A stretch of DNA of 54,175 nucleotides from Lachnospiraceae bacterium (GTDB taxonomy: Bacteria; Bacillota; Clostridia; Lachnospirales; Lachnospiraceae). The notes under the pieces are model-generated. The model saw only the letters and a program-made list of their open reading frames with translations, had not been told where the DNA came from and ran no database searches. The stretch is from assembly GCA_024680815.1 (NCBI GenBank), contig JAILBQ010000099.1, positions 1 to 54,175 of the forward strand. The letters are read 5' to 3'. The position numbers and the translations under genes were made by a program. This document shows, piece after piece, positions 1-54,175 of this stretch (positions are counted from its first letter, which is position 1; each line of letters opens with the position of its first letter).

Positions 1-62
1 GAGCCAATGTCTCAATGGTTTCCGCGGCACTGGGGGACATGATCGAAACTGAGGCCGTAAGC
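1..62. repeat. Terminal inverted duplication of 1319-1380
   Basis: Bases 1-62 are, base for base, the reverse complement of 1319-1380, which lies inside the ABC permease/auxiliary gene. Identity stops abruptly at base 63. The copy falls in the gltX reading frame and replaces the expected glutamyl-tRNA synthetase sequence with out-of-frame permease sequence, so it is not a natural gltX end. A foldback of this kind at a contig end is typical of an amplification or assembly chimera; a real inversion breakpoint is less likely. Confidence 0.9.
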
Positions 63-1165
63 ACCTCTATTCTCGACTGCACCAGAGCCGCGATTTTCTT
101 AAGATCATATTCCTTACGGACGGCCTTATTTATATAGGGCCCGGCCAGGGAAAAGAATTTTCCGGGCTCCAGGGCCTTTATGTATTCGCCGTTCATCCAC
201 TTAAGCTTGCCGTAGTCAAAAACCGCCGGGCTCTTGCTGATATGGCGCCAGTCAAACTTTTCAACAAGCTCCCTCATGGACATGATTTCCTGATTGTCCT
301 CGGGAGACCAGCCCAGGAGAGAGACAAAGTTCACCACGGCTTCGGGTAAAAAGCCCTGCTCTAAAAGATCCTCAAAGGAGGAATGGCCGCTCCGCTTTGA
401 AAGCTTATGGTGCTCCTCGTCCGTAATAAGAGGACAATGGATGTATTCCGGCACCTCCCAGCCGAAGGCCTCGTAAAGGCGGTTATATTTCGGCGCGGAA
501 GAGAGATATTCGTTTCCCCTTACCACATGGGTTATTCCCATCAGGTGGTCGTCCACCACGTTGGCGAAATTATAGGTGGGGAAGCCGTCGGATTTTATAA
601 GAATCATATCGTCCAGCTCTTCGTTGTCCACCGTGATGTCCCCGTAAATCTCATCGTGAAAGGTAGTTGAACCCGTCCGGGGATTGTTCTGCCTTATGAC
701 ATAGGGAAGCCCGGCCTCAAGGTTGGCCTCCACCTCTTCCTTTGAAAGGGAAAGACAGTGCTTGTCGTATACCGAGACCTCCTTGTCCGACCCCTCCACC
801 TTCTGCTTCAGCCCCGCCAGCCTTTCTTCGGTGCAGAAGCAGTAATAGGCCTCACCCTTTTGCACAAGCTCCATGGCGTACTTCATATATATTCCCGCGC
901 GAACCCTCTCCGACTGGACATAGGGTCCCACAGGCCCGCCCTGCTCCGGACTTTCGTCGTAGTCTATGCCGGAAAGAGCCAGGGTTCGCTTTATAATATC
1001 CACCGCCCCCGGCACCTCCCTCTCCTGGTCGGTGTCCTCAATGCGAAGGATGAACTCCCCTCCCTCGTGTCTCGCGATGAGATATGCGTAGAGGGCGGTT
1101 CTTAAATTTCCGACATGCATCCTTCCCGTGGGGGAGGGAGCGAATCTGGTGCGAATTTTACTCAT
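1..1165 (-). CDS. gltX: Glutamyl-tRNA synthetase, 3'-truncated
   Basis: Class I aminoacyl-tRNA synthetase that charges tRNA-Glu in the cytoplasm. The N-terminus reads [20 protein letters not shown], the family HIGH region with HVGN, and the KMSKS-type loop KLSKRSG follows near residue 250. The start at 1165 has AAGGAG about 10 bases upstream. About 367 genuine residues are visible, against roughly 480-500 in the family, so the anticodon-binding end is missing. From base 62 to the left edge the frame runs into the inverted copy of permease DNA. It lies 3 bp downstream of the ABC permease gene and is probably co-transcribed with it. Identity is certain; the C-terminal codons are artefactual. 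Confidence 0.95.
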
Positions 1166-1168
1166 GAA

Positions 1169-3304
1169 TTATAATCTCCTTCTCTTAAGCCAGATAACGA
1201 TACCCATTATAAGAAGAGCTGCCGGAATAATCAATATGAAGAGCAGCCCCCATAAAAGCGCTCCGCCGTAGGGCACCGCAATATGTCCTCCGATGAGGCT
1301 CTTCACCGGAATATCGGCGCTTACGGCCTCAGTTTCGATCATGTCCCCCAGTGCCGCGGAAACCATTGAGACATTGGCTCCTCCCACGGTTTCGTTCACC
1401 ATATCGGAAAAAAGCGTATCCGCCGCAAACAGGGCCAGCTTCGTTATCTTCCCGTCCTTTTCCCGCTTTATATAATCCGCTATATCGAAGGGACCGTCCT
1501 CGTCACCTGCTTCCTTATTCCCTGTACTCGCGCCGGTCACGTTCATTTTCGCGTAAGAAGAATCCGAGGTTGTGAGCGCGGCGGTAACGCTTAAGGCTTC
1601 GTCGGTGTTTTCCTTCTGCCGGAAGGCCGAAGACTCCGGGATGAGGGCCAGGAGTCTGGCGGAAATCAGCTTTTCGGTCAGAACGCACTCGTGCACCTCA
1701 GGCAGCAGATACATCGGAGTCTGATACATATACTGTTCATCCCCCTCCATAACGATGCCGTTAACGTGGCTGACTCCGTATTCTTCAAGAAGGGCGTCGA
1801 GCGCAGGTGTCCCTTCTTCGGTATAGTTAAGGGCAATGACGGCGTTTCCGCCCCCGTCAAGATATTTTTCGAGCTTTTCGATGTCATCCCCGGAATAATC
1901 GGTCATGGGCCCCAGGATGAGAAGCGCGTCCGCGTCCTCCGGAACAGCCTCGACATTCATGAGGTTTAAATCGGCACTTTCCATATTGTTTTTCGTTATG
2001 GCCTTTTCCAGAGCGGTGTATGAGGCAAGCTCCGCCTCGGAGTGCCCGGAAAGACAGTAGATCTTCGGCAGCTCTCCGGTGCTTACAAAACCGATTGCGC
2101 CTATGATCTGTCCCTCTCCGTCATAGCCCGTTCTTATCTGGGAATAGGTCTGGTAATCCACGCTCGACTCATAGATATCGTAGGAATTAAGAATCCTGAA
2201 GCGGTCTCCGCTTTCCACGATAAGGCTCCCCACTCCCGGGGAGGAATCCGTATATTTCTCCGTGAAGGAGGGCTCCTTCGAGGGATCCTTATAGATCACC
2301 GTAAGCTCCTTCGACAGGGCGTCAAACCTCTCCAGGGTATTTGAAAGCTCTCTTTCGTCATAGGCATCCAGCATATCCTTTGTGCCGATGCAATATATCG
2401 TAACCGGCTGAGAAAGGTTTTCCAGCGCCTCCTTTGCCTCCTCGGAAACCGTGAATCTCCTGCTTCCCGTAACGTCAATCTCCGTTTTCTCCTCGGGAAG
2501 AAGGGAAATAAGATAATTGGACAACACCACCGCCGCAATGGCAAGAGCGATGGCCCCGTAGCTGAACACCGTGAATTTTACAGTGTTTTTCGACACCGTA
2601 AAACGGCGCTTCAAAATTGACTGAACCGTCAGGAAAAGCATCAGGGCAATAATTGAGATATAATAGAATATGTCGCCCGTATTAAGTATCCCGCTCATGA
2701 TGTTTTCTATGCGGGAGGGGAAATCCAGCACAAGAAGGATGTCGAAGAGCTTATTGCCGCCGCTTGTTAATATGTCGACTATTCCTCCCATAAGGAAGGT
2801 GGCAAAGAGCGCCAAAAACGTGAGCACGGCGGCGATTATCTGGCTCTCGGTAACGGAGGAAATAAACACGCCGATCGCGATGCAGGCGGCTCCGTAGAGG
2901 AAATAACCGAGGGTTGCGGTATAGGATTCCCCGATGGACACCTCGCCGTAGAGAGAGAGCACCAGCGGGAAGAAGTCGCTTACAAGCACCGGAATCAGGA
3001 AGATCACAAGTATCGCCAGGTACTTGCCCAGCACCACCTTCCACACCGGAAGCGGCGAGGTGAAAAGCAGCTGGTCGGTCTTAAGCTTCCTCTCCTCTGA
3101 AAGTATTCTCATGGTCAGAACCGGAACCATGATCATCAGAATAAAGAGCACATTGCTCATTACGGGGGCGGTGGAGGGATTCAGCGACAGCAGGTTTCCC
3201 GCCAGAAAGTAAAGCCCCATCACGAAAAGATTGACGGCGGCAAACAGAAGTCCGGTTACTGTGGTAAGGTATTGCCGCACTTCCTTTACGATAATTGCGC
3301 TCAT
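1169..3304 (-). CDS. Gld-type ABC permease fused to auxiliary (GldG-like) domain
   Basis: A 711-residue membrane protein. Residues 1-245 hold about six hydrophobic segments of the ABC-2 permease type, as in GldF. Residues 260-670 form a soluble extracytoplasmic region like GldG (ABC_transp_aux), with a sentence of motifs such as YCLSGHSEAEL and ALLILGPMTDYS. A final membrane helix ends in a positive WLKRRRL tail. The gene starts inside the end of the ATPase gene (ATGA overlap), so the two are translationally coupled and form one transporter. In Bacteroidetes the relatives serve gliding and secretion; in non-gliding Clostridia the substrate is unknown. The fusion of the F and G parts in one chain is common in Firmicutes. 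Bases 1319-1380 are duplicated at the window edge. Confidence 0.85.
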   Translation of the reverse strand: MSAIIVKEVRQYLTTVTGLLFAAVNLFVMGLYFLAGNLLSLNPSTAPVMSNVLFILMIMVPVLTMRILSEERKLKTDQLLFTSPLPVWKVVLGKYLAILVIFLIPVLVSDFFPLVLSLYGEVSIGESYTATLGYFLYGAACIAIGVFISSVTESQIIAAVLTFLALFATFLMGGIVDILTSGGNKLFDILLVLDFPSRIENIMSGILNTGDIFYYISIIALMLFLTVQSILKRRFTVSKNTVKFTVFSYGAIALAIAAVVLSNYLISLLPEEKTEIDVTGSRRFTVSEEAKEALENLSQPVTIYCIGTKDMLDAYDERELSNTLERFDALSKELTVIYKDPSKEPSFTEKYTDSSPGVGSLIVESGDRFRILNSYDIYESSVDYQTYSQIRTGYDGEGQIIGAIGFVSTGELPKIYCLSGHSEAELASYTALEKAITKNNMESADLNLMNVEAVPEDADALLILGPMTDYSGDDIEKLEKYLDGGGNAVIALNYTEEGTPALDALLEEYGVSHVNGIVMEGDEQYMYQTPMYLLPEVHECVLTEKLISARLLALIPESSAFRQKENTDEALSVTAALTTSDSSYAKMNVTGASTGNKEAGDEDGPFDIADYIKREKDGKITKLALFAADTLFSDMVNETVGGANVSMVSAALGDMIETEAVSADIPVKSLIGGHIAVPYGGALLWGLLFILIIPAALLIMGIVIWLKRRRL

Positions 3305-4401
3305 ACCTCACCCGCCTCCTGTCCGGTCTTCTCTTCGTCCTCCGGCTTCTCTCCGGCCTCTGACTCCGTTTCAGTCTCTGACTCCGTTTCAGTCTCTGAC
3401 TCCGCTTCAGCCTCTGACTCCGTTTCGTCTTCTGTCTTTTCTTCGGCCTCTTTCTCCGCTTCTGCCTCCCCTTCGGCTATAAGCCGTAAATACGTGTCCT
3501 CCAGGGTTTCCCGCTTCAGCGTTAACTCCAGCAGCGCCTTCCCTTCCGCCGCGAAGACGCGAAACACCTCTTCCCTTATGTCCTCATCCCCGTTTACTCT
3601 GATCGAAAGCCGGGTAACTCCTTCCTCCGTCTCCTCTTCACTCCCGCATTCAAGTCCGTCCCGGAATCCGGAAAGAATATCCCTCATGGTCTGTTCGTCA
3701 GCCCGGGCACTGATATAGAGCCGCTCGGAGGCTCCGGCGGAAAGTGAAAGATGCTCCGTCGTGTCCGAAGCCACAAGACGCCCGTGGGAAAGAACCATTA
3801 TATGGTCGCAGACGGCGCTTACCTCCTGGAGAATGTGGGAGCTTAAAATCACCGTGCGCTCTCCCGAAAGCGAGCGGATTAATTCCCTTATTTCCACTAT
3901 CTGCCCGGGATCCAGCCCCACCGTGGGTTCATCGAGAATCAGTAGCTTTGCATCACCGAGTATTGCCTGCGCAAGACCCAGGCGCTGTCTGAAGCCCTTT
4001 GAAAGATTGCGGATAAGCCTTCCGGAAACGGAGTCAAGACCGGTGCGCTCCGTGACCTCCCTGATGCTTTTTTCCCTGTCTTCCCGGGAAAGCTTTTTTA
4101 TCCGGGAGGCAAAATCCAGATATTCCGAGACGGTCATATCGGGATAGACCGGAGGCTGCTCCGGAAGATATCCGATATTTCTTTTTGCCTTTTCCGGCTG
4201 GCTTAAAAGATCAATACCGTCTATTACAACGCTTCCGCTTCCCGGGGCGAGATACCCCGTGATCATATTCATTGTAGTGGATTTCCCGGCGCCGTTGGGG
4301 CCCAAAAGCCCGTATATCCTTCCCTCTTCAGCCGTAAAGGACAGATCGTCCACCGCGGTGAGGGCGCCGTATTTTTTCGTAAGATGTGCTACAGAAAGCA
4401 T
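3301..4401 (-). CDS. ABC transporter ATP-binding protein with acidic tail
   Basis: ATPase subunit of the transporter encoded with the downstream permease. It shows Walker A GPNGAGKSTT, a signature LSKGFRQRLG, Walker B LLILDEPTVGLDP and the switch histidine in ILSSHILQEV. Residues 1-220 are the nucleotide-binding domain, and 220-310 are a C-terminal extension seen in GldA/CcmA-type ATPases. The last ~55 residues are almost only Glu, Ser, Thr and Asp, partly encoded by an 18-bp tandem repeat; this tail is not part of the family fold. The start at 4401 has GAGAGGAAC upstream. The stop overlaps the permease start. Confidence 0.9.
   Translation of the reverse strand: MLSVAHLTKKYGALTAVDDLSFTAEEGRIYGLLGPNGAGKSTTMNMITGYLAPGSGSVVIDGIDLLSQPEKAKRNIGYLPEQPPVYPDMTVSEYLDFASRIKKLSREDREKSIREVTERTGLDSVSGRLIRNLSKGFRQRLGLAQAILGDAKLLILDEPTVGLDPGQIVEIRELIRSLSGERTVILSSHILQEVSAVCDHIMVLSHGRLVASDTTEHLSLSAGASERLYISARADEQTMRDILSGFRDGLECGSEEETEEGVTRLSIRVNGDEDIREEVFRVFAAEGKALLELTLKRETLEDTYLRLIAEGEAEAEKEAEEKTEDETESEAEAESETETESETETESEAGEKPEDEEKTGQEAGEV
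3359..3430. repeat. 18-bp tandem repeat, four units
   Basis: Four consecutive 18-base units begin at 3359, 3377, 3395 and 3413. The first two are identical (TCTGACTCCGTTTCAGTC) and the last two differ at a few bases. They encode the ETESE-type acidic tail of the ABC ATPase. Unit length is a multiple of three, so copy number changes would keep the frame. Confidence 0.9.
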
Positions 4402-4412
4402 AACAGTTCCTC

Positions 4413-5255
4413 TCAGACAAAGATACCGAACACCTTTTTACAGCTGCTGCAGCGGAAAAGGTGGAGGGCATCGGAAATATAATCCGCCCGGAAGCTCTTC
4501 AGGATTTCTTCCGGATCTTCATCTTTATAAATATTGAATTCATTGTCCCAGGTTTTTTTAAGCTCCTCCGTAAGTTCTTCTGAAATATCCTCCGGCGAAA
4601 ACCTTCCCAGATATACCCCGCACTCGCCGCAGTGAGCTCCCCAGAGGGTGGAAACTTCCCCGTCTGACTTAAAGGGCGGGGTGGAATTCTCTATTTCTTC
4701 CCAGCCCTCCTTTTCCCTGCATTCCTTCTTCATCCCGGGGAAAAGGCTGATACCGAGTATCCCGGGTCTTCCGTTTTTTATGCACTCGGGACAGACCGTA
4801 ACGCTCTCTTCATCTTCATCGGTTCTTCCCCTGTAATATATCCGGGTCTCAGAGCGGCAGAAGTCACAGACCGCACTTCCCGTCTCAAAGGTTCCGTCGT
4901 TGACAGGAAAGGGATGGAAGGGAAAATGGTTTTCATGGAGTTCCTCAGCTTCCTCTGAAAGAGCATCAATATCGTCTACGACAACCTTCGCCATGTATTC
5001 CCGCTTTGCGTCGATTTCATAAACCAGTATCTCGTCGCTTTCCAGAATATGTTTCCTGACCTCGGGATGTATCTCATCGCAGAGAATGAGCTGGTCCGTG
5101 TTTCTTACAAATACCGCGTGCCGTCCTCCCTGGTAGTGAACCTCCGCCGTAAGGGCCTCCCCTTTGAAATATCCGGGCAGGGCAAGCAGCACCTCGTTGT
5201 CGTCATTCATTAAAAGGTCATAATAGCTTAATGGTTCGATCAATTCAGGTTTCAT
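4413..5255 (-). CDS. CbrC-family (UPF0167) cysteine-rich protein
   Basis: A 280-residue protein whose residues ~115-280 match the pattern of the CbrC/UPF0167 family: FHPFP, CDFC, VCPECIKNG, then TPPF, a WGAHCGECG stretch with YLGRF, and a closing CSSCKKVFG. The paired cysteines suggest metal binding. E. coli CbrC is linked to colicin E2 tolerance; the biochemical role is unknown. Residues 1-100 are an added region not found in the short family members and not recognised here. The start at 5255 has AGGAGAGG upstream. It heads the operon with the ABC transporter genes (12-bp gap) and is divergent from the TerB-like gene. Confidence 0.7.
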   Translation of the reverse strand: MKPELIEPLSYYDLLMNDDNEVLLALPGYFKGEALTAEVHYQGGRHAVFVRNTDQLILCDEIHPEVRKHILESDEILVYEIDAKREYMAKVVVDDIDALSEEAEELHENHFPFHPFPVNDGTFETGSAVCDFCRSETRIYYRGRTDEDEESVTVCPECIKNGRPGILGISLFPGMKKECREKEGWEEIENSTPPFKSDGEVSTLWGAHCGECGVYLGRFSPEDISEELTEELKKTWDNEFNIYKDEDPEEILKSFRADYISDALHLFRCSSCKKVFGIFV

Positions 5256-5256
5256 A

Positions 5257-5285
5257 TTGTTCCTCTCCTGGTTATATAGTATAAT
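5257..5285 (+). promoter_or_regulatory. Putative sigma-A promoter of TerB-like gene
   Basis: TTGTTC at 5257-5262 and a perfect TATAAT at 5280-5285 are separated by 17 bases. The expected transcript starts about 30 bases before the AAGGAGG ribosome binding site of the gene at 5323. The -35 box overlaps the untranslated leader of the divergent CbrC-family gene. Confidence 0.55.
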
Positions 5286-5322
5286 GGTAAAAGATCACAT
5301 TCATCCCTAAGGAGGAAAAAGC

Positions 5323-5754
5323 ATGTCATCATCATTCGACGAATTATTACAGGATCTTGTCAACAAGAACGACGAGGAAAAGCTTGATATCGCTCTCGAT
5401 TCCTACAAGGATCTTCTTCCGGTTCTCAGAGAGGTGGATCCGAAAACAGAAGGCATTTTCATGACAATGGTTATTATGGGCGCCACCGCCGGAGCTGACG
5501 GTAAGCTCACCGTAGGTGAGGATCGGTTCATCAGAGCTCTCATGGAGGCCAGAGGTGTGGAGATGACCGATGAGAAGGTTCTCAGCATTCTGGATATGGG
5601 CACGGAAGAGGATGCCTATGACATAATCCGTGAATTACGCTCAAGGCTGAATAATGCAGGGGCCGGAGCCCTTGTTTCCTTCATAGCCGCGATCTGCGCC
5701 ATGGATGACACCATTTCCAGAGAGGAAGTGGCTTTGATCAAATCTCTTCTGTAA
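5323..5754 (+). CDS. TerB-like protein
   Basis: A 143-residue, all-helical, acidic cytoplasmic protein. The stretch ADGKLTVGEDRFI near residue 65 and a second MDDTISREEVALI near 127 look like the two acidic, possibly metal-binding, turns of TerB-fold proteins. There is no signal peptide or membrane segment. It is one of few plus-strand genes and lies tail to tail with the kinase of a kinase/PP2C/vWA set, which fits the usual company of TerB-like proteins. AAGGAGG lies 7 bases before the start. The family call rests on pattern only. Confidence 0.6.
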   Translation: MSSSFDELLQDLVNKNDEEKLDIALDSYKDLLPVLREVDPKTEGIFMTMVIMGATAGADGKLTVGEDRFIRALMEARGVEMTDEKVLSILDMGTEEDAYDIIRELRSRLNNAGAGALVSFIAAICAMDDTISREEVALIKSLL

Positions 5755-5767
5755 AAATTATTTTCAT

Positions 5768-5801
5768 AAACTGCCCGTTCCCGAAAGGAAGCGGGCAGTT
5801 T
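5768..5801. terminator. Bidirectional rho-independent terminator
   Basis: AAACTGCCCG at 5768-5777 pairs with CGGGCAGTTT at 5792-5801, with extra TTCC/GGAA pairs inside. A T-run follows on the plus strand. It sits between the convergent TerB-like gene and the kinase gene and can serve both. Confidence 0.85.
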
Positions 5802-5802
5802 T

Positions 5803-7167
5803 TTATTTCTTTTTACCCAGCTTCTGAACTATAACCATTTCAACCCTGAGGAACTGCCCCGTTCCGTCCGGGCGGATAAAGCGATATCCCCTGACTCCCC
5901 CGAGGGTATCCCTTTCAACCCTGACAAAGCCCTTGGCCTTAATAACCTCCTCGTCAAAGGTGATATCATGCTCTTCCCAGGGCTCGGCGATTCCCCTTTC
6001 CGGCTCTTTGGGCGTATCCTTATGCGTCACCGCGTATTTCATGGCGATAAGGTCCTTCTCCTTGAAGAACTTTGAGGAGGAATCCGGTTTTACGAATTTA
6101 TAGCCCTTTATATCCGACATTTTATCCCGCAGAACGCTCACAAACCCCCGGCTCTTTATGCGCTCCTCGTCAAAGCTTATGGTATGCTCCTCCCAGGGCT
6201 CGCAGAATCCTTCCGGAGCAGGGACAGGAGGCGCTTCCTCCGCGGCCTTCTCATCCTCCCTCAGGCGCTTTAAAACCTCAATGGCCGTAGGGCGCTTTTC
6301 GGGATCGATGTTTAACATGTCATTTATCAGGGAAATATATTTGGGGCTTTTTATGGCAGGGCTCAGTTTAAGGGAACAGCCGCTGTTTAAGGCCACCCAG
6401 CAGTAGATAATCTTTCCCTTTTCCGCCCTTTTCCTAAGCTTTTCCGTAAGCTCCACGGGTTTTGGCAGCTCTCCGCTTAAATAAAAATGAAAGATAAGCC
6501 CCAGGGAAAAGATGTCGGATTTTTCGGTGAGCTTTTTCCCCGCCTCAGCGCGTTCCTCCTCGTCCTCGATATCGGCATAGACTCCGAGCTCCGGGGAGTA
6601 ATAATCAATCGTGCCCACCACCTCGTCGGGCTTTTCATCCCTGAAATAGCTGCTGTCGAAGTCTATGAGCTTCGCGACGTAGTTGCCGGCGCTGTTTTTG
6701 ACCAGAAGCACGTTTTTAAGCTTCAGGTCGCTGTGAATGATATGCTTTGTGTGGACGCTCTGCAGCGCTCCCGCGGCGGTCTGCATCAGAAGCTTTTTAA
6801 CATCCACGGAAAGCTTTCCGAGGACGCTTTCAAGCTCGTCGTCGGGCACTACCCCGTCCACCAGCTCCGCGGCCTCCACATAATGGTTGTCCAGGATAAA
6901 CTCTTCGCTGGGAATTATGATATTCCCGCCCGCGCCGGTAATGGCGCGGATAGCGGTATTGATCCTCTGCCTGGTGCTCACAAACTTATCAAAAAGAGCC
7001 TTGTTGTGGGCAAAGGTTTTTTTATCCAGAGTCTTGTTGTCTATGGGCTCCACCGGCGTCTGGTACTTTTTTATGAAATACTTCACGCCGCCCTTCTTAC
7101 CGATGGCTGTCTGGCCGCACTGACTGTTTTTCCATTCCGAAATAATCTCGTAACCGTGAACCTTCAT
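5803..7167 (-). CDS. Serine/threonine protein kinase with duplicated C-terminal domain
   Basis: A 454-residue Hanks-type kinase. The catalytic loop reads HSDLKLKNVLL (HSD instead of HRD) and the metal loop LIDFDSSYF (DFD instead of DFG), both keeping the key aspartates; VGTIDYYSPEL is the P+1/APE region. Residues ~310-454 hold two copies of a ~58-residue unit, each opening with PWEEH and continuing with FDEE, a KxxGFV and a GYxF..PD stretch, joined by a short linker. There is no membrane segment. It follows the PP2C gene by 3 bp and ends the vWA-PP2C-kinase operon. Such triads are known from TerY-P systems, where phosphorylation of the partner is inferred but the signal is unknown. Confidence 0.85.
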   Translation of the reverse strand: MKVHGYEIISEWKNSQCGQTAIGKKGGVKYFIKKYQTPVEPIDNKTLDKKTFAHNKALFDKFVSTRQRINTAIRAITGAGGNIIIPSEEFILDNHYVEAAELVDGVVPDDELESVLGKLSVDVKKLLMQTAAGALQSVHTKHIIHSDLKLKNVLLVKNSAGNYVAKLIDFDSSYFRDEKPDEVVGTIDYYSPELGVYADIEDEEERAEAGKKLTEKSDIFSLGLIFHFYLSGELPKPVELTEKLRKRAEKGKIIYCWVALNSGCSLKLSPAIKSPKYISLINDMLNIDPEKRPTAIEVLKRLREDEKAAEEAPPVPAPEGFCEPWEEHTISFDEERIKSRGFVSVLRDKMSDIKGYKFVKPDSSSKFFKEKDLIAMKYAVTHKDTPKEPERGIAEPWEEHDITFDEEVIKAKGFVRVERDTLGGVRGYRFIRPDGTGQFLRVEMVIVQKLGKKK

Positions 7168-7170
7168 GAA

Positions 7171-8568
7171 CTACCTCTCAGCCAGATATCTTCCATAGGA
7201 AGCCTGATATTCCTCAAAGAGCTTTTCCTGCAGCTGTGCCTTTTCCTTAAGTTCCTCAAGCTCCTTATCCGTCGGGCCGTCTTCTGCCTTTACCTCTGCT
7301 GCAGGTTCTTTCACTTCCTCCGCCCTGCTTCCCGGATCTACCCCTGCAATGACATTGTGTCCCTTAAGCACCGCCTCACCCGGCGTTTCTTCCGGCGAAA
7401 CGGCATCTGAGGCCGCCTTAATATCCTCCGGCCCCTCCTCCGTCACTGTCTCAGCAGTCTTAAGGGCCAGCTTCCCATATTCGGAAATATAATCCCTCTC
7501 CAGAAGCTCCGGAAGCTTTGAGAGGAAACGCTCTTCAATGACCTTCATGCGCCTCCTGGCGCTTTCCTTAAAGGCTTCAAAATCCTCAAAGCCGAAAAAC
7601 TTCATCGCGATTGTACTGCTGTCGTCGTGTCTGCCGCATTCCAGGAAGAAATCATGAAGCTTTGCGGAGAGCTCCTCTGTCCCGCCGCTCTCTGTACCCG
7701 AGGTCAGAATCAGCCGTTCAAAGGCCAGCTGGGACAGAAAATAGCCGGAGTCAAAGCACCCGTCGGACGCGTTAAAAAGAACGCACGGCTTATTAAATGA
7801 AAAATAATTGCAGCGGATATGAAACTGCGCATCCTCATTGGCCTTTATATAATTGGTCATACCGCCGTCTTCCCCCTCCTCGTCCGGCAGAAGCTGGCAT
7901 AACCCGTCTTCTTCGGTCCAGATATAGGGTCTGGAATCCCCGGCGGTAAAATAAATGGCATCCACCCTGTCCTCTTTTTCCTCATACAGCGTGGCGCAGA
8001 GGGTGGTTCCCAAAAGGGCCAGGCCCGAATAGGAGGATTCATAGGTCAGGGAACAGTTCGCCGCGATTTTCTTAAGACAATCTGAAATCCGCTCCGCCAG
8101 ACGCTCTCCCAGGGCGCTTTCGGCCCTCTCCCTGGCCTCCCTTGAATCGGAAGCCTCCATGAGCTCGAAGAGCACCTCTTTTTTCAGCTGGGGATCATGG
8201 AGAAATTCATGGAGCAGAATCGCGGCAACGATTCTGGAGGCGAAATACCCGCTTTTTTTAATATTGTTGACATTGGCCGTATAACAATCCTTTACGGCAA
8301 AAAGCTCAAAAAAGGAATCCCGGACATACTTTAAAAGGACGTTGTCCGAATAATCCTCAAAAACGTCCTTGAAAAGAATATCGGGAAGAGCTTCGGCGTC
8401 AAACATCCCGGGCAGAATATTCTGATGTCGTATGGCGGCAGCCCCTCCCAGGCCGTCGGCCACAAGAAAGAGGCTCTCCCCCACAAAAGGAAGGGCATCC
8501 TCTCCCTTGTAAACGATCGTGCCGTCCGGCCGCGTTTTTGACGACTGTCTGTAAACGGTTAATTCCAT
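7171..8568 (-). CDS. PP2C-family protein phosphatase
   Basis: A 465-residue protein with PP2C metal-site motifs: VADGLGG near residue 37, TAGDSRPY near 215, ASDGCFDS near 270 and DDSSTIAMKF near 317. After the catalytic region comes a polar, Glu/Lys-rich tail of about 120 residues with a coiled-coil look (KELEELKEKAQLQEKLFEEY). It probably removes phosphate groups placed by the kinase encoded directly downstream. The gene lies 4 bp after the vWA gene, so the three are co-transcribed. No transmembrane segment is visible. Substrate unknown. Confidence 0.8.
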   Translation of the reverse strand: MELTVYRQSSKTRPDGTIVYKGEDALPFVGESLFLVADGLGGAAAIRHQNILPGMFDAEALPDILFKDVFEDYSDNVLLKYVRDSFFELFAVKDCYTANVNNIKKSGYFASRIVAAILLHEFLHDPQLKKEVLFELMEASDSREARERAESALGERLAERISDCLKKIAANCSLTYESSYSGLALLGTTLCATLYEEKEDRVDAIYFTAGDSRPYIWTEEDGLCQLLPDEEGEDGGMTNYIKANEDAQFHIRCNYFSFNKPCVLFNASDGCFDSGYFLSQLAFERLILTSGTESGGTEELSAKLHDFFLECGRHDDSSTIAMKFFGFEDFEAFKESARRRMKVIEERFLSKLPELLERDYISEYGKLALKTAETVTEEGPEDIKAASDAVSPEETPGEAVLKGHNVIAGVDPGSRAEEVKEPAAEVKAEDGPTDKELEELKEKAQLQEKLFEEYQASYGRYLAER

Positions 8569-8572
8569 GTAT

Positions 8573-9265
8573 TCAGAAAGATCCCACCATCAGGTCAATG
8601 GCGGACTGTATGTCCACATCGGGAAGTCCCGTGCCCGCGGGAGAAAAGGCCGGCCAGTATCTGTTCCAGGCCTGCAGCTCCGTCCAGGGCTCGGCATTGG
8701 GCACAAAGGCCACGAGTCTTCCGGCCTTCGCCTGATAGGTGCTGCTTAAGGTCTGATCCGTTCCTTCCCACCAGGAGCCCAGTCCCGCAAGATCGGACGG
8801 GATATCTCCCGGATAATTTCCCTTGCCGACTCTCTCGGAATCTCCCAGCGGAAGAGCAGGCGCATCGGAAAAGACCAGGATCGCATGCCTCCTCTTTGAC
8901 CCTCCCGTGGTCCAGTCGGATTTTAAGGCCAGGGCAATGGCTTCGAGGGCGTTTTCCGGCCCGTCTCCGCCACCGTCAGCCTCTATGGCTTTGACAAAGG
9001 CCTGGAAATCATCGTTCTGATCGGGAAGCGTAAAGAATTCCGACTGTACCATGGCTTCATCATCGTATTTATAGTCCCGGAAAACGATGACCTTTATTCT
9101 TAAGGTCTCGACCTCCTTGTCATTTTCCTCCATGGACTCGATAAACTTCTGGTAAAAGGAGATGGCATTTGCCTTCACCTCGTCAATGATGGGAGCCATG
9201 CTCCCGGTTCCGTCGATACACATGACAATATCGACACAATACTCTCCCATTCCCTGTCCGGCCAT
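8573..9265 (-). CDS. TerY-like von Willebrand A protein
   Basis: A 230-residue single vWA domain. The metal-ion site starts with MCIDGTGSMAP (DxTxS), continues with the conserved GGGDGPENALEAIALAL segment and has VFSDAPALP later. No signal peptide, so cytoplasmic. The gene heads the vWA-PP2C-kinase operon behind a good promoter (9367-9395) and has AAGGAGG before its ATG. In TerY-P triads the vWA protein is thought to scaffold or be the phosphorylation target; that role is inferred here from the neighbours. Confidence 0.85.
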   Translation of the reverse strand: MAGQGMGEYCVDIVMCIDGTGSMAPIIDEVKANAISFYQKFIESMEENDKEVETLRIKVIVFRDYKYDDEAMVQSEFFTLPDQNDDFQAFVKAIEADGGGDGPENALEAIALALKSDWTTGGSKRRHAILVFSDAPALPLGDSERVGKGNYPGDIPSDLAGLGSWWEGTDQTLSSTYQAKAGRLVAFVPNAEPWTELQAWNRYWPAFSPAGTGLPDVDIQSAIDLMVGSF

Positions 9266-9366
9266 AATACTTTCCTCCTTGATTTGTGAGGCGCGTAAAC
9301 GCCTTACCTGCTCTTTTTCATTTTTACATTTATAAAACCGTCCCCTTAAAGGGAACCTGTCTTATC

Positions 9367-9395
9367 ATAATAGCCCCGAAAGGCGTGCCAGTCAA
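9367..9395 (-). promoter_or_regulatory. Putative sigma-A promoter of the vWA-PP2C-kinase operon
   Basis: On the minus strand TTGACT (9390-9395) and TATTAT (9367-9372) are separated by 17 bases. The leader of about 95 bases to the vWA start contains a short hairpin (AGGCG at 9289-9293 with CGCCT at 9300-9304) just before the ribosome binding site. Confidence 0.65.
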
Positions 9396-9425
9396 CATTT
9401 CCCGCGCAGCAGTTCCCCGGTTAAC

Positions 9426-10031
9426 TCACGCTTCCTGCGGCATGCACACCGTCACCAGATAGTCTTTTCCCATGGGGCAGGAGGGATAGGAAAAACATAC
9501 CGACTTAAAAGGGTTTACGCTGTCCATTTTAAGCGCGTCCTTAATCCCGGTTCCGCAAAGCTTTCCATAGGCCTCCTTGACGGTCCACATTCTGAAAAAG
9601 AGCCTGAGCTTTGCGTCAAAGTCGGCAGTTCTTGAAAGAGCCTCCTTTTCCGCGGGAAAATAAAACCGTCTGACAATGGAATCCGAATACTTTTTATCCT
9701 GGACAAACTCGATGTCCACTCCGACAGGCTTTTCCGAAACCGCCAGGGCGGCGGTACCGTTCTGATGGGACAGGGAAAAGTACAGGAGATTCCCGGGAAG
9801 CTCCGGCCGTCCGTATTTTCCGTAGATAACCCGCTCAGGATTAATCCCTTTCCGGGCAAGGACGGTATCCATCAGATGACCGGCGGCCACCGAAAGACGC
9901 TTCGCAGACTGCAGCTTCATTTTAAGGGCCTTCTCCCTGCGAACCGGAGAGAGAGCTCTTAACGTCTCTTCCATAAGAGCTTCATTCAGATAGCGTGAGG
10001 CCTCCTCAAAATATAACTCAGGCTCTGCCAT
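9426..10031 (-). CDS. 4'-phosphopantetheinyl transferase (Sfp type)
   Basis: Transfers phosphopantetheine from CoA to carrier proteins. The family signature is visible as VGVDIEFV near residue 103 and WTVKEAYGKLCG near 158, about the usual spacing. An upstream in-frame TTG-type start would add 23 residues overlapping dut; the ATG at 10031 is preferred because GGAAGG lies about 9 bases upstream and the start then follows the dut stop by 4 bp. At ~201 residues it is near the size of short Sfp-type enzymes. The cognate carrier protein or synthase is not in the window. Confidence 0.85.
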   Translation of the reverse strand: MAEPELYFEEASRYLNEALMEETLRALSPVRREKALKMKLQSAKRLSVAAGHLMDTVLARKGINPERVIYGKYGRPELPGNLLYFSLSHQNGTAALAVSEKPVGVDIEFVQDKKYSDSIVRRFYFPAEKEALSRTADFDAKLRLFFRMWTVKEAYGKLCGTGIKDALKMDSVNPFKSVCFSYPSCPMGKDYLVTVCMPQEA

Positions 10032-10035
10032 AGAA

Positions 10036-10476
10036 TCATGCCTTCCCTGTGCTGCCGAAGCCGCCCCGGGTCTTATTGCCGAGGCTTTCAACTTCCTCAA
10101 AGCGGATAACGGGCTGATGGGTGAAAATACGAAACTGACAGAGCCGGTCGTTTACGTGGATCTCAGTGTCTCTTACCGCGTATACCGGCATCCGCAGAAT
10201 GTCCTCGTCCCCGCAGTAGCTCTCATCCACAACGCCGATGGCGTTGGTCTGGATAAGGCCGAAATTTTTAAAGGTGGAGGAACGGGCCGCGATTATGAGC
10301 TCATAGCCGGGAGGAAGTTCTACCGACACCCCGAGATTTACAAGGTGGAAATCCCCCTTTTTAAGGCTTACATCCTCCGCCGATCTTAAATCGATCCAGT
10401 CGCTTTTTCCGTCAATATACTTAAGACGCTCTATCCCGTCCGAATGATATTTTATGCGTATGGTTTCGTATTGCAT
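10036..10476 (-). CDS. dut: dUTP diphosphatase
   Basis: Hydrolyses dUTP to dUMP and pyrophosphate, keeping uracil out of DNA and feeding dTMP synthesis. At 146 residues it is of trimeric dUTPase size. Conserved motifs are visible: DLRSAED, ARSSTFKNFG, NAIGVVDESYCGD with the catalytic aspartate region, DRLCQFRI and the glycine-rich RGGFGSTGK at the C-terminus. The ATG at 10476 directly follows the tyrS stop. Part of a housekeeping operon. Confidence 0.93.
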   Translation of the reverse strand: MQYETIRIKYHSDGIERLKYIDGKSDWIDLRSAEDVSLKKGDFHLVNLGVSVELPPGYELIIAARSSTFKNFGLIQTNAIGVVDESYCGDEDILRMPVYAVRDTEIHVNDRLCQFRIFTHQPVIRFEEVESLGNKTRGGFGSTGKA

Positions 10477-11706
10477 TTATTTTAACACCAGCCTGTGAAA
10501 TACTTTCTTTCCCTTCTGGAGAATTATTTCCCCTTCCTCTCCGAAGTCCTCAGCCTTTATAAGCGCCTTGACGTCCGTAACCTTTTCGTCGTTTACGCTG
10601 ATCCCGCCCTGCTCGATAAGGCGTCTTCCTTCTGAACGGTTTTTGGCCAGCTTCGCTTCAACCAGAAGAGCTATGAGATCCTTTTCGGCCCCGAAGTCTT
10701 CTTTATTTAACTCCGTCGTGGGCATGTTCTCGCTCTTTCCGCCTCCCGCAAATATTTCCTTCGCGGCTTTTCTGGCCTTTTCCGCCTCGTCCTCCCCGTG
10801 GACAATTGCAGTGATTTCGTAGGCGAGCCTTTCCTTGGCCTCGTTTATCTTCTCGTCCTTAAGGGCGGAAAGTTCACGCACCTCCTCCATCGGAAGGAAG
10901 GTTAAGAGGCTCAGGCACTCTCCGGTTTTAACATCCTCTATGTTTCTCCAGTACTGGAAGAATTCATAGGGAGAGGTCTTGTCGGGATCAAGCCAGAGCG
11001 CCCCCTTCATGGTCTTGCCCATCTTTATCCCGTCAGAGGTTGTAAGGAGCTTGAAGGTGAAGCCGTATACGTCCTTTCCGGCCTTCCTGCGCACAAGATT
11101 CACTCCGCCTATGATATTGCTCCACTGGTCGTCTCCGCCCAGCTCCAGCTCGCATCCGTAGTCCTCGAAAAGCTTATAGAAGTCATAGGACTGCATCAGC
11201 ATGTAGTTGAATTCAAAGAAGGTTAAGCCCTTCTCCATCCTGTTTTTATAGCATTCCGCGGCAAGCATCTTGTTGACGCTGAAATGCACTCCCACCTCCC
11301 GAAGGAAGGTGACGTAATTCATATCAAGGAGCCAGTCGGCGTTATTTACCATTATCGCCCTGTCGTTGTCGAAGGTAATAAATTTCGAGAGCTGCTCTCT
11401 GAAACGCCCGGCGTTGTAATCTATGGTTTCCCTGGTCATCATCGTGCGCATATCAGACTTTCCCGAGGGATCCCCGATCATCGTGGTGCCCCCGCCGATA
11501 AGGGCAATGGGCCTGTGCCCGGCCTTCTGCATATGCATCATGGCCATTATCGTCAGAAAATGCCCTGCCGTCAGGGAATCCGCCGTGGCGTCAAAACCAA
11601 TATAAAAGGTGGTGCTCCCCTTTCCCAGTCTTTCCCTGATGGCGTCCTCGTCGGTGCACTGGGCAATGAAGCCTCTTTCGTTTAACAGATCAAAAACATT
11701 GCTCAT
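10477..11706 (-). CDS. tyrS: Tyrosyl-tRNA synthetase
   Basis: Class I synthetase that charges tRNA-Tyr. Visible are [15 protein letters not shown] (HIGH region), [11 protein letters not shown], the tyrosine-binding [20 protein letters not shown] region (spanning residues ~175-195), [13 protein letters not shown] as KMSKS loop, and a C-terminal S4 RNA-binding domain with [12 protein letters not shown]. The ATG at 11706 is chosen over an upstream in-frame start because AAAGAGGAG precedes it and the protein then begins [12 protein letters not shown] as in the family. No T-box leader is present: only 54 bp separate it from rnhA. Confidence 0.95.
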
Positions 11707-11760
11707 TTTTTTCTCCTCTTTAATCTTTTGGTCAATCATACATCATTAATGCTGACGGGG

Positions 11761-12231
11761 TCAAACTCTATCCTCCGGCAGGGTCTTAAGAAGCTCCGAG
11801 GCCGCGCAGGTGGCCAGAGTGTCGCACCTTTCGTTTTCCTCGTGCCCCGCGTGTCCCTTTATCCAGGTGAAAACCACCCTGTGGGGTTCGGCGGCCTTTA
11901 AGAGTCTTTCCCAGAGATCCCTGTTTTTAACCTCTCCGGAGGTGTTGCGCCACCCCTTTTTTATCCACGACTCTATCCAGTGCTGATTAAAGGCGTCGGT
12001 AACATATTTCGAATCGGAAATCACCTCCACCTCACAGGGCTTTGTCAGAGCCTCAAGCCCTGTTATGACTCCCATGAGCTCCATCCGGTTATTGGTGGTC
12101 TTTTCTTCTGCGCCGGAATACTCCCGCTCATGAAGCTTTCCCGCCCTGTCCACATATTGCAGAATCGTGCCGTACCCTCCGGGTCCGGGATTTCCCCTGG
12201 AAGAACCGTCTGAAAAAAGCTTTACCTTCAT
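11761..12231 (-). CDS. rnhA: Ribonuclease HI
   Basis: Cleaves the RNA strand of RNA-DNA hybrids. The protein starts MKVKLFSDGSSRGNPGPGGYG; catalytic acids are visible in FSDGS, ELMGVI, SDSKYV and a later ERCDTLA. About 156 residues, the normal size. The ATG at 12231 follows GGGAGAGGA and lies 4 bp after the upstream gene's stop; a longer start at 12267 would overlap that gene. No N-terminal hybrid-binding domain. Confidence 0.93.
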   Translation of the reverse strand: MKVKLFSDGSSRGNPGPGGYGTILQYVDRAGKLHEREYSGAEEKTTNNRMELMGVITGLEALTKPCEVEVISDSKYVTDAFNQHWIESWIKKGWRNTSGEVKNRDLWERLLKAAEPHRVVFTWIKGHAGHEENERCDTLATCAASELLKTLPEDRV

Positions 12232-12235
12232 CCCG

Positions 12236-13945
12236 TTATATCCTCTCCCATGTGCCTTCCTTCTCAAAGCGCTCCGCTGTCCGGAAGGCTCCTTTTACGG
12301 TTTCCGGATCAAAGCCGATAAGCTCCAGCAGTTTTATGGCATTTCTTGTCTTCGCCCTGCCTTTATTCAGCCTGTAGGAAAAGGTAATATCGTTTCCGTT
12401 CACCTCATCCTCAAAATGGTAATTATCGTAATAATTCTCCAGCATCCCGGTAAGCTCCAGATCGTGGGTTGCCGCGAAAACAAGGGTGTGCTCCTTCTTA
12501 AGGGTCTTTAAAATCCCGGAAGAAGCGGCAATCCGCTCCAAAGTGTTTGTGCCCCGTAAAAGCTCGTCCAGAAAACAGGCAGCTCCCGGCAGGCCGGAGG
12601 AAGGATCCCGGGCCACACGATCCGCTATCCGCTTTACCGCCCGTATTTCCGCCATATAATAGCTTTCATTTCCGACAAGGCTGTCGCTTAAGGACATGGA
12701 GGAATAAATATCCAGGAAAGAGAGCTTTAAAGCCTTTGCGGGGGCGGTGTAAATCGTCTGGGCCAGAAGTATGGAAAGCCCCGCACTCTTTAAAAAGGTG
12801 GACTTTCCCGAAGCGTTTGAGCCGGTAAGCAAAACCCCTTTTCCCGAGGTGCTTATCGAGGCGCTTACGGGATTTTCCAGCAGCGGATGATAGAGGTCTT
12901 CGGCTTCAAAATACGCATATTTTTCATCAGTAAATTCCGGTTTGCACTTTACCTTAAGCGCTTCCCTGAAGGAGGCGGCCGCGATCATGGCATCGAGGAA
13001 CCCCACCGTGCCAAAGAGCTCCCTTATGTCCTCCGAACGGGAACGGACAAGGGAAAGCATGGAATTAAACTTCATAAGATCCACATGAAGAAATATCCGC
13101 AGATAATCCAGGGGTATCTGGAGGAAGCTCCCGGTTAAGTCCCTGCCGCTGAGAATAAGAAAGGCTCCCCTTGAAAGTATCTTAAGGCTCTCTCCCGTCT
13201 CCCGGATTTTTTTCATTTCCTCCGAAAGCTCTTCTGCGTTTATCTGCGGCAGGCGCCTTATCTCCCCAAGGGAACGCAGTATATACGAAAAGGCCGAAAG
13301 AGAGGAATCGATTTCCCCCTTTCGCTTGAAATACGTTGTCACGTTTATTATGAGAACCGCTATGAAAATCACGAAGCCCGCCGCAGGCTTAATAAATATC
13401 ATGCTTACGGAAAAAAGTCCCAGAAGCGCGGAAAAATAATGACGAAGATTTGATTCCTCCCTGATGTTATCAAGGAGGGAAAGATAATCGGAAAGGGCGT
13501 ATTTCCCCCGGCGGCCCATCCTGTGAAAGGCTTCCTGGAGCTTCAGACGTTCTTCGGGATTTTCAGCGAAAAATTTAATTATTCTTCCCCGCTTTTCAAG
13601 CAGCTCCTTATCGCGCACGGGACGGCGCAGCAGCTCATAGAGCGCCTCCTCCCCCGGCTCGGAAAGAGCGGTATTCATCCGGCGGAACACCTCGTCCATC
13701 TCCAGATCCCGCCAGGTTATATCGTCAACAAAGCCCCGCTCCTTTGTTTCCTTCCATTCCGCGGCGCGTCCGGATAAAATCCTGAGTGCCTCACCGGAGG
13801 TGCCGTCTTCGGAAAACCTCCCGAAGCTTTCCCTCAGTTTTCTTAAAAACTCCTCATTCTGCCGGCGCTCGTCCCCCCGGGCCTTCAAAACCAGAAAAGC
13901 TGCCAGAAGAGTCAGGCAGAGGAAAAACACAAGAATTCCGTTCAT
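12236..13945 (-). CDS. Membrane-associated MutS-family ATPase
   Basis: A 569-residue protein with the MutS domain V ATPase at the C-terminus: Walker A GSNASGKSTFLKSAG near residue 373, Walker B ACFLDELLRGTN near 457 and FAATHDLELTG near 485. Unlike true MutS it lacks the mismatch-recognition domain, is much shorter and has an N-terminal membrane helix plus a second hydrophobic pair near residues 175-210. It belongs to the short, membrane-bound MutS-like proteins found in many Firmicutes and Bacteroidetes, whose role is unknown. It sits in the housekeeping operon before rnhA. Confidence 0.8.
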   Translation of the reverse strand: MNGILVFFLCLTLLAAFLVLKARGDERRQNEEFLRKLRESFGRFSEDGTSGEALRILSGRAAEWKETKERGFVDDITWRDLEMDEVFRRMNTALSEPGEEALYELLRRPVRDKELLEKRGRIIKFFAENPEERLKLQEAFHRMGRRGKYALSDYLSLLDNIREESNLRHYFSALLGLFSVSMIFIKPAAGFVIFIAVLIINVTTYFKRKGEIDSSLSAFSYILRSLGEIRRLPQINAEELSEEMKKIRETGESLKILSRGAFLILSGRDLTGSFLQIPLDYLRIFLHVDLMKFNSMLSLVRSRSEDIRELFGTVGFLDAMIAAASFREALKVKCKPEFTDEKYAYFEAEDLYHPLLENPVSASISTSGKGVLLTGSNASGKSTFLKSAGLSILLAQTIYTAPAKALKLSFLDIYSSMSLSDSLVGNESYYMAEIRAVKRIADRVARDPSSGLPGAACFLDELLRGTNTLERIAASSGILKTLKKEHTLVFAATHDLELTGMLENYYDNYHFEDEVNGNDITFSYRLNKGRAKTRNAIKLLELIGFDPETVKGAFRTAERFEKEGTWERI

Positions 13946-13950
13946 CGTCC

Positions 13951-15255
13951 TTAAACCCGCGATTTCTCTGCCACGTCCCGAACGGCTTCATAGATTTCTT
14001 CGGTTGTGTGTCCGATATTATAGCGCCCTTCTTCATAAACGATCCTGCCGCCCACCATAGTAAGAAGAACATTGGATTTCGAACCGGAATAGACCAGATT
14101 TTTCCCTATATTGTTAACGGGCTGCATATTCGGGGAATTCATATCAATCATAACAAGATCAGCGTATTTCCCCGGTGCGAGGCAGTCGCTTTCATAAAGT
14201 CCTATGGCGTGGGCCCCGCTGTAAAGAGCCATTAGGAGCACTTCTTCGGCATCCATCGCGGCGGCGTCGTTTTCCTTAAGCTTCGCCAGACCCGTCACAA
14301 GAAACATCTCCCGGAACATGTCGAGACAGTTATTGCTGGCAGGCCCGTCCGTGCCGATGCCGACGGTAAGGCCGTGGGAAAGAAAGCTGCTTACCGGAGC
14401 TATGCCGCTGGCAAGCTTAAGATTCGAGGCGGGATTTGTCACTACCCTTATATCCCTCTCCCTGCAGATTTCCAGGTCGTGCTCCGTCATATGCACACAG
14501 TGGAAGCAGGTACCGCCGTACTGAAAAATCCCGGCTTTTTCCAGAGTCTCCGTAGGAGTAAGGCCGGTTCTTTTTCTGCAGTCCTCCACCTCTTTCGCGG
14601 TTTCGGAATTGTGGCAGTAAACAGGGGCATGATATTTTTCCGCCAGGTCGGCAACCTTTTTTATAAGCTCCTCCGAGCAGGTGTATTCCGCGTGAATTCC
14701 CAGCCGGAATTCGTTTAAACTCCCCGGCTTATTATGCCTGTTGAACCATTCCTCCATCTGCTCCGGGGACTGGGAGAAATTGTTGACTCCCCCGCACTGG
14801 ACGCAGCGCATTCCGGCCTCTTCCACAGCGCGGGCAATGGAATCGGGAGTCAGGTACATTTCGCAGATACCGGTGATCCCGCCGGAAAAATACTCCATGC
14901 ATGCCAAAAGAGTACAGTAATATATATCCTCCGCCGATAACCGGGCTTCTCTGGGAAAACAGATATTATTAAGCCAGTCCTGAAGCTTGAGGTCGTCCGC
15001 GTCTGAACGAAGGAACGTCATGGCCGAATGGGTGTGCCCGTTTTTGAAGCCCGGCATCAGGAGATTTCCCTTTGCGTCTATTTCCCGGTCCCATGAGCTT
15101 CCGGTTTTCTCCGGCTTTTCACCGACATAGGAAATACGCTCTCCCTTAACGTGGAGCTCTCCGTTTTCCAATGCCGAAAAAGCGCCCTTGCCGGACACCT
15201 TCGCCTTTTCCCCGTCAATGAGAAGTATTCTTGCGTTAAAGAAACGGATATTCAC
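13951..15255 (-). CDS. mtaD: Amidohydrolase, MTA/SAH (5'-deoxyadenosine) deaminase-like
   Basis: A 434-residue zinc amidohydrolase. Metal ligands are visible in GHTHSAM (HxH) near residue 75, in GIHAEYTCS and HNSETAKE, and the aspartate in GIGTDGPASNN near 310. The ADDLKLQDWL stretch after the HxH motif is typical of the methylthioadenosine/S-adenosylhomocysteine deaminase group. The likely reaction is deamination of an adenine nucleoside to its inosine form. Neighbouring PNP and cytidine deaminase suit nucleoside salvage. The start codon is GTG. An SsnA/guanine-deaminase-like role is a less likely alternative. Confidence 0.75.
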   Translation of the reverse strand: MNIRFFNARILLIDGEKAKVSGKGAFSALENGELHVKGERISYVGEKPEKTGSSWDREIDAKGNLLMPGFKNGHTHSAMTFLRSDADDLKLQDWLNNICFPREARLSAEDIYYCTLLACMEYFSGGITGICEMYLTPDSIARAVEEAGMRCVQCGGVNNFSQSPEQMEEWFNRHNKPGSLNEFRLGIHAEYTCSEELIKKVADLAEKYHAPVYCHNSETAKEVEDCRKRTGLTPTETLEKAGIFQYGGTCFHCVHMTEHDLEICRERDIRVVTNPASNLKLASGIAPVSSFLSHGLTVGIGTDGPASNNCLDMFREMFLVTGLAKLKENDAAAMDAEEVLLMALYSGAHAIGLYESDCLAPGKYADLVMIDMNSPNMQPVNNIGKNLVYSGSKSNVLLTMVGGRIVYEEGRYNIGHTTEEIYEAVRDVAEKSRV

Positions 15256-15258
15256 GAT

Positions 15259-15684
15259 TTACATGTTTTCCTTTCCGAAGCCGTAGGGCAGAAGCTCCGA
15301 TAAGGTATGGCTTTCCGCCTCGGTTTCCGATTTCGCGACTACGATAACAAATTCATCGGGATCGGCAAATTCCCGCATCACCTGGCGGCAGACCCCGCAG
15401 GGATAAGCAAAGTCCGAAACCTCTTCCTTTTCCTCAGCCTTTCCGCCCACAACGGCAATGGCGACAAACTCTCTTTCTCCCTCCTTTACCGCGCAGGCAA
15501 AGGCGCAACGCTCCGCGCAGACTCCGGGTCCGAAGGCCGCGTTTTCCATATTGCTGCCCGTATAGATTTTTCCCTCTTTTGTTTTTAAGGCCGCCCCGAC
15601 GGCGAAATGCGAATAGGGGGAATAGGAATTGCGTCTGGCTTTAAAAGCTTCTCTGATAAGCTCCTTTTTTTCCTCTTCGGTCAT
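15259..15684 (-). CDS. cdd: Cytidine deaminase
   Basis: Converts cytidine and deoxycytidine to uridine forms. A 141-residue tetramer-type enzyme with zinc site CAERCAF (Cys ligand, catalytic Glu) near residue 53 and PCGVCRQ near 93, and the substrate-binding FAVGAAL and GSNMENAAFG segments. AAGGAGG lies close before the ATG. It lies between PNP and the amidohydrolase, with 3-5 bp gaps, in a nucleoside salvage operon. Confidence 0.95.
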   Translation of the reverse strand: MTEEEKKELIREAFKARRNSYSPYSHFAVGAALKTKEGKIYTGSNMENAAFGPGVCAERCAFACAVKEGEREFVAIAVVGGKAEEKEEVSDFAYPCGVCRQVMREFADPDEFVIVVAKSETEAESHTLSELLPYGFGKENM

Positions 15685-15688
15685 ATAC

Positions 15689-16513
15689 TCAAAACCTCCT
15701 TACAGCCTCGATGATGAGCTTTTCAAAATTGAGCGCCGCGGCGGCTCCGGCTTCTAAAAGCTCCTCCTCCGTCAGCTTATGCTTCGCGATTCCCGCGGCC
15801 AGATTGGCCACAAGGGAAATTCCGCAGATCCGCATCCCCATATGGTTGGCGGCTATCGCTTCCACAACCGTGCTCATGCCCACGGCGTCCGCCCCGAGGG
15901 TCTTAAACATCCTGATTTCCGCGGGGGATTCAAAGGAAGGTCCGGCGGTCTGCAGATATACTCCTTCCTTAAGCTCAATCGAAAGAGCCTTCGCCGCGGC
16001 CCGTATATGGTCTGAAAGAGCCTGGTCATATACCTTTGACATATCCGGAAAGCGCACTCCCAGCTCGCCGATGTTTGCTCCGCGTAAGGGGTTGGGTACA
16101 AAGGAGGAAATGTGATCCGTAACAAGCATGAAATCCCCGGGCCGGAGTGTGTCTCCGATTCCTCCCGAGGCGTTTGTGAGAATCAGTATCTTCGCTCCCA
16201 TCATCCTCATGACCCGCACCGGAAGCACGACGTCGCTTAAAGGATAGCCCTCGTAGAAATGCACCCGTCCCTTCATGCAGATTATTTTCCTGCCCAGAAG
16301 ATAGCCAAAAATAAACCGGCCCGCATGGCTCGGCGCCGTGGAGACCGGAAAGCCCGGAATATCCTCGTAGTCGATTTCTCCCTCCACCTCAATGTTGTCG
16401 GCGAAATCCCCGAGGCCCGAGCCCAGCACCAGGGCTATTTCCGGCTCAAAGGAGGTTTTTCCCCGAATGAAAGCATAGCATTTCTCTACCTTTTCGTATA
16501 CGCCCTCCGACAT
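15689..16513 (-). CDS. Purine nucleoside phosphorylase
   Basis: Cleaves purine nucleosides with phosphate to base and ribose-1-phosphate. The 274-residue length and the motifs LGSGLGDFAD, PGFPVSTAPSHAGR, LILTNASGGIG and DAVGMSTVVEAIAA identify the trimeric PNP (PunA/XapA) type. AGGAGGG precedes the ATG at 16513. First enzyme of the PNP-cdd-amidohydrolase group. Confidence 0.92.
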   Translation of the reverse strand: MSEGVYEKVEKCYAFIRGKTSFEPEIALVLGSGLGDFADNIEVEGEIDYEDIPGFPVSTAPSHAGRFIFGYLLGRKIICMKGRVHFYEGYPLSDVVLPVRVMRMMGAKILILTNASGGIGDTLRPGDFMLVTDHISSFVPNPLRGANIGELGVRFPDMSKVYDQALSDHIRAAAKALSIELKEGVYLQTAGPSFESPAEIRMFKTLGADAVGMSTVVEAIAANHMGMRICGISLVANLAAGIAKHKLTEEELLEAGAAAALNFEKLIIEAVRRF

Positions 16514-16521
16514 AAGCCCTC

Positions 16522-16752
16522 CTACTCGTATCCCAGATACGTGTCAAGCACCTCGCTGGCCAGCTCATATTGATTTTCGTTGACGTAGATCACGCAGATT
16601 TCCTTGGCGCCGTCATATTCCCTGCGCTTAAGAAGCGGAATCTTTTCCCATTTTTCCAGATAGGAGCAATGGGAATTGACAAGGAGAGATATGATCCTCT
16701 CCTTCTCCTTCATGTTTACCGTCCTGTACAGAACCACTTCGCTGCTGTCCAT
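16522..16752 (-). CDS. Small hypothetical protein (DUF2007-like)
   Basis: A 76-residue soluble protein with no recognised catalytic motif. It has a predicted alternating beta/alpha pattern and an aromatic, basic middle (WEKIPLLKRREYDG), reminiscent of the small DUF2007 'signal transducing' proteins, but the match is weak. A strong GAGGAG ribosome binding site precedes the ATG, and it lies between the response regulator and PNP genes, with 16 and 8 bp gaps, so it is a real gene. Function unknown. Confidence 0.6.
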   Translation of the reverse strand: MDSSEVVLYRTVNMKEKERIISLLVNSHCSYLEKWEKIPLLKRREYDGAKEICVIYVNENQYELASEVLDTYLGYE

Positions 16753-16768
16753 AAATCTCCTCTCCTCC

Positions 16769-17533
16769 TCACTTCTGCTTTTCGAAAAACCGGTCTATTG
16801 CGTCAACCAGTGTAAAACGGTTGGAGGATTTTAAAATATATCCGTCAGGCTTTAAGGAGAGGAGTTTTGTCACGTTCTCCCTGTCTCCCTTGCCCGTAAG
16901 AAAGATTATCGGAATATCCCTTGTGGTGGGCTCGCTTCTGATCATCTTCATAACCTGTTCCCCGGTGGTAATCGGCATCTCGTAATCCAGTAGTATGAGA
17001 TCATGCTTGTTTGTAGCCAGATAGGTAATGGCCTGCATCCCGGAGTTTACCATTATAACCCTGTACATCTCCGAAAGCCAGCTTCTTACCATCTTCAGAA
17101 AATCACCGTCGTCGTCCACCAGAAGAATCGTCTTATGCTTTATTGCCTCCTCGAATTCCTCGGAAAACTCCTCCAGATGGCTTACAAACTGCTTTATATC
17201 GATGGGCCGCACAAACTTCCCCACCACAATCCGTTCGGGAATCACGGTTTCCACCGCCCTGAAGCCGTCGTTGTCGCCGATTATGATCATCGGCATATCC
17301 TTTTCCAGGCACATGTCCTTCAAGTAAATCAGCACCTCGGAATCCGAATATACCCCCTCATCCAGATAGAGGATAATTACCTCCGCCTCATCCTTGTGGT
17401 CACTGAGCTCCCGGACCGAAGCGCCGGAACGCACCACATTGAAATCGGCGTTCACAAGATTCGTATAAACAGCATTAATCAGAAAACTCGAGCCGCTGCT
17501 GACAAAAAGAAATGTTTTTCCTTTCGTAACCAT
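16769..17533 (-). CDS. Double-receiver response regulator without output domain
   Basis: A ~254-residue protein made of two receiver folds. Residues ~5-120 look like a degenerate receiver: the acidic pair is replaced by SSG and the phosphate site is not in its usual context, but a VGKFVRPID end remains. Residues ~133-254 are a full receiver with LLVDDDGDF, LILLDYEMP (phosphorylation Asp), FLTGKG and YILKSS. No DNA-binding or enzymatic domain follows. It lies 16 bp after the FIST hybrid kinase and is its likely partner. Start ATG at 17533 follows GGGGGAGAAG; a GTG at 17536 is an alternative. Confidence 0.8.
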   Translation of the reverse strand: MVTKGKTFLFVSSGSSFLINAVYTNLVNADFNVVRSGASVRELSDHKDEAEVIILYLDEGVYSDSEVLIYLKDMCLEKDMPMIIIGDNDGFRAVETVIPERIVVGKFVRPIDIKQFVSHLEEFSEEFEEAIKHKTILLVDDDGDFLKMVRSWLSEMYRVIMVNSGMQAITYLATNKHDLILLDYEMPITTGEQVMKMIRSEPTTRDIPIIFLTGKGDRENVTKLLSLKPDGYILKSSNRFTLVDAIDRFFEKQK

Positions 17534-17549
17534 CACTTCTCCCCCTTCG

Positions 17550-19910
17550 TCAGGACAGAGCCTTCTTAATTCTGTCCCAGTCGGGTATTCCCACCGCCGA
17601 GCGAAGCTCTTCCATCCTCTCCCTCTCTTCCTCGGGGAAGGAATAACCGCTCAGCGAATCCATTATCATAACCATGCTGTCATAGTCGAAAGAAAGGGCT
17701 ATCTCCCTTAAAGACATAAGGGCGTCGTCAAGCTCCGCCTTTGTAATAAGCGGCAGCTCCTCCGCCTCCTTTTTATCCCCCGCTTCCTCTATCGGTCTTA
17801 AGGCTTCCCCGAGCTCCCGGTAATCCCGTAAAAAGCCCGGAGTGTGCTTCCGGATATATTCGATATTCCCGCTGTCCCCGGCCTCCTCCAGCGCCGCCGC
17901 TGCGGAGGAGAGCTCCCTGGCTCCGATGGTGCGGGCCATGCTCTTTAAGGCATGTACCTTAATCGTGAAATCCTGCCAGCTTCCCCTCTCCACATAGCGT
18001 CCCAGCTCTTCCGCCTTTTCGGCTGCCGAGGAGAAGAAAATCTCCAGAACCTCCATGAGCCCCTCCGCTGAGCCGCAGTTATCCAGCGCGGCCTTTAAAT
18101 CCAGGGCATGGATCAGCTTCAGCCAGGCCGGAAGGGCGGAAATATCCCCGTCCTCAAAAACCTCTTTCTCCGGAACGCTTATTCCGTCAGTTTTTACCAC
18201 CTTGTTTTCCGGGAGGTAGCGAAGAAGCGTCCCCTCCAGATGCTCGGAAGAAACCGGCTTGGTCACATAGTCCGTAAATCCTGCCTTTATATACTCTTCC
18301 CTCGCCCCTGAAACGGCATTGGCCGTAAGGCAGATAACCGGGATGCTCTTTGAACCCTTTTTCGGTATTTCCCGAAGTCTTTGAAGGGTTTCCACCCCGT
18401 CCATATCGGGCATCCTGTGATCCAGGAAAATAAGGTCATAGTCCTCTTTCTTAAAAAGCTCAAGACACTCCGAGCCGCTGCGGGCAGTATCTATCCCGAT
18501 TTTCGTGCGCCGCAGGAGATTTGTTATGACGCTTAAATTCATGGGCGTATCATCAACCACCAGAATCCGCGCGTCCGGCGCCTGAAAGAGCTCCTTTCCG
18601 CCATGTTCTCCGCCCCGCTTCACAATCGCGCTTTCGGAATCTCCGATTTCCGTCCAGTCGGAAACCCCCTGGAGAAGCTCAAAGGAAAAGGTGGAGCCTT
18701 CGCCGTAAATGCTTTCAACCTTAAGAGACGAACCCATCATCTCAAGGAGTCTGGAGGTTATGTTCAACCCCAGCCCGGTGCCCTCTATAACCCGGTTCCT
18801 CTCCTCCTCTATCCTGTCAAAGGCCGTGAACAGCTTTTCGATATCCTCTTCCCTTATACCTATTCCGGTATCGGAAACCGCCACCTTAAGAAGAATGCCG
18901 GAAGAGCCCCGTTTTTCAAAATCCACCTTAAGGGTAACGGAGCCGTATTCGGTGTATTTCACCGCGTTCGTCAGTATATTGGTTATGATCTGCTTTATTC
19001 TTATCTCATCCCCGTTAAGAACCCTGGGGAGGGAGGCGTTCATATCCAGCTTAAGCTTCAGTCCCCTGGCCTCCGACCGGGCGCGGATCATGTTCATAAG
19101 ATAGCCGATAAGAGAGGAAATCTCATAGTCCGCCGGCAGGATCTGCAGTTTTCCCGCCTCTATTTTGGAGAGATCCAGAATATCATTAATCAATCCCAGA
19201 AGATTTATTCCCGCGTTCTCCACATCTCTGGCACAGGAGATGATGGCCTGATCCGCGCTCTCCCTTAATATCATCTCGTTCATTCCGAGGATGGCGTTTA
19301 TCGGGGTACGGATTTCATGGGACATATTGGAAAGGAAAGAGGTCTTGGCCTTGTTGGCGGCGTCCGCGTCCACGGCCAGCTCTCCCATCTCCCTGGTGAT
19401 TTCCTCGAGGAAGGTGGCCATCCGCTCGTTTAAGGGTATTTCCCCTCTTTTGTCCTCTTCCTCCTCCGGCTCTTGAAGCGGAACCTCTGAAGCTCTCTCC
19501 GCCGCCTCTCCCTCTCTGAAGCCCACGGCCAGCAGAGCGGAATTCACCACGCCCCCTCCGCTTTTGTCCTGGACTATTTCCGCAAAGCCGCGAACCCAGG
19601 AAAGCTCTTCGGAAACACTCTGAAAGGAGCGCACATCCATAGCCGAAAGCTCTCCCAAAAACCTGCCGCGGTTTTCGCAGATTATCAGGAAAAGAGCCTG
19701 GGGAGAAAAGGCCTTCATCTCGTTTACATACGCCCTTAAATCAGACACCATCCGTCTCGGGGAGGCATAGGAAAGCCGGATCACATCCCCCTCGCGCACC
19801 TGTGCCATGAAATAAAGCCGGCCGTTTTTATCGTAGCCCGCGGGGCAGCGTACAACTTCTCTCACCCCCCCGCTTCGTAACAATCGGAAATTCCCGGACG
19901 TTGTCCACAA
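17550..19910 (-). CDS. Hybrid sensor histidine kinase/receiver/Hpt, 3' part of a frameshifted FIST kinase
   Basis: A 786-codon frame. After the displaced end of a FIST_C domain (~residues 10-130) come a dimerisation/phospho-acceptor segment SNMSHEIRTPINA near residue 198, a histidine kinase ATPase with DTGIGI and GTGLGLNI, a receiver with DLIFLDHRMP, and an Hpt domain with VHALKSMA near the end. It is thus a phosphorelay protein ending in Hpt. There is no credible start: the frame opens with TTG inside FIST_C and no ribosome binding site. Its true N-terminus is the FIST frame upstream, joined through a run of seven G at about 19865-19871 (minus strand). With six G the two frames fuse into KRGVREVVRCPAG. 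Confidence 0.85.
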   Translation of the reverse strand: MWTTSGNFRLLRSGGVREVVRCPAGYDKNGRLYFMAQVREGDVIRLSYASPRRMVSDLRAYVNEMKAFSPQALFLIICENRGRFLGELSAMDVRSFQSVSEELSWVRGFAEIVQDKSGGGVVNSALLAVGFREGEAAERASEVPLQEPEEEEDKRGEIPLNERMATFLEEITREMGELAVDADAANKAKTSFLSNMSHEIRTPINAILGMNEMILRESADQAIISCARDVENAGINLLGLINDILDLSKIEAGKLQILPADYEISSLIGYLMNMIRARSEARGLKLKLDMNASLPRVLNGDEIRIKQIITNILTNAVKYTEYGSVTLKVDFEKRGSSGILLKVAVSDTGIGIREEDIEKLFTAFDRIEEERNRVIEGTGLGLNITSRLLEMMGSSLKVESIYGEGSTFSFELLQGVSDWTEIGDSESAIVKRGGEHGGKELFQAPDARILVVDDTPMNLSVITNLLRRTKIGIDTARSGSECLELFKKEDYDLIFLDHRMPDMDGVETLQRLREIPKKGSKSIPVICLTANAVSGAREEYIKAGFTDYVTKPVSSEHLEGTLLRYLPENKVVKTDGISVPEKEVFEDGDISALPAWLKLIHALDLKAALDNCGSAEGLMEVLEIFFSSAAEKAEELGRYVERGSWQDFTIKVHALKSMARTIGARELSSAAAALEEAGDSGNIEYIRKHTPGFLRDYRELGEALRPIEEAGDKKEAEELPLITKAELDDALMSLREIALSFDYDSMVMIMDSLSGYSFPEEERERMEELRSAVGIPDWDRIKKALS

Positions 19911-20637
19911 AGAAACGGTCCGTCGTCACTCCGAGATATTTCCGGTAAATGTCCGCGGCCGGAACGTTGTCTATCCGGGACATACTGTATTTGCCGTCGG
20001 TGGCTGTCACCGTCATCTCTTTGCCTATGGGCTTCCACCCCATATCGTAGGACACGTGCATTTTTAATTCCGGCCCGGAAAAGACGATGGCAAGTATCCC
20101 GCAGGAATCGGCACGATCCGAAAGAACACAGGGCTTTTCGGTGGCTCCTTTTTCCGGAGAGGAAAAATTCACTGCTGCGCCGGCTTCCGCCCCGACCACG
20201 GTGACGTTTTCTTCAGCCACGATATTTAAGAAATCATCCAGCTCCAGCACAACTCCGGCGGAAAAGACCATGATTCCGGCAATATCGTCCTTGTACCGGA
20301 TTTCCCTGCGGAGAATATTTCCCGCCTCCTTCGGCGTAAGCTTTCTGCAGTCGAAGTGAAAAACCTCCGCCCTGGAATTTTCAAACAGGAGAAAGCTGTA
20401 TATTCCCTCTCCCACCCCCAGAGAATGCCTGCCGGTGGTGAGCCCCGCGATGCCCGCTCCGGGAAGCTCACGCCGGATTATTTCCAGCTTTTTATTTATG
20501 ACCTCCGGATCGGGATTCGGTTCACAGATCTCAACAAGGCAGTCCCGGGCCTTAAGAAAGCTCTCTTCGGTTTTCAGCTTCCGGATATAGTCGACAAGCT
20601 CGGCCGTATCCGCAGTTATCAGGGTCTTCTGTACCAT
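19828..20637 (-). CDS. FIST sensor domain, 5' part of the frameshifted hybrid kinase
   Basis: Encodes a FIST_N region (about residues 30-200) and the start of FIST_C (YRKYLGV, FVDNVREFPIVTKRGG). FIST domains are cytoplasmic small-ligand sensors fused to signalling proteins. The last eight or so codons after TKRGG are out of frame. Correcting the G7 run gives one protein of about 1030 residues: FIST, histidine kinase, receiver, Hpt. ATG at 20637 follows GGGGGG by 7 bases; a TTG two codons earlier is possible. Lipid anchors or membrane segments are absent. Confidence 0.75.
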   Translation of the reverse strand: MVQKTLITADTAELVDYIRKLKTEESFLKARDCLVEICEPNPDPEVINKKLEIIRRELPGAGIAGLTTGRHSLGVGEGIYSFLLFENSRAEVFHFDCRKLTPKEAGNILRREIRYKDDIAGIMVFSAGVVLELDDFLNIVAEENVTVVGAEAGAAVNFSSPEKGATEKPCVLSDRADSCGILAIVFSGPELKMHVSYDMGWKPIGKEMTVTATDGKYSMSRIDNVPAADIYRKYLGVTTDRFFVDNVREFPIVTKRGGERSCTLPRGLR

Positions 20638-20643
20638 CGGCAA

Positions 20644-20775
20644 TCCCCCCGAAAGTGCGAATGCGTATGGTATTATACCATATAAACCACCCGTCGGGGA
20701 ATATTTTTAAAATAGACGCGCCGTCGGGAAGTGTGGTATTATACATATATCTATGCACACGAAAGAAGGGCTCCT
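20644..20775. promoter_or_regulatory. Divergent promoter region with palindrome
   Basis: Intergenic region between the FIST kinase (minus) and the c-di-GMP enzyme (plus). TATGGTA/TACCATA at 20666-20682 form a 7-bp-arm palindrome with a 3-base centre that contains a perfect minus-strand TATAAT. An 11-base direct copy TGGTATTATAC recurs at 20734-20744, where TATTAT can be the plus-strand -10 with TAGACG 18 bases upstream. CCGTCGGG also occurs twice (near 20691 and 20721). The doubled layout suggests shared control. Confidence 0.5.
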
Positions 20776-22941
20776 ATGAACGGCAATCCTACAACGCGGA
20801 AAAATGTGCTTATTGTGGACGATGTGGAAGTAAACCGTCTGATTCTGAAGAATACTCTGGAAAACGACCTTGTTCCTCTGGAGGCCGCCAACGGGGACGA
20901 TGCCATAAAGATTATCGAAGAACACCTCGACAACATAGCGGTTATTCTTCTGGATCTCAACATGCCCGGCAAAAACGGCTTCGATGTGCTGGAATATATG
21001 TTTGAGGCCCATTTAACCGATGACATTCCGGTGATCGTCCTCTCCTCCAGCGACGAGGAGGCAAAGATCGAGAAGGCCTTTTCCCTGGGAGCCATCGACT
21101 ATATGCCCAGGCCTTTCTCCGCGAGGCTTCTTTTACGCCGGGTTTTAACGACCATCTCTCTTTTTCACCGCAAAAAGGCCATGGCCTTCGAAATCGACAA
21201 GCGCTTCAGTATGGCCGAAAACCGCATAGATCCCCTGACCGGTCTTTATACCAGCAATATTTTCTATAACCAGGTCTATGACAAAATCAAAAACGCCCCC
21301 CGCCGCTCTCTTTGCATGGTGGCCGTCGACATCGACCATTTCAAGCTCTTCAACCGCTTTTACGGCCGGGCGAAGGGGGATGAATACCTTCGTCTCATAG
21401 GAAAGTCCCTGAAGGCCTATGAGGAAAAATACAGCGCCATCGCGGGGTATCTGGGCGGGGACGATTTCGCGATCCTGATTCCCAACAGGCAGGGCATTTT
21501 GGGCGATATGAAAAAGCGGGCCAGGGAGGAGCTGCTTGATCGGGACTACGAGCTGGGCTATGCTCCGAAATTCGGTGTCTTTTCCATCGAGGATCCCACC
21601 GAGCCGGTAATGGACATAGTCGACCACGCGTTTACGGCCCTCGCCAGCATCCGCACCGACTATACCCATCTTATGGCCTGGTACAATCAGGATATGGTGC
21701 GGCACGTCAGAGACGAATTCGTGCTGTTAAGCGATGTGGAAAGGGCGGTCCGGGACAACGAATTCACGTTCTACCTTCAGCCCAAATGCAACATGCTTTC
21801 CGGAAAGATTGTGGGTGCGGAGGCTCTGGTGCGATGGAGCCACAGGGACAAGGGAATGATTCCTCCTGCTGCCTTTCTTCCGGTGCTGGAGAAAAACGGC
21901 TTCATAACAAAGGTGGACCAGCTCGTGTGGGAAAAGGTCTGCCAGTGGCAGAGAAACTGGATAGACAACGGCCACGACGCCCTTCCGATTTCGATAAACG
22001 TTTCCAGAAACGATATGTTTTCCCTTGACTTCACGGACTATTTCCTGAAGCTCATCGAAAAATACCGTCTTCCCTCCAACCTTATCGAGCTGGAGATAAC
22101 CGAAAGCTCCTATATCGAGGATCTTGAACGGGTGGGGGCGGAGATCAACAAGCTCCACGCCGCGGGCTTCTCAATACTCATGGACGACTTCGGCAGCGGC
22201 TATTCCTCCCTGAATTCCCTCAAGGAGCTGGATATAGATGTTTTGAAGATCGACATGAAGTTCCTGCATATCGACTATGAAAACCAGGCCAAGGGAGTGA
22301 GCATCCTTGAATCCATGGTCAATATGGCAAACCAGCTGCGCCTTCCCATCATAATCGAGGGCATAGAGATGTACGAGCAGGTGAATCTCCTGACGGAGAT
22401 GGGCTGCAAATATGCCCAGGGCTATTACTACTACAAGCCCATAAACGTGGCCGCCTACGAGGATCTTCTCCTGGACGAATCCAAGGTGGATTTCGGAGGC
22501 ATCCAGCTTTCCGAGGTGGATCAGGTTCACATGATGGATTTAAGCGAGGAAAAGCTCTTCAGCGACGAAATGATAAACAACATTCTGGGAGCCATCGCTT
22601 TCTACGAAATAAACGGAGATACCGTGCGGCTCCTTCGTCTCAACGAGCAATACTACAACATGATGGATATGGACTATGTTATGGCGGACTCGGAATACGC
22701 CACCCATCTTCGCCAGTCCATCTATCCCGAGGACCGGGACAAATTTTTCTGGCTCTTTAAGAAGGCCGATGAAAACGGACTTAGGGGCGCAACCGCAGAT
22801 ATCCGCTATATGAAGGACGGCGTGGATATGCGCTGGATCCGTTTCCGGATTTTCCCTCTTCGCAAGCAGAACGACTCCAGGCTCTACTACGGTTCCCTGG
22901 AGGACATTACCGAAATTTATCAGAATAACGAAAACGGGTGA
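20776..22941 (+). CDS. Response regulator with GGDEF, EAL and PAS-like domains
   Basis: A 721-residue cytoplasmic c-di-GMP enzyme. Domain order: receiver (residues ~10-125, VDDVEVN, ILLDLNMPG, VLSSSD), GGDEF (~155-300, YLGGDDFAIL, intact catalytic motif, no RxxD inhibitory site upstream of it), EAL (~325-575, EALVRW, ELEITESS, DDFGSGYSS, EGIE, all key residues present) and a C-terminal PAS-like fold (~600-715). It may both make and break c-di-GMP. ATG at 20776 has AGAAGGG upstream; an earlier in-frame start has none. Divergent from the FIST kinase, so the two probably share a signal. The stop codon lies inside the terminator stem. Confidence 0.9.
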   Translation: MNGNPTTRKNVLIVDDVEVNRLILKNTLENDLVPLEAANGDDAIKIIEEHLDNIAVILLDLNMPGKNGFDVLEYMFEAHLTDDIPVIVLSSSDEEAKIEKAFSLGAIDYMPRPFSARLLLRRVLTTISLFHRKKAMAFEIDKRFSMAENRIDPLTGLYTSNIFYNQVYDKIKNAPRRSLCMVAVDIDHFKLFNRFYGRAKGDEYLRLIGKSLKAYEEKYSAIAGYLGGDDFAILIPNRQGILGDMKKRAREELLDRDYELGYAPKFGVFSIEDPTEPVMDIVDHAFTALASIRTDYTHLMAWYNQDMVRHVRDEFVLLSDVERAVRDNEFTFYLQPKCNMLSGKIVGAEALVRWSHRDKGMIPPAAFLPVLEKNGFITKVDQLVWEKVCQWQRNWIDNGHDALPISINVSRNDMFSLDFTDYFLKLIEKYRLPSNLIELEITESSYIEDLERVGAEINKLHAAGFSILMDDFGSGYSSLNSLKELDIDVLKIDMKFLHIDYENQAKGVSILESMVNMANQLRLPIIIEGIEMYEQVNLLTEMGCKYAQGYYYYKPINVAAYEDLLLDESKVDFGGIQLSEVDQVHMMDLSEEKLFSDEMINNILGAIAFYEINGDTVRLLRLNEQYYNMMDMDYVMADSEYATHLRQSIYPEDRDKFFWLFKKADENGLRGATADIRYMKDGVDMRWIRFRIFPLRKQNDSRLYYGSLEDITEIYQNNENG

Positions 22942-22960
22942 GCTTCGGCTCACCCGTTTT
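22931..22960. terminator. Bidirectional terminator hairpin
   Basis: A perfect 13-bp stem (AAAACGGGTGAGC with its complement) and a TTCG loop. The stop codon of the GGDEF-EAL gene is inside the left arm. It lies 11 bp from the end of the convergent M13 peptidase gene and serves both. Confidence 0.9.
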
Positions 22961-22971
22961 CTGTCTGCTGT

Positions 22972-25095
22972 TTACCACACATCCACCCTGTTTTCAGGAG
23001 CCGTATACATCCCGTCTCCCTCTTCTATCCCGTAGGTCGTAAGGAACTCATCGCTTTGCGAGAGCGGAATATTGACCCTTATGTTTTCCAGCGGATGGGA
23101 ATCCGAGGAAAGCTGCCAGAGGGCGCTTTCGTAGGTGTTTAACTGTGCCCAGCCGAAGGCCGCGGCGGTGAAGAATTTGTCGTAATCGAAATTCTCTTTC
23201 TTTTCCGCAATGGAGAGCGCAGCCTTCATGCCCGCCAGATCCGCCGTAAGCTCCGCCTGGAACTGCTCCGGGTTAAGAGCCTCTGCCCCGGTGAAGGGTA
23301 TGATATTGCCGATAGCACTTAAAAGCGGTTCGGAACGCTCCTCAAAGGCCGCCTTGTCCTTGTCGGCCCACCAGTCCGCAAAATTACCGTCCTTGTCGAA
23401 CTGTGCTCCCACCGTATCGAAAACATGACTGACCTCATGGCCTATGGTCTCCGCCCCGACGGTGGCTAAAAACGCCTCTTCGCCCTGATCGGGTGAAAAC
23501 GCTCCCACCAGATCGCCGCAGAGAATCGTAAAGGTATTTGTTGCAGGATCGTACCAGGCTCCCACCTCTCTTGTGGAAACCTCCCAGAGTCCGGGATCCT
23601 CTTCCCCGTTAAGCTGTATCCTTCCTCTCTCCCTCTTAAAGAGCGTGATATCGCGGTAGGCGTCGATAAGGCTGCCGCCTTTTTCCGGCGGAACGATATC
23701 CAGAGAGGAATAATCGACGCGGCTGTCCGAATAACAGGCCCGGATCTTCATGTTTTTAAGCTTTTCGACGGCCTTCTTCTTCGTCTTGTCAGAAAGCCAT
23801 TCTTCTTTTGAAAGCATGTCCTTATAGTATTCAACTATCTCTTCTGTAAGGGCAATGACCTTTTCCCTCTCCTCTTCGGAGCAGAAATTATCAATATAGG
23901 CATAATCCAGCGGTTCGGAAAGATACGCTCCCACCACCGCGATACCGGTTTCCTCATCCGAAACCGTGCCGGTGCTTCCGTATTGCTCGGAAATAAGCCC
24001 TATATTTACATCATAGGCCTCCCGGTCCAGCTTTCCTATCATGTTTCCCGCCAGATGGGCCAGGAGATAATTTTTGATATTGTCCAGCTCATCCTCCGTA
24101 TAGAGCTTTTTAAGGCTTTCCAGCCAATCGGGCTCCTGAAGGTTTAACTGCTTTGTCTCCCCCCAGCCGTAGGCCTCCACGGCCTCCATAACGGGCACAT
24201 CCCCTTCCTCCTTCTTTAACTCATCCGGAGTGCGCTTGTTGATGATGCGCTCGTAAATATCCTCGGCATAGCTGTCTTCCACGGAATTAATGCTCTTCGC
24301 CAGCTCCGTTTCAAAGGCTTCACAGGAGCTTAAGATATCTTCGATTCTTTCCGAATCATAGTTAAGCCGTCCGTAGAGATAGCGCACCACATAGGTCTGG
24401 TAATTCTTTGTGGCACTTCCGTTTTCGGTAAGTGTCGTATATTCATCGGAGTCTCCGAACAGCAGGGAGGTGGGCTGGATATTAACCTGATAGGAGCCGT
24501 CAGCGCTGAAGGTATTTTCCACCGAGCAGGAAAAAAGCCCGGGATGAAAAGCGTCAGCCTCGGAAAGATAGGCTGAAAGGCCCTCTGTATCCTTGATTTT
24601 CTCGATTTCCTCAACCTCTTTTTGGAAGTCCTCAATTCCGCCCTTGTTTCTGTTGTCCCAGTCCGTGGCAAGGCTGTAGAGATTTCGTACAAGCTCCGCG
24701 TCATGGCCTTTATAAGAGGACTTGGTCATAAGCTCGAATTCCCGCCCCTTCATTATTGTCTGGCAGTCCACAAAAACTCCGGCGGAGGCAAAGCCCGGCT
24801 GAAAGGTAAGAGAACGGAAATAGTCCACATTTTTCGCGGTGTAGAAATCGTCCTTCTCAGAAGCCGTCGTTTCGTCGGTCACCGCCCCCAGTATGGATGA
24901 GGACAGCCATTTGTCCCCGTAGCTTCCCTGGCCCATAAAGCTCTCCGGAAGGGGTATTTCTTCCCCCGCAGCCTTGTCTTTTCCGGCATTCGGCGTTACG
25001 GCCAGTCCGCCTTCGCTTCCGTCTTCCGCCACGGAGCCGCAGCCTGAAAGAGCAAGCACGACCACAAGAAATAACGCTGTTATCCTTACTTTCAT
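22972..25095 (-). CDS. M13-family (neprilysin-like) zinc metallopeptidase lipoprotein
   Basis: A 707-residue secreted endopeptidase. The N-terminus is a lipoprotein signal ending LALSGCGS (lipobox LSGC), so it is anchored outside the membrane. The zinc site is HEVSH at residues 553-557, with the third ligand in ELTADLAG (E615, D619), at the M13 spacing. The N-terminal helical lobe has VDYFRSLT, and the C-terminus ends in the family's NPLS-like positions changed to ENRVDVW. The gene overlaps the MOSC-MogA stop (ATGA), so it is the last gene of the molybdenum operon although no functional link is evident. Confidence 0.9.
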   Translation of the reverse strand: MKVRITALFLVVVLALSGCGSVAEDGSEGGLAVTPNAGKDKAAGEEIPLPESFMGQGSYGDKWLSSSILGAVTDETTASEKDDFYTAKNVDYFRSLTFQPGFASAGVFVDCQTIMKGREFELMTKSSYKGHDAELVRNLYSLATDWDNRNKGGIEDFQKEVEEIEKIKDTEGLSAYLSEADAFHPGLFSCSVENTFSADGSYQVNIQPTSLLFGDSDEYTTLTENGSATKNYQTYVVRYLYGRLNYDSERIEDILSSCEAFETELAKSINSVEDSYAEDIYERIINKRTPDELKKEEGDVPVMEAVEAYGWGETKQLNLQEPDWLESLKKLYTEDELDNIKNYLLAHLAGNMIGKLDREAYDVNIGLISEQYGSTGTVSDEETGIAVVGAYLSEPLDYAYIDNFCSEEEREKVIALTEEIVEYYKDMLSKEEWLSDKTKKKAVEKLKNMKIRACYSDSRVDYSSLDIVPPEKGGSLIDAYRDITLFKRERGRIQLNGEEDPGLWEVSTREVGAWYDPATNTFTILCGDLVGAFSPDQGEEAFLATVGAETIGHEVSHVFDTVGAQFDKDGNFADWWADKDKAAFEERSEPLLSAIGNIIPFTGAEALNPEQFQAELTADLAGMKAALSIAEKKENFDYDKFFTAAAFGWAQLNTYESALWQLSSDSHPLENIRVNIPLSQSDEFLTTYGIEEGDGMYTAPENRVDVW

Positions 25096-26048
25096 TTTGT
25101 TCCTCCTGATTTATCCGGCGTTTCACCCCGGAGAATTTTCAACGCGTGGGGGAGGGCGGGCAGCAGAAACTCCAGCTCCTCCTTAACAGCCTTCGGACTT
25201 CCGGGAAGGTTTATTATAAGGGTGCTCCCCCGAATCCCGGCGCTCTGTCTTGAAAACATTGCGTTTTTTGTGATATTCATCGAAAAGGCCCGAAGTGCCT
25301 CCCCGATCCCCGGGGCTTCCCGGTCCGAGACCTGAAGGGTGGCCTCCGGCGTGAGATCCCGCTCCGAAAAGCCCGTGCCCCCGGAGGTAAAAACCACATC
25401 GGCGCGCCTCCTGTCCGAAAGGCGTATAAGCTCCCTCTCCAGCTCTTCTCTTCCGTCCGGCAAAAGCAGGGCTTCGATAACCCGGTACCCCGCCGCTTCC
25501 AGCATTTCTTTCATAAGCGGGCCGCTCTCATCCTCTCTTTCCCCTGCCGCGCAGCTGTCGGAAAGAGTTATGATTCCCGCCCTGAAGGGACGGTCCGGCT
25601 CCGGCGGGAGAACACATATCTCATCTCCGGGACGGATAATCCCTCCCTTTAAAACCTCGGCGAATACCCCTTCCCGCGGCATGATGCACTCTCCCACGGC
25701 CTCGTAGATTTTGCAGTGACTGTGACAGTTTTTCCCGAGCTGGCTTATCTCCAGAAGCGCATTTCCGATTTCCACAAGGCTCCCGACTGCGATGCTCTTC
25801 CAGTCTATTCCCGCAGTCACCAGGTTTTCACCGAAGTCCCCGAAGCTTACCTTTGCCCCCTTCTTTTTGAAGGCCTCTGCCTCCTCAGAGGGCAGCAGAC
25901 TTATCTGTCTGTGCCAGCTTCCCGCGTGGGCGTCGCCGACTATTCCGTATCCTTCCTTAAGCTCTGCGCTCTGCACCGGCTTCTTTCCGGTGCCGCGTTC
26001 AGCGCTTAAGCACACCGCCACAAGCTTTCCTTTTATTTTCACGTCCAT
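25092..26048 (-). CDS. MOSC domain fused to MogA/MoaB molybdopterin adenylyltransferase
   Basis: A 318-residue fusion. Residues 1-145 are a MOSC domain (GDAHAGSWHRQIS, FGDFGENL, conserved Cys in NCHSHCKIY), which carries sulfur in molybdenum cofactor enzymes. Residues ~155-318 are a MogA/MoaB domain (ITLSDSCAAGEREDESG, FTSGGTGFSERDLTPEA, INLPGSPKAV), which adenylylates molybdopterin before metal insertion. This fusion is known in Clostridia. Placed 22 bp after moaA. The ribosome binding site of the ATG at 26048 is poor. Confidence 0.88.
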   Translation of the reverse strand: MDVKIKGKLVAVCLSAERGTGKKPVQSAELKEGYGIVGDAHAGSWHRQISLLPSEEAEAFKKKGAKVSFGDFGENLVTAGIDWKSIAVGSLVEIGNALLEISQLGKNCHSHCKIYEAVGECIMPREGVFAEVLKGGIIRPGDEICVLPPEPDRPFRAGIITLSDSCAAGEREDESGPLMKEMLEAAGYRVIEALLLPDGREELERELIRLSDRRRADVVFTSGGTGFSERDLTPEATLQVSDREAPGIGEALRAFSMNITKNAMFSRQSAGIRGSTLIINLPGSPKAVKEELEFLLPALPHALKILRGETPDKSGGTK

Positions 26049-26070
26049 CAGACTTATCCGTCGTTCCTTA

Positions 26071-27045
26071 TCAGCCGCCGATATCCGCCATGCTTCTTCG
26101 TTCCTCAGCCCCCGTCGCGACCCCGAAGGAATGCCCCTCCGGCTTCATCAGTGCAGCCTTCCGTATGGCGTCTTTGAGCGCCGAAAGCAGCTTTTCCTTA
26201 TCCGTTTCGGTAAAAAGGGGCATGAGATCCACTTCGGTATTGTAACACAGACAGGGCTTTAATGCACCCGAAGAAGTCAGGCGCAGACGGTTGCAGGAAT
26301 CGCAGAATTTTTCGCTCAGGGCGCTTATGAAGCCGACAGAACCCGAAAAGCCGGGGATTTTATAATAAACAGCCGGACCGTTTCCATGGCTTTCTGTATC
26401 CTCCGAAAGAGCCGGATAACTCTTCTTAAGGGCAGAGTAGAGCTTAATAAAATCCACGCCCTCAAAATCCCGGCCGCAGCCTATCGGCATGAGCTCAATA
26501 AAGCGCACATCCACAGGCATTTCCTTCGCAAGAGCGGCAAGCTCCGGCCATTCGGTATCGTTCACGCCCTTCTGCAGCACCGTATTGACCTTAACCTTAA
26601 GGGAGGAAGCCGCGGCTTCCTTCAGAGCTCCCAGCACCCCGGAAAGTCTGTCCTCTCCGGTGATGCGCCGATAGGTTTCCCTGTTAAGGGAATCCAGGCT
26701 TACAGTCACGGCGTCCAGTCCGTTTTTTATAAGCTCCGGAAGAGCACCCTTAAGAAGCACGCCGTTCGTTGTCATCGTGACGCTTCTTACTCCCGGGAGC
26801 TCCTTCATTTGTCCGGTAAGCTCCGCAATACCGGGGCGCAGAAGCGGCTCGCCTCCTGTTATTTTAAAGGAATCGATGCCGCAGGAGGCTGCCGCTCTCA
26901 CGATCATTAAGAGCTCCTCATCCTTAAGGGCACGTTTCTCCGGCCCCTCCGGCAGTTCCCTTCTGCAATACCTGCAGCGGAGATTGCAGCGGTTCGTAAC
27001 GGAAAGGCGCATATAATTAATCCTTCTTCCGAAACGGTCCTCCAT
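26071..27045 (-). CDS. moaA: GTP 3',8-cyclase, molybdenum cofactor biosynthesis
   Basis: Radical-SAM enzyme of the first step of molybdopterin synthesis. Visible are the SAM cluster CNLRCRYC near residue 18, TGGEPLLRPG, and the C-terminal second cluster CDSCNRLRLT...LCY. The last two residues are the GG tail needed for activity. At 324 residues it has normal length. 3 bp after the XdhC-like gene. moaC, moaE and moaD are not in the window. Confidence 0.93.
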   Translation of the reverse strand: MEDRFGRRINYMRLSVTNRCNLRCRYCRRELPEGPEKRALKDEELLMIVRAAASCGIDSFKITGGEPLLRPGIAELTGQMKELPGVRSVTMTTNGVLLKGALPELIKNGLDAVTVSLDSLNRETYRRITGEDRLSGVLGALKEAAASSLKVKVNTVLQKGVNDTEWPELAALAKEMPVDVRFIELMPIGCGRDFEGVDFIKLYSALKKSYPALSEDTESHGNGPAVYYKIPGFSGSVGFISALSEKFCDSCNRLRLTSSGALKPCLCYNTEVDLMPLFTETDKEKLLSALKDAIRKAALMKPEGHSFGVATGAEERRSMADIGG

Positions 27046-27048
27046 CGC

Positions 27049-28089
27049 CTAAAAAAGGGGCTCCAGAAAGACCTCCAGCACACCGCCGCAGACCATTCCC
27101 TGATTTGCCGCGTCTTCGCCGGAAAGATCAATATCAAGAAGAACAGGCTTTCCGTCTTTGTTTTTCAAAAGCTCCCTGGCCTTCTCCAGAACAATGGCTT
27201 CCGCCCTTCCCCCGCCTATGCTGCCCACCATTTTCCTTTTGGGGAGAATCAGCATCTTTGTTCCGATCCTTCTGGGAGCCGACCCCTTTTTGGAAACTAT
27301 GGTCGCAAGAACACAGCTTTTATCATCGCTTCCATCCGACTGCAGCGCTGAAAGGGTTTTCAGAAACTCCCCGGGATAGCCGTAGGTTTTTCCTGTCCTG
27401 TTTTTAACCTCAATAATCTCCGAAAGGATCGAAACGGCGATTTCATCCGGGGTTTCAGCTCCGATGGGAAGCCCGATGGGAGCATGGAGAGACAAAATAA
27501 ATCTCTCCGGAAGTCCCTCTTCCAAAAGCTTTTCCTTCACAACAGCCACCCGGCGCGCGGAGCCCATCATCCCGACGTAGGCGAAGCTCTTTTCCGAAAT
27601 TGCCCTGAGGCAGTCAATGTCCCACTCATGGGAACGGGTAACAATTATATAGTAAGTGTATGCGTCAGACTTAAGGTTCTTAAGGGCTGTGGAAAAGTCC
27701 TCGCAGATCACCGTGTCCGCCTCTGTTTCCCTGGCGTTATACGCAAACTCCTCCCTGTCGTCGATACAGGTGACCTTAAGTCCCAGCATCTTTGACAGGC
27801 GGATTATCGGAATGGATACATGGCCCGCGCCGCAGATGACAACCTTCGGTTCCCCTCCGAGGCGCTCCGCAAATACCCGCTTTCCTCCCATTATGATAAT
27901 GCCGTTTTCCGTGGAGCCCAGGGCCTCACCCCGGAAAGATGAAAAAAAACTCTCCTCCCCGGAGCAGAGTAAGAGCTCACCTTCGGAAAATATCGCTTTT
28001 TCGCCGGCCTCTTCCCCCTCCAGAAGAGTGAAAACCAGGTTTTCTCCCCCCTCGGGGAGAGACTGAAGTCTGTCTAAAAACAGGTTCAT
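27049..28089 (-). CDS. XdhC-family molybdenum hydroxylase maturation factor, domain order swapped
   Basis: A 346-residue accessory factor thought to bind and sulfurate molybdenum cofactor for hydroxylases. Residues ~80-240 are the Rossmann-type XdhC_C domain (VVICGAGHVSIP, YVGMMGSARR, PIGLPIGAETPDEIA). Residues ~255-346 are the XdhC_CoxI domain (KKGSAPRRIGTKM, GSIGGGRAEA, GMVCGGVLEVFLEP). In E. coli-type XdhC the CoxI domain comes first. GGAGGAAG precedes the ATG. It works with the neighbouring SDMH genes. Confidence 0.85.
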   Translation of the reverse strand: MNLFLDRLQSLPEGGENLVFTLLEGEEAGEKAIFSEGELLLCSGEESFFSSFRGEALGSTENGIIIMGGKRVFAERLGGEPKVVICGAGHVSIPIIRLSKMLGLKVTCIDDREEFAYNARETEADTVICEDFSTALKNLKSDAYTYYIIVTRSHEWDIDCLRAISEKSFAYVGMMGSARRVAVVKEKLLEEGLPERFILSLHAPIGLPIGAETPDEIAVSILSEIIEVKNRTGKTYGYPGEFLKTLSALQSDGSDDKSCVLATIVSKKGSAPRRIGTKMLILPKRKMVGSIGGGRAEAIVLEKARELLKNKDGKPVLLDIDLSGEDAANQGMVCGGVLEVFLEPLF

Positions 28090-28104
28090 CTGCTTCCTCC
28101 AAAA

Positions 28105-29127
28105 TTATTTACCGAAGCTGCAGTTCGGGAAGACGCATTCCGGGCAGTTCAGGCAAAGCCCGCCCTCTCCCATAATATCAAAATCCTTTTTTTCAAGGAT
28201 TTCCCCGGCCATGATCCGGGGCAGAACAAGATCAAAGACCGTGCGCTTCGCGTACATTACACAGCCCGGAAGCCCCATTACCGGAATGCTGCTCTCCTCG
28301 TAATAAGCCAGCATGAACATCGCACCGGGAAGCACCGGAGCACCGTAGGTCACCACCCTGTCCGCAACGCTGCGGATGGCGAGGGGAGTTTTATCGTCCG
28401 GATCCACGCTCATGCCTCCGGTGCAAAGTATCATATCCGCCCCGGCATCCAGAAGCCTTCTGATACAGGAAATTTCCGTCTCCGCATCGTCCGGGCTTAC
28501 TTCCCTTGCGACGATTTCAGTGTCGTACTCCTTAAGCTTTTTTTCCACCGCGGGAGTGAAGGAATCCTCGATGCGGTGGTGAAAAACCTCGTTTCCGGTG
28601 CTTAAAATTCCGACCTTTTTATGGATAAAAGGCAAAAGGGAAAGGATCGGAGAGCCCGCCGAAACCTCTCTTGCCTTCTCCATCTTTTCCTTTTCAATGA
28701 CCAGGGGGATAACCCTCATCCCTGCCAGTTTGTCCCCGGCTTTCACGGGAAAATTTCCATGCCTGCAGGAAATCATCATCTCCCCAAGGGAATTGATCCG
28801 GTTAAGCCGCTCCACATCCACCTTGAAGAGCCCGTCGATATCCGCTATGGCCTCGATCTTTCCTTCCTTAACCTCCGAAGGACTGATATAAGCGTTTTTA
28901 CAGAGGTCAAAAAGCACGGCCGCCCCTTCATTTTCATGGAGCATATTTTCATCCTTTTCCCAGATATAAACGCTGTCCTTGCCGTTTTTTAAGAGAACCG
29001 GAATATCTTCCTCTGTTATTATATGACCTTTTCTGAAAACCGGCCCTTTGCTGACCCCGGGAATAATCTGCGTAATGTCGTGGCAGAGCACCTGCCCCAG
29101 GGCCTCTTCGGTGCGCATGAGCTTCAT
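28105..29127 (-). CDS. Molybdopterin-binding protein (MoeA-like, SDMH-associated)
   Basis: A 340-residue protein. It opens with the MoeA-like LGQVLCHDIT and holds a molybdopterin-binding core (GILSTGNEVFHH, LCTGGMSVDPDDKTP, GLPGCVMY). It ends in a Cys cluster CLNCPECVFPNCSFG that could bind a metal or iron-sulfur cluster. Such proteins go with selenium-dependent molybdenum hydroxylase gene sets. Good ribosome binding site AGAGGAAA. Exact step, molybdate insertion or cofactor sulfuration/selenation, is not known. Confidence 0.85.
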   Translation of the reverse strand: MKLMRTEEALGQVLCHDITQIIPGVSKGPVFRKGHIITEEDIPVLLKNGKDSVYIWEKDENMLHENEGAAVLFDLCKNAYISPSEVKEGKIEAIADIDGLFKVDVERLNRINSLGEMMISCRHGNFPVKAGDKLAGMRVIPLVIEKEKMEKAREVSAGSPILSLLPFIHKKVGILSTGNEVFHHRIEDSFTPAVEKKLKEYDTEIVAREVSPDDAETEISCIRRLLDAGADMILCTGGMSVDPDDKTPLAIRSVADRVVTYGAPVLPGAMFMLAYYEESSIPVMGLPGCVMYAKRTVFDLVLPRIMAGEILEKKDFDIMGEGGLCLNCPECVFPNCSFGK

Positions 29128-29140
29128 ATTTTTCCTCTTT

Positions 29141-30529
29141 CTATGCGAGGGACGAAGCGCCCCTCTTAAGATATCTCCCGTCTCCCTTTGCCCCGGTAAA
29201 CTCTCTTCCTCTTACGATAACCTTCCCGCGCTGCATGACAAGGTCGATGTCGCCCTTGAGCTTCATCCCCTCGTAGCAGGTGTAGTCCGCCGCTCCGTGC
29301 ATTTCCGAAGCAGTAAGTATCCTCTCCTTTTCGGGATCGAGAAGCACGATATCTGCGTCCGACCCGGCGGCTATAACTCCCTTTTTCGGGTAAAGGCCGA
29401 AAATGCGGGCAGGATTTGCCGAAAGATATTTAACGAGCTGCTGGAGTGTGATTTTCCCATTTCCGACTCCCTCGCTGTATATAACCGGAAGCCGCTCCTC
29501 GACTCCGGGAGCGCCGTTGGGGCATTTCGTGAAGTCCTCAGAGCCCCTCTGCTTCTGCTCCTTAAAGGTAAAGGGACAGTGGTCCGTCGCAATCACATCC
29601 AGCATATCCTCCGAAAGAGCCTTCCAGAGCGCCTCCGCGTCTTCCTTTTTTCGAAGAGGCGGCGACATTATTGCCTTTAACCCCTCCTTCGGATCCTCGT
29701 AGAGGCTGTCCTCCAGGGTTAAATACTGGGTGCAGGTCTCGACTCCGAAATGAGCCTGTCCCCTCTCCCTGGCCGCTAAAACCTCGTTTAACCCCTTCCT
29801 GCTTGAAAGATGGACAATATAGAGCGGAGCCTCTCCTGCGGCCTCCGCAAGATAAAGCATACGGTTTACGGCCTCGGCCTCCGCTTCCGCCGGACGGCTC
29901 TTCGGATGGTATTTTGCCTCCGTCTTTCCCTCTTTCACAAAACGGTTCCGGAGATTAAAAATGATTCCGTCGTTTTCGCAGTGGACCGGGATCAGGAGTC
30001 CCTCCTCCTTCGCCTTCTTAAGCACCGCAAAGACGTCCCTGTCGGAGAGCATCTGGTCATAGGTGAGGTAGAGCTTGAAGCTGGTGATCCCCTCTTTATC
30101 CGCAATCTCCTTCATCTGGGAGAGAATCTCCTCATCCGCCCTCTCCTGCAGAACGCCGTGGAAGCCGTAGTCGATTACCGCCTTTTTGTCGGCTATCCTG
30201 TGGTATTCTTCCACCTGGTGCCATAGATCGCAGAGCGCGGGCCCGAAGGCCATATGATCCACTATGGTTGTGGTGCCTCCCGCGGCCGCCGCCACCGTAC
30301 CGGTATAAAAATCATCGCAGGCTCTTGTGAAGCCCACGTCAAGATCCATATGGGTGTGCACGTCCACCGCCCCCGGCAGCACCAGCTTTCCCGAGGCGTC
30401 AATAACCTCTGCCCCTTCCGCGTTTATCCCGGCTCCCACCTCTTTTATGGTCTCTCCCTCAATCAGCACGTCTGACTGAATGCAGTCCTTTTCCGTAACC
30501 ACGGTTCCGTTTTTAATAATTGTTTTCAT
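29141..30529 (-). CDS. hydA: Dihydropyrimidinase / D-hydantoinase
   Basis: A ~462-residue cyclic amidohydrolase. Metal ligands are in DVHTHMD, the likely carbamylated lysine in SFKLYLTYDQM near residue 150, then VHCEND, HLSSRKGL and ATDHCPF. It opens ring amides of dihydropyrimidines or hydantoins. Its place at the head of an SDMH maturation operon recalls E. coli ygeZ (hyuA) with yqeB/yqeC and the anaerobic purine breakdown clusters. ATG at 30529 is chosen; the TTG four codons earlier has no usable spacing to a ribosome binding site. Substrate is not defined by sequence. Confidence 0.88.
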   Translation of the reverse strand: MKTIIKNGTVVTEKDCIQSDVLIEGETIKEVGAGINAEGAEVIDASGKLVLPGAVDVHTHMDLDVGFTRACDDFYTGTVAAAAGGTTTIVDHMAFGPALCDLWHQVEEYHRIADKKAVIDYGFHGVLQERADEEILSQMKEIADKEGITSFKLYLTYDQMLSDRDVFAVLKKAKEEGLLIPVHCENDGIIFNLRNRFVKEGKTEAKYHPKSRPAEAEAEAVNRMLYLAEAAGEAPLYIVHLSSRKGLNEVLAARERGQAHFGVETCTQYLTLEDSLYEDPKEGLKAIMSPPLRKKEDAEALWKALSEDMLDVIATDHCPFTFKEQKQRGSEDFTKCPNGAPGVEERLPVIYSEGVGNGKITLQQLVKYLSANPARIFGLYPKKGVIAAGSDADIVLLDPEKERILTASEMHGAADYTCYEGMKLKGDIDLVMQRGKVIVRGREFTGAKGDGRYLKRGASSLA

Positions 30530-30574
30530 AGTCTTTACCAATCCTGTTATTCAAGGGTCCATAGCTTATTCAGC

Positions 30575-31516
30575 TCATCTCGCATTTTCCAGATGTTTCA
30601 GGCACCATGGATAGATGAATGAAACGAAAAACATTTGTAAAAAGCAGGACAGGACGATTCCTGCTGCCCCCGGAATGCTTTGTTTGATGAGGGACACAAG
30701 GATCAGGCTTACTGCATAATGCGCAAGAAGCCCGGGTACAAGTCTGGTAACCCTCGTAATCATGGAAACATCTGTTGAAAAGCGGATAAATCTCCTTTCC
30801 AGAACCCAGCCGATAAGAAATCCCATGCACCATCCGACGCCTTTATAAGTGTCAGCGGCCATTTTAGCCCCATCCACAAGGAGCTTCCCTGCAGCATCAT
30901 AATCTGCGGGATACGGTTTTACAGCGGCGAATATCGCCACAAGAACAGCGATCACAATTCCGGTGCACATAACCGCTATGTCCTTTTCGGGATGGGCCTC
31001 CAGCCATTTCAGCAGTTTAACAATCCCCCACATCACAAGCAGTCCTGTCAGTACCCCTACGAGAACATCCTGCGGTGTATGCACTCCCAGAAAGTTCCGG
31101 CTAAAGGCAATCAATGCAACAATGATGCCGAGTGTTACCCGAAGCATCCTGTTTACTTCCTTCCGGATCATGCCGCCGCCGTACAGCGCGGCTGCGTTCG
31201 TGCTGTGTCCGCTGGGAAAAGAATACCCTGTCGCCTCTGCCAGAGCTTCTTCATTTGGCACAACACGCACATCCCTGATCCAGGGACGGTAAACACAGGC
31301 TGCTACCTTCAGCAGACCATTGACCACACGGCTGCCGCTCCATCCCATAAGGAAATATGTGCCGTACTCCTTGCTGACGCACCAGTAAATAATTGCCATG
31401 ATCGCCAGTACAACATTCATTTCCCCCAGATAACTCATTTTCAAAAAGAATTTTTCGAAAACAGAGCCCGGTCCGTTTCTGAATTCCTGCAAAACCAAAA
31501 GATAACTGATATCCAT
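30575..31516 (-). CDS. PAP2-family membrane phosphatase
   Basis: A 313-residue integral membrane protein with about eight hydrophobic segments. The PAP2 catalytic motifs are present: YRPWIRD near residue 86, FPSGHST near 113 and SRNFLGVHTPQD near 157 (His and Arg of the active site). It removes phosphate from a lipid or polyprenyl substrate at the membrane. Own promoter (31569-31598). No operon partner: the next gene starts 46 bp further after its stop. Confidence 0.9.
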   Translation of the reverse strand: MDISYLLVLQEFRNGPGSVFEKFFLKMSYLGEMNVVLAIMAIIYWCVSKEYGTYFLMGWSGSRVVNGLLKVAACVYRPWIRDVRVVPNEEALAEATGYSFPSGHSTNAAALYGGGMIRKEVNRMLRVTLGIIVALIAFSRNFLGVHTPQDVLVGVLTGLLVMWGIVKLLKWLEAHPEKDIAVMCTGIVIAVLVAIFAAVKPYPADYDAAGKLLVDGAKMAADTYKGVGWCMGFLIGWVLERRFIRFSTDVSMITRVTRLVPGLLAHYAVSLILVSLIKQSIPGAAGIVLSCFLQMFFVSFIYPWCLKHLENAR

Positions 31517-31776
31517 AATCCCTACCCCGGATATAAAAAATTATTTATCCGAACTATTCACACCTTTTATTATCGTTTATTCCCCTGTTAACTGTCAATG
31601 TCATGACAACGCATCTATCCTTGTATTCATCATATTTTTCCACTCTTCCTTCATGTTTTCCGGAATGTAAGCGGCACCTGCAATTTTCACATATGTTTTT
31701 TATACCCTGACGGGTATGTTACTTTCTTATCCCAGGCAGCTGATCGGGTATTATGCGACGCATACTGCTGGTCTTG
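31517..31776. other. 260-bp intergenic region upstream of PAP2 gene
   Basis: Holds the PAP2 promoter and a short hairpin (ATACCC at 31702-31707 with GGGTAT at 31712-31717) without a T-run on the minus strand. Between about 31600 and 31690 the minus strand can be read as a 29-codon frame containing AAYIPENMKEEWKNMMNTR, which looks coding-like but has no good start or ribosome binding site; it may be a gene remnant. Confidence 0.35.
31569..31598 (-). promoter_or_regulatory. Putative promoter of PAP2 gene
   Basis: On the minus strand a perfect TTGACA (31593-31598) and GATAAT (31569-31574) are 18 bases apart, about 50 bases before the ATG of the PAP2 gene. Confidence 0.6.
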
Positions 31777-34700
31777 TTATTTCCACCCTCCGTCGATGAG
31801 TACGCCCTGGTAGGAGGCCTTTTTCCCGGTTATCTTAAAGGTCAGTGTCTTCGTTCCCGCGAGGGTACCTGTTCCGTGGAGATTCACCTTCGCGGTGCCC
31901 TTCTTTGTATTATTTGAATAGTTCACCACCTCAAAATCCGTGCCGTAAAGGAGGGAGGCATTGCCGCTCTTAAGGATACCGCTTAGGTCATTGGCGCTCA
32001 AAGTGACCGGATTTCCGGTGTAGGGCTGGTCGGCGATATTTTTTACCTTCTTCGTCTTTGCCAGGTTCGAGGATGCCGTCCCGAGATACCGGAAGGTCAC
32101 GGTCACCGTATCCTTATAGGCCCCGGCTCCGGTAACCCTTACGGTAACGCTTCCCGCGCTCTCGTCCCCGTTGATCTCGGTTTTCGAATCCACGGTAAAG
32201 TCCTTGCCGGCCTTAAGCTTTTTCCCATCAATATCGACAGCCGTAACGGAAGGCTTTTTAAGCTTGCTCTTTGAGGTAAACTGGTCAGCTGCCGTCACGT
32301 TTATATTACCGATACTCTGGGGCTCGACAGCGAAGTTAAGCTTTACCGAACCCTTGTAGTTCCCCTTGCCCTTAACGGTTACATATGCGCTCTCGGATCC
32401 GTTGGTGACCGCCTTGTTCTTCGAGTAAGAAAGCGTGTAATCCTTTCCGGGGCGGAGCTTCGTATCCCCGTCCTTCACACTCACCTCAGGCTTCGCCCCG
32501 CCCTTTGCGACAGGCACTTTCTTTGAATAGCTGTAGGTAAAGTCAGAGCCCGAACCGGCCTCCTTAAGCTCCCTCTTGCCGCTTATCTTAAAGGTAGCGG
32601 TCTTCGTCCCCGCGTAGCCGCCGGAATTGGCGCTCAAGGCTTCGAAAGTGATTCTGGCCGTGCCCGGAAGCACGTTGTCGCAGCAGATCATCCTGTAGGC
32701 ATTATCCGGTACCGTATTTCCGGCCAGCTTAAGGGTTGCTTTGGGAACAATACCCTCTCCGGTATAGGCATAGCTCTTTTTATCGAAGCTCACCTTTGCC
32801 TTTGAAAGAAGCTTGTTTTTATCTTTTACTACGGTTATCCTCGCGGTAGTCTCTCCGGTGAAATTGCTGTTTTTTGCCTTTATTGTGGCGGTATATTCCC
32901 CTGCCTCCTTTACGGTTCTGTCATAGGTTACGGTGAAATCCTTAGCTGAAGCCGCCTTTCCCGTTGAAGCCCAGGTAAGGACCGGTACCGGCTTCTGGGT
33001 CTTCTTCGTATAAGCCACTCCCACGTCATGAGCCAGGATGTCCTTTCCAAGGATAGCAGGGGTGATATCAAAGCCTGCCGTCTGCTCCTTATTGTCCTTA
33101 TAGTTGCCCTTAAACTTTACTGTGGCTGTGGCCTTACCTGCTTCCTTATTATTCTTAAAGCTTAAGCTGTAGTCCGTACCCTCGGCAAGACAGATAAGAC
33201 CGTCATAGACATGAAGCTCCGGCTTTATCTTTGAGCCCGTATATGTGTAAGAGACATCCAGTCCGCCTATCCAGAGCTTTGACTCCACGGTCTCCTTGCC
33301 GCTTTCCGGATCTGTTATGATCTTTGAGATCTCTTCTCCGCCTATGGTGACGGTCTCTTCAACGATATTCCCTTTTTCATCCGTCTTTTCATCGAGCACC
33401 GGAACGGCGTTGCCGCTTAAGTCCGCCACATCCTTTCTCAATTCCTCCAGATCCCGGTCCTTCTTATCCGGAAGGCAGGGGATGTCCGTTCTGTCCACGG
33501 TGGCTTCATGGCACCAGCAGCACTCATAGGTGGTAACCCCCATCTGTAATACGGTCGCGGGAATTTTTTCTGTTCCGTTTTTATAATCAAAGTAATGATT
33601 GTCAGGATCCTTTGGAGTCTCCGTTCCTTTCCTGATCATACTGCCGCATTCCAGGCACCAGGTATCCCCGGAGTAACCGTTTGCAGAACAGGTTCCCCGC
33701 CTTACGTCCCGAAGCTCCGTACGGGAATGGCTGCAGTCATTGACTGTCAAAGCCGCATGAATTATATAGTCTTTGTAATTCTTTGCATTCTTAACGCTTA
33801 TTACAACATCTGCCTTTTTGTTCACAAGGCTTCTGTCATCCTTAAAGCTCCAGGTAAGCATTGTTCCATTGAGGGCCGCATTACCGCTTAAGGCCCCATT
33901 GGGATCGGACACTGTTTTGATCGCGGTGTCCCCTCCCTCAGCAACATAGTCTTTGAGCTCCAGTATGCCGTCGGTGCCGTATCTGGCCCTGCCTTCGGCC
34001 TGCATATTTTCATGGTCAGCCTTATATATGGTAACCCTGGTGCTTACCGGACCCTCCGGCTTTTTTATTACATAATTTGCGCTGTCTGCTCCTGAAAGCT
34101 TCATTTCTCCGGAAAGAGTGACCGAGTCATACTCTCCTGTGTCAGACCCGCTTAAGGTGCCCTTAAGACCCGTGGCATCCACATAAACTTTTTCATCATT
34201 CATGATCCCGTCAAGGCTCACGGAGTTTATCGCAACAACAGACGATCTGTCATAGGGTCTTGAAACGGCGTCCGCGCTTACGACCGTAAGAGGCGCCTCT
34301 TTGACCTTAAAACTCTTTGTCACGGATCCGCTGTATATCTTCCTGCCTTTAAGCAAAGCGGTATAGCTTCCCACAGCATGAGGAATTTCGTTGAATGAAG
34401 CCGTATAGTATGCAGGATCAACAACATCGCCATTCATGTCCCTTACCTTAAGCTCAGTCTGGTCGCTGCCGTTATAGGTAAGATCCTCTACCGTAAGATC
34501 GGAAGGGATGTTCTCCCTCGGCCTTTCAACAAAGACCACGGTTTTATTCTGCGGATCAAAGCTTTTAATGTAATCCTCTTCAGTACTCGAAAAATGCTCT
34601 GCGTCCTTATCCGTAACCTCATAGATGCCGTTGCCGCTTGCGATCACCGCCCCGTCTTTGGTAAAGTTTGAGGAAACGCCGATCATTCCGGTAAGCTGGC

Positions 34701-37041
34701 CGGATACGGTGATGACGGGAGGCTTTACATAGTCACCAACAGGGAGGGGCGAACTTTCACCTTCCATCGTAGCGTCCTTATCCTCAAAAAGGAAAACATT
34801 GGAAGGTACGGTTCCGTTTTTAAGGGTATTGCCCGTGACATAAGCTCCGTCCGTAACGGTAAAGGTGCCTAATGAAGCCTCGAATCCTGCAGATATTTCA
34901 AGATTCGAGGTTACCGCACCGCCGCCGGCATCGGCTTTATTTCCGGTGAGCTTTCCCCCTCTTAGGATGACATCGCCGAAGTAATTGTAAATACCGCCGC
35001 CCCTTAGAGCTTCGTTCCCTTCGATGCTTCCGCCTCTTAAGTCAAAAATGCTATCCGGAGTTGCACCTCCAAATACACCCATTGACATCGGAATGTATAT
35101 ACCTCCTCCGTCACTCCTGGCCCTGTTGTCCTTAATGGAGCCACCCTCCATAATGAAGGTTCCTCTTGACCACACTCCTCCGCCCGATTCGGCTTCATTT
35201 CCTTCGATACACGCTTCCCCGCTCATGATAAAAGTACTTTTATCGCTTCCTGAATAAGCGATGCCGCCTCCATTGGATTCAGAAGAAGTTGCTTTGTTAT
35301 TGCGGATGCTTCCGCCCTCAAGCTGAAGATCCCCGTTTTGTACAGCCACTCCTCCGATCTTCTCACCCTCGTTGAAGCATATCTGAACATTATCTTTTAT
35401 GATAAGATCTTCGGCCACAATACCGCCAAACTTACCCTTATTGCCGGATACGACCGCATTATCTTTTATGGTAAGCTGACCATCTCCGATATAAATCCCG
35501 CCGGTAGAGGCATCTTCCTTCGCTTCGTTGCCTTCGACCCTGGCATGATCTTCTAAATTCAGGCTGCTCCCCTTAGAAACATAAATTCCTCCAACGCTTC
35601 CGGATCCTTCAGCCGTATTTCCGACCACGGCAGCGCGGCCGCTCATGGCAAGCTGACCTTTATTGATATAAACGCCGCCTGCAGCGAATTTTTTATTACC
35701 TGCCTTATTATTTGCGACCAGAGCTGAACCCGACATATTGAGTTTACCATCAGAAATAAATATACCGCCGCCGGTTTCTTTGGCAGAGTTTTCGGCAATG
35801 CTTCCGCCATTCATCGTGAAGGTGCCGCCATCATAAACATATATGCCACCTCCACACTTATTTGCGGAGTTTTCGGAAATATATCCGCCATTCATCGTGA
35901 AGAAGCAGTTCTCACCAACATACACACCGCCGCCATCAGTATTTGCATTGTTACCGTAGATCACAGCGTTCCCGTTCATGTTAAAGTTGACGGGTTTACC
36001 ATAGGAACAAAGGTATACACCGCCGCTGTAGTAATTATTTGCTTTGTTCCCGCTGATCACAGCGTTCCCGCTCATGTTAAAGGTGGCGGATTTTTCACCG
36101 GAAACAATCCACACACCGCCGCCATAATCTGCGGTGTTTCCGGAAATGCTTCCGCCTGTCATTGTGAAGGTTATATCTGATAAATTACTACTAAAATACA
36201 CACCGCCGCCATTGCCGGTGCCGACTTCATTTTTGAAAATGTTGCCGCCTGTCATAGTGAAGCTGCCGTTATTTACATGCACTCCGCCACCATAGTGGTT
36301 AGTGTCGGATCTGTTACTGTAAATATTTCCGCCTGACATATTGAAGGTTCCGTAGTTACCAACGTGTACACCGCCGCCATTCGATGCAGAATTACCATAA
36401 ATGCATCCGCCCTTCAGGTTGAAGGTTCCGCCATCAACGTGCACACCGCCGCCGGAATTATCGGTTCCCTTGCCACCGGTTATACCGCCTTCAGGGCCGC
36501 CGCTGTTGTCTTCTATCGTCAGAGCAGCTCCGTTCGTAACCTTGATAACACTGCCGGAACCGGCAGACAGCCTTATCGTGTGGCCGTTAAGATCAATTGT
36601 GAAATTGTTAACAGAGCCATCCAGTACCCATGTGCTCCCAAGCGTTACATCCTGATTCAATCTATAGCTGCCAGGATCAGATGGCATCGAGTCTGAACCG
36701 GTCCATTCAGTATAACCTGGAGACCCGTCAGGAACTACCGCCTCTGCCTCTTCTGCGATATCCTCTGCTGCCGGAACATCGGATACTTCCTCCGTGACCG
36801 GGCTGTCCGCAGGAACAGACTCTTCTTCCGCCACAGGCTCTTCCTCAGTCTTCTCTGCTTCAACCACATCCCGGGATCCGCCGGTTTCATCAGTCATCTC
36901 CGCATCTTCCGCCACAACCTCAGGTTCAGGCTCAGGCGTCACCTCCGCCCCATAGGCCAAACCCGGCACGGAATTTACCACCAGAGCCGACAGCAATGCC
37001 GCCAGTATCATTTTCCTCAGCTTCTCATTTAAACTTTTCAT
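31777..37041 (-). CDS. Giant secreted beta-helix protein with MBG/YDG and Ig-like repeats
   Basis: A 1754-residue exported protein. Residues 1-32 are a signal peptide ending GLAYGA, then an acidic Glu/Pro-rich linker to ~110. Residues ~130-790 carry some 20 rungs of the type GGGVxVxxGTFxMxGG..GN, as in right-handed parallel beta-helices and polymorphic adhesins. Near ~870-1070 lie MBG- and YDG-type domains (YNGSDQTEL; RPYDRSS). From ~1100 come a Cys/His motif (CSHSRTEL, CLECG, CCWCH) and five or so ~85-residue Ig-like repeats (YTYTGSKIKP ... KGNYKD). No LPXTG signal, S-layer or choline-binding motif was seen. AGGAG precedes the ATG. Likely adhesin or surface-associated; substrate unknown. Shares its C-terminal ~650 residues with the subtilase at 46843. 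Confidence 0.85.
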   Translation of the reverse strand: MKSLNEKLRKMILAALLSALVVNSVPGLAYGAEVTPEPEPEVVAEDAEMTDETGGSRDVVEAEKTEEEPVAEEESVPADSPVTEEVSDVPAAEDIAEEAEAVVPDGSPGYTEWTGSDSMPSDPGSYRLNQDVTLGSTWVLDGSVNNFTIDLNGHTIRLSAGSGSVIKVTNGAALTIEDNSGGPEGGITGGKGTDNSGGGVHVDGGTFNLKGGCIYGNSASNGGGVHVGNYGTFNMSGGNIYSNRSDTNHYGGGVHVNNGSFTMTGGNIFKNEVGTGNGGGVYFSSNLSDITFTMTGGSISGNTADYGGGVWIVSGEKSATFNMSGNAVISGNKANNYYSGGVYLCSYGKPVNFNMNGNAVIYGNNANTDGGGVYVGENCFFTMNGGYISENSANKCGGGIYVYDGGTFTMNGGSIAENSAKETGGGIFISDGKLNMSGSALVANNKAGNKKFAAGGVYINKGQLAMSGRAAVVGNTAEGSGSVGGIYVSKGSSLNLEDHARVEGNEAKEDASTGGIYIGDGQLTIKDNAVVSGNKGKFGGIVAEDLIIKDNVQICFNEGEKIGGVAVQNGDLQLEGGSIRNNKATSSESNGGGIAYSGSDKSTFIMSGEACIEGNEAESGGGVWSRGTFIMEGGSIKDNRARSDGGGIYIPMSMGVFGGATPDSIFDLRGGSIEGNEALRGGGIYNYFGDVILRGGKLTGNKADAGGGAVTSNLEISAGFEASLGTFTVTDGAYVTGNTLKNGTVPSNVFLFEDKDATMEGESSPLPVGDYVKPPVITVSGQLTGMIGVSSNFTKDGAVIASGNGIYEVTDKDAEHFSSTEEDYIKSFDPQNKTVVFVERPRENIPSDLTVEDLTYNGSDQTELKVRDMNGDVVDPAYYTASFNEIPHAVGSYTALLKGRKIYSGSVTKSFKVKEAPLTVVSADAVSRPYDRSSVVAINSVSLDGIMNDEKVYVDATGLKGTLSGSDTGEYDSVTLSGEMKLSGADSANYVIKKPEGPVSTRVTIYKADHENMQAEGRARYGTDGILELKDYVAEGGDTAIKTVSDPNGALSGNAALNGTMLTWSFKDDRSLVNKKADVVISVKNAKNYKDYIIHAALTVNDCSHSRTELRDVRRGTCSANGYSGDTWCLECGSMIRKGTETPKDPDNHYFDYKNGTEKIPATVLQMGVTTYECCWCHEATVDRTDIPCLPDKKDRDLEELRKDVADLSGNAVPVLDEKTDEKGNIVEETVTIGGEEISKIITDPESGKETVESKLWIGGLDVSYTYTGSKIKPELHVYDGLICLAEGTDYSLSFKNNKEAGKATATVKFKGNYKDNKEQTAGFDITPAILGKDILAHDVGVAYTKKTQKPVPVLTWASTGKAASAKDFTVTYDRTVKEAGEYTATIKAKNSNFTGETTARITVVKDKNKLLSKAKVSFDKKSYAYTGEGIVPKATLKLAGNTVPDNAYRMICCDNVLPGTARITFEALSANSGGYAGTKTATFKISGKRELKEAGSGSDFTYSYSKKVPVAKGGAKPEVSVKDGDTKLRPGKDYTLSYSKNKAVTNGSESAYVTVKGKGNYKGSVKLNFAVEPQSIGNINVTAADQFTSKSKLKKPSVTAVDIDGKKLKAGKDFTVDSKTEINGDESAGSVTVRVTGAGAYKDTVTVTFRYLGTASSNLAKTKKVKNIADQPYTGNPVTLSANDLSGILKSGNASLLYGTDFEVVNYSNNTKKGTAKVNLHGTGTLAGTKTLTFKITGKKASYQGVLIDGGWK

Positions 37042-37113
37042 TTTTTTACTCCTGTTCTGACACTAAAATCTTTAATCCCTGAAAAGCCCATTCACGGCAT
37101 GAAGGAGCCTGCT

Positions 37114-37908
37114 TCAGGGCATAAACCGCAGTATGGCCTCCAGAACTCCGCCGCCCACAGACAGGGCCTTGTCGGAAACCGTGGTAAAATCAGCTTCTTC
37201 CCCTCTGGGATCGATGTCTCCGCACTTAAAGCCGGCTGTAACATAAATTCCCTCCGGCAGAAGTCCCCGGAGCATCCCGTCAATCGTGGCATAAAGCGGC
37301 GCATCTCCTGTTCTTGCCACCTCTTCGCCCTTACGCACAATATCCCCTATTTCTTTAAGAGGCCGGAACACCCCTTCCGCAGGGGAGCGCAGTACCCGCT
37401 CAGCTCCAAAGCCCGAAATAATTCCAGGGATCCCGGTATTTGGAATCGCGCTGCCCTTCAATATAACCCTTCCCAGCGTATGACCCCGCTTTGTTTCAAT
37501 AACCGCGTGGCAGTCCGCTCCTGCCGTAAAGCCCGGACCGACTCCTATAACAACAGGTGCGTCCGTAATTAAGGTTCCCAGATTTTTCTTTGCAAGGATT
37601 GCGTCCACCACAACGGCCGGCTTAAGAGCTTTGATAATTTCCTTTCCGGGATCCGGAACCACGGCTATAAAGCCCTTGCGGATAAGCTCAATAGCCTCTT
37701 TCGCATTTTCCGCCCGGAAGGCACGCACCTCCTCCACCTGGCACTCCCCTTTTCTTATTGCCTCCGAAAAAGCCACGCTCCGCCGTATGGCAGTGGGTTC
37801 GGGAAGATCTGTCATGACAATCATAAAGCCTGAGTGAAACAGTCTTAAAGCGATTCCGGAGGCCAGATCCCCGGCTCCCCGGATTAAAACACAAGTTTTT
37901 TCTTTCAT
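37114..37908 (-). CDS. yqeB: Selenium-dependent molybdenum hydroxylase system protein YqeB
   Basis: A ~264-residue protein of the YqeB/EF2563 family, found almost only in genomes with labile-selenium molybdenum hydroxylases. Motifs: IRGAGDLASGIALRLFHSG (Rossmann-like), VPDPGKE, VVVDAILAKKNLGT, GPGFTAGADCHAVIET and RGHTLGRVI. The ATG at 37908 is preferred to an upstream in-frame start because AAGGA precedes it by about 5 bases. The exact step in cofactor selenation is unknown. Divergent from the aldo/keto reductase. Confidence 0.88.
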   Translation of the reverse strand: MKEKTCVLIRGAGDLASGIALRLFHSGFMIVMTDLPEPTAIRRSVAFSEAIRKGECQVEEVRAFRAENAKEAIELIRKGFIAVVPDPGKEIIKALKPAVVVDAILAKKNLGTLITDAPVVIGVGPGFTAGADCHAVIETKRGHTLGRVILKGSAIPNTGIPGIISGFGAERVLRSPAEGVFRPLKEIGDIVRKGEEVARTGDAPLYATIDGMLRGLLPEGIYVTAGFKCGDIDPRGEEADFTTVSDKALSVGGGVLEAILRFMP

Positions 37909-38015
37909 GATGTCCTTATTAAAATAGTTTTCAATGTGAAAAAAGCATAGCTTCAATCGAAAAAAAAATCAACAGATTTTCGGTTTATTTATGGTTATAT
38001 CAGCTGGCGGAATGA

Positions 38016-38045
38016 TTGACATACGCCGGACCGGAATGCTATTCT
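38016..38045 (+). promoter_or_regulatory. Putative promoter of aldo/keto reductase gene
   Basis: TTGACA at 38016-38021 and TATTCT at 38040-38045 with an 18-base spacer, followed by a leader of about 40 bases with AAAGGAGG. Confidence 0.6.
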
Positions 38046-38091
38046 GACTTTGTTACGGAATATTATAATTCTTAAAAGGAGGTTATCAGAC

Positions 38092-39018
38092 ATGAAGAAC
38101 ATGAACATTGCCGGAGGGCCGCAGAATGTACCCGTTATTATCCAGGGATGCATGAGAATACCGGATCTGACGAAAGAGGCGGCAGCAAAGGTTATTCGCA
38201 CAGCTTACGACTGCGGCGCAGCGTTTTATGATCACGCGACCTGTTACGGTCAGGGTGCGGCCGAGGAGCGCTTTGGCGAAGCCTTCGGACTGACCGGTAT
38301 TAAAAGAGAGGATGTGTTCATTCAGAGCAAGTGCGGGTTATGCTTCGAGCGCAATGAGTTTGACTGGACAAAGGAAAACATTCTTTCCAGCGTGGATGAC
38401 AGTCTGCGCAGACTGAATACCACCTATCTTGATTCTCTGCTGCTCCACAGACCGGATGTGATTTTCGAACCGGAAGAGGTGGCGGAGGCCTTCGATATTC
38501 TCAAAAGCTCGGGCAAGGTCCGGTATTTCGGCGTAAGCAACCTTGTACCGATGCAGATTGAGTTATTGAAAAAATACGTAAAGCAGCCGCTTATCTTTAA
38601 TCAGCTGCAGCTTTCCCTGGATCAGTCCCAGCTTATTGACCAGGCTCTTTATATGAATAATAAAACCACGGAGTTTTCCTTAAACCGTGACGGAAATCTT
38701 CTGGATTACTGCCGGCTGAATGATATTACCGTTCAGGCCTGGTCGCCTTTACAGTTCGGATTTTTCGGAGGAACCTTTGTGGACAATCCGGACTTCCCTG
38801 AGTTAAACAAAGTTCTTGCGGAGCTTGCGGAACGCGAAGGCGTATCAAAAACGGCAATAGCCATTGCATGGGTCCTTCGTCATCCGGCCGGTATGCAGGC
38901 CATTATCGGCTCCATGAATCCCGACCACATCAAAGACGTATGCGCCGCTGCCGATGTAACGCTTTCCCATCATGACTGGTATGCGCTGTATCTGGCATCC
39001 GGAAAATATCTGCCTTAA
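38092..39018 (+). CDS. Aldo/keto reductase
   Basis: An NAD(P)H-dependent carbonyl reductase of the (beta/alpha)8 fold, ~308 residues. The catalytic tetrad is visible as FYDHATCYG (Asp, Tyr), QSKCG (Lys) and LLLHRPD (His); the cofactor end has GSMNPDHIKD. The closest group by sentence motif is the YdhF/oxidoreductase type (VIFEPEEVAEAF, VSNLVPMQIELL). ATG at 38092 follows AGGAGG; the upstream TTG frame is ignored. Substrate unknown. Confidence 0.92.
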   Translation: MKNMNIAGGPQNVPVIIQGCMRIPDLTKEAAAKVIRTAYDCGAAFYDHATCYGQGAAEERFGEAFGLTGIKREDVFIQSKCGLCFERNEFDWTKENILSSVDDSLRRLNTTYLDSLLLHRPDVIFEPEEVAEAFDILKSSGKVRYFGVSNLVPMQIELLKKYVKQPLIFNQLQLSLDQSQLIDQALYMNNKTTEFSLNRDGNLLDYCRLNDITVQAWSPLQFGFFGGTFVDNPDFPELNKVLAELAEREGVSKTAIAIAWVLRHPAGMQAIIGSMNPDHIKDVCAAADVTLSHHDWYALYLASGKYLP

Positions 39019-39037
39019 AACTCCGTGAATGAAGCCG

Positions 39038-39067
39038 AAGCCGGCGGGGAAGCTTCCCCGCCGGCTT
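39038..39067. other. Perfect 30-bp palindrome after aldo/keto reductase
   Basis: A 15-base arm (AAGCCGGCGGGGAAG, with its exact complement) forms a GC-rich hairpin 20 bp after the stop. No T-run follows, so it is at most a weak terminator or an mRNA-stabilising hairpin before the MATE fusion gene. Confidence 0.7.
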
Positions 39068-39098
39068 GTGAAATGCACGCGTCCGGGGGCGGTATAAA

Positions 39099-41777
39099 AT
39101 GAACACTCTTAAAACAAACAACACAGACACCATGCTGGGAAAGCTGTTTTTTAAAATGCTTCCCGTCCAGATTCTCATAGCTGCCATAGGCTCGATCAAT
39201 TCCATTGTTGACGGCGTTGTGGCCGGCCGCTTCATAGACGCCCAAACCGTGGGTGTCATCGGTCTTTATTACGCCATGGTCTATATATATTCCGCAGTGG
39301 GCGGGGTGCTGCTGGGCGGCACCAGCGTGCTCTGCGGCAAATATATCGGACGGGGCGAGCACGATAAAACCGAGGGTGTTTTTTCCCTGAATCTCACGAT
39401 CATCTTTCTTTTCGGGGCTGTATTCACCCTGGCGGGACTTGTCTTTCCGGAAAAGCTGGCCCTTCTTCTCGGTGTCACCGAAGTCCTTAAGGAGAGTCTC
39501 GTTTCATATATCATCGGCTATTCCTTCGGAATACTCCCCCTGCTCCTGTCTCAGCAGCTGGCTTTGTTTCTGCAGCTTGAGGGACAAAGCCTGCGCAGCT
39601 ACGTCGGCCTGGCCTTTATGACCCTCTCCAATATCTTTCTTGATATACTTCTGGTTTCGATCCTTAAAATGGGGGCTTTCGGTCTTGCCCTCGCAACCAC
39701 CTTAAGCAACACAATCTATTTAATCATTCTGGCTTCGTATTATCTGACAAAACGGGCCCAGCTTCGCTACGGCATCAGAAAAATACGCTGGCAGGACACC
39801 CCTGACCTTGTGAAAACCGGAATCCCCGGAGCCTTGCTGGTATTGTGCATAGCGTTGAGATGGCTCGTAGTGAACCGTGTTATTCTCGACTGCGCCGGAA
39901 ACGACGGACTTTCCGCGATGTCCGCCTTTAACATGGTAAGCGGTCTCTATGTCGCCTACTGTCTCGGAAACGGCTCGGTGATACGGATGCTGGTAAGCGT
40001 TTTTATCGGGGAGGAGGATCGCTCTTCCATAAAAAAGATAATAAAGATTGTCCTTACAAAGGGATTGCTCCTTTCCTGCTTTGTGGCTGCGGCGCTTTTC
40101 TTCCTTGCCCCGGTTCTTACGGGCTTCTTTTTCCCGGACAGGACTTCCAACGTCTATCACCTGGGTTATCAGATTTTTGCCATCTACGCCCTTATCATTC
40201 CGCCCATCCTGATCTGCCAGGTATTCACCAACTATCTCCAGGCCATGGGGCACAGGGCTTTTGTAAATTTCCAGTCTGTCTTTGACGGCTTCTTCTCAGT
40301 GGTTGTTCCCTCTCTCATCCTTGCCCCCTTCATCGGCGCAATGGGCGTCTGGCTCGCAAACGTGGTAGGAGTATTTCTCACCATTCTCACAGTGCCCGTG
40401 TACTGCGTCATCTACTGGAGGCATATTCCGAAAACCGTTGATGAATGTATGTTTTTTAAGCCTGACTTCGGTATCCCCGAAGAGGATTCCCTGGCTCTTT
40501 CCATTTATGCTCCCGGCGAAGCCACTTCTGCTTCCGAAGAAATCAGCCGTTTCTGCGAAAAACATTCCATGGGAAAAAAGGCCTCCTATTTTTCGGCCCT
40601 CTGTCTCGAAGAAATGGCCGTAAATGTTCTGGAGCACGGGTTTAACGGCGGCAAGAAGAACAACCTGAGCGCGAGGATTATTTATTCCGGCGGAACCGTC
40701 ATGCTCCGTCTCAAGGATGACTGCAAGCCCTTTAATCCCGGGGAAATAGCCTCCATCGTTGCCCCCGAAGACCCTTATGAAAACATAGGGATACGCATGG
40801 TCTACAAAATCGCGGACGATGTAAATTATCAGAACATGCTGGGGCTTAACGTTCTTACCATCAGCATAAAGGAAGAGAATCTGCTGTCCATGGAAAGCAT
40901 TGACTTCCTCCTGGAAAAAACGCTTAAGAAAAAGAATCCCGAACTTCATAAAAACTTCAGTAATATTGCCGTTACGTCTCAAAAGCTTCTGACCCGGTAT
41001 CTGGCCATGTTTTCCGGCTATCCCGATCATTCCGATCTGCACAGCTTAACGGTCATAGACTTCAGCAGCCGCCTTATCGGACAGAAGCAGATTGAAAAGC
41101 TGAACGCGGATGAAATATATATTCTCCTGGCCGCCTGCTATCTTCATGATGTGGGAATGGGCATCGGCGAAAAGGACTATGAAGAGTTCGGCGAAGTGTT
41201 GGGAAGGAAGAGCTATTTTGAAGAGCATCCCTCCGACACGAAGAAACAGTTCATCAGGGCATATCATCATGAATTCAGCGGACTGTTCATTGAAAAGTAT
41301 GCCTCCTTTTTTGAGTTTCCCTCCCCGGAGCATGCTTTTGCGATAAAGCAGGTGGCAAGAGGTCACAGAAAAACCGATCTTAACGACGAAAAGGAATATC
41401 CGGTCTCCTACGCCCTTCCTGACGGAAATACCGTCTGCCTTCCCTATCTTGCCTCGATTGTGCGTCTTGCCGATGAGATAGATGTGGTTTCTTTCAGGAA
41501 CTCCGCTCTGCTCTATGATCCCGACAGCCTCGAATTTGAAACCGATATCATCTATGCCCGCAGAACCGAGGCGGTAAAGTCGATGAAAATCACAAAAGAG
41601 TCTTTCATCCTTTTCGCACAGACAAAGGACGAAGACATCCGGGAAGCCATTGAGAAGATGGTTGTGAAGATGCAGGAAACTCTGGATTACTGCAGAGATA
41701 TCGTGAACGCAAAGACGGACTTTAAGATAACCCAGAAAAAGGTGGAACTGAATTATACTTCCGATACCGATGAATGA
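39099..41777 (+). CDS. MATE transporter fused to RsbW-like ATPase and HD domain
   Basis: An 892-residue fusion. Residues 1-445 are a MATE antiporter with about 12 membrane segments (NSIVDGVVAGRF, GALLVLCIALRW). Residues ~455-600 look like a GHKL ATPase of the anti-sigma RsbW/SpoIIAB type: LCLEEMAVNVLEHGF (N box), LKDDCKPFNPGE near 540 and NIGIRMVYKIAD. Residues ~620-860 carry an HD phosphohydrolase pattern: H near 653, CYLHDVGMG (H683-D684), HHEFSG, ARGHRKTD and LADEID (near 792). Transport, kinase-like ATP binding and HD hydrolysis in one chain suggest signal-coupled export. The stop overlaps the yqeC start by 8 bp. AKR-yqeC neighbours give no substrate. Confidence 0.85.
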   Translation: MNTLKTNNTDTMLGKLFFKMLPVQILIAAIGSINSIVDGVVAGRFIDAQTVGVIGLYYAMVYIYSAVGGVLLGGTSVLCGKYIGRGEHDKTEGVFSLNLTIIFLFGAVFTLAGLVFPEKLALLLGVTEVLKESLVSYIIGYSFGILPLLLSQQLALFLQLEGQSLRSYVGLAFMTLSNIFLDILLVSILKMGAFGLALATTLSNTIYLIILASYYLTKRAQLRYGIRKIRWQDTPDLVKTGIPGALLVLCIALRWLVVNRVILDCAGNDGLSAMSAFNMVSGLYVAYCLGNGSVIRMLVSVFIGEEDRSSIKKIIKIVLTKGLLLSCFVAAALFFLAPVLTGFFFPDRTSNVYHLGYQIFAIYALIIPPILICQVFTNYLQAMGHRAFVNFQSVFDGFFSVVVPSLILAPFIGAMGVWLANVVGVFLTILTVPVYCVIYWRHIPKTVDECMFFKPDFGIPEEDSLALSIYAPGEATSASEEISRFCEKHSMGKKASYFSALCLEEMAVNVLEHGFNGGKKNNLSARIIYSGGTVMLRLKDDCKPFNPGEIASIVAPEDPYENIGIRMVYKIADDVNYQNMLGLNVLTISIKEENLLSMESIDFLLEKTLKKKNPELHKNFSNIAVTSQKLLTRYLAMFSGYPDHSDLHSLTVIDFSSRLIGQKQIEKLNADEIYILLAACYLHDVGMGIGEKDYEEFGEVLGRKSYFEEHPSDTKKQFIRAYHHEFSGLFIEKYASFFEFPSPEHAFAIKQVARGHRKTDLNDEKEYPVSYALPDGNTVCLPYLASIVRLADEIDVVSFRNSALLYDPDSLEFETDIIYARRTEAVKSMKITKESFILFAQTKDEDIREAIEKMVVKMQETLDYCRDIVNAKTDFKITQKKVELNYTSDTDE

Positions 41778-42444
41778 TTTACTTAAAATGCTTTCAATCT
41801 CTCCGGGAATTACCTCCGTCATCGGAAGCGGGGGTAAAACCACTCTGCTGCGCTTTCTGGCCGGAGAGCTTCCCGGCACGGTACTGCTATGTACCTCCAC
41901 CCATATCTTTCCTTTTGAGGAATATCCACTTATCATAAGCGAACCGGATGAAAAAGCCGACATGCTTCTGCCCCGTCTGCGTGAAAGCTTCCGACAAAGC
42001 CGCGTGCTCTGCCTCGGCCGCAGAGGAGAAAACGGAAAGCTTGTCTCCCCTCCGGTTCCTTTTACAGCTCTCCTATCTTCCGCGGATTATATCCTTGTGG
42101 AAGCCGACGGCTCCGCCGGACTTCCGATGAAGGCCCACGCGGAATACGAACCGGTGATTCCCGAAGGAAATTCCCGCACCATTCTCGTTGCAGGAGCCTC
42201 CGCCTTCTTCCGGAAAATTTCCTCCGTCTGCCACCGCCCGGAACTTTTCTCAGCTAAAACCGGCACCGGGGCAGAAGATATTCTTTCTCCCGCTCTTGCC
42301 GCCCGGCTCATAAACACCGAGAATTTATCGGACTTTGTATTCTTAAACCAGGCCGACTCCCTTTCAGCTCCTGAAGCCGCGGACACATTTCTTAAGCTGA
42401 TAAACGTTCCCGGGACGGCGGGAACGCTACAGCCCCGTTCCTGA
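41770..42444 (+). CDS. yqeC: Putative selenium-dependent hydroxylase accessory protein YqeC
   Basis: A 224-residue P-loop protein with VIGSGGKTTLLRFLA near residue 18, CTSTHIFP and LVEADGSAGLPMKAH, the family signature of YqeC. It is found with YqeB in SDMH gene sets and is thought to act in selenium cofactor formation; mechanism unknown. It starts inside the MATE fusion gene (8-bp overlap), so is translationally coupled, and ends 4 bp from the convergent EamA gene. The C-terminus is slightly short for the family. Confidence 0.88.
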   Translation: MNDLLKMLSISPGITSVIGSGGKTTLLRFLAGELPGTVLLCTSTHIFPFEEYPLIISEPDEKADMLLPRLRESFRQSRVLCLGRRGENGKLVSPPVPFTALLSSADYILVEADGSAGLPMKAHAEYEPVIPEGNSRTILVAGASAFFRKISSVCHRPELFSAKTGTGAEDILSPALAARLINTENLSDFVFLNQADSLSAPEAADTFLKLINVPGTAGTLQPRS

Positions 42445-42448
42445 TCTG

Positions 42449-43408
42449 TCACTTTTCGGTTTTCTTAAGCTCCGCGTTAACGATGATAATCCCAAGAGAG
42501 ACCAGAAGAAGGGCAAGTAAACCGGTTATCGAAAAGGCTTCCCTGTTTTCCCCCAGAAAAACGGCGGAAAGAAATACTCCCATCACGGGATTGATGAAGC
42601 CCAGGACTGACACACGGCTTACGGGATTGTATTTTAACAGCACTCCCCAGAGGGTGTAGGCTCCGGCTGAAATAAAGGCCATATAAAGAAGATTTAAGAT
42701 GCAGCCGGGGCTGTAAAAAACAAGCTTCCCGCCCATGGCTGAACCGATCAGAAAAAGGATGATCCCGCCGAAGAAAAACTGATAACCGCTCAGCGTAACC
42801 GGATTTTCATCCCGTGAAAAAATCTTTATACAGCATCCCGAGAGGGCATAAAAAAAGTCCGCCATTATCATCGCACCCTCTCCGGAAAGGCTCACTCCGC
42901 CGCCCTCCATCAGCGCTCCCGCCCCGCCGAGAACGATAATGACCCCCATAAATCCCACAATACAGCCCAGCAGTTTTTTTACCGTCATCTTTTCGAGACG
43001 GAAGAGATAAGCGGCAAAAAGGATAGTGAAAAAATTTCCGCTTGCATTGATTATGGAGCCCCGCACTCCTGTCGTATTGGCCAGGGCCATATAAAAGAAA
43101 TAGTACTGCCCGACGGTCTGAAATAGGGCCAGCAGACCGATCATTTTCCAGGAGCTTCTTTTCGGCCGCAGGAAGGTACGGGCTATAAGTGAGCCTGAAA
43201 CAACGGTCATGATCCCCGCAAGCATAAACCGCGTACCCGCAAGCATGATTCGGGATGCGGTATCCTCCGCCCCTATCTTAAAAAGCCGGTAGGCAATCTT
43301 TATGGCCGGGGTTGCGCTGCCCCAGAGCACGCAGCAGAAAACGGCGGTAAGCAATGTAACCGGGAAGAACGTCCAGATGGATTTTGCGTCGCGTAGTTTT
43401 TTTCTCAT
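42449..43408 (-). CDS. EamA/DMT-family transporter
   Basis: A 319-residue membrane protein with ten hydrophobic segments in two EamA halves (WGSATPAIKIAY in the first; LGFINPVMGVFLSAVFLGE in the second). Drug/metabolite exporters of this type move amino acids, nucleosides or other small molecules; substrate not defined. Follows the SGNH hydrolase gene by 14 bp, so probably co-transcribed with it. Confidence 0.9.
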   Translation of the reverse strand: MRKKLRDAKSIWTFFPVTLLTAVFCCVLWGSATPAIKIAYRLFKIGAEDTASRIMLAGTRFMLAGIMTVVSGSLIARTFLRPKRSSWKMIGLLALFQTVGQYYFFYMALANTTGVRGSIINASGNFFTILFAAYLFRLEKMTVKKLLGCIVGFMGVIIVLGGAGALMEGGGVSLSGEGAMIMADFFYALSGCCIKIFSRDENPVTLSGYQFFFGGIILFLIGSAMGGKLVFYSPGCILNLLYMAFISAGAYTLWGVLLKYNPVSRVSVLGFINPVMGVFLSAVFLGENREAFSITGLLALLLVSLGIIIVNAELKKTEK

Positions 43409-43422
43409 TTCTTCTGTCGGTA

Positions 43423-44577
43423 CTAAACACCGGTAAAAACAAGCTTTCGAAGGCCCTCCGCCTGAGAGGGTTCTTCAAAAACCAGGGTAACATTTTGCGT
43501 GACCCGCAGGGAAACATCACTCAGACGGGATATGACGCGCATTGAATAATCCTCGTCCCAGCCGTCTTCAAGGCGGATTTCTTCCTTGCCGTCAACAAAA
43601 ACCGTAAGGGCGGTGTTCCCGGGAAAAAGCTCCCGGTCGATTCCGGGGAAAGCCTCAATCGTCCCGTAAAACGGGAATTCCCAGGTTGTGTCACCCGTGC
43701 GTTTCCCCTGTGACACATCAACAAAGTAGCAGTGCTCGTATTCCTCCATGCCGGAGTTTAACGGCTCCGCGTCCGCTGAATCCTCCGGGCGGTAAGCGTC
43801 AGCGCCGTCGGATATTATTCTGTTCAGAGTTTCAGCGTACAGCCGGTATCCCGCTTCATTCGGATGAACGCCGTCTGTGCTTAAATTCTCATATGCCTCA
43901 CCGCTGTCCCGAAAAGCAGCGATTGTATCCGCACAGGGAAAACCGTAGTGTTCCGAGAGCTCCCGGATTTTTTTAATCTTTTCGGTTTCTTCCTTCTGGG
44001 AGCTTTCAAGAATCGCAATCAGACTGCAATGTCTGTATTTCCTGTACAGGGCACGGATTATGGCCTCGTATTCCCGGGAAAAGCCGGAGGTGGAATCGTT
44101 TTCTCCGTAGCAGAGGATCGCCAGATCGTATTCCTCATTATCGTCAGAGTCCATAACGCTTACGTATCCCGCATAGGAGGTGTTTCCGCCCAGAGAAATA
44201 TTTTTAAAGGTGAACTGCCCGTACCAGTCATGAGTCAGCTGATCCTTAAGGAGGGCTTCCCAGGAGTTCTCTTCTGAAACTCCCATGCTGCATCCGATGG
44301 AATCCCCGACAATAAGAATTTTTACGTCTCCGCCACTCCTGAGCTTCTGATAAAAGCCCCGGGGGCCGTTTTTTAAAGCCTCGTTTTCCGCCCGGAGACG
44401 ATCCAACTCCGTATTCCCGGCGATTCCGGCGTTTCCGGTGTTTTCAGGCTCTCCCGTCTTTGCCTCCGCGTTCTGCAGCCGGTGTTCAAAGGAGCGCCCC
44501 AGCAGGAAACCTGCCGCCAGGGCAGCAAAAAAAACCAGAAGTTCGATAATGATTTTTCCGAGCTCTCTTCGTTTCAT
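43423..44577 (-). CDS. Membrane-anchored SGNH/GDSL hydrolase
   Basis: A 384-residue protein. An N-terminal helix (ELLVFFAALAAGFLLG) anchors it facing outward. The SGNH blocks are visible: VGDSIGCSMG (Ser, block I), GGNTSYAG (Gly), YGENDSTSG (Asn) and DGVHPNEAG (Asp/His). It is likely an esterase or acyl/acetyl hydrolase of surface glycans or lipids. The last ~120 residues form an extra beta domain. There is no clear ribosome binding site and the promoter lies very near the ATG. Confidence 0.85.
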   Translation of the reverse strand: MKRRELGKIIIELLVFFAALAAGFLLGRSFEHRLQNAEAKTGEPENTGNAGIAGNTELDRLRAENEALKNGPRGFYQKLRSGGDVKILIVGDSIGCSMGVSEENSWEALLKDQLTHDWYGQFTFKNISLGGNTSYAGYVSVMDSDDNEEYDLAILCYGENDSTSGFSREYEAIIRALYRKYRHCSLIAILESSQKEETEKIKKIRELSEHYGFPCADTIAAFRDSGEAYENLSTDGVHPNEAGYRLYAETLNRIISDGADAYRPEDSADAEPLNSGMEEYEHCYFVDVSQGKRTGDTTWEFPFYGTIEAFPGIDRELFPGNTALTVFVDGKEEIRLEDGWDEDYSMRVISRLSDVSLRVTQNVTLVFEEPSQAEGLRKLVFTGV

Positions 44578-44583
44578 AAGCCC

Positions 44584-44612
44584 AACATAGCCGATTATAC
44601 AAAAACAGTCAA
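44584..44612 (-). promoter_or_regulatory. Putative promoter of SGNH hydrolase gene
   Basis: Minus-strand TTGACT (44607-44612) and TATGTT (44584-44589) are 17 bases apart; an alternative TATAAT is at 44594-44599. Either places the transcript start within about 0-12 bases of the ATG at 44577, so the mRNA may be nearly leaderless. Confidence 0.5.
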
Positions 44613-44631
44613 GTCAGAGGGAGTCAGAGGG
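44612..44631. repeat. Tandem 10-bp repeat between divergent promoters
   Basis: AGTCAGAGGG occurs twice in a row (44612-44621 and 44622-44631), with a degraded third copy after it. It lies between the SGNH promoter and the GG-leader peptide promoter; spacing of one helical turn suits an operator, but no regulator is known. Confidence 0.7.
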
Positions 44632-44654
44632 CTCAGAAGTCGCGGTAAAAAAAA

Positions 44655-44683
44655 TTGCCATAACTTAATCCGGTTCGTATAAT
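44655..44683 (+). promoter_or_regulatory. Putative sigma-A promoter of GG-leader peptide gene
   Basis: TTGCCA (44655-44660) and a perfect TATAAT (44678-44683) are exactly 17 bases apart. A leader of about 50 bases follows, ending in GAAAGGAG before the ATG at 44738. Confidence 0.75.
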
Positions 44684-44737
44684 AATACAGAATGTTTTGA
44701 TAGTATACTTAAAAATCTTATCGAAAGGAGAATAAAA

Positions 44738-45031
44738 ATGTCAGATCATAAATTAAATGATGATGAACTGAAGGATGTAAACGGAGGAGTGACTATCGCA
44801 AACAACGCGCTCTACAGCCGTGGCAAAACCGAAGTCCAGACAACGAACGCGCTGTATGACAAGAATAAAACGCAGGTGTACGCAACGAACGCGCTCAAGA
44901 CCGACAGAACCGTGCACCAGAGCAAGCTTCTTGAGGAAGAAGCTGCAAAGTCAAAGGTTAAAAATCCACAGGGTACGGCGAACGTTGATCCCTTCGGAAA
45001 CAGCTTTTCCTCCGGTTACGGCCGGGCATGA
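44738..45031 (+). CDS. Double-glycine-leader peptide with 14-residue repeat
   Basis: A 97-residue protein. Residues 1-17 resemble the leader of peptides exported by C39-type ABC transporters: LNDDELKDVNGG ends in GG at 16-17. Residues 23-60 carry a 14-residue tandem unit, NALYSRGKTEVQTT, NALYDKNKTQVYAT and a degraded NALKTDRTVHQ, with starts at 44804, 44846 and 44888. The tail is Lys/Glu-rich, then Gly/Ser-rich (SFSSGYGRA). No Cys, so no thioether or disulfide. Strong GAAAGGAG site and promoter. No transporter, modifying enzyme or immunity gene is nearby. It could be a bacteriocin- or RiPP-like precursor or a signalling peptide; the GG leader call is by eye. Confidence 0.7.
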   Translation: MSDHKLNDDELKDVNGGVTIANNALYSRGKTEVQTTNALYDKNKTQVYATNALKTDRTVHQSKLLEEEAAKSKVKNPQGTANVDPFGNSFSSGYGRA

Positions 45032-45063
45032 CTTTCCTGGCGCAAAAAAAACAGCTGCAAAAA

Positions 45064-45093
45064 GAGCCGGCTCCCGTCTCATGGGGCCGGCTC
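45064..45093. terminator. Bidirectional rho-independent terminator
   Basis: GAGCCGGCTCC (45064-45074) pairs with GGGGCCGGCTC (45083-45093). On the minus strand it is followed by TTTTTGC, so it mainly ends the lipoprotein gene; on the plus strand it can end the GG-leader peptide gene. Confidence 0.85.
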
Positions 45094-45108
45094 CTTTCTG
45101 TTTAATTC

Positions 45109-46818
45109 TTAATTCAAAATGCTGTAAAAGCTGTCGATATTCTCCCCGGGAAGAGAAACGGGATCCCAGCCGTAATCCTTGAAGGCCGTTATCTTAAGAT
45201 TGTTGGCCGCGGCGTAATTGGCGATTATCTGCGCTCTCAAAGCATCACGCTTCTCTCCGTCGCTGCTGCTGTTAATGAACTCATCATAATACTTTCCGAA
45301 GATCTTCTTTGCCGTCGGCTCATATTCCGACCCATCCCCCACCAGCTCAATATCTGTTACTTCATAGCCGTTTGAATCGTCAGTGCTTTTTATGTGTATC
45401 AGTCCCGGGTATGAACCTCCCGAAGTATTCTCCAGAACGTCTCCGTTAAGATCATAATTGAACACCCAGAAATCTCCCCAGACCTTGATATCATCCTTAT
45501 CGCTCTCGTCCATTTCGATGATGACGGGGCAGGGTATCGTGACGTCATCCTTTTCGTAATCAGGGCCGAATTCATCGATCAGATACTTATAGAGCACACT
45601 GTAGAAGGCTTCCGGGCCGGGATATTCATACGCCGGAAGAGCGCTTTCACTGCCGCTTGCACCGCCAACCGGCTGGAAATCAATCACCTTTGCCTCGAAA
45701 AGCTCGTCATAAAGGGTTTCAAACATCAGCTCGGTTTTTACCGTATCATAATTATTGGCATCGCCGTGAACCGATTCGTAATAATAGATTTCGTTTCCGT
45801 TCTTATCATAATCCACGGCTGCCTTCTGGGTTATTTTGAGACTGTCGTTTTCTATCGTGTACTTGCAGATCCAGTGGTTGCTGCCCACATAGAGCTCCCC
45901 GTCACGGATCGCAAGAGGATAGGCCGTACCCCCGCAGCAGACCTTTCCGACTTCGAAGGGTGCCTCATCCTTATACATGAAAATCGTCGCGTCTATTGCG
46001 GCATTGTTTCCGTCCAGGTTGTCGTAGGTGCCGCTGCTTACAAGAAGCACATCCGTATCACCGATTTTTTCGTTGGCATAACCCATTCCGTCGGACAGCT
46101 TTTTATCCACTATCCCGGTAAAGGTAGCGCACCCGCTTATATCTATTTGGGGCGCCTCCTCCGCTATTGACGAAAGAAACTCATCCGTCGCTTCCTCAGG
46201 AGCGCTTTCCGGTATTTCCGGCGCGTTACCTCCGATCTGCTTTGCAGGATCATAGATCGCCTCGGCCGTTTTCTTTATATCGACTTTGCTTAAATCCAGA
46301 TCGCTTCCTGCTGTACCAAGGGAATAGGCATATCCGGTTTCAGTGTCATACCACAGGCAGATACAGGCGCTTTCCTCGGGTTCGCTGCAGGATTTGATCG
46401 TGGCGCTCATATTTCCGCCGCCCCAGTTATCAAGAGTTACCGATTCGGTATTCTGCCAGTCATAGTACATGCCGGAGATGTCCGCCTCGTCTTCAGCTGC
46501 GGCCTGCTCTCTGGCGGTATATTCAAGGCCATCCTGCTCGAAGGTCAGCTGAACCAGCATATAATCCTCTTTGGCGGGATCGTTGTCGGGAAGCATCAGG
46601 CTCCAGGAGACATTCGTCGCGCCCTCCGGAGCAGAAAAGCCGTTTGGCGCATATTTATACGCTTCCTCCTCCGTGCTCTCCCTCCAGGGATTGGCCATTC
46701 CCACGAAAGGCTCCGCCTCTCCCGGGGCTTCACCTCCTGCAGACTGCGATGCCGCGCACCCCCCCAGAACAACTGCCGACAGTGCCACCGTTGCTATAAA
46801 AGGTATAAGTCTTTTCAT
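45109..46818 (-). CDS. Hypothetical lipoprotein
   Basis: A 569-residue exported protein. The signal peptide ends VVLGGCAAS, a lipobox with Cys at about residue 21. Mature residues ~40-200 are a beta-rich domain with TNVSWSLMLP and a YDWQNTESV stretch; ~230-370 look like a beta-sheet reader of stored values (GKVCCGGTAYPLAI, GELYVGSNHWICKY); 370-569 are acidic. No catalytic motif was recognised. AAGGAG precedes the ATG. It lies 24 bp after the giant subtilase gene and is likely co-transcribed and located on the cell surface. Function unknown. Confidence 0.75.
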   Translation of the reverse strand: MKRLIPFIATVALSAVVLGGCAASQSAGGEAPGEAEPFVGMANPWRESTEEEAYKYAPNGFSAPEGATNVSWSLMLPDNDPAKEDYMLVQLTFEQDGLEYTAREQAAAEDEADISGMYYDWQNTESVTLDNWGGGNMSATIKSCSEPEESACICLWYDTETGYAYSLGTAGSDLDLSKVDIKKTAEAIYDPAKQIGGNAPEIPESAPEEATDEFLSSIAEEAPQIDISGCATFTGIVDKKLSDGMGYANEKIGDTDVLLVSSGTYDNLDGNNAAIDATIFMYKDEAPFEVGKVCCGGTAYPLAIRDGELYVGSNHWICKYTIENDSLKITQKAAVDYDKNGNEIYYYESVHGDANNYDTVKTELMFETLYDELFEAKVIDFQPVGGASGSESALPAYEYPGPEAFYSVLYKYLIDEFGPDYEKDDVTIPCPVIIEMDESDKDDIKVWGDFWVFNYDLNGDVLENTSGGSYPGLIHIKSTDDSNGYEVTDIELVGDGSEYEPTAKKIFGKYYDEFINSSSDGEKRDALRAQIIANYAAANNLKITAFKDYGWDPVSLPGENIDSFYSILN

Positions 46819-46842
46819 TATTTTAGAACTCCTTTCTGCGTT

Positions 46843-49800
46843 TTAATCCCACTCTCCACCCACCAGGGCTCCCTTATAATCCACCTTTTTCCCGACGATC
46901 TTGAAGGAAAGGGTCTTTGTGCCGGCATATTCCCCGACACCTTTGAGCTTCACTTTTGCGGTGCCTTTCTTTACGTTATCGGTGTATCCGATAATCACGA
47001 AATCTTTTCCCGGTTCAAGATATTTCGGGGCATTCCTGCTTCCGGCATATATTATCCGCGTCAGCTCCCCGTTGGAGAGCTTCACAGGGTTTCCTGTATA
47101 AATCTGTTCGGCTATGCTTTTACCCTTCTTTGCCTTTCCGAGGTTGTCCGATACCTGCATATACCTGAAGCGCTTATCCTTCACCTCTCCGGTGTAGGCA
47201 CCCTTTCCGGCTATTGTTATGTAAACCTCGCCGGCGGTATCCGTATTTCCGGGAGCGGATAAATCCGGCTCTCCCACTGTATAATCCTTATTAGCCTTCA
47301 GCTTCTTTCCGTCAATATCGGTAATCGTGACCGACGGTTTTTTTAACTTCGCTTTCGTCGTGAACTGGTCGGCGACATCGATACTGCTTTCCAGATTGGA
47401 CAGGTCCTGCTGCTTTACAGCAAAGCTCTTTGTGACGCTTCCCTTATATTTCCCTTTGCCCTTTATCTTAACCTGTGCCGTCTGTGAGCCGTTTGTCACA
47501 GCCTTATTCTTTGAGTAGGATAAGGTATAGTCACTTCCCTCCTTCAAAACCGCAGACCCGTTTTTCACCGTGACCTTCGGTTTCGCCCCGCCTTTGGCAA
47601 AAGGCACGCTGTCGGCATCGGCAAGAGTATAGGTGAAGGGTTCGGAATCCGTCAGCTCTATCTTTCCCGAAATTTTAAATGTGGCGGTCTTGTTTCCGAC
47701 AAATCCCGCGGAGTTTGTACTGATGGCTTCAAAGATGATCGTCGCGCTTCCGGGATCTATATTGTCGCAAAGGCTCACCCGTTTATAATCCGTCCCTTCC
47801 GTAAGGGTCTTTCCGCCCAGGGTCAGCTCATATTCCGGCACGATCTCTTTACCCGTATAAGCATAGGATTTCTTATCAAATTTCACCTTCGCGTTCTGAA
47901 GGATTTTATTCTTATCCCCCACAGCTTTTACCAGTACATTGACCGAAGCGGAATAGTTCTTCTGGCCGCTCTTCGGTTTGATGTTCGCGGATATGCTTCC
48001 CTCACCTTTTATCGAAGAGGGGGTGATGGTGAAATATTTCTGGCTTACCTTCTTACCGGTATCCGCCCAGCTGAGGGCCGGGGTGATCTTCACCGAACCG
48101 TTTTTCTTTGCGGCAACTCCGATTTCGTGGGCGATAATATCCTCTCCCAGAATTGCGGGGGTAATGGAGAACTGTACGGTCTCTGACCTGGTATCCTTAT
48201 AATTTCCTTTGAATTTAACGGTTATGGAAGCCGTTCCCGCGTCCTTGTTTTTGCTCCACTTAACCGTATAGTCCGTCTTTTCCTTAAGCTTTTTCGTTCC
48301 GTCGTAAACGCTGAAATACGGCTTTATGGCGGAACCTGTATAGGTATAGGATTTTTCCAGCCCCGTTATCCAGACCTTCGACTCGACGGTTTCCTTCCCG
48401 TCCGGATCCGTTATGGTCTTTAAGATCTCCTCGCCGCCCACCTTGACCGTCTCGATCTCATTGCCTTTCTCATCCTTTACGATCTCGACCTTCGGGGCCG
48501 CGTTTTCGCTTAAATCCTTCGTGTCCTCCGCGAACTCTTCGTAATCCCTGCCGTCTTCGAAGGGCCTGAGCGGGATATCCTTTACAATGACCGAGTGGGA
48601 ATAATCGCGTTTGCAGTGATAGCGATGGGCGCCATAGGTATAGTGTGTGGGCTCCTCTGCCACATCATCCAAATTGGAATAATCAAAATCATGATTGTTC
48701 GGATCTATAGGGGTAGACTCTCCCGGCGTTATTATCTGACCGCATCTGCCGCAGACGTAATCTCCTGAATACCCCCTCTCCGTGCAGGTTGCCTCCCTCA
48801 CATTCTTAAGCTCCGTATAAGGGTGGTCGCACGGAACCTTTTTATCTCCGTAAGCAGGCAGTGTAGTCGCATCGTCATAGCGCATGACATAGCCCTCGTT
48901 TGTCAGAGCCAGAAAATATACCTTATTATTCAATGCTGCCGCCATGGAATGGTAGCTGCTGGTATCGTAGATCTTTTTCGAACCGGGTTTAAAGACTGCA
49001 TCCGGATCGGAATAATCGAAATAGTAATTATCCGCCGTGATAACATCGCTGTCCGGGGTGACCGTATGAGCTCCTGTCAGGTAGATGCCGCCCTTTACCC
49101 CGCAGCCTGACCAGAATTTTAATATAGAAGCATTAAACTCATACCCCTCCGGTGCAGCATTACTCAGATCCTTTGCTTCAAAGGAGGAATCGATGGTAAA
49201 CCTGTCCGCCACAAAATCCGATGCTTTTCCGCTTGCGTTAATCCCCCTGCCTATGGCATAGAAGATATTCGCGTCCTCCTTTTCCTCATGAGCGATAACA
49301 ATAGTATCCTCGTAATAATTGTTAAGCTTTCCGAGCCAGGTTCCTTTGCCGGTGAAAGGATCCACACGGTAAACAACGGATCTTCCCTGCCTGCACCTTA
49401 TAAGGATAACGTCCTTTCCGTCAAAATAAAGCTGAATCAGGTTATCCTGGCCGTCCGGAGGCGTGAGGACCCACTCCAGACCATCGGGTACCGAAACGTT
49501 TGTTTTTTCCGGAATAAAGGGCACCCTTCTGACCACCCTGTTTCCGTCATGGAAGATCAGGTATCTGTTATCCCATAAATCCGCATAGAGGAGCTGTCCG
49601 TTCCAGGTTATGATATTACCGTTGGACTCTACAGGCTCTGCAGGCTCAGACCACAGCTTCGTTTCAGGGTTATAGCCGATGACATCGGTTTCACCGGTTG
49701 TTTCCTTAAAATAGTAATAATAGATCGTTCCCTTTAATACTGCCGAACCAAGCATAATTGCTCTTTCCAGATCTTTTTTCAGCTCAGGGTCTCCCGGAGA

Positions 49801-52491
49801 CTGGAAAGGGATCACCCGTTTATAGATGTCCCCCTCACCGGGCTTATAATACGGATCATAGGGCATAAGAGTCCGGGTATAGCTTTGCCTGCCCACCTGT
49901 TTTGCCTTGTCCGTTATGGTAACAGTGATCTCCTTGTCTCTCTGCATACCTTCCAGAATCGGAAACGCAACATTAGTGGTGTTACCCACCGAAACGGAAC
50001 CCACGGGAAGATTTTGTCCTCCCTGGATAACGGATACCTCAGTATTACCATGATCTCCTGGTAAGAAAAAACCATTTAATCTAATATATGTATCAGATAT
50101 CATGTCCGCACTGCTGATCACCGGAGTATAGGTGGCTGGGTCCAGGGAATTCCTGACATTTGCCTTTCCGCCGGTAACGCACTTATCACTGAAATCCGTA
50201 TCGGTTTCGGCACTGGCAAGAACCGTGGCAACCCTCCCCCCTGCTGAATTACTGTCATGGGCAAGGATCGTCACCTGCCCTGCCACCGCGGGGGCTGCCA
50301 TGGAGGTGCCGCTCATATAACCATAAGGATAAACCTGGTCCGTGATAAAGATCTCGCCGATGGATGCGTTTACTGAATCCTCAGGCCCCGGCCCCTCAGC
50401 TGAAGTGTTATAAAGGCAAAACCGCATTTCCGGTTTCTCAACATCAAATCTCTTTTCGTCAATGGGATAATGGACAAATGTATATTCTTTTTCATTTTTT
50501 ATTATCGGAAGATTCTTATTCGAAAGCCACTCCTGTTCACCATCTTTGTTTTTCATACTGACCGGGCAGATCCATTTTCCCTTATCTGAGGTTTTTATGT
50601 TGAAGCAAAGATAGTAATGCTGTTCCCCGGAAAGCCCGGGGAGACCGGTTTTGGTTTTAAGAGTAAAGACAGGCCTATGGCGTTTTTCATTTACCTTAGT
50701 TCCGTTGATCTTGAGTTCACCGCCTTCAATCCGGATATTTGCGTCTTTTTCCTTATCATATGTAAAGCAGCATTCTTCAAAATTGGTCTTTCCATTAAAG
50801 TTATCGGAAACGGTCTTTCCCGAATTATCACTTATCGCATGGGAGAACCCCGGCAGTACCTGCTTCAATGAATTCGGCCAGGTCGAAAGTATCCGGTCGC
50901 CCGGGGCGAAAATATCGGTTGTGCGCTTCCCGTAATTGGAAAGGACACTTTTTTTCCCATCCTTATCCATGTTATTCACGGTGATCTCCTCGGAGATATC
51001 CGTGAATAATGAAGTGCTGTCTGAGTAGATGTCATTATTCTTATCGTCATTACCCGAGGCAAAACAGGTTACGATCCCATCCATTTGATTGCTTCCGGTT
51101 GTATACGTCTGCCCCAGTTCACGAACGCACACCGTATAGGAAAGCCCCTGAACCACTCCGCCGAAGGAACAGTTTACGGCAACCACGTTCACCCCCGCTT
51201 TCTTCGCTTCACGAATATAATTAAAGCCTGCGATGGTGGCGGCAATGTCGAAGTTCCCCTGATTATCAGTCAGGTGCTTTACGGCCATGATCTTTACTCC
51301 GTTGGCCGCACCGCTTACCCCGAAATCGTTCCACTCCGCGGCAATGATACCGGCACAGTGGGTGCCGTGTCCGGTTTCGTCCATGGGGTCGTCTTTGCGT
51401 GTAGTGGGGGTTACGTCAGTCCAGTAGTCGTATCCGACGTTAATACCGTATTCCCCTCCGCCGAGTTTTTTTAGTACATCATATTTCAAGCCATCTTTCC
51501 ACATGACATCATCAAGATCCTCATGGGTATAGTCCACTCCGGAATCCAGAACGGCCACCACACCTGCGGCGTTCACCTTTGATGAATCGTTCCAGTCGGG
51601 CACATCCATGCCGCCGGGGCCGTCCCCAAAAGCGTACTGCATACCGGTCAAATTGGGGGTTGCGGTATTACCCGGTGAAGAGTTAAACGCTTCCGCGTAT
51701 TCTGCGGGAAGTCCGGACTCGTTACCGGAGAGTGCTTCTTCGGCTTCGGGAGGAAGCACTTCATTTTCAGAGATTAAATCGTCATTTTCGGAGACTGTTC
51801 CGTCATTTTCGGAGACCGAACCTTTATTTTCGGAAACCGGTTCTTCAGCTTCCTGAGCCGGCTCCTCAACTGCCGGAGCCGGTTCTTCAGCTTCCGGAGC
51901 CGGAGCGTCTTCACCGGGGGCCGGATCACTGTCATCAGGAGCTGTCTCGGGAAGCTCCGGATCAAAGTCTATACTCTCGCCGACTTCATCATTATTTTTC
52001 ATGATGTAGTTCGGCTCCGCGAAGAGCACTCCGGGCTTACCGGAATAGAGCGCAAGGAGCTCCTCGGTGGAGAGATTGTCGGAATGTACCAGCTTAAGGA
52101 TTACGGGGCTGTCCGCCTCCTCCACAGACTCTGCGGAAAAGATCCCGGCAGTTTCCTCTTCCGTAACGGGGTCCTCTGCAAGAGCCTCCGCGCCTTTGCT
52201 TACATCCATAAGAAAATCGCTTTCTATTTCCGGCGTGACACTGAACACACCTGCCGAGTCCGCCGCTATCTCATTCTCGTCCGCAACGTTCTCGCGAATA
52301 CAGATGATGACCTCCCCCGGAACATAATCTCCCTTAACGGAGCCTTCCTCCTCCGAAAAGCCGGAGGAGTCAAAATCTTCCGTTTGCAGCTGTCCGGCAA
52401 AAACAGGTATTGAGAAAGCCTGCGTGAAAATAACTGAAGCTGTTAATAAAGCCGCAAGAACCCTGGCTGCTCTGAACCGATTGAAGAACAT
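46843..52491 (-). CDS. Giant secreted subtilisin-like serine protease
   Basis: An 1882-residue exported S8 protease. Signal peptide to about residue 33; a prodomain-like part (~50-165, GEVIICIREN to FAEPNYIMK); a low-complexity linker with SEN repeats (~185-270). The catalytic triad is D316 (VLDSGVDYTHED), H375 (GHGTHCAGI) and S730 (SGTSMAAPAVAGQ), with oxyanion Asn in ASGNDD. About 200 extra residues lie between IFAPGD and the serine, rich in beta strands, an insertion not present in subtilisin. Then ~780-1210 a beta-propeller-like region, and from ~1220 to the end the Cys/His motif plus Ig-like repeats shared with the 31777-37041 protein. No sortase motif. AGGAGAAG site before the ATG. Confidence 0.9.
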   Translation of the reverse strand: MFFNRFRAARVLAALLTASVIFTQAFSIPVFAGQLQTEDFDSSGFSEEEGSVKGDYVPGEVIICIRENVADENEIAADSAGVFSVTPEIESDFLMDVSKGAEALAEDPVTEEETAGIFSAESVEEADSPVILKLVHSDNLSTEELLALYSGKPGVLFAEPNYIMKNNDEVGESIDFDPELPETAPDDSDPAPGEDAPAPEAEEPAPAVEEPAQEAEEPVSENKGSVSENDGTVSENDDLISENEVLPPEAEEALSGNESGLPAEYAEAFNSSPGNTATPNLTGMQYAFGDGPGGMDVPDWNDSSKVNAAGVVAVLDSGVDYTHEDLDDVMWKDGLKYDVLKKLGGGEYGINVGYDYWTDVTPTTRKDDPMDETGHGTHCAGIIAAEWNDFGVSGAANGVKIMAVKHLTDNQGNFDIAATIAGFNYIREAKKAGVNVVAVNCSFGGVVQGLSYTVCVRELGQTYTTGSNQMDGIVTCFASGNDDKNNDIYSDSTSLFTDISEEITVNNMDKDGKKSVLSNYGKRTTDIFAPGDRILSTWPNSLKQVLPGFSHAISDNSGKTVSDNFNGKTNFEECCFTYDKEKDANIRIEGGELKINGTKVNEKRHRPVFTLKTKTGLPGLSGEQHYYLCFNIKTSDKGKWICPVSMKNKDGEQEWLSNKNLPIIKNEKEYTFVHYPIDEKRFDVEKPEMRFCLYNTSAEGPGPEDSVNASIGEIFITDQVYPYGYMSGTSMAAPAVAGQVTILAHDSNSAGGRVATVLASAETDTDFSDKCVTGGKANVRNSLDPATYTPVISSADMISDTYIRLNGFFLPGDHGNTEVSVIQGGQNLPVGSVSVGNTTNVAFPILEGMQRDKEITVTITDKAKQVGRQSYTRTLMPYDPYYKPGEGDIYKRVIPFQSPGDPELKKDLERAIMLGSAVLKGTIYYYYFKETTGETDVIGYNPETKLWSEPAEPVESNGNIITWNGQLLYADLWDNRYLIFHDGNRVVRRVPFIPEKTNVSVPDGLEWVLTPPDGQDNLIQLYFDGKDVILIRCRQGRSVVYRVDPFTGKGTWLGKLNNYYEDTIVIAHEEKEDANIFYAIGRGINASGKASDFVADRFTIDSSFEAKDLSNAAPEGYEFNASILKFWSGCGVKGGIYLTGAHTVTPDSDVITADNYYFDYSDPDAVFKPGSKKIYDTSSYHSMAAALNNKVYFLALTNEGYVMRYDDATTLPAYGDKKVPCDHPYTELKNVREATCTERGYSGDYVCGRCGQIITPGESTPIDPNNHDFDYSNLDDVAEEPTHYTYGAHRYHCKRDYSHSVIVKDIPLRPFEDGRDYEEFAEDTKDLSENAAPKVEIVKDEKGNEIETVKVGGEEILKTITDPDGKETVESKVWITGLEKSYTYTGSAIKPYFSVYDGTKKLKEKTDYTVKWSKNKDAGTASITVKFKGNYKDTRSETVQFSITPAILGEDIIAHEIGVAAKKNGSVKITPALSWADTGKKVSQKYFTITPSSIKGEGSISANIKPKSGQKNYSASVNVLVKAVGDKNKILQNAKVKFDKKSYAYTGKEIVPEYELTLGGKTLTEGTDYKRVSLCDNIDPGSATIIFEAISTNSAGFVGNKTATFKISGKIELTDSEPFTYTLADADSVPFAKGGAKPKVTVKNGSAVLKEGSDYTLSYSKNKAVTNGSQTAQVKIKGKGKYKGSVTKSFAVKQQDLSNLESSIDVADQFTTKAKLKKPSVTITDIDGKKLKANKDYTVGEPDLSAPGNTDTAGEVYITIAGKGAYTGEVKDKRFRYMQVSDNLGKAKKGKSIAEQIYTGNPVKLSNGELTRIIYAGSRNAPKYLEPGKDFVIIGYTDNVKKGTAKVKLKGVGEYAGTKTLSFKIVGKKVDYKGALVGGEWD
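51762..51845. repeat. 21-bp tandem repeat in subtilase linker
   Basis: Four imperfect 21-base units begin near 51762, 51783, 51804 and 51825, each starting with (C/T)ATTTTC. They encode SEN-containing units (SENDGTV) on the minus strand. In-frame length, so variable copy number would not break the protein. Confidence 0.75.
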
Positions 52492-52519
52492 AACTCTTCT
52501 CCTCTAACCCACTGCCCCC

Positions 52520-54175
52520 TTACTTTCCTGTAATGCTTTTTATTCTGTCCCCCACGTTCTTTTCCAGGTTTCTGAAGAAGAACTGATAGTCGTAAATATG
52601 GAAGGCTCCTTCCGGAAGCCCGGGAATCAGGGCGGGATAGTCCTCCTCCGTGACATCCGTGACCTTCAGTATGCCCCTCTCTTCGTCGATATAGCAGCCG
52701 CAGAGCTCTTTTTCTTCCCTTATAATATTTCCGTCATAATCCGTGAAGCATGCCCCGAGATTTTCCGTTTTGTCCGCTGCCGTTTTATCTGTCCTCCAGT
52801 TTAACGGATTGATGGTACAGGCCTTTATTCCCGCAGGTGTTATGAAAGTATCCGTAACTGAGGGCGCTTCGCAGTCAATGCTTATTACCACTCCGGTATC
52901 ATATTCCCCGGCCGCGGGTTTTATCTGCGGAAATTCCCCGGCCATTTCCTCTGTGCAGGGCCACCCTATGGCATACACTCCCACAAGCCTTTCCTGCAGC
53001 TCCTCATCTTCAAAATACTCCTCCAGCAGGCGGTAGCACATATCCGCCCCCTGTGAGAAGCCCGCCAGCACAATGGGACGGCCGTTGTTTTCGTTTTCGA
53101 GATAGCAGCGGAAGGCCTCGGAGATATCGTCATAGGCATATTCCAGATACGGTTCCCGCTCTTCGGGGGTCAGGGAATATATTTTCATGGCTCCCTGCCG
53201 GTAGTAGGGGGCAAACATCCTCGTGTTTTCCTCATAGATTCCCCTTTCCATGTTAAGGGCTCCGAGGAACTTCGCCTTTGTTTCCGTGTCGTCAAGGGAC
53301 ATATTGAACTCATCATTCACATCAACCGTAGGACAGATCAGAAAAAGATCCGCGTCTTTTTCAGCTTCATCCCCTTCATTGTAATAAGCCCAGTTCTCTT
53401 TATCGGAATAATCCGGCTTACGTTTGGCATAGATAGTTGAGTCTTCTGTAATGTCAACATTTTCAAGCTTCGTCACGCACTCGGGATCCGAATACAGGGC
53501 GGGATAAAAGTCTTCCCCCTGCCAGAACAGGACGTAGCTGCCCTTCGTGACAGTCTGGCTGTATTTCTTCTCATGCTCCGTACCGGCATCCGTGATAACG
53601 TTTACAGTCCGCGTATCTTCGCCGAATATCGCGTCAACAAGCTCTTTATCGGGGACATATACCTCACAGTCGGGGTCATATTTTCCCTCAATGTAAATTG
53701 TTTTCTTTCCGTCCTTTACCACATAACCATTGAGCTCAAGGATCTCATCCGTCGCCTCATCGATCACATATTCATACATTATGCTGTCGACAGTTTCCCC
53801 GGAATATCCGTAATAATCGGCGTATTCTTCAAAATCTTCGTAAGGGACGAAGGTTTTCATATATATAAGACCGTCCCGTACCTCCTTCGAGATTATCGTT
53901 TCTCCTTCCCCTTTTTTGAACATCGAAGGATATGTCAGACTGTCCTTAAACGAATCAAAATTGTCCGGGAACAGATAGCGGTAATATCTGTCCGGTTCCT
54001 TTTCATAATCATAGGCCTCATTATCTTCAAGAATAAAGATATCCCACGAATCGTCTGCAACATACCTGGTATCATCTTCATAATAGAACTCCTCCTGCAC
54101 GGAGCCGTCTGCCAGGTAATGCTTAAATTCATACAAATATCTGCCGTTTCTTTTAAGATGGGCCTCACGGGTGTT
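52520..54175 (-). CDS. DUF3089-type alpha/beta hydrolase, 5'-truncated by the window
   Basis: At least 552 residues; the frame stays open to base 54175 (visible start NTREAHLKRNGRYL), so the N-terminus is missing. The ATG-like point at 54136 is TTG with no ribosome binding site. Residues near the middle resemble Listeria-Bacteroides repeats (FYPALYSDPECVTKL). The C-terminal half is a DUF3089-like hydrolase: LFLICPTVDV, RMFAPYYRQG, LAGFSQGADM (nucleophile Ser codon 53054-53056) and CTINPLNW. Likely an extracytoplasmic esterase/lipase-like enzyme. It lies 28 bp before the giant subtilase and may be co-transcribed with it. Confidence 0.8.
   Translation of the reverse strand, partial: NTREAHLKRNGRYLYEFKHYLADGSVQEEFYYEDDTRYVADDSWDIFILEDNEAYDYEKEPDRYYRYLFPDNFDSFKDSLTYPSMFKKGEGETIISKEVRDGLIYMKTFVPYEDFEEYADYYGYSGETVDSIMYEYVIDEATDEILELNGYVVKDGKKTIYIEGKYDPDCEVYVPDKELVDAIFGEDTRTVNVITDAGTEHEKKYSQTVTKGSYVLFWQGEDFYPALYSDPECVTKLENVDITEDSTIYAKRKPDYSDKENWAYYNEGDEAEKDADLFLICPTVDVNDEFNMSLDDTETKAKFLGALNMERGIYEENTRMFAPYYRQGAMKIYSLTPEEREPYLEYAYDDISEAFRCYLENENNGRPIVLAGFSQGADMCYRLLEEYFEDEELQERLVGVYAIGWPCTEEMAGEFPQIKPAAGEYDTGVVISIDCEAPSVTDTFITPAGIKACTINPLNWRTDKTAADKTENLGACFTDYDGNIIREEKELCGCYIDEERGILKVTDVTEEDYPALIPGLPEGAFHIYDYQFFFRNLEKNVGDRIKSITGK

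Follow-up and report, generated by a model that had tools for sequence, protein, structure and literature searches.

A MATE transporter domain, an RsbW-type ATPase and an HD-CE domain in one protein of Lachnospiraceae suggest a little-known membrane signaling switch

The kinase motifs of the anti-sigma factors RsbW and SpoIIAB comprise the Glu and Asn of the N box and the Asp of the G1 box, and a STAS protein is the classic substrate of an RsbW kinase. The protein described here resembles RsbW and SpoIIAB in its HATPase_c_2 domain, in an N box of the form E-x3-N, in the G1 Asp and, in some relatives, in a STAS gene beside the HD-CE or MATE-ATPase gene. It differs in being tethered to a MATE domain, in the Cys of its G1 box, in carrying HD-CE in the same chain and in having no adjoining STAS or PP2C gene. 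The kinases of two further systems, SiaABCD and HptB-HsbA-HsbD of Pseudomonas, are not known to be fused to transporters. A STAS-like protein switches a second-messenger enzyme in both, SiaC acting on SiaD (PMC8457831) and HsbA on HsbD (PMC5085249). Control of such an enzyme by a partner-switch protein is also proposed here, but the output of the Pseudomonas systems is a GGDEF cyclase and that of the present protein a putative HD hydrolase.

Lachnospiraceae and other Clostridia also have two-domain MATE-HATPase_c_2 proteins, which are homologous over residues 1–594, with up to 55% identity. HD-CE is not part of their chain and is encoded by the next gene in some cases. Other proteins pair HD-CE with a GHKL-fold ATPase as well, but there HD-CE is N-terminal, the ATPase is of the Hsp90-like HATPase_c_3 type and no MATE match was found in the five that were scanned. 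The C-terminal HD domain of PPX/GppA and the HD-GYP proteins share the HD fold and the metal-ligand pattern with the present protein, which differs from them in having no actin-like domains, no GYP motif and no HDxGK lysine. In the open-access literature, no title pointed to a MATE-HATPase fusion or to a role of MATE proteins in partner switching, and no relevant paper was found for HD-CE by name. The word MATE is absent from the accessible part of PMC2887360, as is the term HD-CE from that of PMC7159879.

The window is a stretch of 54,175 nucleotides from a Lachnospiraceae bacterium. The gene forms one open frame with an ATG start, 892 codons and no internal stop (Table 1). Pfam MatE, HATPase_c_2 and HD-CE all score above their cut-offs, which confirms the three domains that an initial annotation had placed in this frame. 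In the C-terminal part the Pfam scan returned two separate domains, HATPase_c_2 and HD-CE. The motifs named at the outset are present (LCLEEMAVNVLEHGF at residues 501–515, DDCKPFNP at 540–547, H683-D684 and D792) with one exception: the residue at the position of the "H653-like" histidine is Ile, and the series of metal histidines begins with H644 and H648. In the full-length AlphaFold2 model (pLDDT 82.4, pTM 0.68) the membrane part is made up of many helices, the ATPase domain is mixed α/β and the HD domain is largely helical. The N-box and lid stretches of the ATPase have pLDDT values below 50 in places. All 50 Foldseek matches listed for the full model are transporters, of the PfMATE type for the N-terminal part.

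Table 1. Features of the three-domain gene and its overlapping neighbor (positions in the window).
Feature	Position	Strand	Basis or remark
Three-domain CDS, 892 aa (MATE, RsbW-type ATPase, HD-CE)	39099..41777	+	ORF, Pfam, AlphaFold2
MATE transporter domain, residues 1-446	39099..40436	+	Pfam MatE, PDB sequence matches, Foldseek
RsbW/SpoIIAB-type GHKL ATPase domain, residues 475-589	40521..40865	+	HATPase_c_2 PF13581
N box E505-x3-N509	40611..40625	+	both invariant, 25/25 fused proteins
G1 box D540-D541-C542-K-P-F545	40716..40733	+	D540, D541, C542, F545 invariant in 25/25 fused proteins
Junction of ATPase and HD-CE, residues 590-604	40866..40910	+	stand-alone HD-CE genes of relatives start approximately here
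HD-CE domain, residues 638-868	41010..41702	+	PF24391; AlphaFold2 model of 595-892
Predicted metal site H644, H648, H683-D684, H723, H756, D792	41028..41474	+	invariant in 82/82 aligned HD-CE domains
yqeC, overlapping neighbor outside any conserved module	41770..42444	+	TIGR03172

The MATE family is known chiefly for the export of drugs and lipids. The N-terminal part of the protein scores 65.9 bits with Pfam MatE (cut-off 24.9) and 96.3 bits with the NCBIfam MATE model TIGR00797, below the cut-off of that model (147.4). PfMATE (3vvn) and DinF-BH (4lz6) were found by PDB sequence search, and MATE 3wbn was found by Foldseek with the full model (E 8.8e-13). D38 and D182 align with residues 41 and 184 of PfMATE in the PDB sequence alignment; Asp41 and Asp184 are acidic residues with a role in that transporter. 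Among the 24 fused proteins that cover the position of D38, 22 have Asp there (L064 has Asn and L084 Gly), and D182 is kept in at least 90% of 25 fused proteins. By profile, fold and acidic residues this part is a member of the MATE family, and transport is its putative function.

The ATPase domain scores 39.0 bits with HATPase_c_2 (cut-off 27.4), and a PDB sequence search with it gave nothing usable. Equivalents of E505, N509 and D540 are kept in all 13 complete MATE-ATPases that are encoded next to HD-CE. The Gly of the G1 box in RsbW and SpoIIAB is replaced by Cys (C542) in 25 of 25 fused proteins. The domain may function like RsbW; given C542, its membership among these kinases is putative. 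The initial annotation had suggested an ATPase of the kinase type that works on a partner. The domain calls support this, and the gene context in relatives does so indirectly; we infer the activity itself.

HD-CE (PF24391) is recognized with 120.3 bits (cut-off 27), and the AlphaFold2 model of residues 595–892 has a pLDDT of 87.7 and a pTM of 0.89. The H...HD...D pattern of metal ligands in HD phosphohydrolases is present in 82 of 82 domains. The nearest folds found by Foldseek with the HD part belong to PPX/GppA (best E 3.3e-4, query TM-scores up to 0.41), followed by HD-GYP 4r8z (E 0.054), PDE2A and SAMHD1, all with E >0.05. Only the HD fold is matched, as the Pfam scan of the protein gave no match to the actin-like catalytic domains of PPX/GppA. 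The PDB sequence search with the HD part gave nothing usable (best match a coiled-coil chimera, E 0.049; phosphodiesterase matches weak). In the HD-GYP protein PmGH the iron ligands are E185, H189, H221, D222, H250, H276, H277 and D305 and the lysine of HDxGK is required (PMC4159591). Seven of these eight ligand positions have a candidate in HD-CE by order and spacing, with H644 for E185; the counterpart of H277 is R757. The position of the lysine is occupied by M687, invariant in the 82 domains, and the GYP motif is absent from the HD-CE domain. A fair reading of these sequences is that HD-CE is a putative metallo-phosphohydrolase, perhaps binuclear, with a substrate other than that of HD-GYP. 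Turnover of a signal by the HD domain, as suggested earlier, is plausible as a predicted activity.

At the class level, ten long HD-CE proteins (>800 aa) were found besides the window protein and five were scanned. In all five HD-CE is followed by Hsp90-like HATPase_c_3, which in L158 lies just below the curated cut-off. HD-CE thus recurs beside GHKL-fold ATPases in two distinct arrangements, making a functional link between both domains likelier.

A one-genome-per-species collection was scanned with the HD-CE alignment and 79 loci were named from the best 80 of 116 matches. HD-CE shares one frame with MATE and ATPase in 24 of these 79, so the three-domain architecture is found again in relatives. 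The fused proteins are 52–59% identical to the window protein, and two of the loci (L061 and L069) are from the Butyrivibrio isolates AC2005 and CB08. At the genus level HD-CE is present in 13 of 48 genomes, 6 of which hold it in three-domain frames of 887–912 codons; several contigs are represented both among the named loci and among the genus loci, and the two counts are therefore not independent. At the family level 2 of 299 genomes, including that of the window, match over all three domains at E 1e-60, and some fusions may be missed because scoring took the best three candidates per genome. HD-CE of any kind was found in 13 of 391 genomes of the class and in none of 14 control genomes. The fusion is real, rare and, judging from record titles, centered on Lachnospiraceae and other gut Clostridia. 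Misassembly or chance is ruled out because the fusion recurs across many contigs, isolates included. No relative turned up when viral contigs were scanned for the HD domain, and a phage origin was rejected.

MATE-ATPase and HD-CE are neighboring genes on the same strand in 16 of the 79 loci from the best 80 of 116 matches (L086, L087, L088, L090, L091, L092, L098, L100, L108, L113, L117, L122, L128, L137, L138 and L139; contig ends truncate L088, L122 and L139). The MATE-ATPase gene comes first in 12 pairs and HD-CE in 4, and in several pairs the two genes share a few bases. In L064 and L071 a second, stand-alone HD-CE gene directly follows the fused gene. In a tree of 82 HD-CE rows all 25 fused rows lie inside one group of 30 (SH-aLRT 84, by a quick method only). 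The fused label requires five changes on this tree, three of them forced by well-supported branches, compared to a mean of 21.7 after shuffling. The adjacent pairs are scattered across the tree. Their label requires 12 changes, a value as low as in 92 of 500 shuffles, and their clustering is not beyond chance; L122 and L139 were labeled "other" here because their MATE-ATPase neighbors were found later. The most economical interpretation is a gene pair that is ancient or arose repeatedly and was fused once or on a few occasions.

STAS genes were located with a profile built from ten neighboring genes. All ten keep a Ser-Ser-(Ala/Ser)-Gly-Leu stretch, the stretch that holds the phosphorylation site of SpoIIAA-type proteins. 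Of the 79 loci (best 80 of 116), 17 have a STAS gene no more than 100 bp from HD-CE and in the same orientation, in each case adjoining a stand-alone HD-CE gene; 13 of the 17 HD-CE genes form one clade, and the cases therefore amount to few independent events. Two of these loci also contain a MATE-ATPase gene, in the order MATE-ATPase, HD-CE, STAS (L086) and MATE-ATPase (a fragment at the contig end), HD-CE, STAS-APH (L139). STAS lies directly beside HD-CE on the opposite strand in L093 and in the fused locus L084, and at a greater distance in L064, L088 and L113. In the window neighborhood the profile scan revealed no STAS gene adjoining the fused one; four STAS genes are present in the 2.86 Mb of its genome, on contigs C16, C122, C124 and C123, the last being of the STAS-APH type. 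The neighbors of fused genes appear housekeeping-like, judged from their first residues.

We tentatively favor, at slightly less than an even chance, a membrane-tethered partner-switching kinase module with HD-CE as its output enzyme. The MATE domain would be a transporter or a ligand sensor, and the ligand or transport state would be relayed to the RsbW-type ATPase. This ATPase would bind ATP and then phosphorylate or reversibly sequester a STAS partner encoded elsewhere in the genome. HD-CE would serve as the output enzyme, a metal-dependent phosphohydrolase or phosphodiesterase switched according to whether the partner is free or phosphorylated, in the way seen for the diguanylate cyclases of SiaC-SiaD and HsbA-HsbD. 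Kinase activity, STAS as the partner of this protein, catalysis by HD-CE and the direction of signaling are what we infer. The fused and adjacent loci, the STAS neighbors of stand-alone HD-CE genes, the two-domain loci with STAS and PP2C described below, the kept N-box, G1 Asp and metal residues and the four STAS genes of the genome speak for this module. Against it speak the lack of a STAS gene adjoining the gene in the window, the single clade behind 13 of the 17 STAS cases, the degenerate N box in most of the STAS/PP2C loci, the two-domain loci with neither gene and C542. Such a module would link a family of drug and lipid exporters to partner-switching signal transduction, and the gene context provides a lead to the function of HD-CE. 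The fused and separate versions, with STAS genes nearby in some relatives, offer a simple soluble system, residues 447–892 plus a STAS protein.

The protein might instead be a transporter under the control of nucleotide-sensing domains in its own cytoplasmic part, with no STAS partner. In agreement with this, 23 of the 24 fused loci from the best 80 of 116 matches lack an adjoining STAS gene (the sole exception is L084, on the opposite strand), and D38 and D182 are largely conserved. We regard self-regulation as unlikely, as it leaves the STAS genes beside stand-alone HD-CE and the STAS/PP2C modules described below unexplained.

That HD-CE acts as a cyclic-dinucleotide phosphodiesterase is rather unlikely. 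The PmGH ligand positions (PMC4159591) and the 4r8z match speak for it, but the missing GYP motif, M687, R757 and the better fold matches to PPX/GppA speak against it. A GGDEF gene is situated at most 30 bp upstream of HD-CE in L078, L093 and L127 (3/79; best 80 of 116) and 78 bp downstream in L161; GGDEF occurs anywhere in the locus in 8/79 (best 80 of 116). Diguanylate cyclases are abundant in such bacteria and the three upstream cases may therefore be due to chance. A c-di-GMP claim from this linkage was judged too weak.

A further set of 28 two-domain MATE-ATPase loci without HD-CE was picked from the matches, 27 from the genus and one from another family of the order. The initial annotation considered MATE and anti-sigma ATPase domains to be normally separate; the two-domain proteins are, however, frequent here, and the genome of the window encodes two more by similarity, one with a HATPase_c_2 match. 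The MATE-ATPase fusion alone is ordinary in these bacteria and the addition of HD-CE is the uncommon step. STAS and SpoIIE-type PP2C genes occur in the stretch read in 7 of the 28 loci. L165 has a STAS-containing gene of 399 aa, which brings STAS to 8 of 28, and 20 of 28 have neither. The PP2C genes of L035 and of L036 (contig C124 of the genome of the window) were confirmed by Pfam. Some MATE-fused ATPases are tied to partner switching by these neighbors. Six of the seven MATE-ATPases from loci with both STAS and PP2C no longer have the N-box Asn, and HATPase_c_2 fails to recognize the C124 ATPase at E 0.001. Hence, the ATPase of the clearest STAS/PP2C modules may not be a kinase. The Asn is kept in 25/25 fused, 13/13 complete adjacent and 18/21 other two-domain proteins, counts that leave out L086b, the second MATE-ATPase of L086, which lies beside a second STAS gene and has Tyr for Asn. 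By this pattern the HD-CE-linked ATPases look catalytically equipped, whereas the PP2C-linked ones mostly do not.

HD-CE might replace SpoIIE-type PP2C and remove from STAS the phosphate added by the ATPase. This was proposed because none of the 79 loci (best 80 of 116) showed a PP2C gene adjoining HD-CE, although some may be missed since the PP2C profile comprises two sequences and many flanks are short. STAS is nevertheless present in 17 of these loci, and PP2C accompanies STAS in the seven modules without HD-CE. A SpoIIE match is also absent from the scanned neighboring proteins of the window (Pfam). HD-domain proteins are not known to act as protein phosphatases, and HD enzymes usually act on nucleotides. 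Furthermore, the ATPases of the PP2C modules are mostly degenerate, so their setting may not be comparable with that of HD-CE, and the 20 loci with neither gene do not fit. PP2C and HD-CE can also coexist, as L064 and L113 (2/79) contain PP2C together with STAS 2–4.3 kb from HD-CE. A phosphatase role of HD-CE is quite improbable. In its full form, a single chain in the membrane would combine a transporter, a Ser/Thr switch kinase and an opposing HD phosphatase that has displaced PP2C, and the transported ligand would set STAS phosphorylation directly; this version is a shade more doubtful.

A defense or conflict effector, with the MATE fusion as the membrane version of a wider HD-CE family joined to Hsp90-like ATPases, is very unlikely: the five HATPase_c_3 proteins and two class-level loci (L157 and L163) that look defense-like from the first residues of their neighbors point that way, but the PADLOC match to RT_UG24 is weak and partial (E 6.4e-6, 49 positions of a 1036-position model; two further weak matches, E 0.016–0.024), no relative came from viral contigs, the neighbors of fused genes appear housekeeping-like, and domain order and ATPase type differ.

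The yqeC frame begins inside the last codons of the three-domain gene and overlaps it by 8 bases. It matches TIGR03172. The selenium connection was rejected, as none of 85 related loci (including six repeats) gave a yqeC match by tblastn (E 1e-5, flanks up to 6 kb); the overlap is local. Thus, the three domains and the partner-acting kinase-type ATPase of the initial annotation are supported, whereas the separateness of the domains and the selenium link are not.

A STAS domain fused to an APH-type kinase domain adjoins HD-CE in L139 and L084, and the genome of the window encodes such a protein on contig C123, by sequence likeness. In the genus, STAS-APH-like genes occur in 12 of 13 genomes with HD-CE and in 18 of the 35 others (Fisher p = 0.017, uncorrected for relatedness; read by hand, with G017 and G061, which have partial matches only, counted as lacking the gene), a co-occurrence that is suggestive only.

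The MATE-ATPases of two related loci, L036 (from the same genome) and L035, are encoded together with STAS and SpoIIE-type phosphatase genes. The N box (E-x3-N) of both proteins is without Asn. Because this residue is absent, the two MATE-ATPases may be binding-only pseudokinases. A GH3-family gene is additionally present in L035.

In locus L113, the ORF matching both the ATPase query and the PP2C profile is cut by the contig start. This ORF and the STAS gene are located 3.8 kb upstream of an HD-CE gene that belongs to a MATE-ATPase / HD-CE pair. Relatives of the STAS-APH fusions are present in 37 of the 48 genomes of the genus (E 1e-15), some of them matching the APH part alone.

Features in the window and in related loci (L-numbers, own coordinates)
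Feature	Position	Strand	Remark
yqeB	window 37114-37956	-	selenium-dependent molybdenum cofactor maturation
yqeC	window 41770-42444	+	selenium-dependent molybdenum cofactor maturation
ORF matching ATPase query and PP2C profile, then STAS gene	L113 1-2158		profile/query matches
HD_4 and APH kinase domains, fused	L133 3622-5097		directly upstream of HD-CE
Gene row FHA-GGDEF / HD-CE / STAS	L127 5081-7160		gene ends overlap
STAS and APH-type kinase domains, one protein	L139 1286-2461		Pfam
STAS and APH-type kinase domains, one protein	L084 6939-8117		Pfam
STAS and APH-type kinase domains, one protein	L146 6843-7940		sequence likeness
MATE-ATPase, STAS and SpoIIE-type phosphatase genes	L036 8728-14312
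MATE-ATPase, STAS and SpoIIE-type phosphatase genes	L035 7712-13045
Candidate peptide precursor ORF, 97 aa	window 44738-45031	+	read from sequence
Repeat-rich protein, 1754 aa	window 31777-37041	-	read from sequence

Between yqeB and yqeC lie an aldo-keto reductase gene and the three-domain gene. The 97-aa ORF has a leader-like start (KLNDDELKDVNGG) followed by repeated NALY-like units and looks like a double-glycine peptide precursor. The 1754-aa protein, with many NMSGG/FTMTGG-like repeats and a probable signal peptide, resembles a large cell-surface protein.
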